A stretch of 38,967 nt of DNA, from contig JAQCEQ010000024.1 in assembly GCA_027618565.1 (NCBI GenBank), forward strand, positions 1 through 38,967, given 5' to 3'. The notes under the pieces are model-generated. The model had not been told where the DNA came from, made no database searches, and was given only the letters and a program-made list of their open reading frames with translations. The translations under genes were made by a program, and so were the position numbers. The stretch is from Planctomycetota bacterium (GTDB lineage: Bacteria > Planctomycetota > Phycisphaerae > Phycisphaerales > SM1A02). Shown here in pieces: positions 1-38,967 of the stretch (the first letter of the stretch is position 1; every line of letters begins with the position of its first letter).

Positions 1-69
1 CGGCATCCCCATCTTCTTGAACTGCGACCAGTTCGGCAACGATGGCGGTGACTGCGACGGTGGCGGCGG
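1..69 (+). repeat. 69-bp exact direct repeat, copy 1
   Basis: Bases 1-69 are identical to 1174-1242 (offset 1173). Both encode the end of the LNR-like block (GIPIFLNCDQFGNDGGDC plus the start of a Gly linker). The left end of this copy is cut by the window, so the true repeat may be longer. Confidence 0.9.
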
Positions 70-2425
70 CGGCTGCGGCTCCGGCGGCGATTGCTGCGTG
101 GCGAACCCAGGGACGACGGGTTGCCTTGATTCGACGTGCTGCGAGACCGTTTGCGCTGCGGACCCCTATTGCTGCGCCACGGAATGGGATCAGATTTGCG
201 CCGATCAGGCTGCCGTGGCTTGCGCGGCCTGCCAGGCCTCCTGCACGCTTCCCTCCAACTCGACCACCGAGGCCGAGGCCTGCGGCGACGACACCAACGG
301 TGGCTGCAATGCAGCCGGCGAAACCGAGTCGATCGCCTTGGGCGATTCTGTCCGTGGCACCTTCTGGGCCTCCGGCGGCACCCGCGATACCGACTGGTAC
401 TACCTGACCGTGACTGAGGGCACCGAAGTGCAGCTCTCGATTTCCTCGGTGGCCCCCTGCTTTGCGGCACTGGTGGACCTCGCCTGCGGCGGCATCATCG
501 GTTCGAGCGCAACCGCGGGCGCCTGCCCCGGCACCTCGTTCCAGTGCGTCCCCGCGGGCAGTTACTATGTCGTTGCGCTCCCCTCTTCCTTCGACGGCTT
601 CGCCTGCGGCACTGGTGCCGTGAACGATTATGTCCTCGAAGTGAGCGGCATTGCGTGCGACGCCACCCCGCCTGCCAACGACCAGTGCGCCAACGCGATC
701 GAGGCGTTCGAGGGCTACACCGCCTTCGACACCACCTTCGCGCTGACCGACTGGGGCCAGGTGTCGTGCGGCTTCGGCGGTGCACCGTTCCTGAACGAGG
801 TGTACTTCACCTTCACCGCCACGCAGACCGGCAACTACCAGATCGAGACCTGCACTGGCTCCGCGCCGTACGACTCGGGCATCGAGGTGTACGACATGTG
901 CCCAGAGGCTGGTGGCACGCTTCTCGCGTGCAACGACGACGGATCAGGCTGCTCCAACTTCTCGTCGAGCGTCTTCGTCGGACTGACCAGTGGTCAGACC
1001 GTCACCATCCTCATGGGTGGCTGGAATGGCGCGACTGGTGCCACCGAGATGAACATCATGTTCGTCGGTGACCAAGCCTGCCCAGCTGGCGAAATCGAAG
1101 ACTGCAACGGCAATTGCTGCCCAGACTTCTGGGTTGGCGACGGCTACTGCGACGACGGCTCCTACAACTGGAACGGCATCCCCATCTTCTTGAACTGCGA
1201 CCAGTTCGGCAACGATGGCGGTGACTGCGACGGTGGCGGCGGTGGTGCCGGCTGTGGCGACCCCGCGGCAGGTGACTGCTGCGTGGCCAACGGAACCCCG
1301 GCCTGCGCCGATGCGGACTGCTGCTCGGCTGTGTGCGCCGTCGATGCCTTCTGCTGCGACACCGAATGGGATCAGATCTGCGCTAATGCGGCCGTCGCAT
1401 CCTGCGCAGTCTGCGGCGGCGGCGGCGGAGCACCTGCCAACGACAACTGCGCTGATGCAGTTGGCGTGGGCGTGGGTTCCTATACGTTCAGCACGGTCGG
1501 TGCCACCACCGACGGCGCCAACCCCACCGACCCGTCGTGCGGCGGCTTCGATGCCACCTTCTATAACGACATCTGGTTCCTCTTCACGGCACCAGCTGCT
1601 GGATCGTTCTCGGCCACCACCTGTGGTGCATCGTTCGACACCCGCCTGGATGTCCTTAGTGCGTGTGGCGGCAACCTGATCGCCTGCAACGATGATGATG
1701 CCAACTGCGGCCTGTCGTCGACGGTGAATTTCGATGCCACCTCGGGCCAGACGCTCCTGATCCGCCTCGGCGCCTACGGCGCTGCGGGTTACGGCACCGG
1801 CACGCTTGTCATCTCTACTGGTGGCGGCGGTGGCGGCGGCGGCGCAGGCACGTCCTGCGCCCAGTCCGTGGTCATCTCGGCCGGCGATACGGCGTTCAAC
1901 AACACCGGAATGACCGAGGACATTGACCTCACCGGTTACTGCGACCCCGGTCCGGCCGGTACGGACATCGTCTACAACGCTCAGTGGTTCGCGTTCAGCC
2001 CGACCCAGTCTGGCTCGTACGACGTGTCCACCTGCAACCAGGCGACGTTCGACTCGAAGATTGCCGTCCTCACCTCGTGCGACGCGACCTCGGTCGTGGC
2101 GTGCAACGATGACGGCGATGGGTGCGCTGGCTACAGCAGCTTCCTCACCTTCGAGGCCAGCTGCGACACCACCTACTTCATCGTGCTTGGTGGATACTCC
2201 GCGACGACGCCGCTAGGCACCGGCACCCTCTCGGTGTCGACGGCCAACGGCGTCGACTGCGGTGGCGGCGGCGTGGACGGCGACCTGGACGGCGACGGCC
2301 AGGTCAACGGCGCCGACCTCGCGATCTGCCTCGGCAGCTGGGGCGGCCCCGGCGGCGATGCAGACGGCGACGGCACCACCAACGGTGCCGACCTCGCCAT
2401 GATTCTGGGCAACTGGGGCGTCTAA
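2..2425 (+). CDS. Large secreted Cys-rich modular protein with dockerin-like C-terminus (5' partial)
   Basis: The frame is open from the first full codon of the window, so the N-terminus and any signal peptide lie upstream; 807 residues are visible. The order is: the end of a Notch/LNR-like block (NCDQFGNDGGDC); an eight-Cys module with CC..VC..D..CC...WD..C; several all-beta segments resembling bacterial pre-peptidase C-terminal (PPC) domains, each with an aromatic strand and an 'ACNDDG'-type loop; a complete LNR-like block (NGNCCPDFWVGDGYCDDG...); a second eight-Cys module; two more PPC-like segments; and a C-terminal pair of Ca-binding-like motifs (DLDGDGQVNGADLA and DADGDGTTNGADLA), each ending LGxWG. 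Poly-Gly linkers separate the blocks. The C-terminal pair resembles type I dockerin repeats, known in planctomycetes as endings of exported proteins. An extracellular or surface role is likely; substrate unknown. An intrinsic terminator follows at 2479-2509. Confidence 0.85.
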   Translation, partial: GIPIFLNCDQFGNDGGDCDGGGGGCGSGGDCCVANPGTTGCLDSTCCETVCAADPYCCATEWDQICADQAAVACAACQASCTLPSNSTTEAEACGDDTNGGCNAAGETESIALGDSVRGTFWASGGTRDTDWYYLTVTEGTEVQLSISSVAPCFAALVDLACGGIIGSSATAGACPGTSFQCVPAGSYYVVALPSSFDGFACGTGAVNDYVLEVSGIACDATPPANDQCANAIEAFEGYTAFDTTFALTDWGQVSCGFGGAPFLNEVYFTFTATQTGNYQIETCTGSAPYDSGIEVYDMCPEAGGTLLACNDDGSGCSNFSSSVFVGLTSGQTVTILMGGWNGATGATEMNIMFVGDQACPAGEIEDCNGNCCPDFWVGDGYCDDGSYNWNGIPIFLNCDQFGNDGGDCDGGGGGAGCGDPAAGDCCVANGTPACADADCCSAVCAVDAFCCDTEWDQICANAAVASCAVCGGGGGAPANDNCADAVGVGVGSYTFSTVGATTDGANPTDPSCGGFDATFYNDIWFLFTAPAAGSFSATTCGASFDTRLDVLSACGGNLIACNDDDANCGLSSTVNFDATSGQTLLIRLGAYGAAGYGTGTLVISTGGGGGGGGAGTSCAQSVVISAGDTAFNNTGMTEDIDLTGYCDPGPAGTDIVYNAQWFAFSPTQSGSYDVSTCNQATFDSKIAVLTSCDATSVVACNDDGDGCAGYSSFLTFEASCDTTYFIVLGGYSATTPLGTGTLSVSTANGVDCGGGGVDGDLDGDGQVNGADLAICLGSWGGPGGDADGDGTTNGADLAMILGNWGV
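1174..1242 (+). repeat. 69-bp exact direct repeat, copy 2
   Basis: Second copy of the 1-69 segment inside the same reading frame. The first difference on the right is at position 70 versus 1243 (c/t). Nucleotide-level identity in a modular protein suggests recent duplication or gene conversion of the block. Confidence 0.9.
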
Positions 2426-2478
2426 TCGCGCCTCCTGGTCACCCTCCCTCGGGAGGTTGACAGAATCCTGCCTCAACA

Positions 2479-2509
2479 CCCCCCGGTCTTCGGACCGGGG
2501 GGTTTTTTT
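2479..2509 (+). terminator. Rho-independent terminator
   Basis: A perfect 10-bp stem (CCCCCCGGTC / GACCGGGGGG) closes a TTCG tetraloop and is followed directly by seven Ts. It lies 54 nt after the stop of the first Cys-rich gene and separates it from the next gene. Confidence 0.95.
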
Positions 2510-2517
2510 CGCGTTCC

Positions 2518-2545
2518 TTGCTTTCGCCGGTCGATCGGCGATACT
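2518..2545 (+). promoter_or_regulatory. Possible promoter for second Cys-rich gene
   Basis: TTGCTT (2518-2523), a 16-bp spacer, then GATACT (2540-2545), just after the terminator and 13 nt before the ATG at 2559. The hexamers match the sigma-70 consensus only partly and no Shine-Dalgarno is seen. Confidence 0.35.
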
Positions 2546-2558
2546 GTGGGACTGGACC

Positions 2559-4370
2559 ATGCGTGAGCCATCCCACGAGCCCGTTCGGTCGAGGGTTGCT
2601 CCTCGCCCTCACCCCCCATGGCGACCCTGGCTGTGGGTGTACATCTTGGCGTGCGCCTGGGTCCCTCAGGCTCACGCGCAGGTGCAATGCGTCCCCCTCA
2701 GTTGTCTCGTCCCGCACGCTGGGAACGGATGCGACGATGTCACGTGCTGCGAGACGATCTGCCAGTTCGATCCGACCTGTTGCGAGAACGGCTGGGACGC
2801 CCACTGCGTCACCCTCGCGCATGCCACATGCCAGATCTGCGGGGCGAGCGGGACCGGCTCGTGTTACTCGGCCCACTCGGGCGCGAGTTGCGCCGATGCA
2901 GCGTGCTGCGCGACCGTGTGCTCCATCGATCCCTTCTGCTGCGACGAGAGTTGGGATGTGCTGTGCGCCATCTTGGCCAGCTCGATGTGCCAGGGCACGG
3001 TGCTTGAGTGCGGCGATCCCCAGGCGGGCGACTGCCACGCGCCGCACGCTTCAACCGCGTGTGCTGATGCCACGTGTTGCGAGGCTGTGTGCGCGCTCGC
3101 CCCGGAGTGCTGCCAGAACTCTTGGGACTTCATCTGCGCTGGAATAGCCGACTCGATCTGCCTGACGGGCGCCTGCCCGGTCGACTGCTCCCCCACTGCG
3201 GGCACGCACGGCGAAGGCTGCGTGTCCTATGACGCGTCGTGCGGGCAACCCGCAACCGTCATCGCGCCGGGTGGCGCCTTGTGCGGGACGCTTCCGGTGA
3301 CGGATGGACTGTCCGACCTGGATGTGTATTCCGTTGTGGTCTCCGATATCGACGGCGATGGGGTCGCCAGGGTCACGCTGACGCTTGAGTCGGCAGGTCC
3401 GGCGTTTGCGGCGCTGGTTCAGGATTCCTGCAGTCCATGGGGACCCTCGCCGCTTGTGGTGCAGACTGAACTGTGTGGCCCGGTCTCCGCCGCCGCATGC
3501 GTTGAGGCAGGAGCGTGGGTGGTGGTGGTCAGCCCGGGCGTGTTCCCTACTCCCGACCACAGCCAGCGACTGTGTGCGGAGAGCCAGTACGAACTCTCAG
3601 TGGATGTGAACCAAATCTGCGGCGAGCCATGTGGCATTGGCGAGCCCTGCGATGTCCCACACGCCGGTCCCGGTTGCCTCGACGGCGACTGCTGCCAGGC
3701 GGTTTGTGCGATCGATCCCCTGTGCTGCTCGTTGGCGTGGGATACGGTGTGCGTCAAGGCCACCGTGGCCAACTGCAGCGTGGCGCCCCCGTCCTATGAC
3801 GATTGCGCCAACGCAGCCGTCATTGGTGAAGGCACCTTCGATCTCCAGCACCTCGCGGCCACCCTGGATGGCCCAGCCCTCCCGCCGGGATGCACCCCCG
3901 GTGGGGCCAAGAATGTCCAGCGTGATCTCTGGTGTCGCGTGACCGGAGTGCGCGGAACCGTGCTCATTTCCACCTGTGGCGGCGAGGAGGATCCAACTCT
4001 TCAGTTGTACGAAGGCACCTGCGCCAGCCTGGCGCTGGTCTACTGCGCGGAGCCGATCATCGGCCAGTGCCCCTCGGGGGATGCCGCCAGCGCCATCCAG
4101 GTGAGCGCAGACTGCAGTGATGAATTTCTCATCAGGGTGGGCTTTGTCCCGGGCCAGGTCGGGAGCGCCGTCCTGACGGTCGATGGGATCGCCTGCGTGT
4201 CGTGCGATGCTGACCTGGATGCCAGCGGGGATGTGGATGGGACTGACATGGCGGTCGTCCTTGGGAACTGGGGCGGCCAACCATCAGGCGGAGGCGATGT
4301 GGACGCCGACGGGCTCATTGACGGGGCGGACTTGGCGGCGATCCTTGGGGCGTGGGGACCATGTCCCTGA
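2559..4370 (+). CDS. Secreted protein with four eight-Cys modules and dockerin-like C-terminus
   Basis: The protein has 603 residues. The ATG at 2559 is chosen because it opens a signal peptide (basic n-region, WLWVYILACAWV core, cleavage after AHA). Three consecutive eight-Cys modules follow (CC..[VI]C......CC...WD..C), then a PPC-like beta domain, a fourth module, a second PPC-like domain, and a C-terminal pair of Ca-binding-like motifs (DLDASGDVDGTDMAVVLGNWG and DVDADGLIDGADLAAILGAWG, quoted in part). It shares this architecture with the upstream gene but lacks the LNR-like block and the poly-Gly linkers, so the two look like diverged paralogues. Its 3' end overlaps the convergent acyl-CoA synthetase by 56 nt. 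A surface or extracellular structural or binding role is inferred; no catalytic motif is visible. Confidence 0.85.
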   Translation: MREPSHEPVRSRVAPRPHPPWRPWLWVYILACAWVPQAHAQVQCVPLSCLVPHAGNGCDDVTCCETICQFDPTCCENGWDAHCVTLAHATCQICGASGTGSCYSAHSGASCADAACCATVCSIDPFCCDESWDVLCAILASSMCQGTVLECGDPQAGDCHAPHASTACADATCCEAVCALAPECCQNSWDFICAGIADSICLTGACPVDCSPTAGTHGEGCVSYDASCGQPATVIAPGGALCGTLPVTDGLSDLDVYSVVVSDIDGDGVARVTLTLESAGPAFAALVQDSCSPWGPSPLVVQTELCGPVSAAACVEAGAWVVVVSPGVFPTPDHSQRLCAESQYELSVDVNQICGEPCGIGEPCDVPHAGPGCLDGDCCQAVCAIDPLCCSLAWDTVCVKATVANCSVAPPSYDDCANAAVIGEGTFDLQHLAATLDGPALPPGCTPGGAKNVQRDLWCRVTGVRGTVLISTCGGEEDPTLQLYEGTCASLALVYCAEPIIGQCPSGDAASAIQVSADCSDEFLIRVGFVPGQVGSAVLTVDGIACVSCDADLDASGDVDGTDMAVVLGNWGGQPSGGGDVDADGLIDGADLAAILGAWGPCP

Positions 4371-5814
4371 GCGCACGGCGAAGGATCTTGCCCGTCGCGT
4401 TTCTCGGCAGCGCCTGGACGAAGTGAAACTCACGGGGAATCTTGAAGGGCGGGAGCACTTCGCGGAGCTGGGATCTCAGTTCGGATTCGGTCAGCTCGGC
4501 GTTCTCGTGCAACTCCACGAACGCGATGGGGACCTCCCCGCGGGACTCGTCCGCCTTGCCGATGACCGCGCTGGCCTTCACCGCCTCGTTTCTCTCGATG
4601 GCCTCCTCGATCTCGCGCGGAAAGACATTCTCACCGGAGATGATGAGCATCTCTTTCAGTCGACCAGTGATGAAGAGATGCCCGTCGACGTCGAAGTGGC
4701 CGATGTCCCCGGTGCGGAAGTAGCCGTGCTCGTCAAACGCAGCGGCGGTCTCCTCGCGAAGGCCAAAGTAGCCGCGCGTCACATTGTCGCCACGGATTCG
4801 GATCTCGCCCTCGGCACCCGCGGCGACAGCCTGGCCGGTCGTGGGATCGATGATGACTTGTTCCACGCCACGCAGTGGCGGCCCAACGCTGCCGGGACGA
4901 AACTCTTCGGGGCGACACCAGTTGGCGACCGGCGAGGTTTCCGTGAGGCCATAGCCCTCGGAGATCTGCACGCCGAATCGTTCCCTGAATCGATCCGAGA
5001 CGGCGCGCGGCAGCGGCTCGGCGCCGCTCACGGCGTACGTGAGGGAGCGGAAGGCGTCGGCATCCACATCGCGCGCGGACGCCAGCGCGTTGTACATCGA
5101 TGGAATGGCGATGAAGGCGGTGGGGCGATGGGTCGCGGCAAGCGTCAGCAGCCGCTTGGGCATGAACTTGGCCGTATAGATCACGCGAGCGCCAATGAGG
5201 ATCGGCAGGATCGTGAGTATGGTGAGGCCAAAGCTGTGGAACTGCGGAAGCACCCCGAGCAGGGAGTCGCGCGAAGTGAAGTGCACCCAGTCGCGCACCT
5301 GTTCGGCATTGGCGAGGAGGTTTTGGTTGGAGAGCATGACCCCCTTGGGGCGTCCCGAGGTCCCGCTCGTGTAGAGCAGCACCGCCAGGTCGTCGGGCGC
5401 CGTGCCGGGAATCCAGAGTCGTGGGAGCGGGAGCCGCCGCTTCAAGCGGTCGACCAGGATCGGCTGCACGGTTGATGGCAGCCCCCCCACCAGCTGGAGC
5501 ATCGGCTCCACGGTGAGGCAGGCGTCCAGACCCGCATCCGCGCAGACATGGGCCAGTTCCTCGCGTGAAGAGAGGTAGTTGAGCGGCACCGGGACACGGC
5601 CTCGCTGCCAGCACGCCATGAGGGCCGCGGGAAAGAGGCCCGAGGTGGGCAGCATGATGCCCACGCGGGGCGCACGGCTGACATCCAGTGCCCCGGCAAA
5701 CATCCAGGAGGCGGCGAGTAGGTCGATCCCCCGCCAGCTGCGCCAGTCGTCGATCACCAAAGTGCGGCGAGCGTGCAGGAGGAGCGATCGTTGGAAGCGT
5801 CGGGCGAGCGACAT
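4315..5814 (-). CDS. AMP-forming acyl-CoA synthetase (fatty acid-CoA ligase family)
   Basis: This is an ANL-superfamily adenylating enzyme of 499 residues that should activate a carboxylic acid, probably a fatty acid, to acyl-AMP and then acyl-CoA in the cytoplasm. Visible motifs are the P-loop YTSGTSGRPKG (residues 148-158), YGLTETSP (from 288), the YFRTGDIG and GRLKEML hinge segment (about 365-390), and the C-terminal catalytic Lys in NATGKILRR (K476). The N-terminus is shorter than in classical FadD. The start at 5814 is chosen because the protein reads MSLARRF and upstream codons look non-coding. No Shine-Dalgarno precedes it; instead a six-codon SD-led frame ends 4 nt upstream. It is divergent from the SPOR lipoprotein by only 23 bp. 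Substrate chain length cannot be read from sequence. Confidence 0.9.
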   Translation of the reverse strand: MSLARRFQRSLLLHARRTLVIDDWRSWRGIDLLAASWMFAGALDVSRAPRVGIMLPTSGLFPAALMACWQRGRVPVPLNYLSSREELAHVCADAGLDACLTVEPMLQLVGGLPSTVQPILVDRLKRRLPLPRLWIPGTAPDDLAVLLYTSGTSGRPKGVMLSNQNLLANAEQVRDWVHFTSRDSLLGVLPQFHSFGLTILTILPILIGARVIYTAKFMPKRLLTLAATHRPTAFIAIPSMYNALASARDVDADAFRSLTYAVSGAEPLPRAVSDRFRERFGVQISEGYGLTETSPVANWCRPEEFRPGSVGPPLRGVEQVIIDPTTGQAVAAGAEGEIRIRGDNVTRGYFGLREETAAAFDEHGYFRTGDIGHFDVDGHLFITGRLKEMLIISGENVFPREIEEAIERNEAVKASAVIGKADESRGEVPIAFVELHENAELTESELRSQLREVLPPFKIPREFHFVQALPRNATGKILRRALRDMVPTPQGSPPSPPRQ

Positions 5815-5818
5815 GCGG

Positions 5819-5839
5819 TTACGATAGGTCCCACGGCAT
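5819..5839 (-). other. Possible six-codon leader ORF before acyl-CoA synthetase
   Basis: On the minus strand AAAGGAG (5851-5845) stands 5 nt before an ATG that opens MPWDLS-stop. The stop ends 4 nt before the synthetase ATG at 5814. It has the best ribosome site in this interval, so coupled re-initiation is possible; it could also be chance. Confidence 0.3.
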
Positions 5840-6686
5840 GGATGCTCCTTTCTCCCGCTCGACAGCGTGCGCCATCGCGACCTTGGGAATGGTCGCAAGT
5901 CTTATCGGCGGCTGCGAGACCGCGCCAACCACGACCGGGCATCGGGACTCTGGATTGGCCAAGGCCGAGCAGGCCTACCGCGCCGGCCAGTGGCTCAACG
6001 CGTACGACGAGGGGACGGCTGCCGAAGCCACGCTTGCCAGTCCCGACCGTGAGCGTGCCGCGTTGATCGCTGGCTCCGCAGCAGCGCGGCTTGGGGAATT
6101 GGGTCGAGCTCAGCTTCTGTTGACTACCGCCGCGCGTTCAGCTGATGGCTCGGTCCGTGGTGAGGCGCTGGTCACGCGGGCATCGATCAGCGAGTCCCAG
6201 GGAGATCGAACATCGGCAGTGGCCGATCTTGAAGCGGCGATCCCGCTGCTTGCGAACCGCGACGCCACTCGGGCCCGAGCACAATTGCAGCGTCTCCAAC
6301 TGGCAAGCTCGGTTGCTGCCACGCGGCCTGGGGCGACTTCGCCCTCGACATCCGCCTCGGCCTCCGCCCCCTCGGCGACACGAACCAAGCCGACCGTACC
6401 ACCGGCTGTGACGACCGCCCCGGAGCCCGCGCCCGCCGCCGCCACCAAGCGCTGGATCATGCAGGCCGGTGTCTACACCCGCAAGGCGTCGGCGACTCGT
6501 CGAGCAGCCCAATTGAAGCCTGAGTGTGATCGCCTCAAGCTGGGAGATCCGGTCATCGAGAAAACAAGGGTCGCCGGCCGCGCGGCATACCGCGTCGTGC
6601 TGGGCATTTTCTCCAGTCGTGACAACGCCGAGAATGCAGTGAGACAGCTTGGTCGCACCGATGTCATTGTTCAGGCGGAGCGTTGA
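5838..6686 (+). CDS. SPOR-domain lipoprotein with TPR-like region
   Basis: The 282-residue protein has an N-terminal lipoprotein signal with lipobox LIGGC (Cys26). An Ala-rich helical region resembling TPR units follows (AEQAYRAGQWLNAYDEG; about 35-150), then a Ser/Thr/Pro/Ala-rich linker (about 155-200) and a C-terminal SPOR domain (about 203-282: RWIMQAGVYTRKASA... YRVVLGIFSSRDNAENAVRQL). SPOR domains are known to bind denuded septal peptidoglycan glycans, so a periplasmic cell-division or wall role is likely. The start at 5838 lies in a CATG shared with the minus-strand leader ATG; only a weak AGG precedes it. The 3' end overlaps the convergent globin gene by 23 nt. Confidence 0.85.
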   Translation: MDAPFSRSTACAIATLGMVASLIGGCETAPTTTGHRDSGLAKAEQAYRAGQWLNAYDEGTAAEATLASPDRERAALIAGSAAARLGELGRAQLLLTTAARSADGSVRGEALVTRASISESQGDRTSAVADLEAAIPLLANRDATRARAQLQRLQLASSVAATRPGATSPSTSASASAPSATRTKPTVPPAVTTAPEPAPAAATKRWIMQAGVYTRKASATRRAAQLKPECDRLKLGDPVIEKTRVAGRAAYRVVLGIFSSRDNAENAVRQLGRTDVIVQAER

Positions 6687-7068
6687 CCAGGAAGTCGGCG
6701 GTGTAGACGAAGTACTCCCACATCGCCTCCGCCGCGGGCTTCGGAATGCCGCTGTCCTCCAGCGCGCCCTTCATGTGGCCCAGCCAGAGGTCGCGTTCGC
6801 GAGGACCAATCCGGAACGCCGTATGACGCATGCGCAGTCGCGGGTGGCCCTTGCGGGCGGAGTAATCGCCCGGCCCCCCGAAGTACTGGATGAGGAATTC
6901 TGCCTGGTTGCGGATCGGTTCCTCCAGGTCCTCCGGGAACATCCCGCGGAGCGCTGGGTCGGCATCGAGCCGCCCGTAGAACGCGCGCGCCAGAGTCCAG
7001 AAGGGTTCTGGGCCAAGTTGCTCATAGAGTCGGGGAATCAGTCGTGGCGGCGTGGCATCGGTGTTCAT
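6664..7068 (-). CDS. Group II truncated hemoglobin
   Basis: The 134-residue protein has the 2-on-2 globin pattern of the HbO group. The segment RLRMRHTAFRIGPRERDLW contains the proximal His F8 (His82) and the group II hallmark Trp G8 (Trp95). Tyr31 fits B10 and Phe44 fits CD1. A haem-binding protein that handles O2, NO or peroxide in the cytoplasm is expected; physiological ligand unknown. The start MNTDATPP at 7068 gives the usual family length. It is convergent with the SPOR lipoprotein (23-nt overlap) and divergent from the exported helical-repeat protein (67-bp gap). Confidence 0.92.
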   Translation of the reverse strand: MNTDATPPRLIPRLYEQLGPEPFWTLARAFYGRLDADPALRGMFPEDLEEPIRNQAEFLIQYFGGPGDYSARKGHPRLRMRHTAFRIGPRERDLWLGHMKGALEDSGIPKPAAEAMWEYFVYTADFLVNAPPEQ

Positions 7069-7135
7069 CGGGCATAGAGTAATGGGGTTGGCGCGGGGGA
7101 TGGTTCCTTCGATGCATCCGCAAAGGACAACAATC

Positions 7136-8212
7136 ATGACTCGACTCGCTCCCGTCCCCCGCTTGAGCCGCATCCCATCGCTCGTCGCTGCAGCGGCCGT
7201 GGCGCTCCTCGCCGGTTCGGCCTGTGCCCAGCTGCATCAGGGGGCCGCTGATGCCACGAGTGATTCCCCGGTTCCTCCCAACCTGACGAGACCTCTCCCA
7301 AGCTCCGGTTCGGTTCCTCCGATATACGACGCCAAGGGCGGAGATGCGAGTGCCGTTGCCGCCGCGAAGACTGCTGATCTGGACCCTCGTCGGGCAGGCG
7401 CCGATGAGTCCATGGCGGAACCCAGCGGAAATTTTGACCAGCGCGCATTCCAGCGTGAAGTACTCGCGCTCCGGACGGAACACTTTGGGAAGCAGAAGGA
7501 TCCGTCCGCGCGCGCCGCAGGCATGGCAAGACTGACCGAGTACACCGACTGGCGCGGATTCCAGACCCTTCACGAGGTGCTCTGCAAGGAGCAGGACGAT
7601 GTTCGGCTGGCCCTGCTGGACCACTACCTCTCGCAGGGTGGAGCCGGCCAAGGTGCCTTGGCGTGGGTGGCCATCCATGAGCGCGATCCGGCCATCCGAA
7701 ACGAGGCGACCCGGCGGATCGAGACTCCCGCGTGCAACGAAGTGCTCGCAGTGCTGGACGGAGCGCTTCGGTGCCGCAACCATCGCATCGTGAACAGCGC
7801 CGGCCTGCTGGCGGGCGCGATCACGGCGCTGCCCGCGATTCCCCTCTTGATGATGGCGCAGATCGCGCAGGACCCGGTTCAGGACCAGGGCGACCTTGCC
7901 TGGATTTCCATTGGCACGCAGCAGTCCTATGTGGCCAGCCTGATCCCCGTGACCGGCGACAACTCAGGCGCGTTCCAGCCCGTGATCGGCGTGCTGCAAG
8001 AGGGCGTGGTGCTGCGTGTGCGCGATGCGGTCGCCATTTCCTACCGAGTCGATGTCCACAATTCGCTGGTCACGATGACCTCGATGGACTGGGGGCAGAA
8101 CACCGCGCAGCTGGCGTGGGACCCGTGGGCCTGGGCCCGCTGGTACAACGAGGAATATGTGCCTTTCAAGCAGGCGCAGGCGAGCTCGCGGCCGTCGCAT
8201 CCAGCGCCTTGA
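7136..8212 (+). CDS. Exported HEAT-like helical-repeat protein, function unknown
   Basis: The 358-residue protein begins with a signal peptide (hydrophobic core about residues 15-30, cleavage after ACA or ACAQ). A low-complexity segment follows, then a region of alternating short helices with HEAT-like character (LARLTEYTDW, LALLDHYLSQGG, RDPAIRNEATRRI; about 110-240). The C-terminal part is mixed and aromatic (DWGQNTAQLAWDPWAWARWYNEEY). AAAGGA at 7122-7127 lies 8 nt before the ATG and fixes the start. No family name can be given with confidence; periplasmic or surface location is inferred. Its last 47 nt overlap the convergent aminotransferase. Confidence 0.8.
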   Translation: MTRLAPVPRLSRIPSLVAAAAVALLAGSACAQLHQGAADATSDSPVPPNLTRPLPSSGSVPPIYDAKGGDASAVAAAKTADLDPRRAGADESMAEPSGNFDQRAFQREVLALRTEHFGKQKDPSARAAGMARLTEYTDWRGFQTLHEVLCKEQDDVRLALLDHYLSQGGAGQGALAWVAIHERDPAIRNEATRRIETPACNEVLAVLDGALRCRNHRIVNSAGLLAGAITALPAIPLLMMAQIAQDPVQDQGDLAWISIGTQQSYVASLIPVTGDNSGAFQPVIGVLQEGVVLRVRDAVAISYRVDVHNSLVTMTSMDWGQNTAQLAWDPWAWARWYNEEYVPFKQAQASSRPSHPAP

Positions 8213-9380
8213 GCGCCCGACCGATCGCCGCAGCCAATCGTTCGTAGTCTTCGATCGTGTTGTGCAGGTGCGCGCTGATCCGCACATGCCACTGTCCCTC
8301 CCAGTCGATCACTGGGACTTCCACGCGATGTTCGTCGTGCAGATGCACCATGAGGGAGTCCGGGTTCTCGAATGGCCCGCGGATTCGCTGTGGAAGTGAG
8401 ATGATCGCCATGCTGCCCATCGCGTCGCGCGTGGAAGCCTGAATCGGTGCCACTCCCCACGCCTGCTCCAGCAACTCCTTCCCCGCGCGGCACAGTGCGT
8501 GGTTGTGGTCCCGGACTGCCGCCGTTCCGATGGAGTCCCACAGGTCGAGCGCGTCGGGAATCGTGAGCCACGCCGCCAGGTCGCGCGTCCCCTGCCAGCC
8601 GAACTCCTTCTCGAACCCCTGTCCAAGGTTGTGGCTGATGGTCTCGGGGTGCGTGATGCCGCGCACGCGTGGCGACGCATGAAGGAATCCGCAACCCTTC
8701 GGGGCGCAGGTCCACTTGTGGAGGTTCCCCGTGTACCAGTCGGCGTCGATGGAGGAGAGGTCCATCGGCAGCATCCCGGGAGCATGCGCGCCATCGATGA
8801 GCACCGCCACGCCGCGAGCCCTGCAGGCGGCCACGACCGACCTGACATCCAGGACCGCCGCCGTCGGGCTGGTGATCTGGTCGACAATCACCACGGCCGG
8901 CGGGTCGTCGCGGCGGATCGAGTCCAGGAGCGGCGAGAGGTCGATCGGGCCGACGGCACGAAGCGGCAAGTGCACCTCCTCCACGGTCCCGCCCACCTCG
9001 ACTGCCCGGTGCCGCATCGCCATGCGGACGGCGTTGTAGACATGATTCGTCGTCACCAGTCGGGCACCCGCTGGAAGCGGGACCGACCGGAGCACGGCGC
9101 CCACCCCCGCCGAGGCGTTGGTCACCAAGCCAATCGCGTCAGGGTCGGCATTCACGAACTCCGCAACGCGCCGCCGCACCCCGGCCAGGAGCCCCTCACA
9201 CTGTCTCCCGAGGACTTCGATGGGGTCTGCCTCGACGGCCTGCCTATGACGGTCGTAGGCGTTCTGGATCGGCGTGGGGACCGAGCCAAAGGAACCGTGG
9301 TTCAGGAAGGCAAGGTCACCTCGAAGCGGCCAACCAAGCCGTGCCGCGCGGTCTGGGAGGGATGGAGGCTGGACTGGCAT
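8166..9380 (-). CDS. PLP-dependent class V aminotransferase, isopenicillin-N-epimerase-like
   Basis: The 404-residue protein shows the fold-type I class V pattern: N-terminal FLNHGSFGSVP, the cofactor-contact segment VTNASAGV, the Asp-containing VLIDGAHAPGM, and the Schiff-base Lys in GNLHKWTCAPKG (Lys222). These match CefD-like proteins, a broad family that includes cysteine desulfurase-like and epimerase-like enzymes, so the exact reaction is not known. The ATG at 9380 is chosen because MPVQPPSLPDRAARLGWPLRGDLAFLNHG-type N-termini are usual and the upstream extension is not protein-like. No Shine-Dalgarno is visible. Confidence 0.88.
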   Translation of the reverse strand: MPVQPPSLPDRAARLGWPLRGDLAFLNHGSFGSVPTPIQNAYDRHRQAVEADPIEVLGRQCEGLLAGVRRRVAEFVNADPDAIGLVTNASAGVGAVLRSVPLPAGARLVTTNHVYNAVRMAMRHRAVEVGGTVEEVHLPLRAVGPIDLSPLLDSIRRDDPPAVVIVDQITSPTAAVLDVRSVVAACRARGVAVLIDGAHAPGMLPMDLSSIDADWYTGNLHKWTCAPKGCGFLHASPRVRGITHPETISHNLGQGFEKEFGWQGTRDLAAWLTIPDALDLWDSIGTAAVRDHNHALCRAGKELLEQAWGVAPIQASTRDAMGSMAIISLPQRIRGPFENPDSLMVHLHDEHRVEVPVIDWEGQWHVRISAHLHNTIEDYERLAAAIGRALKALDATAASSPAPA

Positions 9381-9420
9381 TGGTGCGTCGAAATGGTAGG
9401 AGGATCGAGCGTCCGAGAAC

Positions 9421-9448
9421 TTGAACCAAACGAAAGGACGGGTAACAT
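9421..9448 (+). promoter_or_regulatory. Possible promoter upstream of the lexA region
   Basis: TTGAAC (9421-9426), a 16-bp spacer and TAACAT (9443-9448) form a good sigma-70-like pair between the divergent aminotransferase and the 9502 frame. It could drive the 9502 frame and lexA. No convincing SOS box (GAAC-N4-GTTC, CTGT-N8-ACAG or GTTC-N7-GTTC type) was found over it. Confidence 0.45.
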
Positions 9449-9501
9449 GTACCGAACAAAGAGTGGACACCAGCCAGACAACTGTCCGATGAACCAGCAC
9501 C

Positions 9502-10113
9502 ATGACACTCATCTCCCCTCAACGCTTGGCTGCGCTTCGCCACGAAGCAGCCATGCCGCTGGTCCAAATGGGACCCGGCGGGGACTTCGTCACCTACCTG
9601 GTCCCACACGACGAGTCTCTCGTGCTCCTGCGCCCGTCCGCACGGCAATCTTGGTCCCCGCATTGTCCAGTTCCTTCCCCCCAACAGTTACGACGGGGTG
9701 TTGGCGAGGTCTGGCCCGCCTTGGTGCGGCTGATCGCCTCCACGCTTTCACTGCTGTTCGGCGCGCCGGCTGGCTCCCGCGAACGACTGGCCCCCGCCCG
9801 GTCGTGGCCCGGCGCCTGGCTCCTTCCAACTCCCCCACGCGACTGGCTGGATCGCCTCCTCGGCATCCAGCGGCTTGAACTCCCAGAAGACATCACTCAT
9901 GTCCACGCTCAACCTCACTCCCAAGCAACTTCGCATCTTTCAGCTCATTCGCCAATGGCGATCAACGCGCGGCTATTCGCCGACCATGCAGGAACTCGCC
10001 GACGAACTCGGCGTCAGCAAGGTCACGGCATTCGGGCACGTCGAGGCCCTGATCGGGAAGGGCGTGCTGAGACGCGATGCGAACAAGGCACGCTCTTTGG
10101 CCATTGCGAGTGA
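9502..10113 (+). CDS. Uncertain reading frame upstream of lexA, possibly frameshifted
   Basis: An ATG at 9502 opens 203 codons, the last 71 of which run over lexA in another frame. Residues 1-45 (MTLISPQRLAALRHEA..., GDFVTYLVPHDESLVLL) and about 80-132 (VWPALVRLIASTLSLLFGAP, DWLDRLLGIQRLELPEDI) have protein-like composition and GC-ending codons. The middle (about 9650-9720) reads better in the next frame (NLGPRIVQFLPPNSYDGVLAR). This is compatible with an unrecognised small gene carrying indels or a sequencing error, or with a non-coding leader. No family is recognised. Apart from this, 9381-9898 holds only the promoter described. Confidence 0.35.
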   Translation: MTLISPQRLAALRHEAAMPLVQMGPGGDFVTYLVPHDESLVLLRPSARQSWSPHCPVPSPQQLRRGVGEVWPALVRLIASTLSLLFGAPAGSRERLAPARSWPGAWLLPTPPRDWLDRLLGIQRLELPEDITHVHAQPHSQATSHLSAHSPMAINARLFADHAGTRRRTRRQQGHGIRARRGPDREGRAETRCEQGTLFGHCE

Positions 10114-10528
10114 TGCGATCCCGCCCGATGAAGAAGCTGGCGTGAGTTTCCCGCTGATGGGTCGAATCGCCGCCGGCTATCCGATCGAGCGTGCACAAGA
10201 CAATGAGTGCCTGCGACTGGACGAGATGTTCGGCCCGGTGCGCGGCCAGAAAGGCGACATGTTCGCCCTCCAGGTCGACGGCGATTCCATGCGCGACGAG
10301 GGCATCCTGGATGGCGACTACGTGATCGTGGAGCGGCGTTCGACGGCTCGCAATGGCGAACGTGTCGTCGCGCTACTGCCCAACGGCGAGACCACGCTCA
10401 AGACGATCTTCACGCAGCGCGACGGGACGATTCGCCTGCAGCCTTCCAACCCCGACTTTGAGCCAATCATCGTTTCCGACTGCACCGTCCAGGGAGTGGT
10501 CATCGGGGTGATGCGGCGGTACCGGTGA
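9899..10528 (+). CDS. lexA: SOS repressor LexA
   Basis: The 209-residue protein has an N-terminal winged helix-turn-helix (about 1-65: LTPKQLRIFQLI, YSPTMQELADELGVSKVTAFGHVEAL). This is followed by the self-cleavage site Ala92-Gly93 (RIAAGYP) and an S24 peptidase domain with Ser130 (DGDSMRDEGI) and Lys168 (TTLKTIF) in the catalytic positions. It should repress DNA-damage genes and cleave itself when RecA is activated. ATG 9899 gives the canonical N-terminus; an in-frame TTG at 9875 is less likely. The 3' end overlaps the convergent trpA by 29 nt. No self-operator could be identified upstream. Confidence 0.95.
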   Translation: MSTLNLTPKQLRIFQLIRQWRSTRGYSPTMQELADELGVSKVTAFGHVEALIGKGVLRRDANKARSLAIASDAIPPDEEAGVSFPLMGRIAAGYPIERAQDNECLRLDEMFGPVRGQKGDMFALQVDGDSMRDEGILDGDYVIVERRSTARNGERVVALLPNGETTLKTIFTQRDGTIRLQPSNPDFEPIIVSDCTVQGVVIGVMRRYR

Positions 10529-11291
10529 GCTGGCGATAGAGCGCCGCAACCGTGCTTGCTCCGCCTGCGCTCATGGCCCGCACGAACGGCGTGCCGACGA
10601 TGGCTGCATCTGCCCCTTGCGTGACTGCAGTGACATCTGCGGCACTGGAGAGGCCAAACCCGACCGCGACCGGCACTGTGGCGGAGCCCCTGATGCGACC
10701 GACGGTTGCCGACACCTCCGCGAGATCCAAGCTCGCTTGCCCGTCACCCCCAGTGATTCCCTTGCGCGCGATCGCGTAGACAAAGCCAGTCGCCATCGAG
10801 GCGAGCGTCGCGGCGCGCGCGGGCTCAGTGGTGGGTGCCACAAGTGGAATGAACCCGATCGAATGTCGCCTGGCGCTCACCGCAAGGTGTGAAGCCTCAT
10901 CGGGATCCAGGTCCGGCACGATGATGCCATCAAACCCTGCCGCAGCGAAGGCGAGTGCGGGGTCGCTTTCGCCAAGGCGGGTCGTGATCGAGGCACTCAC
11001 CATCGCCACGAGCCTGGCTTGGCATCGTTCCCGGAGTGCCTTCACGCAAGCAAGCACGCCCCGTGCCGTCGTTCCTCCAGCCAGCACCTGATGCATGGCC
11101 TGGGCGATCACGGGTCCGTCCGCGATGGGGTCGCTGAAGGGGATGCCGACCTCGATCACGGGAGCGCCAGCGGTATCAAGCGCGAGCAGGGCCTCCTCGA
11201 ACGCGCCCATCGTGGCGTGGCCCCCGACGATGAAAGGGATGAGGCAGGGCTTGGACGAGGCGCGGATCGCGTCGGGAATGGAGTTCGACAT
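10500..11291 (-). CDS. trpA: Tryptophan synthase alpha chain
   Basis: The 263-residue TIM barrel has the catalytic acids in the usual places: Glu47 in IEVGIPFSDP and Asp58 in DPIADGP. The phosphate-binding Gly loops near the C-terminus (AVGFGLSS) and the loop-6 equivalent (IARKGITGG) are also present. It cleaves indole-3-glycerol phosphate to indole and glyceraldehyde 3-phosphate, working with TrpB, which is not in this window. Unlike most bacteria the gene is not next to trpB. Its ATG lies 12 nt after the 3' end of a tRNA gene on the same strand, so it probably shares that transcript; no Shine-Dalgarno is seen. Its 3' end overlaps lexA by 29 nt. Confidence 0.95.
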   Translation of the reverse strand: MSNSIPDAIRASSKPCLIPFIVGGHATMGAFEEALLALDTAGAPVIEVGIPFSDPIADGPVIAQAMHQVLAGGTTARGVLACVKALRERCQARLVAMVSASITTRLGESDPALAFAAAGFDGIIVPDLDPDEASHLAVSARRHSIGFIPLVAPTTEPARAATLASMATGFVYAIARKGITGGDGQASLDLAEVSATVGRIRGSATVPVAVGFGLSSAADVTAVTQGADAAIVGTPFVRAMSAGGASTVAALYRQLTGTAASPR

Positions 11292-11303
11292 CGGAGGAAG
11301 GAG

Positions 11304-11377
11304 TGGGCTGACTCGGATTCGAACCGAGGTCGTACCGATTATGAGTCGGCTGCTCTAGGCCGCTGAGCTATCAGCCC
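11304..11377 (-). tRNA. tRNA with CAU anticodon (elongator Met or Ile2)
   Basis: A 74-nt cloverleaf: acceptor GGGCTGA / TCAGCCC with discriminator A, D-arm GCTC/GAGC, anticodon arm CCGA-CTCATAA-TCGG, and T-arm with GGTTCGAATCC. The anticodon is CAT. Elongator Met and lysidine-modified Ile2 cannot be told apart by eye; the 1-72 G-C pair excludes a typical initiator. CCA is not encoded. Confidence 0.93.
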
Positions 11378-11447
11378 GAGGTTGGGAGGGTATCCGCACG
11401 ATCCGCTGCGTGGGTGGGCGTGCCGGACGCTAGACTGCGGGGTTCGC

Positions 11448-11744
11448 ATGGCGATGATGTTGGCACATCTCTTCCTGGTGATGCTCCTTGCCGGGACATG
11501 GCTTGGAACAATCGTCCCCAACGCCGGATCCGAGCGCTGCGGCCAAATATGCTGGCTGGACCGCGGCTCCCTGGAGCACGGTTCTGCGACGGCGGGTCCG
11601 TTGTGCCGGCGCGCCGTCCGAACACCTGCGGGGCTGCTGGCGCATCGCCCGCCCTGCGCCGACGACTGCGCTGCGGCACTGCCCTCGGACCCGTCGTGGG
11701 CCGCCAGCGGGCGAGCCGCCGCCCCCCCGCCCTTGAACGCTTGA
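11448..11744 (+). CDS. Small putative exported protein directly upstream of secA
   Basis: A 98-codon frame with GC-ending codons throughout. It starts with a hydrophobic stretch (MLAHLFLVMLLAGTWLGTIV, residues 4-23) resembling a signal peptide, although the n-region lacks Lys or Arg. The middle has six Cys, and the C-terminus reads PSWAASGRAAAPPPLNA. TAGACT at 11431-11436 could be a -10 site. The frame lies between the divergent tRNA(CAU) and secA, 102 nt before secA. No known family is recognised. Position, export signal and the W...GRA...PPP ending recall secretion-monitor (SecM-type) peptides; this is inference. It may equally be a chance open frame. Confidence 0.42.
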   Translation: MAMMLAHLFLVMLLAGTWLGTIVPNAGSERCGQICWLDRGSLEHGSATAGPLCRRAVRTPAGLLAHRPPCADDCAAALPSDPSWAASGRAAAPPPLNA

Positions 11745-11774
11745 GCCACCTCTGGTGCGGCCGTGCCGCATCAT

Positions 11775-11800
11775 GGCGCCCCACGTGACCTCGTGGCGCC
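11775..11800 (+). promoter_or_regulatory. Stem-loop in the secA leader
   Basis: GGCGCC-CCACG (11775-11785) pairs with CGTGGCGCC (11792-11800) across a six-base loop, leaving a two-C bulge. There is no T-tract, so it is not an intrinsic terminator. It lies between the small 11448-11744 frame and the secA ribosome site. Confidence 0.5.
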
Positions 11801-11829
11801 GCTCGCGTTCGACCCTGACCGACACACTC

Positions 11830-11835
11830 AAAGGA
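11830..11835 (+). promoter_or_regulatory. Ribosome binding site of secA
   Basis: AAAGGA lies 11 nt before the ATG at 11847 and decides the secA start over the in-frame upstream ATG at 11763. Confidence 0.7.
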
Positions 11836-11846
11836 CTACACACAAC

Positions 11847-14800
11847 ATGGGCGTTCCAATTTTCGGCATTCTCGCCAAGAAGATCTTCGGCACCCGCAAC
11901 CAGCGCATGGTGCGCCGGTACCTCCGCATCGTCGACCAAGTCAATGCTCGCGAGGACGATGTCCGCGCGCTCACCGACGCCGAGATCATGGAGCGCACCA
12001 AGGCGTTCCGATCCCAGGTGCAAGCCGGCGCCAATGCGTATGACCTCATCCCGGATGTCTTTGCCGTCGCGCGCGAGGTGATGGACCGTGCGGTGGGCAT
12101 CCGTGCGACGCTCAACCCCGCCGGGGAGTTTGACCCGACGATCCTGTCTGAACGCGGTCGTGCCCTGTACGGGGAATTGACGGCTGCATCCGCGGCGCTC
12201 CCGCCCTCGGAGCCGGTCGAGGCGCTCAAGGGATGTGCCGAGCCAGTGGAGGGGTGGCAGATGGTGGAGATCCCCCTTGAGTACTACGCCGAAGTCCGTA
12301 AGGCGCTCCCCTACCCGGATCCCAACGACCCCAACCACGGTCGCGTGCCCCCCTTCCGCGCGCGGCCCTTCGATGTCCAGATCATCGGCGGCATCGTGCT
12401 GGCGGAGGGCCAGATCGCCGAGATGAAGACCGGCGAGGGCAAGACGATCGTCGGCCCCCTCGCGTGCTACCTGGCCGCCTGCGAGGCCAAGCAGGTGCAT
12501 GTCGTCACGGTGAACGACTACCTCGTGCAGCGTGACCGAGACTGGACCTTCCCCTTCTTCCGCGCCCTCGGACTCACGGTCGGCGCGATCCACCCGCTCC
12601 ACATGCAGTCGCAGCAGGGCAAGGCAACCGCCTACAGCTGCGATGTCGTCTACGGGACGACCAGCGAGTTTGGCTTTGACTACTTGCGCGACAACATGAA
12701 GACGCGCCGGCAGGACCAGGTCCAGAAGTCACGCGACTTTGCCATCGTCGACGAGGTGGATTCCACGCTCATTGACGAGGCTCGGACCCCCCTCATCATC
12801 TCAGGACCTGCGTACCAGCAGCGGCCGCGGTATGCCGAGGCGGACAGCATTGCCAAGCACCTTGTCTCGAAGCAAAAGCCTTGGCAGGAGGCGGATAACG
12901 CGGTCTCGGCACAGCGGTCGAAGGTGGCGTCGATCGAGGGCAAGATCCGGAACACCCGCGACAAGGGCACGATCCCGCAGCTTCAGAAGGACATGAGCGT
13001 CGCACGGAAGGCCATTCCCGCCCTGGAGGCTGCGCGCGAGGAAGTCACGCAGTTCTACGAGGTGGAGCTTGATCGCAACCAGGTGACCATCACGCACCAG
13101 GGGATCGAGGAGGCGCAACGCGCGGGCGGCATGGGTTCGTTCTATGTCGGAGAGAACATGGACATGCCGCATCTCCTGGAGCAGGCGCTGCGTGCGCACA
13201 CCTGCTACCAGCGCGACAAGGATTATGTGGTCGCGGCGGACGAGGACGGCCAGGAGGGCATCATCATCGTCGACCAGAACACCGGTCGGAAGATGATCGG
13301 GCGCCAGTGGTCCAACGGGCTCCACCAGGCGATGGAGGCCAAGGAAGGCGTGCGGATCCGCGACGAGACGCAGACCGTGGCCACGGTCACCGTCCAGAAC
13401 TTCTTCAAGCTCTACAAGCGCCTGGCCGGCATGACCGGCACCGCCGACACCGAGGCCACGGAGTTCCACGAGATCTACCGGCTGGATGTGGTCAGCATTC
13501 CCACCAACCTGCCGATCCAGCGCAGCGACCGCGCCGACATTGTCTTCCTCACGGGGAAGGACAAGTGGAAGGAAGTGGTCGAGGAGATCCGCCGCTGTCA
13601 CGATGTTGGGCGGCCGGTGTTGGTGGGCACCACCAGCGTGGAGAAGTCCGAGCGACTCGCCGAGATGCTCCGCAAGGCGCACAACATCCCGCACGAGGTC
13701 CTCAACGCCAAGCAGCACGAGCGCGAGGCGGACATCGTCGCCGGCGCCGGCTCGCTGGGTGCGGTGATGATCGCCACCAACATGGCGGGCCGCGGCACGG
13801 ACATCAAGCTTCGCACCTTCTCTCGTGAGGAGCTCCTCACGTACTGGCAGCGCCGCAACCTGGCGCCCCGCGAGGTGGAGGCGGTCATGGGCGACGAAGA
13901 GATCCTCGCGCGCTGCTACCGCCACCAGCTGACGCAAGTCCTTCGCCTTCCCAAGAAGGACGCCGAGGCCCTGACCGGAGACGAGGCTCGACTGCGCATG
14001 ATGCGGCATTGGGTGGAGCACGAGCGCGGCGTCGAAACCGAGAAGGCTTCCCGGATGAGCGCCGAGCAGTGCGAGCGGGAACTGGATTCCCAGGGTGCCT
14101 TCTTGAGCCATCGCCTCGCGATGTGGACGGATGCCGAGGAGATCGGCGGGCTCCACATCGTCGGCACTGAGCGACACGAGAGCCGCCGCATTGACAACCA
14201 GCTCCGCGGCCGTTCCGGCCGACAGGGTGACCAGGGGTCCAGCCGGTTCTTCCTGGGCCTGGACGACGACCTCATGAAGATGTTTGCCGGCAAGGCGACG
14301 CTCAACATGCTCAGTCGCCTGGGCATGAAGGAAGGCGACGCCATCGAGAGCCCCATGCTCTCGCGCCAGATCCAGAAGGCGCAGCGCAAGGTGGAGGAGC
14401 GCAATTTCCAGATCCGCAAGAGCATCCTGGACTACGACGAGCCGATGGAGCACCAGCGACAGTCCTTTTACGGAATGCGTCAGCCGGTGGTGGAAGGAAA
14501 GAATGTCCGCGCCATCGTGCTGAGATTCGTGGATGAGGAGCTGGCCGACGCGTCACGCCGATTCCTGGACAAGCACTTTGTCCCCAAGGTCGTCTCCGAG
14601 TGGGTGTGGGAGCACTTCGGGGTCATGGTCGAGCCGGGGCGGTTTGTTGGCAAAGACCGGGAACAGACGCTGGAGGTCATCCGCGTCGACACCGTGGGCG
14701 AGAAGTGGGCTCAGGTGGAGGTGGGGCTTGGTGAATTGCTCCACGAAGAGGCCGACCCCAGCGAGTGGGACCGGGACGGCATCAAGTCGTGGGCCAGGAC

Positions 14801-15878
14801 TCACTTTGGGTTTGAGGTGCCGGATGAACTCTTGACAGGGTCGGATCGTCACGCCATTCGCCGGGCGGTGGAAGGCGCCGCCAAGGTGCAGTGCGCGGCG
14901 GTTGACCTGACGCCCATCGAGGCGTTCCTCGCGCCGGACTACGGCACCAACGAACTCGCCAACTGGGCCACCAACAAGCTTGGGGTCACGATCCCGCACG
15001 AAGACCTTCGTGGCGTGAAGGATCCTGCGGAAGCGGAGGGCCGCCTGAAGACCAAGGTCCGCGAGCTCTATGCACGCCGGGAAGTCACCTACCCGATCTC
15101 GTTTGCGCTGGAGCAGACGATGGCGCAGATGGCCGGCAATCCAGCGCTCGCACTCGGCTTTCTCTGCCGCTGGGCCAACACGCGATACGGCCTGGACTGG
15201 GCGCCTGACCGCCTGCCAGGCCAGGGCCCCGAGGACCTGCGTCAGATCCTCCTTCACGAGGCCGAGAGCTGGAATGACGAGCGATTCGATCGCCGGGCGA
15301 AGGATGCCATCGCGGCGGGCGCCCGCGGCGAGCAGGTGGCCGAGTGGTTCCGCGAGACCTACGGCGTCCTCCTCTCCGACGAGGAGGTGGCCGCCATCGA
15401 GAAGCACGGCCGCGAGGTCGTCGCGCGTCGCATCCGTGAGGTGCACCGCGGCGAGCTCACGATGTTCGAGCAGTGGATCCTCCTGCAGATCATGGATACC
15501 ACCTGGAAGGAACACCTCCACGCGATGGACCAGCTGCGCGACGCCATCGGTTTGCGGTACTTCTCGCAGAAGGACCCGCGCATCGAGTTCAAGCGAGAGA
15601 GCGCGCGATACTTCAACGAGATGCACTCCAACATCCGTGACCGCCTCACCGACATCGTGCTCAAGGGACGATTGGCGCCGCAGCCAGCCCAGCCCGCCGC
15701 CGCACCCAAGGGCGAGCCCACGCCAAGGCCCGCCGGCGATGCTGCCAGCGCGCCTCCGCAACCAACAGCGCCGCCACCGCCAGAGATTCCCGCGCCGAAG
15801 CGTGCCGGGGCCGTCGGTCGCAACGAGCCGTGTCCGTGCGGCAGCGGCAAGAAGTACAAGAACTGCTGCGGCAAGTAG
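11847..15878 (+). CDS. secA: Preprotein translocase ATPase SecA, enlarged
   Basis: This is the motor of Sec export, at 1343 residues far longer than E. coli SecA (901). It has Walker A GEGKT (from Gly196), DEVDS (from Asp302), a coiled-coil-like insertion in the preprotein cross-linking domain (about 330-420), the helicase motifs GTTSVEKSE and NMAGRGTDI, a roughly 110-residue insertion before GGLHIVGTERHESRR, and GRSGRQGDQG. The helical scaffold and wing region is expanded by five repeats of W-x4-[FLY]-G at Trp919, 982, 1040, 1109 and 1167. It is followed by the conserved two-helix finger segment (LLQIMDTTWKEHLHAMDQLRD), a Pro/Ala-rich linker and a C-terminal SEC-C zinc motif (CPCGSGKKYKNCC). 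The catalytic motifs appear intact. Confidence 0.97.
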   Translation: MGVPIFGILAKKIFGTRNQRMVRRYLRIVDQVNAREDDVRALTDAEIMERTKAFRSQVQAGANAYDLIPDVFAVAREVMDRAVGIRATLNPAGEFDPTILSERGRALYGELTAASAALPPSEPVEALKGCAEPVEGWQMVEIPLEYYAEVRKALPYPDPNDPNHGRVPPFRARPFDVQIIGGIVLAEGQIAEMKTGEGKTIVGPLACYLAACEAKQVHVVTVNDYLVQRDRDWTFPFFRALGLTVGAIHPLHMQSQQGKATAYSCDVVYGTTSEFGFDYLRDNMKTRRQDQVQKSRDFAIVDEVDSTLIDEARTPLIISGPAYQQRPRYAEADSIAKHLVSKQKPWQEADNAVSAQRSKVASIEGKIRNTRDKGTIPQLQKDMSVARKAIPALEAAREEVTQFYEVELDRNQVTITHQGIEEAQRAGGMGSFYVGENMDMPHLLEQALRAHTCYQRDKDYVVAADEDGQEGIIIVDQNTGRKMIGRQWSNGLHQAMEAKEGVRIRDETQTVATVTVQNFFKLYKRLAGMTGTADTEATEFHEIYRLDVVSIPTNLPIQRSDRADIVFLTGKDKWKEVVEEIRRCHDVGRPVLVGTTSVEKSERLAEMLRKAHNIPHEVLNAKQHEREADIVAGAGSLGAVMIATNMAGRGTDIKLRTFSREELLTYWQRRNLAPREVEAVMGDEEILARCYRHQLTQVLRLPKKDAEALTGDEARLRMMRHWVEHERGVETEKASRMSAEQCERELDSQGAFLSHRLAMWTDAEEIGGLHIVGTERHESRRIDNQLRGRSGRQGDQGSSRFFLGLDDDLMKMFAGKATLNMLSRLGMKEGDAIESPMLSRQIQKAQRKVEERNFQIRKSILDYDEPMEHQRQSFYGMRQPVVEGKNVRAIVLRFVDEELADASRRFLDKHFVPKVVSEWVWEHFGVMVEPGRFVGKDREQTLEVIRVDTVGEKWAQVEVGLGELLHEEADPSEWDRDGIKSWARTHFGFEVPDELLTGSDRHAIRRAVEGAAKVQCAAVDLTPIEAFLAPDYGTNELANWATNKLGVTIPHEDLRGVKDPAEAEGRLKTKVRELYARREVTYPISFALEQTMAQMAGNPALALGFLCRWANTRYGLDWAPDRLPGQGPEDLRQILLHEAESWNDERFDRRAKDAIAAGARGEQVAEWFRETYGVLLSDEEVAAIEKHGREVVARRIREVHRGELTMFEQWILLQIMDTTWKEHLHAMDQLRDAIGLRYFSQKDPRIEFKRESARYFNEMHSNIRDRLTDIVLKGRLAPQPAQPAAAPKGEPTPRPAGDAASAPPQPTAPPPPEIPAPKRAGAVGRNEPCPCGSGKKYKNCCGK
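14577..15440 (+). repeat. Five-fold protein repeat in the SecA wing region
   Basis: Five units of about 58-69 residues each carry a short helix, W-x4-[FLY]-G-[VFL], a hydrophobic strand, [LFV]-x-[GA], and a charged helix. The Trp codons are at 14601, 14790, 14964, 15171 and 15345. The unit resembles the single segment in E. coli SecA around LKNDFDLDLPIAEWL...LRERILAQSI. The nucleotide sequences are diverged, so this is an old duplication. Confidence 0.7.
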
Positions 15879-15932
15879 TAGGTGGAGTCGGTTGGAGAGG
15901 TGTTGCTCCGTGCAACGCCGGTGCGCTCCGTG

Positions 15933-15967
15933 GGGCGTCGACGCTCTCGCGCTGCACCTCGACGCCC
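15933..15967 (+). other. Inverted repeat between secA and tRNA-Lys
   Basis: GGGCGTCGA (15933-15941) and TCGACGCCC (15959-15967) form a perfect 9-bp stem with a 17-nt loop. No T-tract follows. It may stabilise or end the secA mRNA; the tRNA-Lys promoter begins 5 nt later. Confidence 0.5.
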
Positions 15968-15971
15968 TGCG

Positions 15972-16000
15972 TTGCCAAGCCCGTGCGACACCGCTACACT
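15972..16000 (+). promoter_or_regulatory. Promoter of tRNA-Lys
   Basis: TTGCCA (15972-15977), an exact 17-bp spacer and TACACT (15995-16000) lie 9 nt before the tRNA 5' end. The same -35 and spacer length occur before tRNA-Asp. Confidence 0.7.
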
Positions 16001-16009
16001 TCGCCATTC

Positions 16010-16082
<73 letters not shown>

Positions 16083-16134
16083 TTGTGGCGCCGGGCGAGC
16101 CGAGACTCACGCCAACTCCCTACCCGACGGCTCC

Positions 16135-16500
16135 CTAGAACGCCCCGCGCATCGCAAGGAACAGGATGACTCCCAGGAGGAGCAGCCCCACCGCGATCAA
16201 CGCGCGGCGGCCGAGCCCTGCGGCCGCCGGATGCCTGCGCAGCACATCGCCCGTGATCCACTCGAAGCACTTGGGGCAGATGTCGGCGTCCTCATGGACC
16301 TCGGCTCCGCACTTGGGGCAGTAGCCGGCGCGGAGTCGGCGCAGCTCCTCGGCCGTGCGAGGACGGCTGCCCGCGGCGTCATCTCCATCATCCGTGTCCA
16401 GGTCACCGTCGTCGCCACCAAAGCGATCGATGTCTTCGTCGGAAGGGCCATCGTCGCGCTCAGGTCGTCCCTGCACCGGCGAAGGGTACTCTTGCGCCAT
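16135..16500 (-). CDS. Zinc-ribbon membrane protein, function unknown
   Basis: The 121-residue protein has an acidic, disordered N-terminal third (runs of Asp), then a zinc ribbon with two CPKC-type knuckles (CPKCGAEVHEDADICPKC, about 61-78), and a single C-terminal membrane helix (ALIAVGLLLLGVILFLAM, about 98-115). This tail-anchored layout would place the ribbon in the cytoplasm; that is inference. The ATG at 16500 shares a CATG with the divergent thioredoxin-like gene, so the two start codons overlap by two bases. A GTG at 16509 is an alternative start. No family name can be given. Confidence 0.8.
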   Translation of the reverse strand: MAQEYPSPVQGRPERDDGPSDEDIDRFGGDDGDLDTDDGDDAAGSRPRTAEELRRLRAGYCPKCGAEVHEDADICPKCFEWITGDVLRRHPAAAGLGRRALIAVGLLLLGVILFLAMRGAF

Positions 16501-17074
16501 GCCAGCCACCGAATCAACGCTCTCGCTTCAGGTGGGGACATCGCTCCCGGCGTTCCGATTGCCTTGCCCTTGCACCGGCAGCGACGTGTCCAGCGCGTCT
16601 TTCGCCGGCAGCCCGGTGCTGGTGGCCTTCCTCTGCAATCACTGCCCGTTTGTGGAACATGTCGCCGACCAGCTGTCGCAGCTGGACGCGGAGTCCACCT
16701 CCGCGGGATGGCGCATCGTCGCGGTCAACAGCAACGACCCGGCGACCTATCCCGAGGATGCACCCGAACGGATGGCGGCGGCGGCGAAGCGATGGCACTG
16801 GGGATTCCCGTACCTCTTCGATGCGTCGCAGGATGTGGCGCGGGCCTTTGGAGCCGCATGCACACCGGACTTCTTCCTCTTTGGCGCCGATGGCCGGCTG
16901 GCGTATCGAGGCCAGTTGGATGGCTCGACCCCGCGCAACGGGCTCCCTTGCGATGGCGCGGCGCTTCGTGCTGCGCTGGCCCAGGTGCTCTTCGGACGCC
17001 CGGTCGCGGAACCGCACTTGCCGTCCATCGGCTGCAACGTGAAGTGGCGCGCAGTGCAGGAGACCGGCGCCTGA
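16499..17074 (+). CDS. Thioredoxin-fold redoxin (AhpC/TSA-like)
   Basis: The 191-residue protein belongs to the thioredoxin-like group with the conserved FLCNHCPFVEH motif (Cys46, Cys49), then VNSNDPATYPEDAPERM, FPYLFDASQDVARAFGAACTPDFFLF, YRGQLD and a C-terminal PSIGCNVKWR. These segments are typical of cytoplasmic proteins annotated as thioredoxin family or alkyl hydroperoxide reductase-like; the substrate is unknown. No signal peptide is present. The start MPATESTLSL matches the family length. GAAGGG at 16481-16486 is 12 nt upstream. It is followed by a hairpin that works best as a terminator for the opposite strand. Confidence 0.9.
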   Translation: MPATESTLSLQVGTSLPAFRLPCPCTGSDVSSASFAGSPVLVAFLCNHCPFVEHVADQLSQLDAESTSAGWRIVAVNSNDPATYPEDAPERMAAAAKRWHWGFPYLFDASQDVARAFGAACTPDFFLFGADGRLAYRGQLDGSTPRNGLPCDGAALRAALAQVLFGRPVAEPHLPSIGCNVKWRAVQETGA

Positions 17075-17109
17075 AAAGCAAAAACGCCCCCCGCAGGGCG
17101 GGAGGCGTT
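17074..17109 (-). terminator. Terminator of the tRNA-Asp transcript
   Basis: A 12-bp stem with one mismatch (17083-17094 with 17098-17109, loop 17095-17097) is followed on the minus strand by TTTTTGCTTTT. It begins 11 nt after the tRNA-Asp 3' end. On the plus strand it lacks a T-tract. Confidence 0.85.
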
Positions 17110-17119
17110 GAGCTGGGAG

Positions 17120-17193
17120 CGAGGCGGACGGGAATCGAACCCGCAACCACCGGCGTGACAAGCCGGTACTCTAACCAATTGAGCTACCGCCCC
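17120..17193 (-). tRNA. tRNA-Asp (GTC)
   Basis: A 74-nt cloverleaf: acceptor GGGGCGG / CCGCCTC with one G-U pair, discriminator G as expected for Asp, anticodon arm CCGGC-TTGTCAC-GCCGG giving anticodon GTC, and T-arm GCGGG-TTCGATT-CCCGT. CCA is not encoded. Confidence 0.96.
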
Positions 17194-17210
17194 AACATGT
17201 AAGACCGGGG

Positions 17211-17239
17211 ATCGTAACCGAGCCTCCTGAAGGTGGCAA
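17211..17239 (-). promoter_or_regulatory. Promoter of tRNA-Asp
   Basis: On the minus strand TTGCCA (17239-17234), a 17-bp spacer and TACGAT (17216-17211) lie 17 nt before the tRNA. It sits between the polA stop and the tRNA, so the tRNA need not depend on polA transcription. Confidence 0.65.
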
Positions 17240-17297
17240 GTCATTGGATCCATCGATGAGTGCGGGCGGGCTCCGCGATTGGCGCAGCCGCCGCCAG

Positions 17298-20198
17298 TCA
17301 ACAATCCGCCCAGGTCCGACCGATGGATGCCTCGGCCACGAGGGGCACCGAGAGCGTCATCGCCCCCGCCATCGTGGCTTCCAGCATCCGTGCCACCTCG
17401 GATGCCTCCGGTTCCGGAGCCTCAAGGACCAGTTCGTCGTGGATCTGGAGCAAGAGCTGCGCGCGAGGGTGCTGGAGCGCTAGGCGCTCATGCACCCTGA
17501 GCATCGCCACCTTGATGAGGTCCGCGGCGCTCCCCTGCACCACCGTGTTGATGGCGATGCGCTCGCCCAGACGGCGCTGGTTGGGGTTGCGCGAGTGCAC
17601 CTCGGGGATGGGGCGACGCCGGCCGAGGATCGTGCGCACGCCGCCAGTCTGCCGGGCCTCTTCGACGCACGACTGGAGAAAGCGGTCGATCCCGGAGAAT
17701 CTCGCCCGGTAGTCATCGATGATCTGCTTGGCGCGAGAGAGCGGCACGTCGGAGCCAAGCATTCGCGACAGGCCGTGCGCCGTGATGCCGTAGACGATGC
17801 CGAAGTTGACCATCTTGGCCACGCCACGCTGGGCATCAGTGACCGCCGCAGGCTCCACGCCGAACACTTCCGCTGCGACCGCACGGTGGATGTCCTCGCC
17901 GCGGGCGAAACATTCCACCAGCCCCGCATCGCCTGAGAGGTGCGCCAGGATCCGCAGTTCCACCTGGGAGTAGTCAGCGCACACCAGCAAGTTTCCTGCC
18001 CTGGCAGTGAAGGCGCGCCGGATGTCGCGACCCATCTCCGATCGGATCGGGATGTTTTGGAGGTTGGGATCGCTGCTGGAGAGTCGCCCCGTCGCGGTGC
18101 CCAGCTGATGGAATGAGGCGTGGATCCGGCCGGTCGAAGGCACCACCGCCTCATCCAGCGCCACCAGGTAGGTCCCCACCAGCTTGGTGACTTGCCGGTA
18201 CTGCAAGATCAGACCGGGGATGGTGCTGTCACAAGTGGGGTCATCCACCAGTGACTCCAGCACCTCGGAATCGGTGCTCACCCCTGTCTTCGTCTTCTTG
18301 ACGATGGGAAGGCCAAGTCCCGGCGGGAAGTCGGACGGGCCGTTGAAGAGAACTTCTGCCAGCTGCTTGGGGCTGTCTGGGTTGAATGAGCGCGGCGATG
18401 CCTGCAGGACCTGGTCCTTCAGGTCCACCGCCATCGCACCAAGTCGGTTCCGCTGCCGCGCCAGTTCTTCGCGGTCAAGGGCGATCCCCTCGTACTCCAT
18501 CGCGGCAATCACCTCGACGAGGGGGCGCTCGACATCGCGGTAGAGCGAGGCTTCGCGCGCATCGGTGAGTTCATGGTGGAGATGCTCCCGAACCCGTAAG
18601 CAGATGTCCGGGTCGGCCGCCGCGTATGGAAGTGCGGAGTGCAGTGGCACGTCGTCGAAACGGCGCTGGAATTGCCCCGATCCGATGAGCGTGCTGATCG
18701 GCTGCATCCGCACGCTGAGCAGCGCCTCCGAGCACTCCTTGAGCCCGTGGCTTCGATCTTCGGGATGGACGATGGCATCCAGGATCATCGTGTCGTCGGT
18801 CACGCCACGCAGCGCGATACCAGCGGCCCGTAGGACTTGGATGTCAAACTTGGCGTTGTGGAGCGCCTTGGGGATGGATGCGTCTTCCAGAAGCGGGCGA
18901 AGCGCCTCGATGACCTCCTCGGTCCGCAAGTGCGACGCAGGCTCTGGGCTTCTCGTCGGCACATACACGCCCGTTCCGGGGGCGATGCTGAGGCAGACAC
19001 CGCACAGAGCGTCGACCCGCGGTCGGACGCCAGTGGTCTCCGTGTCCACGCCCAGGACTCCTCCGTTCCGGGCCGACTCGCGTGCGGAAGCCACGAATCG
19101 GTCCAGTTCCGCCCGAGTGGCGATAAGCGAGTAGCTGCCCAGTGGAGGTGCGGCAGCCTCGGAAGCCAACCCGCCGGAGTCTGCATCGTTCGCGCTCGCG
19201 GACATCGCAAAGAGCGGGAGGTCTTCGTTACGAGATCTCGCCGGCACCTCGCGCCGTGGCAGTGCCGGAGGCTGCGCGCGAACTGGCTCTGACTGCTCTG
19301 CCGAATTCACATCCGCCACCCCGAGCAACTCGGTCCACTGCGACCGCAGCCCCCCAAACCCCAAGAGCCGGAACAGCTCCAGGACGCCGGGCGCATTCGC
19401 CTGCGCCAGGTCTGCCCGCGCCGCTGCGGGATTGATCTCCACCGCGCAATCGTCCTTGAGCCGCACCAGCTGCCGCGACAGCGCCAGCGTGTCGCGCCCC
19501 TTCTCGATCGCCTCGCGACGCTTGGGCGTGAGTGCCGCGAGATTCTCCAGCACCCCCTCGATGGAGCCGTAGGTGGTGATGAGCTGCGCGGCCGTCTTGG
19601 GGCCGATGCCGGGGATGCCCGGCACGTTGTCGACCGTGTCGCCCATGAGCGCGAGCATGTCCACGACCTGTTCGGGGCGCACGCCCTTGCTGTCAAAGAG
19701 CGCCTCGGCGTCCAGTTCCACGGCCGTCTGGACGTCGTAGAGCGAGACACGCTCGTCCAGGAGCTGGCCCAGGTCCTTGTCCTTACTGGCGATGCGGATC
19801 GACCACCCCGGGTGCTCAGCGCGAGTCTTCCGCACGAGCGTGGCGATGACATCGTCAGCCTCGACGCGCTCATGTGCGTAGATGGGGATCGACAGCAGTC
19901 GAGCCAGCTCCAGGCATCGCACCACCTGCGGATGAAAGTCCTCTGGCGCGGGGTCGCGATTCGCCTTGTACTCCGGGTAGAGGTCGCTCCGGAAGGTCTG
20001 GTCGTCGCCGGCAGCGTCGATCACCAGCACCAGATGTTCCGGGCGGCACTCTCTGTAGAGCTTGGCAAGCATCGACGCGAAGCCGTAGACCATCGCCGTG
20101 GGCTCGCCGGTGATCCGGCTGGTGAGCCCGCCACGGATGGCGTAGTACGCACGGAAGAACTGCGCGTGCCCATCGATGATGTAGAGGGTCTCAGCCAT
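17298..20198 (-). CDS. polA: DNA polymerase I
   Basis: The 966-residue protein has all three domains. The 5'-3' exonuclease (about 1-300) shows YIIDGHAQFFRAYYAI, YKANRD, EADDVIATL, ASKDKDLGQL and GDTVDNVPGIPGIGPKTA. The 3'-5' exonuclease (about 370-560) keeps its acidic residues (GVDTETTG, NAKFDIQVL, YAAADPDICLR), so proofreading is probably active. The polymerase domain shows motif A (DYSQVELRILAHLSGD), motif B (RGVAKMVNFGIVYG) and motif C (QIHDELVLE). It fills gaps and removes Okazaki primers. The start ATG at 20198 lies inside the end of the upstream gene (ATGgcTGA, 8-nt overlap), implying translational coupling. Confidence 0.97.
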   Translation of the reverse strand: MAETLYIIDGHAQFFRAYYAIRGGLTSRITGEPTAMVYGFASMLAKLYRECRPEHLVLVIDAAGDDQTFRSDLYPEYKANRDPAPEDFHPQVVRCLELARLLSIPIYAHERVEADDVIATLVRKTRAEHPGWSIRIASKDKDLGQLLDERVSLYDVQTAVELDAEALFDSKGVRPEQVVDMLALMGDTVDNVPGIPGIGPKTAAQLITTYGSIEGVLENLAALTPKRREAIEKGRDTLALSRQLVRLKDDCAVEINPAAARADLAQANAPGVLELFRLLGFGGLRSQWTELLGVADVNSAEQSEPVRAQPPALPRREVPARSRNEDLPLFAMSASANDADSGGLASEAAAPPLGSYSLIATRAELDRFVASARESARNGGVLGVDTETTGVRPRVDALCGVCLSIAPGTGVYVPTRSPEPASHLRTEEVIEALRPLLEDASIPKALHNAKFDIQVLRAAGIALRGVTDDTMILDAIVHPEDRSHGLKECSEALLSVRMQPISTLIGSGQFQRRFDDVPLHSALPYAAADPDICLRVREHLHHELTDAREASLYRDVERPLVEVIAAMEYEGIALDREELARQRNRLGAMAVDLKDQVLQASPRSFNPDSPKQLAEVLFNGPSDFPPGLGLPIVKKTKTGVSTDSEVLESLVDDPTCDSTIPGLILQYRQVTKLVGTYLVALDEAVVPSTGRIHASFHQLGTATGRLSSSDPNLQNIPIRSEMGRDIRRAFTARAGNLLVCADYSQVELRILAHLSGDAGLVECFARGEDIHRAVAAEVFGVEPAAVTDAQRGVAKMVNFGIVYGITAHGLSRMLGSDVPLSRAKQIIDDYRARFSGIDRFLQSCVEEARQTGGVRTILGRRRPIPEVHSRNPNQRRLGERIAINTVVQGSAADLIKVAMLRVHERLALQHPRAQLLLQIHDELVLEAPEPEASEVARMLEATMAGAMTLSVPLVAEASIGRTWADC

Positions 20199-21429
20199 TC
20201 GCCGCCGCCGCATGCGCAGTGCGCGTGTGGAGCGACTCCAGGAACGACCGCATCGCGGGGCCAAGCTTCATCTGCCGGCGCGCCATCATCGCCTCCTCGG
20301 TTTCCAGAAATCTGGAGAGTCGATTGACGGACGAGCGCTCGGGCGTGACCCAGCCAAACGGGCCGACCGTCTGCGGTGAGCGAGTTGTTGCCACCATGGC
20401 GCCGACATCGATCGAGAATCCAGTCGGGATGGCCACCAGGATCGCGATCTTGGCGTGGTCGCCGCACACGCCGCCGTAGTGCGTGCGCCCGGTCTGGAAA
20501 CGCGGCTTGGACGGTCCCAGCGAGGCGACGACCTCTCCGTAGGTGTTGAGGAGGTTGCTCACGCAAGATCCGGCGCCGATGTTGACCCACTCGCCCACGA
20601 TGCTGTCGCCGATGTGGCCATCATGGACCGCATTGGAGAACCCGTAGATGATCGATCCGCCGATCTCGCAGCCCACCCGGCAGGTCGGTCCGATCACGGT
20701 GTTTGGCTTGACCAATCCGCGCGGGGAGACGCTGCTGCCAGACCCGACGACACACGGGCCCTGAATGACCGCATTGGCGCCGATCACGGCGTTGTCCCAG
20801 AGGACGATGGGACCCTTGCGTGCGTCCAGCACCGCGCCGGGTTCGATGGTGACCGATCCGTGCCGCACGATCGTGCCAAGCGGCGTGGTTTCCCTGGTGG
20901 CACCGGGAACGCGCGAGAGGAGTTCGATGTCCGCGGCGAGTCGTGAGGGCAACTGGTCCAGCAAGTGCCATGGGTGCACCGGAAGGAGTTCGCTGGTGGA
21001 TTGCGTGGGCGCGGAGCGGTCGCACCTCCACTCGTTCCCCGCCAAGGTCTCGATTCGGAGGCCACCACCAAGCGCCGCGCCGACCAGCCGTCCCGCGCCA
21101 TCCACCAACTGGTTCCCTTCGGGCAGCGACAGCACTGCTGCACACTGTGTGGGCGAGGCAAGCCCATGGATGGCGTGCGTCGGTCCGGTTCCGGCTCGCG
21201 CAAGTGTGGTCCCCCAGCGCTCCGTCACGCGCCCCGCATGGAGGCTCCAGAGATCCGTGGTGGCGGCTCCAGCTGAGATCGAGGCTCCCATTGCCCCCAC
21301 ACGCTCTATTTGGCACAGCGCGCCCGCGCGATGCTCAAAGGCAAGCCGGGTCGCCGAGAGCGGTCCAAAATCGCTCAATCCATCGTCAAAGAGCAGAACG
21401 TTTGGAGTCTGGTGCTGTGGGGCTGTCAT
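20191..21429 (-). CDS. GlmU-like sugar nucleotidyltransferase/acyltransferase
   Basis: The 412-residue protein has an N-terminal region of the putative sugar nucleotidyltransferase type (NVLLFDDGLSDFGPLSATR). A left-handed beta-helix of hexapeptide repeats follows (about 190-330: VLWDNAVIGANAVIQGPCVVG, VIGPTCRVGCEIGGSIIYGF, VGEWVNIGAG). This matches the alternative GlmU family found in Bacteroidetes and planctomycetes, thought to make UDP-GlcNAc from glucosamine-1-phosphate; that role is by family, not shown here. The N-terminal motif is more diverged than usual (LSATRLAFEHRAG where family members tend to have LTYTRPV-like sequence). It starts 29 nt after mreD and overlaps polA by 8 nt. Confidence 0.82.
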   Translation of the reverse strand: MTAPQHQTPNVLLFDDGLSDFGPLSATRLAFEHRAGALCQIERVGAMGASISAGAATTDLWSLHAGRVTERWGTTLARAGTGPTHAIHGLASPTQCAAVLSLPEGNQLVDGAGRLVGAALGGGLRIETLAGNEWRCDRSAPTQSTSELLPVHPWHLLDQLPSRLAADIELLSRVPGATRETTPLGTIVRHGSVTIEPGAVLDARKGPIVLWDNAVIGANAVIQGPCVVGSGSSVSPRGLVKPNTVIGPTCRVGCEIGGSIIYGFSNAVHDGHIGDSIVGEWVNIGAGSCVSNLLNTYGEVVASLGPSKPRFQTGRTHYGGVCGDHAKIAILVAIPTGFSIDVGAMVATTRSPQTVGPFGWVTPERSSVNRLSRFLETEEAMMARRQMKLGPAMRSFLESLHTRTAHAAAANG

Positions 21430-21458
21430 GGCGATCGAATGGCAGTCATTACGGGCGC

Positions 21459-22013
21459 CTACCGACGACGGAGGGCAGGAAGCGGGAAGGTCCACCAGCC
21501 GATCCATCGCTCCAGTGGCCACCACAAGGGAATGGCCAGAACTCCGGAGGCGAGCGCATCCAAGATGCGCGTGGTCAAGTTACCCAACGCGGAGCCAGGC
21601 CACGGGAAATCCTCGCCTGGGTACCAGCCGCGCATCGCAAAGACGAAGGTCCACACGAGGGACGCCAGCAATCCAGTCAGGAAGGTGAGCAGCGCAAACG
21701 CGGCGGGACTGCGCCGGAACAGGATGCCCCGCAGCTGCACGCCTGTCCACGCCGCCAGCGCCAGGCCAAGTGCCCAGGGACCGGGGACGACCAGTGCCAT
21801 CCCCTCGACAGGGACGGGTCCGAGCAGGTCCACGGTCAGGCCGCACAGGAATCCTGCCCACATGGCCGTGGGGCGGGCCGCGTGCATCGCCACGAACGCC
21901 ACCAGCGCCGGCACGAGCGTGGGCACCACCCCACGAACCTCGAACACCGGCAAGAAGGAGCGATCGATCGCACCCACCAGCAACAGCGCGATGGCGAAGA
22001 TCGTCCAGTTCAT
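21459..22013 (-). CDS. mreD: Rod shape-determining protein MreD
   Basis: A 184-residue, very hydrophobic inner-membrane protein with five to six predicted helices (for example FAIALLLVGAIDRSFL, WALGLALAAWTGVQL, ALLTFLTGLLASLVWTFVF). It has low motif content, as usual for MreD; the call rests mainly on size, topology and position directly after mreC. Its ATG overlaps the mreC stop (ATGA at 22013-22010). It is a partner of MreBC in the elongasome. Confidence 0.85.
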   Translation of the reverse strand: MNWTIFAIALLLVGAIDRSFLPVFEVRGVVPTLVPALVAFVAMHAARPTAMWAGFLCGLTVDLLGPVPVEGMALVVPGPWALGLALAAWTGVQLRGILFRRSPAAFALLTFLTGLLASLVWTFVFAMRGWYPGEDFPWPGSALGNLTTRILDALASGVLAIPLWWPLERWIGWWTFPLPALRRR

Positions 22014-22849
22014 GGTGCCGTTCTCAGCCGAGAGAACTTGATCACGACGACATCCAGCCCCTTGGTCGGGGCTGCCGGGCGCAAGACATGCCTGCGCTGC
22101 AGTGGTGCTTCATCCGGAAGTTCGATCTTCACGACGGTCCCGATGAGCATGCCCTGCGCCTCGGCGGGCCACTCGCGGTCATCAAGGAGGATCTCCGTCC
22201 CGCGAGGCAGTTCAATCCCGGAGGGTGCCTGCGCCACGATCGAACCAGACGCCAGGACGCTCACCTGCACAGGCAGGTCGACTCCACCAACCGGATCCTT
22301 CGCGCGCGCATCAATGCGACCCACCCGAGGACTCCATACGGGCAACACGGAGCATCCGGCGCGCCCCACAGGCGACACGACCCTTCCGACGAGCGAGTCG
22401 CCTCCAAAGATGGCGACATCCCCCGCCTGGATGCCGGCCGAGGCTCCCTGCCCGATGCGAATCAGCGGATTGCGGCCAGCGCCGTCCACCCCCACCACGC
22501 TGGCCGGCACCAAAGCGGTGCGGTCGTCGCGCACGGCGAGCCGAGCCCGGGAGACGGAATCCAGTTCTCGTACCAGGCGTTCGGTCTCGATCCGCATCGA
22601 GTGGTAGAGGCCGCGGTAGGCATTGCGCTCGCGGATCAACTGTTGTGCGAGTGGAGACTGGAGGTCCAGTTCGGGAATCGGTGGCCGCAACCACGCCCTG
22701 GCCTGCCCCATCACAAGCCCAAGCGGCATGAAGGGGATCCAGGCAACCTCGCCAAGTTCGCCAGTCCATGGCTTGAGGAACCGGGCGGGAGCGAACGAAC
22801 AGGCCAGCGCCAGGGCGCCACACCAGACCATTGGTCCTGGCCTACGCAT
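22010..22849 (-). CDS. mreC: Rod shape-determining protein MreC
   Basis: The 279-residue protein has an N-terminal membrane anchor (MVWCGALALACSFAPARFL), a short helical coiled region (about 65-105: AQQLIRERNAYRGLYHSMRIETE), and a periplasmic beta-rich core with the family pattern VVGVDGAGRNPLIRIGQGASAGIQAGD, LVGRVV and IELPRGTEI (first stretch quoted in part). It should link MreB to the periplasmic wall-synthesis enzymes. It begins 8 nt after the mreB stop and ends in an ATGA overlap with mreD. Confidence 0.93.
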   Translation of the reverse strand: MRRPGPMVWCGALALACSFAPARFLKPWTGELGEVAWIPFMPLGLVMGQARAWLRPPIPELDLQSPLAQQLIRERNAYRGLYHSMRIETERLVRELDSVSRARLAVRDDRTALVPASVVGVDGAGRNPLIRIGQGASAGIQAGDVAIFGGDSLVGRVVSPVGRAGCSVLPVWSPRVGRIDARAKDPVGGVDLPVQVSVLASGSIVAQAPSGIELPRGTEILLDDREWPAEAQGMLIGTVVKIELPDEAPLQRRHVLRPAAPTKGLDVVVIKFSRLRTAP

Positions 22850-22857
22850 TCATCCGC

Positions 22858-23910
22858 TCAGCCCTCTTCGGCGTCGGACTCGAGTGTGGTACCCAGCAGG
22901 TCGAGGTTCTCGATGTACTCGGCCGTCCCGCGCGCGACGCAGGTGAGTGGATCGTCGGCAATCCGCACCGGCAGGCCGGTCTCCTGCTCCAGCAGCTTGT
23001 CGATCCCGCGCAGGAGTGCGCCGCCGCCGGCGAGCATGATGCCTGAATTGACCAGGTCCGCCGAAAGCTCGGGTTCCGCCAGTTCCAGCGTCCGCTTCGT
23101 GGCGGCGACGATGTCCGCCAGCGGTGCCTGCAGGGCCTCCCGGACTTCCGGGCTAGTGACCGTGCACTTGCGCGGCATGCCCGAAGGGACGTGCCGACCC
23201 CGCACCTCGAGTGCTAATTCCTTTTCCATCTTGAAGGCGCTGCCGATCTCGATCTTGATGCGCTCGGCGGTCTGCTCGCCGATCAGGATGTCGTGCTTCT
23301 CGCGCACGAACTTGATGATGGCCTCGTCAAAGTCGTCGCCAGCGCGTCTGATGGATTCGCACCGGGCGATGTCGCCCAGACTCAGGATCGCCACCTCGGT
23401 GGTGCCGCCGCCGATGTCGACGATCATTGACCCCTGAGCCTCGCGGTACGGAAGCCCAGCACCAATGGCGGCGGCCAAGGGTTCCTCCAGGAGGAACACG
23501 GTCCGGGCGCCCGCACGCTCGGCGCTGTCCAGCACCGCACGCTTCTCCACCGCCGTGATGCCCGATGGGATGCCGATCACGACGCGCGGCGCAAAGAACC
23601 GACGCTTACCGCAGACCTTGCGGATGAAGTACGAGAGCATCGCCTCCGTGATCTCGAAGTCCGAGATCACGCCGTCCTTGAGCGGGCGAATCGCGGAGAT
23701 CGAGCCAGGCGTCCTGCCCAACATGGCCTTCGCTGAGAGACCGACGGCCGTGCCATTGTTGAGCACCTTGTTGGTCCCTCGTCGCACGGCGACGACGGAG
23801 GGCTCGTTGAGGACGATGCCCTGCCCCCGGACGCACACGAGGGTGTTGCATGTCCCCAGGTCGATTCCCATGTCCGTGCCAAAGAGTCCTAGGAGCCTGT
23901 CGAAGAGCAT
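22858..23910 (-). CDS. mreB: Actin-like rod shape-determining protein MreB
   Basis: A 350-residue actin-fold ATPase. Phosphate-1 loop (DMGIDLGTCNTLV), phosphate-2 loop (MIVDIGGGTTEVAI) and adenosine loop (GIMLAGGGALLRGID) are all present, with ADDPLTCVARGTAEYIENL near the end. It guides lateral peptidoglycan synthesis. The strong Shine-Dalgarno GGAGG (plus 23916-23920) 5 nt before the ATG fixes the start. It is the first gene of the mreBCD set. The spacing of 108 nt to the preceding small gene is the widest in this minus-strand run, so a promoter may lie there. Confidence 0.97.
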   Translation of the reverse strand: MLFDRLLGLFGTDMGIDLGTCNTLVCVRGQGIVLNEPSVVAVRRGTNKVLNNGTAVGLSAKAMLGRTPGSISAIRPLKDGVISDFEITEAMLSYFIRKVCGKRRFFAPRVVIGIPSGITAVEKRAVLDSAERAGARTVFLLEEPLAAAIGAGLPYREAQGSMIVDIGGGTTEVAILSLGDIARCESIRRAGDDFDEAIIKFVREKHDILIGEQTAERIKIEIGSAFKMEKELALEVRGRHVPSGMPRKCTVTSPEVREALQAPLADIVAATKRTLELAEPELSADLVNSGIMLAGGGALLRGIDKLLEQETGLPVRIADDPLTCVARGTAEYIENLDLLGTTLESDAEEG

Positions 23911-23915
23911 GCGAT

Positions 23916-23920
23916 CCTCC
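23916..23920 (-). promoter_or_regulatory. Ribosome binding site of mreB
   Basis: GGAGG on the minus strand, 5 nt before the mreB ATG at 23910; one of the few strong Shine-Dalgarno sites in the window. Confidence 0.8.
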
Positions 23921-24018
23921 GCGCCCGTGCGAGGGCGACTATGTGATGCCCGGAAGGTTAGCGACTGTGCCTAGCAGCCGTGCACCGCAGTCAGGTGGTC
24001 CACCCAGGCACCAGGATC

Positions 24019-24198
24019 TCAGTCGAGATCGACAGGTTCGATGGCGCTCCCGGGTCTTGAGTCCGGGGAGCCAAGGTCCATGTTCTGCTTCACCGTGTAC
24101 GCCACCGCCGCTCCGAGCAGCAGGGTGACGATGACCAAGAGGACGGTGTACACGTCCAACTCGCCGCTCTTTCGAGGCTTCGCTTCGGTCTTGGCCAT
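24019..24198 (-). CDS. 59-residue single-helix membrane protein
   Basis: An ATG at 24198 opens MAKTEAKPRKSGELDVYTVL..., with a basic N-terminus, one membrane helix (VYTVLLVIVTLLLGAAVAY, about 17-35) and a short acidic tail ending EPVDLD. The codons are GC-ending and the frame fills the gap between the coiled-coil gene (46 nt upstream) and mreB (108 nt downstream). The positive-inside rule puts the N-terminus in the cytoplasm. No family is recognised. Position before mreB suggests, but does not show, an envelope role. Confidence 0.75.
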   Translation of the reverse strand: MAKTEAKPRKSGELDVYTVLLVIVTLLLGAAVAYTVKQNMDLGSPDSRPGSAIEPVDLD

Positions 24199-24244
24199 GG
24201 GATGTTACTAGCGGGTGTTCCTGGCGGCTCGCTTGGGCTAGGGG

Positions 24245-25180
24245 TCAGTCGGGCTGCGCCAGCGCAGACTGCCCGTCCTCAACGCTGCCGCGAAGGGCGG
24301 ACTCGCCCTCCACAATCCCCACAGCGGAGTTGGTATCCACGCTGATGATCCGAAGGTCGGCGATGTAGTTGTTGCCGTCCGCGATCATCATGCGCCAACC
24401 GTTGGCGATGCCCGCCCGGCTCCCCTGGTCGATCTCCGCGTAGACCGTGTCACCATCGCGACGGACGGCGGTGATGCGCGCCTCCAGCTCGATGGTCGGC
24501 TGCACGCCAGCCGTCTCGGGGGCCGGCTGCGGTTCGGGGAGTTCCGCGCTGGAGCCTGAGGCACCAAGTGCCGCGGAACGCGCCATGGCGTCCGCAGCAA
24601 CCAGTTCGGCGGCGGCGACCCGGGCCGTGGCGGTGGCCTTGGCCTCGCGAAGTCGTTGCAGTTGTTCCTGGAGGGCCATCTGTGCGCTGCGCGCCGCATC
24701 GAAGTCGCTGGCGATTACCTCCAGCTGCTTCTGCACTTCCATCAACTGCCGCTCGGCCGCGACCGCCCGATCACGCATTTCGCCGAGATCATTGGCGAGT
24801 GACTCCACCAAGACACCCCTCGACCGATCACTCTCGGCGAGAACTGCAAAGGTCGCGTCTCGCTGCGCGGCCTGCGCCTTCAGGCGCTCGGCATCCTGCA
24901 TGGAGCGCATGAGATCCGCGCCCTTCGCTTCCAGGTCCGCGGCCAACTTGGCGCGAGCGGTATCGGCGGCCGCGAGCTGTGCCTGAAGGTCGCTCTCGGT
25001 CCGCGTCATCGATGCGCGCACGGCGCCCAGTTCGTCGTGCGCGGACTGGGCGGCTGACTTCTGCTCGATGTAGTTCGTCCGGTAGGTCGACTCATTGGAC
25101 GCCTGCACGATGACAAACGGGACGGTTGCCACAGCAAGCAAAGCGACCAGGACGACGAAAATCTTGGTGAGTATGTGCAC
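24245..25180 (-). CDS. Membrane-anchored coiled-coil protein, function unknown
   Basis: From the GTG at 25180 the protein has 311 residues: an N-terminal membrane helix (ILTKIFVVLVALLAVATVPFV), a long Ala/Glu/Arg-rich coiled coil (about 30-200), a Pro/Glu-rich linker, and a C-terminal beta-like domain (about 225-300: AEIDQGSRAGIANGWRMMI, IADLRIISVDTNSAVGIVEG). An in-frame ATG at 25231 would add 17 residues (MRRSLGRPSRPSPTRP) that look less protein-like, so the GTG is preferred but not certain. The layout suggests a periplasmic spacer protein in the envelope. It follows the lnt fusion gene by 76 nt and precedes the 59-residue membrane protein. Confidence 0.8.
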   Translation of the reverse strand: MHILTKIFVVLVALLAVATVPFVIVQASNESTYRTNYIEQKSAAQSAHDELGAVRASMTRTESDLQAQLAAADTARAKLAADLEAKGADLMRSMQDAERLKAQAAQRDATFAVLAESDRSRGVLVESLANDLGEMRDRAVAAERQLMEVQKQLEVIASDFDAARSAQMALQEQLQRLREAKATATARVAAAELVAADAMARSAALGASGSSAELPEPQPAPETAGVQPTIELEARITAVRRDGDTVYAEIDQGSRAGIANGWRMMIADGNNYIADLRIISVDTNSAVGIVEGESALRGSVEDGQSALAQPD

Positions 25181-25256
25181 GTGGGGTCTCGTGGGTGAGG
25201 GTCGAGACGGTCGACCCAATGAGCGACGCATTCTAGACCGGATAAACGGTCGGCTG

Positions 25257-28043
25257 TCAACTGCCCGTGGCGAGTCCCCTTGAGCCGGCAGGACCCCTCA
25301 GAATTGCCGCCGCTGCCGCGATCTGTACGGACGAGTCTTCGTCCGCCAGAAGCACGCTGAGCGCCGTTCGTGAGTCGGGCGTCCCTACCGCCCCCAGCAG
25401 GAACGCCGCCGACGCGCGAATGGTGGGAGAGGCGCTCTTGGCACCCTCCATGCCGAGGTACTCGGGACCAGCCAGCGGTCCGCCACCCAGACGGACAAAG
25501 GCCGTCGCGGCCACGATCCGGAGCTCCATCGGGCGCGTCTGCGGCCCGTCCGCGGACATGATGCGGTGGAGGTGAGGGAGCGCCGCGGAGTCCCGGATCT
25601 CTTCGACCAGTTGGCACGCGAGGCCGATTCGTTCAGCCTTTGATTCCGGCTGGAAGAGGGCGGCGCGGAGAGGGTCCAACTGCGTCTCGTCACCAAGCAC
25701 GACCATGGCTGCCGCCACCTGCAGCAAGAAGATCGCCTCTCGATCGGGGTTGGCACGAGCGCTGACGCGGACCACGGCAGTCCGGAGGAGAGGCAAGGCG
25801 CTGGGGTTGCCAAGCTTGCCAAGGAGCGTCGCAGCATTGGCTCGGTCGGTCTCGGACTCCCCCAGCAACATTGTTCCCAACGGCGTCAGGTCGACCGACT
25901 CTCCGCAGCGCGAGAGCGCGTAGAGCGCGCCGGCACGCACGCTGGGATACCGGTCAAACAGGAGCGGTCGAGTGAGTGGCGCCAGCTCGCACGCTCGTTG
26001 GTCCCCGATGACGATGCATGTGGCGTATCGGACGGCGGGGTTGACATCCCCGATGAGTCGCTCGCAGACGGCCGAGAGAGCACCCGAGGAGTATCGAAGA
26101 GACTCCACCGCCCTCGCCCTGAGCTCGGCATCAGGCGCGGCGGCGGCCTGCAACAGGAGGTCCGTGGCGTTCTGGGTATTGCCAAGGTCCGAGGTCACCG
26201 CAAAGGGCTGGCGCGTTGCCGCCGGAGCCAACCTGGCTGGGCCGCCCTGACTGGCCGCATCTGGATCGCTGATGCTGGCCGACTTGGTGCTCCACGGCCG
26301 ATCGGAGGCCGATGGCAGATTCGTGCCGCTGCTGCACCCGGAGATCGACGCCAGAAGCACGACGGACAGCACGGCCGATGCGCACGACCGCGTCGTGCGT
26401 CGCGAGGGGATGAATCCGAGAAGCAGCACCATCGCAGCGATGGGTGATAGTACGCCTCCGATGGAAGCGAAGGGCGGGTCCAACGACGCGAGCCGTACGG
26501 AGAGCCGGTGCGCGCCCTCCTCCGACGGAGCGGCCATCCACACGAGGCGGCCGGCCGCGTCCACCTGGCACGAAATCCCCGTGTTGGCGCATCGGACCAG
26601 CTCGGTCCGATTCTCGATCGCCCGAGCCCGCGCCATTTGGAGGTGGTGGCGCCGACCAGCGACTGAGCTCCCAAACCATCCGTCGTTGGAAAGGTTCACG
26701 ATGACCTGCGCCTTCCGGACGCCGCGATCCCAGACCAGGCTTCGGACCACCCAGGCCATGGTGTCCTCGAAGCAGATCGGCGTGGCGATTCGGAACGGGC
26801 TCGCGCCTGCTGGGCAAACCTCCAGCGAGTCCAGTCGCGCACCCGCCGACAGGTCGAAGGACATGCCACTCGCCCCAAGTGCCAGCAGTTGCTCCTCCAG
26901 CCATTTCCAGCGTGAGATCACTGGCATGGTTTCCCCGAACGGAGTCAGGAACACCTTGTCGTACCGCTGCAGGTTCCCCAGAGGGCCCACGATGTAGGCA
27001 CTGTTGAACGAGTCATCGAAGGCCCACCGATCGCCCTCGACACGAAGCATGGTGGTTGCGTGGCTCCCCACCAGGAGCGGCGCACCGACCTCGCTTGAGA
27101 GTTCTCGAATCGCGTCTCGAAACATGGAGCCGGGGTAGGAGCCGCCCGCGGAGAGCACCTGGACCGTCTCCTCTTCCAGCCCGAATCCCGGGAGCACCGT
27201 TTCGGGCCACACCACCAGCGCCGGAGGAGGCGCCTCCGATGCCCCGTCCCTGGTGAGTCCAACCCATCGCCGCACATCGATGACCTGGTCCCGAGGCTCC
27301 CACCGAAGCTTGTTGCTCGTGGGGAGGTCCGTCTGAACCACGAGGAGTTCCACCGCGCGGGAGGTCTCCTGGGCGCTGTCGACCTGGTGCATCCTCCAGG
27401 ATCCATAGCAGAGCGTGACCACGACGACGCACGCCACGACAACCAACCCTTCCCGCCGCCGTCGGGGAACGGCGATCGCGAAGATCGCCCCGCTCATGGC
27501 GGCGCACAGCAGCGTGAGCATCGGAACCCCGAAGAGGTCAGCAGACTGTGCCAGCACCGGTGCTTCGACCAGTGGCACGCCACGGGAGAACCACGGATAC
27601 CCGCCAAGCACAAGTTCGCCCCTGAGCCACTCGAAGGTGACCGCCACAAGCGAGAGCTGCACCCACGCTGGCCAGTTGGGCCGCCGTCGGGCGAGCGACC
27701 GCAGCGCGACGAGTTCGGCGGCTGACCAGAGTCCCATGTAACACGCCAGGACAGGCAGCCCCAGCACGCTGACATCCTGGATCCACCACTCCAAGGAGAG
27801 CCAGGCTGGAACGGTCGAAGCAAAGGCCAGCACCGCAAGGGTCCTCGTCCGCCAGCCTTGCACGGCCAGCCCCAGTCCGGCCAACGGCACCAGCGAGACG
27901 GGGGCAAGGAGCCACAGTCCCCAGGGCTCGAAGGGAAGTGCGATCGATCCGGCGAACGAGAGCAGCCAGAGCGCGACCGCCCAGCCGGGCGTTCTGGCCC
28001 GCGCCGGGTCCGTGCCCTGATCGGGTCCCTTGAGTGTCTTCAC
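25257..28043 (-). CDS. lnt: Apolipoprotein N-acyltransferase fused to a HEAT-like lipoprotein
   Basis: One continuous frame of 928 residues. Residues 15-545 form a complete Lnt: N-terminal membrane helices (about 15-225), a periplasmic nitrilase-type domain with the catalytic triad Glu281 (VVWPETV), Lys363 (YDKVFLTPFGE) and Cys424 (TPICFEDT), and a last helix (SPIAAMVLLLGFI). Lnt adds the third acyl chain to lipoproteins. The frame then continues through SRRTTR, a second hydrophobic stretch and the lipobox ISGC (Cys570), into a Ser-rich spacer and HEAT-like repeats (about 605-920: LRARAVESLRYSSG, VRAGALYALSRCG, DRANAATLLGKLG). Such a lipobox is the start of a separate lipoprotein. The GTG at 28043, 4 nt after the accD stop, is the likely start. 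Either the fusion is real or an error joined two genes. Confidence 0.88.
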   Translation of the reverse strand: MKTLKGPDQGTDPARARTPGWAVALWLLSFAGSIALPFEPWGLWLLAPVSLVPLAGLGLAVQGWRTRTLAVLAFASTVPAWLSLEWWIQDVSVLGLPVLACYMGLWSAAELVALRSLARRRPNWPAWVQLSLVAVTFEWLRGELVLGGYPWFSRGVPLVEAPVLAQSADLFGVPMLTLLCAAMSGAIFAIAVPRRRREGLVVVACVVVVTLCYGSWRMHQVDSAQETSRAVELLVVQTDLPTSNKLRWEPRDQVIDVRRWVGLTRDGASEAPPPALVVWPETVLPGFGLEEETVQVLSAGGSYPGSMFRDAIRELSSEVGAPLLVGSHATTMLRVEGDRWAFDDSFNSAYIVGPLGNLQRYDKVFLTPFGETMPVISRWKWLEEQLLALGASGMSFDLSAGARLDSLEVCPAGASPFRIATPICFEDTMAWVVRSLVWDRGVRKAQVIVNLSNDGWFGSSVAGRRHHLQMARARAIENRTELVRCANTGISCQVDAAGRLVWMAAPSEEGAHRLSVRLASLDPPFASIGGVLSPIAAMVLLLGFIPSRRTTRSCASAVLSVVLLASISGCSSGTNLPSASDRPWSTKSASISDPDAASQGGPARLAPAATRQPFAVTSDLGNTQNATDLLLQAAAAPDAELRARAVESLRYSSGALSAVCERLIGDVNPAVRYATCIVIGDQRACELAPLTRPLLFDRYPSVRAGALYALSRCGESVDLTPLGTMLLGESETDRANAATLLGKLGNPSALPLLRTAVVRVSARANPDREAIFLLQVAAAMVVLGDETQLDPLRAALFQPESKAERIGLACQLVEEIRDSAALPHLHRIMSADGPQTRPMELRIVAATAFVRLGGGPLAGPEYLGMEGAKSASPTIRASAAFLLGAVGTPDSRTALSVLLADEDSSVQIAAAAAILRGPAGSRGLATGS
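26334..26405 (-). other. Internal lipoprotein signal peptide and lipobox in the lnt fusion
   Basis: Residues 547-570: a basic n-region (SRRTTRS), a 14-residue hydrophobic core (ASAVLSVVLLASIS) and Cys570 in lipobox ISGC, followed by SSG, a typical +2 Ser. Possible in-frame internal starts are ATG at 26432 and GTGs at 26372 and 26360; none has a Shine-Dalgarno and the GTGs would remove the basic n-region. Confidence 0.75.
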
Positions 28044-28047
28044 GGAC

Positions 28048-28884
28048 TCACTTCCCCGCGTAGTCCACCAAGCGGGCGATCTCCGTCCGCAGGTTGGCAC
28101 GATGAACGATGCGATCCACGAAGCCGGACTTCAAGAGAAACTCAGAGGTCTGGAATCCATCTGGGAGGTCCTGGCGAATCGTCTGCTTGATGACACGCGG
28201 CCCGGCGAAGCCGACGAGCGCCCTTGGTTCGGCGATGATCACATCGCCCAACATGGCAAAACTGGCCGTCACGCCCCCAGTGGTGGGATCGGCCAGGACG
28301 GAGATGAAGAGCCCCCCGGCACGGTCAAACCGTGCCAGCGCAGCACTGGTCTTGGCCATCTGCATGAGCGAGAAGCCAGACTCCTGCATGCGGGCACCGC
28401 CGGAACAGCTCACGATGATCAGCGGGAGGTCGTGGTCGGTGGCGTGCTCGATGGCATGGGTGATCTTCTCGCCAACCACACTCCCCATCGACCCCGCCAT
28501 GAAGGTGAAGTCCATCGCCGCCAGCATGATCCGCCGGCCCTTGACATAGGCGGTGCCGGTCTGCACGCCATCGTTCTCACCAGTGCTCGCCTGAGCGTCC
28601 GCAATGCGCTGCAAGTAGGGCTTGGTGTCCGTGAATACCAGAGGGTCCATCGGCGCCATGTGCGCGTTGATCGGCTCGAAGGTGCCGGTGTCCACCAGTT
28701 GCTCCACGCGCAACCTCCCCGAGATGCGGTGGTGGTGGTCGCACTTGGGGCACACCATGAGATTGACTTCAAGGGCGCGCCGAAACACGGTCTCCGAGCA
28801 GGCAGGGCACTGCACCCATTGCCCCTCCTTGACCGCACGCTTGTCGGTGATTGGCTCGTCCAGATCCCAGGTGATGGCACTCAT
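28048..28884 (-). CDS. accD: Acetyl-CoA carboxylase carboxyltransferase beta subunit
   Basis: The 278-residue protein has the N-terminal four-Cys zinc finger (CPACSE...CPKCDHH, about 26-50) that marks bacterial AccD, then the crotonase-like carboxyltransferase core with MDFTFMAGSMGSVVGEK, SCSGGARMQE, ADPTTGGVTASFAMLGDV and GFAGPRVI. With AccA, not in the window, it moves the carboxyl group from biotin to acetyl-CoA, the first committed step of fatty-acid synthesis. The ATG at 28884 overlaps the rpe stop (ATGA), and lnt starts 4 nt after its stop, so the three are translationally linked. Confidence 0.96.
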   Translation of the reverse strand: MSAITWDLDEPITDKRAVKEGQWVQCPACSETVFRRALEVNLMVCPKCDHHHRISGRLRVEQLVDTGTFEPINAHMAPMDPLVFTDTKPYLQRIADAQASTGENDGVQTGTAYVKGRRIMLAAMDFTFMAGSMGSVVGEKITHAIEHATDHDLPLIIVSCSGGARMQESGFSLMQMAKTSAALARFDRAGGLFISVLADPTTGGVTASFAMLGDVIIAEPRALVGFAGPRVIKQTIRQDLPDGFQTSEFLLKSGFVDRIVHRANLRTEIARLVDYAGK

Positions 28885-29603
28885 GAACTGACCGCCTCCC
28901 GAGCGGTGCGACGGTGCGAGCGGCGGTCGCCTCCGCGCATCGCAGCAATGACGGCGGATCGATCCTTCGCCCCAAAGATGGCCGTGGCACTGACCAGCGT
29001 GTCAAACCCGGCCTCCCGACAGGCCGATGCGTTCGCTGCGTTCACCCCTCCGTCAACCTGGAGCCGCTGATGATCCCCGAGCAGGCGACGCAATGCCCTT
29101 CCCTTTCGCAGCGCGATCGGCATGAACGCCTGGCCGGAGTAACCGGGATGGATGCTCATGACAAGGACCATGTCGCACTCGTCCAGCATCGGGCGGATGC
29201 GTGCAACCGCCGTGCGTGGGCTGATCGCGATGGCAGGTCGGCAACCAAGGGCACGAATCTGCCGGAGGAGGCGCCTGTGATTGCCTCGTGCCTCGGCGTG
29301 GATCGTGAGACCATCGGCACCCGCAGCCGCGAAGGGTTCCAGGAATCGCTCGGGCTCTTCCACCATGAGGTGGACATCAAGGGCCACCGTGGGGAACGAC
29401 TTCCGCAACGCACCGCACACCGCTGGCCCCATGCTCAGGTTGGGAACCAAGTGGCCGTCCATGACATCGACATGGATGAAGTCGGCGCCGGATCGAAGGG
29501 CGTCGCGCGTGTCTGACGCGAGTCGGGAGAAGTCAGCAGAAAGCACCGATGCCCCGACGATCGTCCGACCATGCGTCTGGAGGATGTGTGGGTCCGCCCT
29601 CAC
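28881..29603 (-). CDS. rpe: Ribulose-phosphate 3-epimerase
   Basis: A 240-residue TIM barrel with the metal and catalytic motifs of Rpe: GASVLSADFSRL, FIHVDVMDGHLVPN, DVHLMVEEP, LVMSIHPGYSGQAF and QVDGGVN. It interconverts ribulose 5-phosphate and xylulose 5-phosphate. The usual VNPGFGGQ loop reads IHPGYSGQ here, a variant but with Pro, Gly and Gln kept. The C-terminus carries a short basic tail (RGGDRRSHRRTAREA). The start is a GTG at 29603 overlapping the stop of the TlpA-like gene (GTGA), and the end overlaps accD (ATGA). Confidence 0.95.
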   Translation of the reverse strand: MRADPHILQTHGRTIVGASVLSADFSRLASDTRDALRSGADFIHVDVMDGHLVPNLSMGPAVCGALRKSFPTVALDVHLMVEEPERFLEPFAAAGADGLTIHAEARGNHRRLLRQIRALGCRPAIAISPRTAVARIRPMLDECDMVLVMSIHPGYSGQAFMPIALRKGRALRRLLGDHQRLQVDGGVNAANASACREAGFDTLVSATAIFGAKDRSAVIAAMRGGDRRSHRRTAREAVSS

Positions 29604-30670
29604 TCCCGACCGGCGACCCCCTCGCGCGCTGCCTGGTACCCGTCAAGGTCGGCCTTGAAGACCGACTTGGCATCGGGCAGCGCCACTTTGTAGGCCTTGC
29701 GCTGCGCGAAGTAGGCACCGCTGAGATCGCCGTGGAGAAACCTCACGCGAGCCTGTGCGGCGAGGGCACCAGCATCGGTGCCGCCCGAGACTTCGACCGC
29801 CTTCTCCGCCAGCGCCTGCGCCGCGTCAAGGTCGTGATCTGAAAGCCGCGGAGAGGTCGCCACGAAGACGGCCATCTCGGCCAGTTCGTCGGGTCCATCG
29901 CCGTAGGTGTCCAGGCACTGCGCGGCCCAAGCCTTGGCGGCCTCGGCGTCATGCTTCTGAGTGGCCAGCATCAGGTACTTCTCGGTCGCCGCATTGAACA
30001 TCACGCGCGGGTCCAGCTCCAGTGCCGCGTCGTAGTGAAGGATCGCCTGATTGAAGTTGCCTACCTTGGCCGCGCTCCGGGCGGCATCGATGAGCGGCTC
30101 GCCCTTGGGCGTGATGTCCGGGTCGTATCGACCCGAGAGGGCCAACTGCACGATGTCGTCGAACTTCTTGTCGTGCGGATTGCCGATCCAGAGGATCTTC
30201 TTGTTGGAAACGACAAAGGTGCACGGGATGCCCTTCTGGCCCGCCGCCTCCATCCATCGCCTCGCCGTCTCGCCACCCTTGTCCCAGGCGACCAAGTACC
30301 CCATGGCGTCGCCCTTCGCCTTGACGAAGGGATCGACCGGATCCCGCTCCTTGTCGGTGGAGATGCCGAGCACCGACAGGCCGCGCCAGTGGTTCTCCTT
30401 GTCCATCGTGTTGAGATGCGGGATGGCTCGCTTGCACGGGCCGCACCAGGTGGCCCAGAACTCCACCACGAGGACCTTGGAATTGAAGAGGTCGTCAAAG
30501 CCTTCTTCCGGCCCGGACACCACCTCCAAGTCCTTGAAGGAAGGCGCATCCGAGCCAGGCTTCAGCTTCTTGTCGTCCTGCATCGGTGCCGCGGTGGCCG
30601 ATGGGATCGAAACGACGGCTGGAAGCAGGAGGACGGTTGAGAGGACGATGATGGGAAGCGATCTGATCAT
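29600..30670 (-). CDS. Exported TlpA-like thioredoxin with C-terminal TPR-like region
   Basis: The 356-residue protein has a signal peptide (MIRSLPIIVLSTVLLLPAVV, cleavage near ATAAPM). A redoxin domain follows, with FWATWCGPCKRAIPHL (active Cys76 and Cys79), TDKERDPVDPFV and GIPCTFVV with the cis-Pro position. A helical C-terminal part (about 210-356) has TPR-like spacing (NFNQAILHYDAALELDP). It is probably a periplasmic disulfide reductase or membrane-tethered redox protein; the partner is unknown. It starts 19 nt after the pgk stop. On the minus strand GGAG precedes the ATG by about 10 nt, and TATAGT overlapping the pgk stop could be a -10 site. Confidence 0.9.
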   Translation of the reverse strand: MIRSLPIIVLSTVLLLPAVVSIPSATAAPMQDDKKLKPGSDAPSFKDLEVVSGPEEGFDDLFNSKVLVVEFWATWCGPCKRAIPHLNTMDKENHWRGLSVLGISTDKERDPVDPFVKAKGDAMGYLVAWDKGGETARRWMEAAGQKGIPCTFVVSNKKILWIGNPHDKKFDDIVQLALSGRYDPDITPKGEPLIDAARSAAKVGNFNQAILHYDAALELDPRVMFNAATEKYLMLATQKHDAEAAKAWAAQCLDTYGDGPDELAEMAVFVATSPRLSDHDLDAAQALAEKAVEVSGGTDAGALAAQARVRFLHGDLSGAYFAQRKAYKVALPDAKSVFKADLDGYQAAREGVAGRE

Positions 30671-30689
30671 GGTGCACACTCCAAGCACA

Positions 30690-31916
30690 CTATACGCGTG
30701 CCGAGGCCAGTTCCGAAGCATCTTCGATGGAGTCCAGCGTGACAAATGCCTTGCCCTCCATCATCTCCAGGCTGGCGCCGCCTCCCGTGCTCACATGGCT
30801 GAATCGATCCGCGACGCCCGCCTGCGCCACTGCGGCGGCGGTGTCTCCGCCACCCGCGACGACGATTCCTCCAGAAGCCGCCCGATCGGCGCACGCCCTC
30901 GCCAGCGCGAAGGTTGCCGCGTCGAAGGGTGGCGTCTCGAACGCTCCCACGGGACCGTTCCACATCACCGTCCCGGCGTTGCTGAGAATCGAGGCCCATT
31001 CCGCAAGCGTTCTTGGCCCGATGTCCAGTCCCATCCAACCGTCCGGTATGGCCGGGCCCTCCACCACTGTGTCCACACCTGCGGCCAACTGCTGCGCGCA
31101 GACAAAATCACTGGGGAGGTGGAATGAGATCCCTTTCGCTGCGGCCAGTTCCAGGATCGCACGCGCATCATCGACCAAGGCCGGCTCCACGCGGCTCGCA
31201 CCAGTGCCCAAGCCCTTGGCACGGAGGAAGGTGAAGGCCATCGCGCCGCCCACGAGGATTGTGTCGACCCGGTCCAGGAGATTGCGAAGCGCCGGGAGCT
31301 TGTCGGACACCTTGGCGCCACCCAGTATCGCCACGAAGGGTCTGGCGGGATGGTCCAGCACGCCTTGGAGGTACTGGAGTTCGCGACGCAAGAGATGCCC
31401 TACGACTCGCGGCTTCCCCGCCATCGCCAGCGGCAGCGCGTGCATGGAGGAGTCGGTACGGTGGCACGCCCCGAAAGCATCATTGCAATAGATGTCGCCA
31501 TACTCGGCCAGTTGCTTGGCAAAGTCGGGGCACCCCTTCTTCTCCGCCTTCTCAAAACGGAGATTCTCCAGCAGGATGACATCGCCAGGCTTGGAGGCCA
31601 AGACGGCGGCTCGCGCATCAGCGTGCGTGGGAGTCGGCCCCACAAGGCGAACGGGCCGTCCAAGCAACTGCTCCAGGTGGGCTCGCACCGGCTCCATCGA
31701 TTCGCCAGCCTCATAGCCCTTGCCCTCGGGCCGCCCCATGTGACTGGCCACGACCACGGATCCGCCACGGGAGAGGATCGATGTCAGGGTGGGCACGGTG
31801 AGCCGGATTCGACGGTCGTCCGAGATTCGACCGCCCTCGATGGGGACATTGAAGTCCGCACGCACGAAGACTCGCTTGCCACGGACATCCACATCGTCGA
31901 TGAAGCGCTTGGCCAT
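30690..31916 (-). CDS. pgk: Phosphoglycerate kinase
   Basis: The 408-residue protein carries the classic motifs: VFVRADFNVPIEGG, ASHMGRPEGK, ILLENLRFEKAEKKG, NDAFGACHRTDSS, AILGGAKVSDK, ILVGGAMAFTFL, WNGPVGAFE and GGGDTAAA. It makes ATP and 3-phosphoglycerate from 1,3-bisphosphoglycerate in glycolysis. ATG 31916 gives MAKRFIDDVDVRGKRV, the usual N-terminus. It is divergent from miaA with a 27-bp gap and is the first gene of the long minus-strand run down to polA. Confidence 0.97.
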   Translation of the reverse strand: MAKRFIDDVDVRGKRVFVRADFNVPIEGGRISDDRRIRLTVPTLTSILSRGGSVVVASHMGRPEGKGYEAGESMEPVRAHLEQLLGRPVRLVGPTPTHADARAAVLASKPGDVILLENLRFEKAEKKGCPDFAKQLAEYGDIYCNDAFGACHRTDSSMHALPLAMAGKPRVVGHLLRRELQYLQGVLDHPARPFVAILGGAKVSDKLPALRNLLDRVDTILVGGAMAFTFLRAKGLGTGASRVEPALVDDARAILELAAAKGISFHLPSDFVCAQQLAAGVDTVVEGPAIPDGWMGLDIGPRTLAEWASILSNAGTVMWNGPVGAFETPPFDAATFALARACADRAASGGIVVAGGGDTAAAVAQAGVADRFSHVSTGGGASLEMMEGKAFVTLDSIEDASELASARV

Positions 31917-31943
31917 GATTCCGTAGAAGATACGGGCATCCTC

Positions 31944-32891
31944 GTGCCCCTCCACGCGACCAAGCCCCCTCTTCGCACGCTGCTCATCGTGGGCCCCACG
32001 GCTGGCGGGAAGTCCTCGCTTGCCATGGAGCTGGCGGCGATGGCTCCAGCGGAAATCGTCAGCGCCGATTCGATGCAGGTGTACAAGGGCATGGACATTG
32101 GCACGGCGAAGGCAACGGGTGTGGAGCGCGAGGCAGTTCCGCACCACATGATCGACATCGCCGATCCACATCGGGACGAACCGACGGTTGCTGACTGGTT
32201 GGCTGGTGCGCGGCAGTCGATCGCCGACATACACACACGCGGCCGGCTGGCGATCGTGGTTGGTGGTACCAACCTCTACGTTCGCGCACTCATCGACGGG
32301 CTGGCGCCGCTTCCTGGGGCCGATGAGGCCATTCGTGCCGCGCTTGAGGAGGAATCCTTGGAGGTCCTTCGCAGCCGACTGACGGCCGTCGACCCCGAAG
32401 CTGCCAGTCGAATCCATGTCAACGATCGGCGGCGCACGGTTCGCGCCCTCGAGGTGGCGCAACTCACGGGGCGGCCGCTGTCCTCGCATCAGGTCGAATG
32501 GGGTGCACGGATCAGCGAGCTTCCACCCGGATGGAGCATCGTGGGGCTCGAGTGGGAGGTAGAGCAAATCAACCGCCGCATCAATGCGCGAGTCAAGGCG
32601 ATGATCGCGGCGGGATTCGCGGATGAAGTGCAGCGGCTGCGCCGGGTTGGACCGCTCTTGCGCCAGCCGAGCGAAGCGGTGGGATACGCCGAGATGTTGG
32701 CATGCCTCAACGGCCAATGCAGCGAGGACGATGCCATCGAACGGATCGCCATTCGGACGCGCCGATACGCGAAGCAGCAACGCACGTGGCTTCGGCATCT
32801 TCGCCTCATCCCGGGTGCCGTGTGGATTCCGATGGGCGAGGGACGACTGGTCGATGTGCGCGCGGCGCTGTCTGATAACTTTGATTTCTAG
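31944..32891 (+). CDS. miaA: tRNA dimethylallyltransferase
   Basis: The 315-residue protein starts at a GTG (31944), the only in-frame start giving the normal N-terminus just before the P-loop GPTAGGKSS (about 17-25). Further family motifs are SADSMQVYKGMDIGTAK, PHHMIDI, VVGGTNLYVRALIDGL, RRTVRALEV and EAVGYAEML. It transfers an isopentenyl group to A37 of tRNAs reading UNN codons; its donor DMAPP derives from the pathway of ispG, also in this window. It is divergent from pgk. No Shine-Dalgarno is visible. Confidence 0.95.
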   Translation: MPLHATKPPLRTLLIVGPTAGGKSSLAMELAAMAPAEIVSADSMQVYKGMDIGTAKATGVEREAVPHHMIDIADPHRDEPTVADWLAGARQSIADIHTRGRLAIVVGGTNLYVRALIDGLAPLPGADEAIRAALEEESLEVLRSRLTAVDPEAASRIHVNDRRRTVRALEVAQLTGRPLSSHQVEWGARISELPPGWSIVGLEWEVEQINRRINARVKAMIAAGFADEVQRLRRVGPLLRQPSEAVGYAEMLACLNGQCSEDDAIERIAIRTRRYAKQQRTWLRHLRLIPGAVWIPMGEGRLVDVRAALSDNFDF

Positions 32892-32899
32892 AAAAAAGT

Positions 32900-32918
32900 C
32901 ATCCCCCAGAGGGGGATG
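32900..32918. other. Stem-loop between miaA and topA
   Basis: CATCCCCC (32900-32907) and GGGGGATG (32911-32918) form a perfect 8-bp stem with an AGA loop. A run of six As precedes it, which would be a T-tract only on the minus strand; the plus strand has no T-tract. It may protect the miaA 3' end or act as a weak terminator. Confidence 0.6.
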
Positions 32919-32953
32919 GCACCGAATCTGCGATTCTTCCCCCATTTCTTGGG

Positions 32954-32982
32954 TTGACGCAGACGAGACATCTCTAGATAGT
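32954..32982 (+). promoter_or_regulatory. Promoter of topA
   Basis: TTGACG (32954-32959), a 17-bp spacer and GATAGT (32977-32982). The predicted start point lies about 5 nt before the topA ATG and no Shine-Dalgarno is present, so the mRNA may be nearly leaderless. Confidence 0.6.
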
Positions 32983-32993
32983 TCCACGCCCAC

Positions 32994-35681
32994 ATGGCCT
33001 CCAAAGCCCCCAAGACCGCCCGTAAGACTGCCCCAAAGAAGGCGGCGACCAAGACCGCCAAGCGGTCGGCGGTGCCAAGAGCCAAGCGCTCCACCGCCCC
33101 TTCCATTGGTGGCGGAATGCAACTGGTGATCGTGGAGAGTCCGGCGAAGGCCAAGACCATCGAGAAGTACCTGGGGCCAGGGTTCGTCGTGAAGGCGTCG
33201 ATCGGCCACATCCGGGACCTCCCGGCGCGCAACCCGAAGGGAGTCAAGGCGCCCGTCCCCGGGGTGGACCTCGAGAACAACTTCGAGCCGACCTACGAAG
33301 TCAGTGAGGGTAAGGCAAAGACGGTCGCCGAGCTGAAGAAGTTGGCTAAGGCTGCTGACTGCGTCTGGTTCGCGACTGACTTGGACCGAGAGGGAGAGTC
33401 GATTGCCTGGCACTTGGCCGACCTCCTGGGGGTGGATCCACTTGAGGCCAAGCGCGTCACCTTTGATGCCATCACCAAGGACGAGATCACCGCGGCGTTT
33501 GCTAGCCCTCGCGCCATCGACATGAAGCGCGTGGAGGCGCAGCAGGCGCGACGCATTCTGGATCGCATCGTGGGATATGAAGTGTCGCCGCTCCTGTGGA
33601 AGAAAGTGGCTGGTGGGCTGAGCGCCGGACGCGTGCAGAGCGTGGCCACTCGGCTCGTGGTGGACCGCGAGCGCGAGATCGAGGCCTTCCGCCCCGATGA
33701 GCGATGGTCCATCGCCGTCCGCGCCTCCTCGCCAAGTGCTTCACCGGGCCTGGTCGGCGAGTGGACTGCCTTCATGGGTCAGCGCGACGAGCGCGGCAAG
33801 GGCCCCATCGCCCGCGAACAGTCGGCGTGGATGTCCGATCACCAGGCCATCGAGTGCGATGTCATCGACATCGTTGGAGAGCGGTTGAAGATCGAGGCTG
33901 ATTGCCAGTCCAAAGCAGACCTTGTGCCGGCGGCACTGCGTGCTGTGGAAGCCTCTGGATTGCTCAACCCACGGGCCACTGAGTTGGTAGACAAGGATGG
34001 ACTGGGTCGAGGTACCCGCGTCGTGACCGTGACCGGCGATGTGGATCCTGCGGCGCGATTCACGGTGTCCTCGATCGAGACCAGCCGGACCACCAAGCGC
34101 CCCTATCCCCCCTTCAAGACGAGCACGCTGCAGCAGGCGGCGTCCAGTCGCCTGGGCTTCCGGCCAGACCGCACGATGCGAGTCGCCCAGCGCCTCTACG
34201 AAGGCGTGAATGTCCCCGGCGTGGGCCTGGTCGGCTTGATCACCTACATGCGAACCGACTCGCTCCACCTTTCGGGCGAGGCGCTCTCCAAGGTGCGCGA
34301 CTTCATCGGCCACGAGTTTGGGGATCGATACCTGCCCGGCAAGCCCCGCTTCTACGACAAGGCCAACACGAAGGGGGCCCAAGAAGCCCACGAGGCGATC
34401 CGTCCCACGGACCCCTCCCGCACGCCCCAGTCGCTGCGTGGCACCTTGGAAGAGGAGCAATTGAAGCTCTACACGCTCATCTGGAAGTCATTCGTCTCGT
34501 GCCAGATGGTGGATGCCGAGTGGGACTCCACCGCCATTCTGCTCAAGCGCAGCGACAGGCCGGGCGCCACGCTCAAGGCTAACGGGCGCACGCTCGCCTT
34601 TGATGGCTTCTATCGCGCGGCCGGCGTGCCGACCGGCGACGAGGACCAAAATCTCCCGCCCCTCAAGGAGGGCGATGTCGTGGCACCGTTCGCCGTGGAG
34701 CCTCGGCAGTCGTTCTCGGCGCCGCCCCCCCGCTTCACGGAGGCCACGCTGGTCAAGAAGCTGGAAGAGGAAGGAATTGGCCGACCGTCCACCTACGCCA
34801 GCATCATCGGCGTGATCCTGGATCGCGGCTACGTGGAAAGCCTGGGCCGGAGCCTCGCTGCCACCGACCTGGGCATGGTGGTGACAGACCTCCTCGTGCG
34901 GGAATTTCCCGACCAGTTCATCGAGGTCGGATACACGCGCCATGTGGAGGAGGAGCTGGACGAGGTCGCCGACGGCACCATGGGCTGGCGCGAGATGCTG
35001 CGTGAGTTCTATGAGACCTTCAAGCCGACGCTGGTCCGCGCCCACGAGCACATGGTCCATACGAAGGCGGAGATGACACCGGCGCCCTACGCCTGTCCCG
35101 CCTGCGGCGCGCAGACGGGGTACCGCTTCGGGCGCAACGGGCGCTTCCTCTCCTGCCTGACCTTCCCGGAGTGCAAGTACGCGGCCCCTGTGGACCGTCG
35201 CGGTCGGCCCATGCTGCCCGAGCGTGTCGACCTCCGGTGCCCTGCCGACGGAAAGCCGATGATCCTGCGCAAGGGTCGGTTCGGTGAGTTCCTCACCAGC
35301 GAGGATTCCGACACCAGGTTCATCCTCAACATCGACAAGAAGAAGAAGATCAAGTTCCCCTCGGCGCCCCCGCTGGTCACCACGCGGAGCTGCGAGAAGT
35401 GCGGGAAGCCAATGAACCTCCGAGATGGCAAGCGCGGCCCCTGGCTTGGCTGCAGCGGGTTCCCCAAGTGCCGCGGCCGAGAGGCGTTTGCCAAGCTGCC
35501 GGATGCGGAACGATCGACACTGGAGGCGTCGCTCAAGCAGCACATGAGCGGACAGTCCCCCTTCTCGATCTCCACACTGGACGGCACTCCTGTCGCTGAA
35601 GGGACGCCGCTGGATGCGCTCCGCCTCCCTGGCGGCGTGCAGGAACTGGCGCGACACGCAAGCGCACCGATGCAGAACTGA
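32994..35681 (+). CDS. topA: DNA topoisomerase I
   Basis: The 895-residue type IA topoisomerase begins with a 41-residue Lys/Ala-rich basic tail, then the TOPRIM domain (LVIVESPAKAKTIEKYL with Glu48; ATDLDREGESIAWH), LSAGRVQSVATRLV, and the active-site Tyr418 in ITYMRTDSLHLS. QEAHEAIRPT and EEEGIGRPSTYASI follow. The C-terminus has zinc-ribbon-type repeats: one CPACG...CLTFPEC, one degenerate without a full Cys set (about 745-785), and one CEKCG...CSGFPKC. It relaxes negative supercoils. ATG 32994 includes the basic tail; Met42 is an alternative start matching shorter homologues. Confidence 0.96.
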   Translation: MASKAPKTARKTAPKKAATKTAKRSAVPRAKRSTAPSIGGGMQLVIVESPAKAKTIEKYLGPGFVVKASIGHIRDLPARNPKGVKAPVPGVDLENNFEPTYEVSEGKAKTVAELKKLAKAADCVWFATDLDREGESIAWHLADLLGVDPLEAKRVTFDAITKDEITAAFASPRAIDMKRVEAQQARRILDRIVGYEVSPLLWKKVAGGLSAGRVQSVATRLVVDREREIEAFRPDERWSIAVRASSPSASPGLVGEWTAFMGQRDERGKGPIAREQSAWMSDHQAIECDVIDIVGERLKIEADCQSKADLVPAALRAVEASGLLNPRATELVDKDGLGRGTRVVTVTGDVDPAARFTVSSIETSRTTKRPYPPFKTSTLQQAASSRLGFRPDRTMRVAQRLYEGVNVPGVGLVGLITYMRTDSLHLSGEALSKVRDFIGHEFGDRYLPGKPRFYDKANTKGAQEAHEAIRPTDPSRTPQSLRGTLEEEQLKLYTLIWKSFVSCQMVDAEWDSTAILLKRSDRPGATLKANGRTLAFDGFYRAAGVPTGDEDQNLPPLKEGDVVAPFAVEPRQSFSAPPPRFTEATLVKKLEEEGIGRPSTYASIIGVILDRGYVESLGRSLAATDLGMVVTDLLVREFPDQFIEVGYTRHVEEELDEVADGTMGWREMLREFYETFKPTLVRAHEHMVHTKAEMTPAPYACPACGAQTGYRFGRNGRFLSCLTFPECKYAAPVDRRGRPMLPERVDLRCPADGKPMILRKGRFGEFLTSEDSDTRFILNIDKKKKIKFPSAPPLVTTRSCEKCGKPMNLRDGKRGPWLGCSGFPKCRGREAFAKLPDAERSTLEASLKQHMSGQSPFSISTLDGTPVAEGTPLDALRLPGGVQELARHASAPMQN

Positions 35682-35737
35682 GCCCGGAAGCTCCGCGTCA
35701 CGCCTTCCATGGCGCAGAATTCCGGCGCTTCAGGCGC

Positions 35738-37084
35738 TCACGAATGCGACTTCGCGTGTTTGGGATAGAAGGCGATCAGCGCTGCCAGGCATGCCAGCGC
35801 CATCCACATCGGGACGCTGAAGAGCTTGGTGAAGTCCATCGATCCACCTGCGCTGGCCCATGTGCCCACGACGCCGGTCGCAAAATAGCTGCCGACGATG
35901 ATGCCAATGCCCACGATCACCAGGTTGAACAAGTTCTGCGCCGTCGCGCGAATGTCCTTCGTCGTGTGTTCGTCGACAATCATGAAGGCGACGAAGATGA
36001 AGCAGCCGAAGCAGAGCCCATGCAGGGCTACACCAAGGAGAACGGGCGCGAGGCTTGGCGCGTACGCAAACAACGCCATTCGGCCGGCATAGGCCGCCAG
36101 CCCGATGGCAAGCAGCGACTTCCTGGAGAGCCTGGTGGCCAAGATTGGCATCAGGGCCAGCACGCCGATCTCGGTCATCTGGCCGATTGTCATGAGGCCT
36201 CCTCCACCCACACCAAGGATCGAGTTGACCGTGCTGGCAAAGGAGTTGGCGGCCTCGTTGTTCGCCGCATTCTGGATGCCGCTCACGAAATCGCTGGTGA
36301 ACACGAAATAGAACTGGTGGATCATGCTCACCGGCACGGCAAGCAGGAACAGCGTCAGCAGTGGCTGGTACTTGATCTCGCCAAGAGCCTCAGCCCAAGC
36401 CAGTTTCTGCCCCCCCTTCCTGCTCGGAGGCGTGTGTGGCAGCGTGAGGGAGAACACGGCCATCACGATGCCCAGGATCGCGCTCATCTGGAACGCAAAC
36501 GCACGGCCCGAGTTCTGCTCGGCGGTGACGGCATCCTGGGCGGCCTTCAACGCGTCCCCTTCTAGCCCCGCAGCGATCGCGGGCGTGTAGTGCCGGAGGA
36601 GGACCTGCCCGACCGCAATGCCGGCGACGATCCAGCCGATCGTGCCCCACAATCGGACGGGGCCGAAGTCACGGTCCCGGTTCGGGAGGTGGGTAAACGC
36701 CAGGGAGTTGGTGAGGGCAATCGTGGGTGCGTACACAAAGCCGTACACCAGGCTCAGCACCACGAAAGTCTTGAAGTCCGCGGCATCAGCGAGCATCCAG
36801 ACCAGGATGGCTCCTAGGAAGTGCGACACCGCGAGCAACTTCTCCGTGGAGAACACGCGGTCGGCCAGTTGCCCCGCAATGAACGGACCAAAGATTGCGC
36901 CTATCGCTCCGGCGGAGAGGCAGTAGCCCGTTTCTTCGAGCGTGAATTTCCGGTGTCCCATCAGGAACGGATAGAGGATGGGCAGCCACGCTCCCCAGAT
37001 CGCGTACTGCAGGAACATCATGAACGAGAGTCGGCACTTGAGGCCGGAACCAGACACTGGCGCAGTCGCGATCGCTGAGGACAT
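35738..37084 (-). CDS. MFS transporter, nucleoside:H+ symporter-like
   Basis: A 448-residue protein with about twelve membrane helices. LSFMMFLQYAIWGAWLPIL near the N-terminus, GPFIAGQLADRVFSTEKLL (MFS loop 2-3 pattern) and RLWGTIGWIVAG match the nucleoside:proton symporter (NupG/XapB-like) group of the major facilitator superfamily. Transport of a nucleoside is inferred from family; the true substrate is unknown. AGGAGA 8 nt before the ATG at 37084 decides the start. It is convergent with topA across a 56-nt gap with no clear terminator and divergent from ispG by 67 bp. Confidence 0.88.
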   Translation of the reverse strand: MSSAIATAPVSGSGLKCRLSFMMFLQYAIWGAWLPILYPFLMGHRKFTLEETGYCLSAGAIGAIFGPFIAGQLADRVFSTEKLLAVSHFLGAILVWMLADAADFKTFVVLSLVYGFVYAPTIALTNSLAFTHLPNRDRDFGPVRLWGTIGWIVAGIAVGQVLLRHYTPAIAAGLEGDALKAAQDAVTAEQNSGRAFAFQMSAILGIVMAVFSLTLPHTPPSRKGGQKLAWAEALGEIKYQPLLTLFLLAVPVSMIHQFYFVFTSDFVSGIQNAANNEAANSFASTVNSILGVGGGGLMTIGQMTEIGVLALMPILATRLSRKSLLAIGLAAYAGRMALFAYAPSLAPVLLGVALHGLCFGCFIFVAFMIVDEHTTKDIRATAQNLFNLVIVGIGIIVGSYFATGVVGTWASAGGSMDFTKLFSVPMWMALACLAALIAFYPKHAKSHS

Positions 37085-37092
37085 GAATCGGG

Positions 37093-37098
37093 TCTCCT
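37093..37098 (-). promoter_or_regulatory. Ribosome binding site of the MFS gene
   Basis: AGGAGA on the minus strand, 8 nt before the ATG at 37084. Confidence 0.75.
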
Positions 37099-37139
37099 GT
37101 GGTCGCGGGACGATAGGCGGATTCGGGTCAGCCTGCGAG

Positions 37140-37145
37140 TAGAAT
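37140..37145 (+). promoter_or_regulatory. Possible -10 element of ispG
   Basis: TAGAAT ends 6 nt before the ispG ATG, placing the predicted start point at or next to the start codon. No good -35 lies at the usual distance and there is no Shine-Dalgarno, as seen in leaderless genes. Confidence 0.45.
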
Positions 37146-37151
37146 CATTCG

Positions 37152-38408
37152 ATGCTGCCTCGGCGTGCAACTCGACAGGTGACCGTCGGCGACGACCGGG
37201 TGGGTCGAGTGCTCATTGGCGGCTCGGCCCCGGTATCGGTCCAGACGATGTGCGCCGGCTACACCTACGACATCGACGCGTGCGTCGCCGAGATCGAGCG
37301 CTACGCCAAGGCCGGTGCGGACCTGGTGCGTGTGGCGGTGCCTGAGCGGAAGGACACTGAAGCCCTCGCCCAGATCATCCCCCAGGTGTCCGTCCCGATC
37401 GTCGCGGATGTGCACTTCCACTACCAGCGCGCGCTGGAGGCCGTGGAGTCGGGCGTCCACAAGATCCGGCTCAACCCCGGCAACATCTCCGACCGCGACC
37501 AGGTCAACGCCGTCATCGACGCATGCAAGTCCCGCGGCATCCCCATCCGGATCGGCGTCAACGAGGGGTCGATCATTGAGCGCAAGGACAAGCAGAGACG
37601 CGCGGTGGAACTGGGCCAGTATTTCGCCGGGCACAGGAGCGGCCACCTGCTGGCCATCATGATCGCCAAGCTGGAGGAGTACCTGGACATTTTCCGTGAG
37701 CGGGACTTCCACGACATCGTGATCAGCGCCAAGAGCATGGACGCAGCGCTGGTGATCGACGCGTACACGGAGATCGCCGCGCGGTTTGACTACCCGCTGC
37801 ATCTGGGGGTCACCCACGCGGGCACCCGCGACACGGGCTCGATTCGCAGCGTCGTGGCGCTTGGGTCGCTGCTCGCCAACGGCATCGGCGACACGGTGCG
37901 CATCTCCTACGCCAGCGACCACATCGACGAGGTCAAGGACGCCGCCGAGATGCTCTGCTGCTTAGGGCTGCGAGCTCGCAAGGGAGTGGAACTGGTCGCC
38001 TGCCCCACCTGCGGCCGGATCCAAGTGGACCTCTTCACCCTGGTGAAGGAAGTGGAGCGCACCCTCATGCCCCGGCTGGAGCTGCCGATGAAGGTGGCCG
38101 TGATGGGATGCATCGTGAATGGCCCGGGCGAGGCCGAGGGCGCCGATGTCGCCGTGTTCGCGGGGGATCGTCGCGGCATCATCTATGTCCAGGGCGAGCG
38201 CGTGGCCAATGTCCCGGAGCCGGAGATCCTGAATCGATTGCTCGCGGAGTGCCTCGCCTTTGAAGCCAAGGTGAAGCGAGGCGAGGCGACGCTTGGCCAA
38301 AAGGTGGTGAAAATCGTGCCTCCCGACCCGATCGGTGACCTGGGCAGCGGTCACGCTCGCATCGCGGCCGGGCTGGTGCAGCCCGTGACCGTGAGCCAGA
38401 CGCATTGA
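37152..38408 (+). CDS. ispG: 4-hydroxy-3-methylbut-2-enyl diphosphate synthase
   Basis: The 418-residue protein has an N-terminal TIM barrel (VQTMCAGYTYDIDAC, VPIVADVHFHYQRAL, KIRLNPGNISD, IRIGVNEGS) and a C-terminal iron-sulfur domain with Cys284 and Cys287 (ACPTCGR) and Cys320 (GCIVNGPGEAEGAD). These ligate the [4Fe-4S] cluster with the following Glu. It performs the next-to-last step of the MEP isoprenoid pathway, reducing MEcPP to HMBPP. The length fits the short bacterial form without the plant or planctomycete-type long insert. The start is MLPRRATRQVTVGD. Confidence 0.96.
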   Translation: MLPRRATRQVTVGDDRVGRVLIGGSAPVSVQTMCAGYTYDIDACVAEIERYAKAGADLVRVAVPERKDTEALAQIIPQVSVPIVADVHFHYQRALEAVESGVHKIRLNPGNISDRDQVNAVIDACKSRGIPIRIGVNEGSIIERKDKQRRAVELGQYFAGHRSGHLLAIMIAKLEEYLDIFRERDFHDIVISAKSMDAALVIDAYTEIAARFDYPLHLGVTHAGTRDTGSIRSVVALGSLLANGIGDTVRISYASDHIDEVKDAAEMLCCLGLRARKGVELVACPTCGRIQVDLFTLVKEVERTLMPRLELPMKVAVMGCIVNGPGEAEGADVAVFAGDRRGIIYVQGERVANVPEPEILNRLLAECLAFEAKVKRGEATLGQKVVKIVPPDPIGDLGSGHARIAAGLVQPVTVSQTH

Positions 38409-38418
38409 CCTCGCAGGC

Positions 38419-38434
38419 CGAATCGCGGGATTCG
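38419..38434. promoter_or_regulatory. Small inverted repeat just upstream of the pseudopilin promoter
   Basis: CGAATC-GCGG-GATTCG is a perfect 6-bp inverted repeat 3 nt before the TTGACA hexamer. It could be a weak ispG terminator (no T-tract) or an operator. Confidence 0.35.
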
Positions 38435-38437
38435 TGC

Positions 38438-38464
38438 TTGACAACGGCAGCACGGTCGTACACT
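38438..38464 (+). promoter_or_regulatory. Probable promoter of pseudopilin-like gene
   Basis: A perfect TTGACA (38438-38443) and TACACT (38459-38464) with a 15-bp spacer, shorter than ideal, lie 23 nt before the ATG at 38488. Confidence 0.5.
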
Positions 38465-38487
38465 TCCAATGACGCGACGGTGATGCC

Positions 38488-38967
38488 ATGAACACACGGA
38501 GCAGAGGATTTACGATCGTCGAATTGCTGGTGGTCATCGGCATCATCGCCGTGCTCTCCGGCATCGTCATGACTGCTGTCTTCCGTGGCGTGGCGCAGAG
38601 CAAGAAGACCCGAGAGCTCAACCGGCTCCGGCAGATCCACCTCGGCTGGACCCTCTACGGCAACAACAACAACGATGCGTGCATGCCCGGATTCGTGGAC
38701 GAGGGCGTCCAGACGGCATGGAGATTGAAGTACCGATTCCAGAGCGGCGACGATGTCCCGGCCGTGCTGGCGCAGACCTACACCTGGCGGCTGGCGGGGT
38801 ACATCGGGTTCGCCTTGGACCCGGTTCTGGGCAACCGTGAGGACTACCAGCTCAACCTGGACTCGAGCGTGTTCTTGCCGCCCGATGTCCCGGTGGCCTT
38901 GCCGATTGAGATTCTTCCCGGGCTTGGATTGGCTGGTGCCGGTGCGGCCTTTCAACCTGGATTTGGC
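38488..38967 (+). CDS. Type II secretion/type IV pseudopilin-like protein (3' partial)
   Basis: The visible 160 residues begin MNTRSRG^FTIVELLVVIGII, a class III signal with prepilin-peptidase site after Gly7, Phe at +1 and the conserved Glu at +5, followed by the hydrophobic assembly helix (about 8-30). A short helix (RGVAQSKKTRELNRLRQIHLGW) leads into a variable C-terminal region with no recognised motif. No stop is reached before the window ends. This N-terminus is frequent in Planctomycetota proteins with DUF1559-like or pseudopilin-like tails; which group this belongs to cannot be judged from the part present. Confidence 0.85.
   Translation, partial: MNTRSRGFTIVELLVVIGIIAVLSGIVMTAVFRGVAQSKKTRELNRLRQIHLGWTLYGNNNNDACMPGFVDEGVQTAWRLKYRFQSGDDVPAVLAQTYTWRLAGYIGFALDPVLGNREDYQLNLDSSVFLPPDVPVALPIEILPGLGLAGAGAAFQPGFG

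Follow-up and report, generated by a model that had tools for sequence, protein, structure and literature searches.

Here we show that a 38,967-nucleotide stretch of DNA from a planctomycete of the order Phycisphaerales (hereafter the window) carries an apolipoprotein N-acyltransferase (Lnt) that continues, in one open reading frame, through an internal lipobox into a HEAT-repeat domain, and that this arrangement, recurring in 42 genomes of nine genera, is far beyond chance. We consider it probable that this is a derived and selectively maintained fusion of ancestrally adjacent lnt and HEAT lipoprotein genes, producing one polyprotein whose internal signal receives its lipid from Lgt and is cleaved by LspA. 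It also seems likely, if with somewhat less assurance, that the N-terminal half acts on the C-terminal half once the latter is freed, in which case enzyme and substrate would be made one-to-one and set apart by the step that comes just before in the pathway. For this protein we infer the topology of the signal, its lipidation and cleavage, and the final acylation. Lipoprotein signals are treated as N-terminal, both in biology and in prediction programs; here the signal occupies residues 548-569 of 928, behind a full Lnt.

Domain organisation of the fused open reading frame

The frame at 28043..25257 on the minus strand is uninterrupted over 928 codons, from a GTG start to a TGA stop with 0 internal stops, and no better reading of the junction was found in the other two frames. 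Its parts are as follows.

25257..28043, minus strand: lnt-HEAT lipoprotein fusion, one open reading frame, 928 aa
26397..28043, minus strand: complete Lnt, residues 1-549, with 8 transmembrane helices and a nitrilase domain (TIGR00546; AlphaFold model)
27201..27203, minus strand: catalytic Glu281 (invariant in 30 fused proteins)
26955..26957, minus strand: catalytic Lys363 (invariant in fused relatives)
26772..26774, minus strand: catalytic Cys424 (aligned with PICFE/AICYE; invariant in fused relatives)
26400..26474, minus strand: last Lnt transmembrane helix (TM8), about residues 524-548 (model helices 524-528 and 532-543; matched in the alignment by the C terminus of E. coli Lnt)
26388..26402, minus strand: linker RRTTR (548-552) joining TM8 to the lipoprotein signal, basic and predicted to be cytoplasmic (42/42 fused proteins have a linker net charge of +1 to +5)
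26337..26387, minus strand: putative internal type-II signal, h-region plus lipobox SCASAVLSVVLLASISG (553-569) (sequence; model helix 551-568)
26334..26336, minus strand: lipobox Cys570, where the lipid is expected to be attached and which would be the first residue of the mature lipoprotein (invariant column in 30 fused proteins)
26181..26333, minus strand: flexible spacer with a W[ST][ST][KR] motif (571-621) (pLDDT <50 over most of its length)
25296..26180, minus strand: HEAT-repeat superhelix (622-916), the lipoprotein half (HEAT_2 E 2.5e-20; pLDDT mostly >85)

Pfam matches cover LNT_N (34-185), CN_hydrolase (273-510) and HEAT_2 (658-730), and the score of 225.9 bits against the NCBIfam equivalog model TIGR00546 (lnt) lies well above its cut-off of 132.9. 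In an alignment with E. coli Lnt (5n6h), E281, K363 and C424 fall on WPES, RYNK and ICYE, respectively. The lipobox reads LASISG before C570 and conforms to the pattern [LVI][ASTVI][GAS]C after an h-region, with RRTTR as the basic n-region.

The AlphaFold model of the whole fusion (mean pLDDT 85.5, pTM 0.65) comprises a complete Lnt, a low-confidence helix at 551-568 (pLDDT about 50-60), a disordered spacer and, from residue 622 onwards, a HEAT superhelix that is well formed. Model residues 12-549 superpose on residues 1-510 of E. coli Lnt (8b0k/8b0n, Z about 34.5), so the lipoprotein signal starts only a few residues past the natural end of Lnt; the 8b0k alignment (Z 34.8, 470 residues, 3.4 Å) shows the expected eight-helix and nitrilase fold. 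An earlier reading made from the sequence alone had described a complete Lnt with the triad Glu281/Lys363/Cys424 and a final membrane helix, and on this the TIGR00546 match, the E. coli Lnt alignment and the model agree. The same reading placed a basic stretch, a second hydrophobic segment and a perfect lipobox at Cys570, correctly to the residue, and its HEAT-like repeats are borne out by the HEAT_2 match and the modelled superhelix. The C-terminal half also matches NblB and PBS-lyase HEAT families, far below cut-off; we regard this as generic repeat similarity and assign no function from it.

Genomic setting and maturation enzymes of the host

From the thioredoxin/TPR gene through the mreD position, all genes around the fusion lie on the same strand.

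29603-30670, minus strand: thioredoxin/TPR protein
28884-29603, minus strand: rpe
28051-28884, minus strand: accD
24248-25231, minus strand: coiled-coil-like protein of 328 aa with a hydrophobic segment at its N terminus; immediately follows the fusion and precedes mreB
22861-23910, minus strand: mreB
22013-22849, minus strand: mreC
mreD position, minus strand: small hydrophobic protein

A Pfam search with the 328-aa coiled-coil-like protein gave no match. When the fusion was used as a query against its own genome (E <= 0.001), the sole match was the fusion itself, which therefore appears to be the cell's Lnt. One copy each of Lgt (TIGR00544, 154.4 bits) and LspA (PF01252, 102 bits) is present in the host genome, both above cut-off.

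Fused and separate genes in related genomes

The junction was read in 141 loci, drawn from the window's family and from five further families of its order. Within the window's family, nine genera (g1, g2, g15, g17, g25, g29, g56, g59 and g60) are fused in every member that could be read, 42 in all, comprising, besides the window, loci L002-L007, L064, L066-L090, L104-L107, L114, L116, L118, L119 and L128. Separate genes, with a stop ending lnt, occur at 75 loci in the family's other genera and at 24 loci in the five other families; lnt and the HEAT gene are adjacent in nearly all relatives of the order. In the fused genomes, one gene encodes what relatives have as two separate proteins, a trait of fbcH-like polyproteins cut by a signal peptidase. 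The sequence-only reading had held that close relatives with two separate genes would speak against the fusion. The window's two congeners are fused, as are the sister genera g2, g17, g59 and g60; two genes are found only in other genera and families, so that the fusion is derived rather than spurious.

Contigs named in GTDB, which come from many projects unrelated to one another, give a similar picture: of 78 decided loci, 49 are fused and 29 separate. They were found with an alignment query, bear titles such as Phycisphaerales or Planctomycetota bacterium, and overlap partly with the 141-locus genomes. In a wider sample of the class, family f9 likewise has adjacent lnt and HEAT genes with a stop between them, and no fusion outside the window's family was seen among the matches listed for that sample, where rows spanning both genes carry a stop. 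Lnt frames in a sample of the phylum are mostly 500-700 aa long, with a few longer.

The unfused pairs encode the same proteins in the same order and share the lipobox and, after its cysteine, the W[ST][ST][KR] motif; unlike the fusion, they consist of two genes with their own stop and start. An ATGA overlap joins the two genes in 31 of the 79 separate pairs in which the start could be placed, and all three kinds of relative frame occur between lnt and the lipoprotein gene. At loci of g62 (L091, L093, L101) and g34 (L100), both genes are in the same frame and only in-frame stops split them, a state near to fusion. In families f5 and f6 (L048, L050, L051, L053-L058), the HEAT partner beside lnt mostly lacks a lipobox and seemingly carries a signal of the Sec/SPase-I type.

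Selection across the junction

In an alignment of 30 fused proteins made regardless of C570, this cysteine is the sole invariant column between G529 and A626. A cysteine preceded by G (34), A (7) or S (1) was found in all 42 fused proteins, in a scan that searched for such a cysteine and is hence biased towards finding one. The distance from the conserved NTG motif to the cysteine varies from 79 to 105 residues across the fused proteins, with the frame kept in all. For the linker and signal together, dN/dS is 0.23 in g17, 0.37 in g25 and 0.39 in g56 (g59 is saturated), and gaps are of whole codons. Judged from these sequence comparisons, the junction is under apparent purifying selection and the fusion is probably maintained by selection.

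Both termini of Lnt are cytoplasmic (PMC8048626), and the net positive linker of every fused protein is what would be expected of a cytoplasmic loop following a C-in Lnt. The earlier proposal of a topology consistent with a polyprotein holds up in this respect, and it fits alongside the conservation of the lipobox and the presence of Lgt and LspA.

It is conceivable, though we think it improbable, that the protein stays whole, with a periplasmic HEAT domain tethered to Lnt by a ninth transmembrane helix and Cys570 perhaps lipidated but uncut. Both domains fold well within one chain in the model, and the neighbouring position of the two genes in nearly all relatives makes a physical partnership plausible. 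Several fused members also have off-consensus lipoboxes (LPLAC, ALLWGC, LFPGC and LQPGC). Against this, an invariant cysteine after G, A or S in an otherwise variable segment is a need of LspA and not of a plain transmembrane anchor, and in relatives with separate genes the equivalent sequence is an ordinary lipoprotein signal.

Start signals and number of translation products

A further reading, to which we give a similarly low probability, is that the lipoprotein is translated, exclusively or additionally, from an ATG or GTG close to where the last Lnt helix ends, the read-through fusion being a by-product. Of the 42 genomes, 31 have such an in-frame codon towards the end of TM8, and in two genera it is conserved. 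All seven members of g17 (L005, L067-L069, L073, L079, L128) have a GTG or ATG 19 residues before the lipobox cysteine, from which a good free-standing lipoprotein signal would be obtained, making an extra internal start possible; in g56, a conserved ATG at -26 to -30 from the cysteine could start a separate lipoprotein.

However, 10 of the 42 fused frames, the window included, have no ATG, GTG or TTG between mid-TM8 and the h-region. A Shine-Dalgarno-like motif precedes the ATG of 48 of 79 separate lipoprotein genes (61%), as against 7 of 133 candidate internal starts in the fused frames (5 of 42 genomes), which is at background (chance 6.3%; Fisher p 1.2e-7). Under internal initiation the linker should moreover tolerate stops and changes of frame, and there are 0 in 42. 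Together, the conservation of the junction and the start-signal data argue for a single translation product, with weak internal starts conceivable in g17 and g56.

At the ATG starts of lnt itself, Shine-Dalgarno motifs are rare (3 of 91), compared with those of the downstream lipoprotein gene. Translation of lnt may be coupled to that of the preceding gene, or the choice of start may be off.

Origin of the fusion

A tree was built from 79 Lnt and HEAT pairs with the junction excluded. The fused or separate label needs three changes on this tree, and the fusion is derived, since the outgroup families are all separate. A single origin for all fusions was rejected (AU p 4.8e-6), a result driven by one g29 MAG, G030 (locus L006), which groups with the unfused genus g61; the other 23 fused representatives placed as one clade were not rejected (AU p 0.515). 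The fusion thus arose at least once and probably twice: the main group goes back to one origin or to more than one, and g29, represented by a single MAG, may be a separate case.

An assembly or sequencing artefact, through an indel or a lost stop, is refuted for the window's group and overall has next to no probability, even though all genomes are MAGs, judging by their titles, and g29 contributes a single fused MAG whose sister genus g61 is unfused: the junction is open, with differing sequences and lengths, in nine genera from many independent projects with 0 stops or frame errors, and purifying selection acts across it. The frameshift or missing stop that the sequence-only reading had feared is thus excluded in the window's group: eight further genera are fused in every member that could be read, as are 49 of the 78 GTDB loci; conservation in dozens of genomes means that it is not a sequencing error.

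Predicted maturation and comparison with known systems

Under the polyprotein reading, the ribosome would make Lnt first, with its N terminus inside, eight transmembrane helices and its C terminus inside. The basic loop would remain inside and the following hydrophobic stretch would re-enter the membrane as an internal type-II signal, giving nine helices and thereby placing Cys570 and the HEAT domain outside. Cys570 would then receive diacylglycerol from Lgt, and a cut by LspA before this residue would yield two products, an Lnt of about 62 kDa that keeps a ninth helix at its C terminus and a diacylated HEAT lipoprotein of about 37 kDa. After release, the new alpha-amino group of Cys570 could be N-acylated by any Lnt molecule. 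Lgt is known to work on the membrane-embedded signal, LspA to cut below the diacylated cysteine, and Lnt to need the amino group so freed (PMC8048626). Lnt would be unable to acylate its attached partner before the action of LspA, because that alpha-amino group would not yet exist.

An internal lipobox invariant across many genera would imply that Lgt and LspA can act while the signal is still attached to a protein of eight helices. That the HEAT lipoprotein has stayed paired with lnt suggests that it may have a role around lipoprotein maturation or trafficking, and the order-wide extent of this pairing, ending in fusion, points to an unrecognised Lnt partner or a dedicated client in these uncultured planctomycetes.

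In the cytochrome b/c1 polyprotein of Bradyrhizobium, encoded by fbcH, a polytopic membrane protein runs on through an internal signal peptide into an exported domain, and signal peptidase I separates the two products. This is the nearest precedent in logic, since the lnt-HEAT fusion also combines, in one gene, a polytopic protein, an internal signal and an exported domain. The signal of fbcH is of type I and is handled by signal peptidase I, whereas the fusion has a type-II lipobox that would need Lgt and LspA for its presumed cleavage; unlike in fbcH, the part lying upstream is itself an enzyme of that pathway.

Lnt itself occurs in another natural C-terminal fusion, the two-domain Lnt-Ppm1 protein of slow-growing mycobacteria (Rv2051c/BCG_2070c), the two parts of which are separate neighbouring genes in M. 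smegmatis (PMC3850990). The mycobacterial Lnt is joined to a polyprenol-monophosphomannose synthase domain, the planctomycete one to a lipoprotein whose lipobox is internal and which is hence a potential Lnt substrate. Bacterial polyproteins processed by signal peptidase and fusions of Lnt are thus already known kinds; among the papers searched, none describes a conserved lipobox that lies inside a protein and comes after Lnt. The region around the last helix and lipobox (residues 523-578) bears a weak similarity to a putative C-terminal anchoring domain, lipo-invert (NCBIfam NF058595), at 14.6 bits against a cut-off of 37 and hence outside that family, with 5 of the 30 fused proteins matching at E<1 (best E 0.0021).
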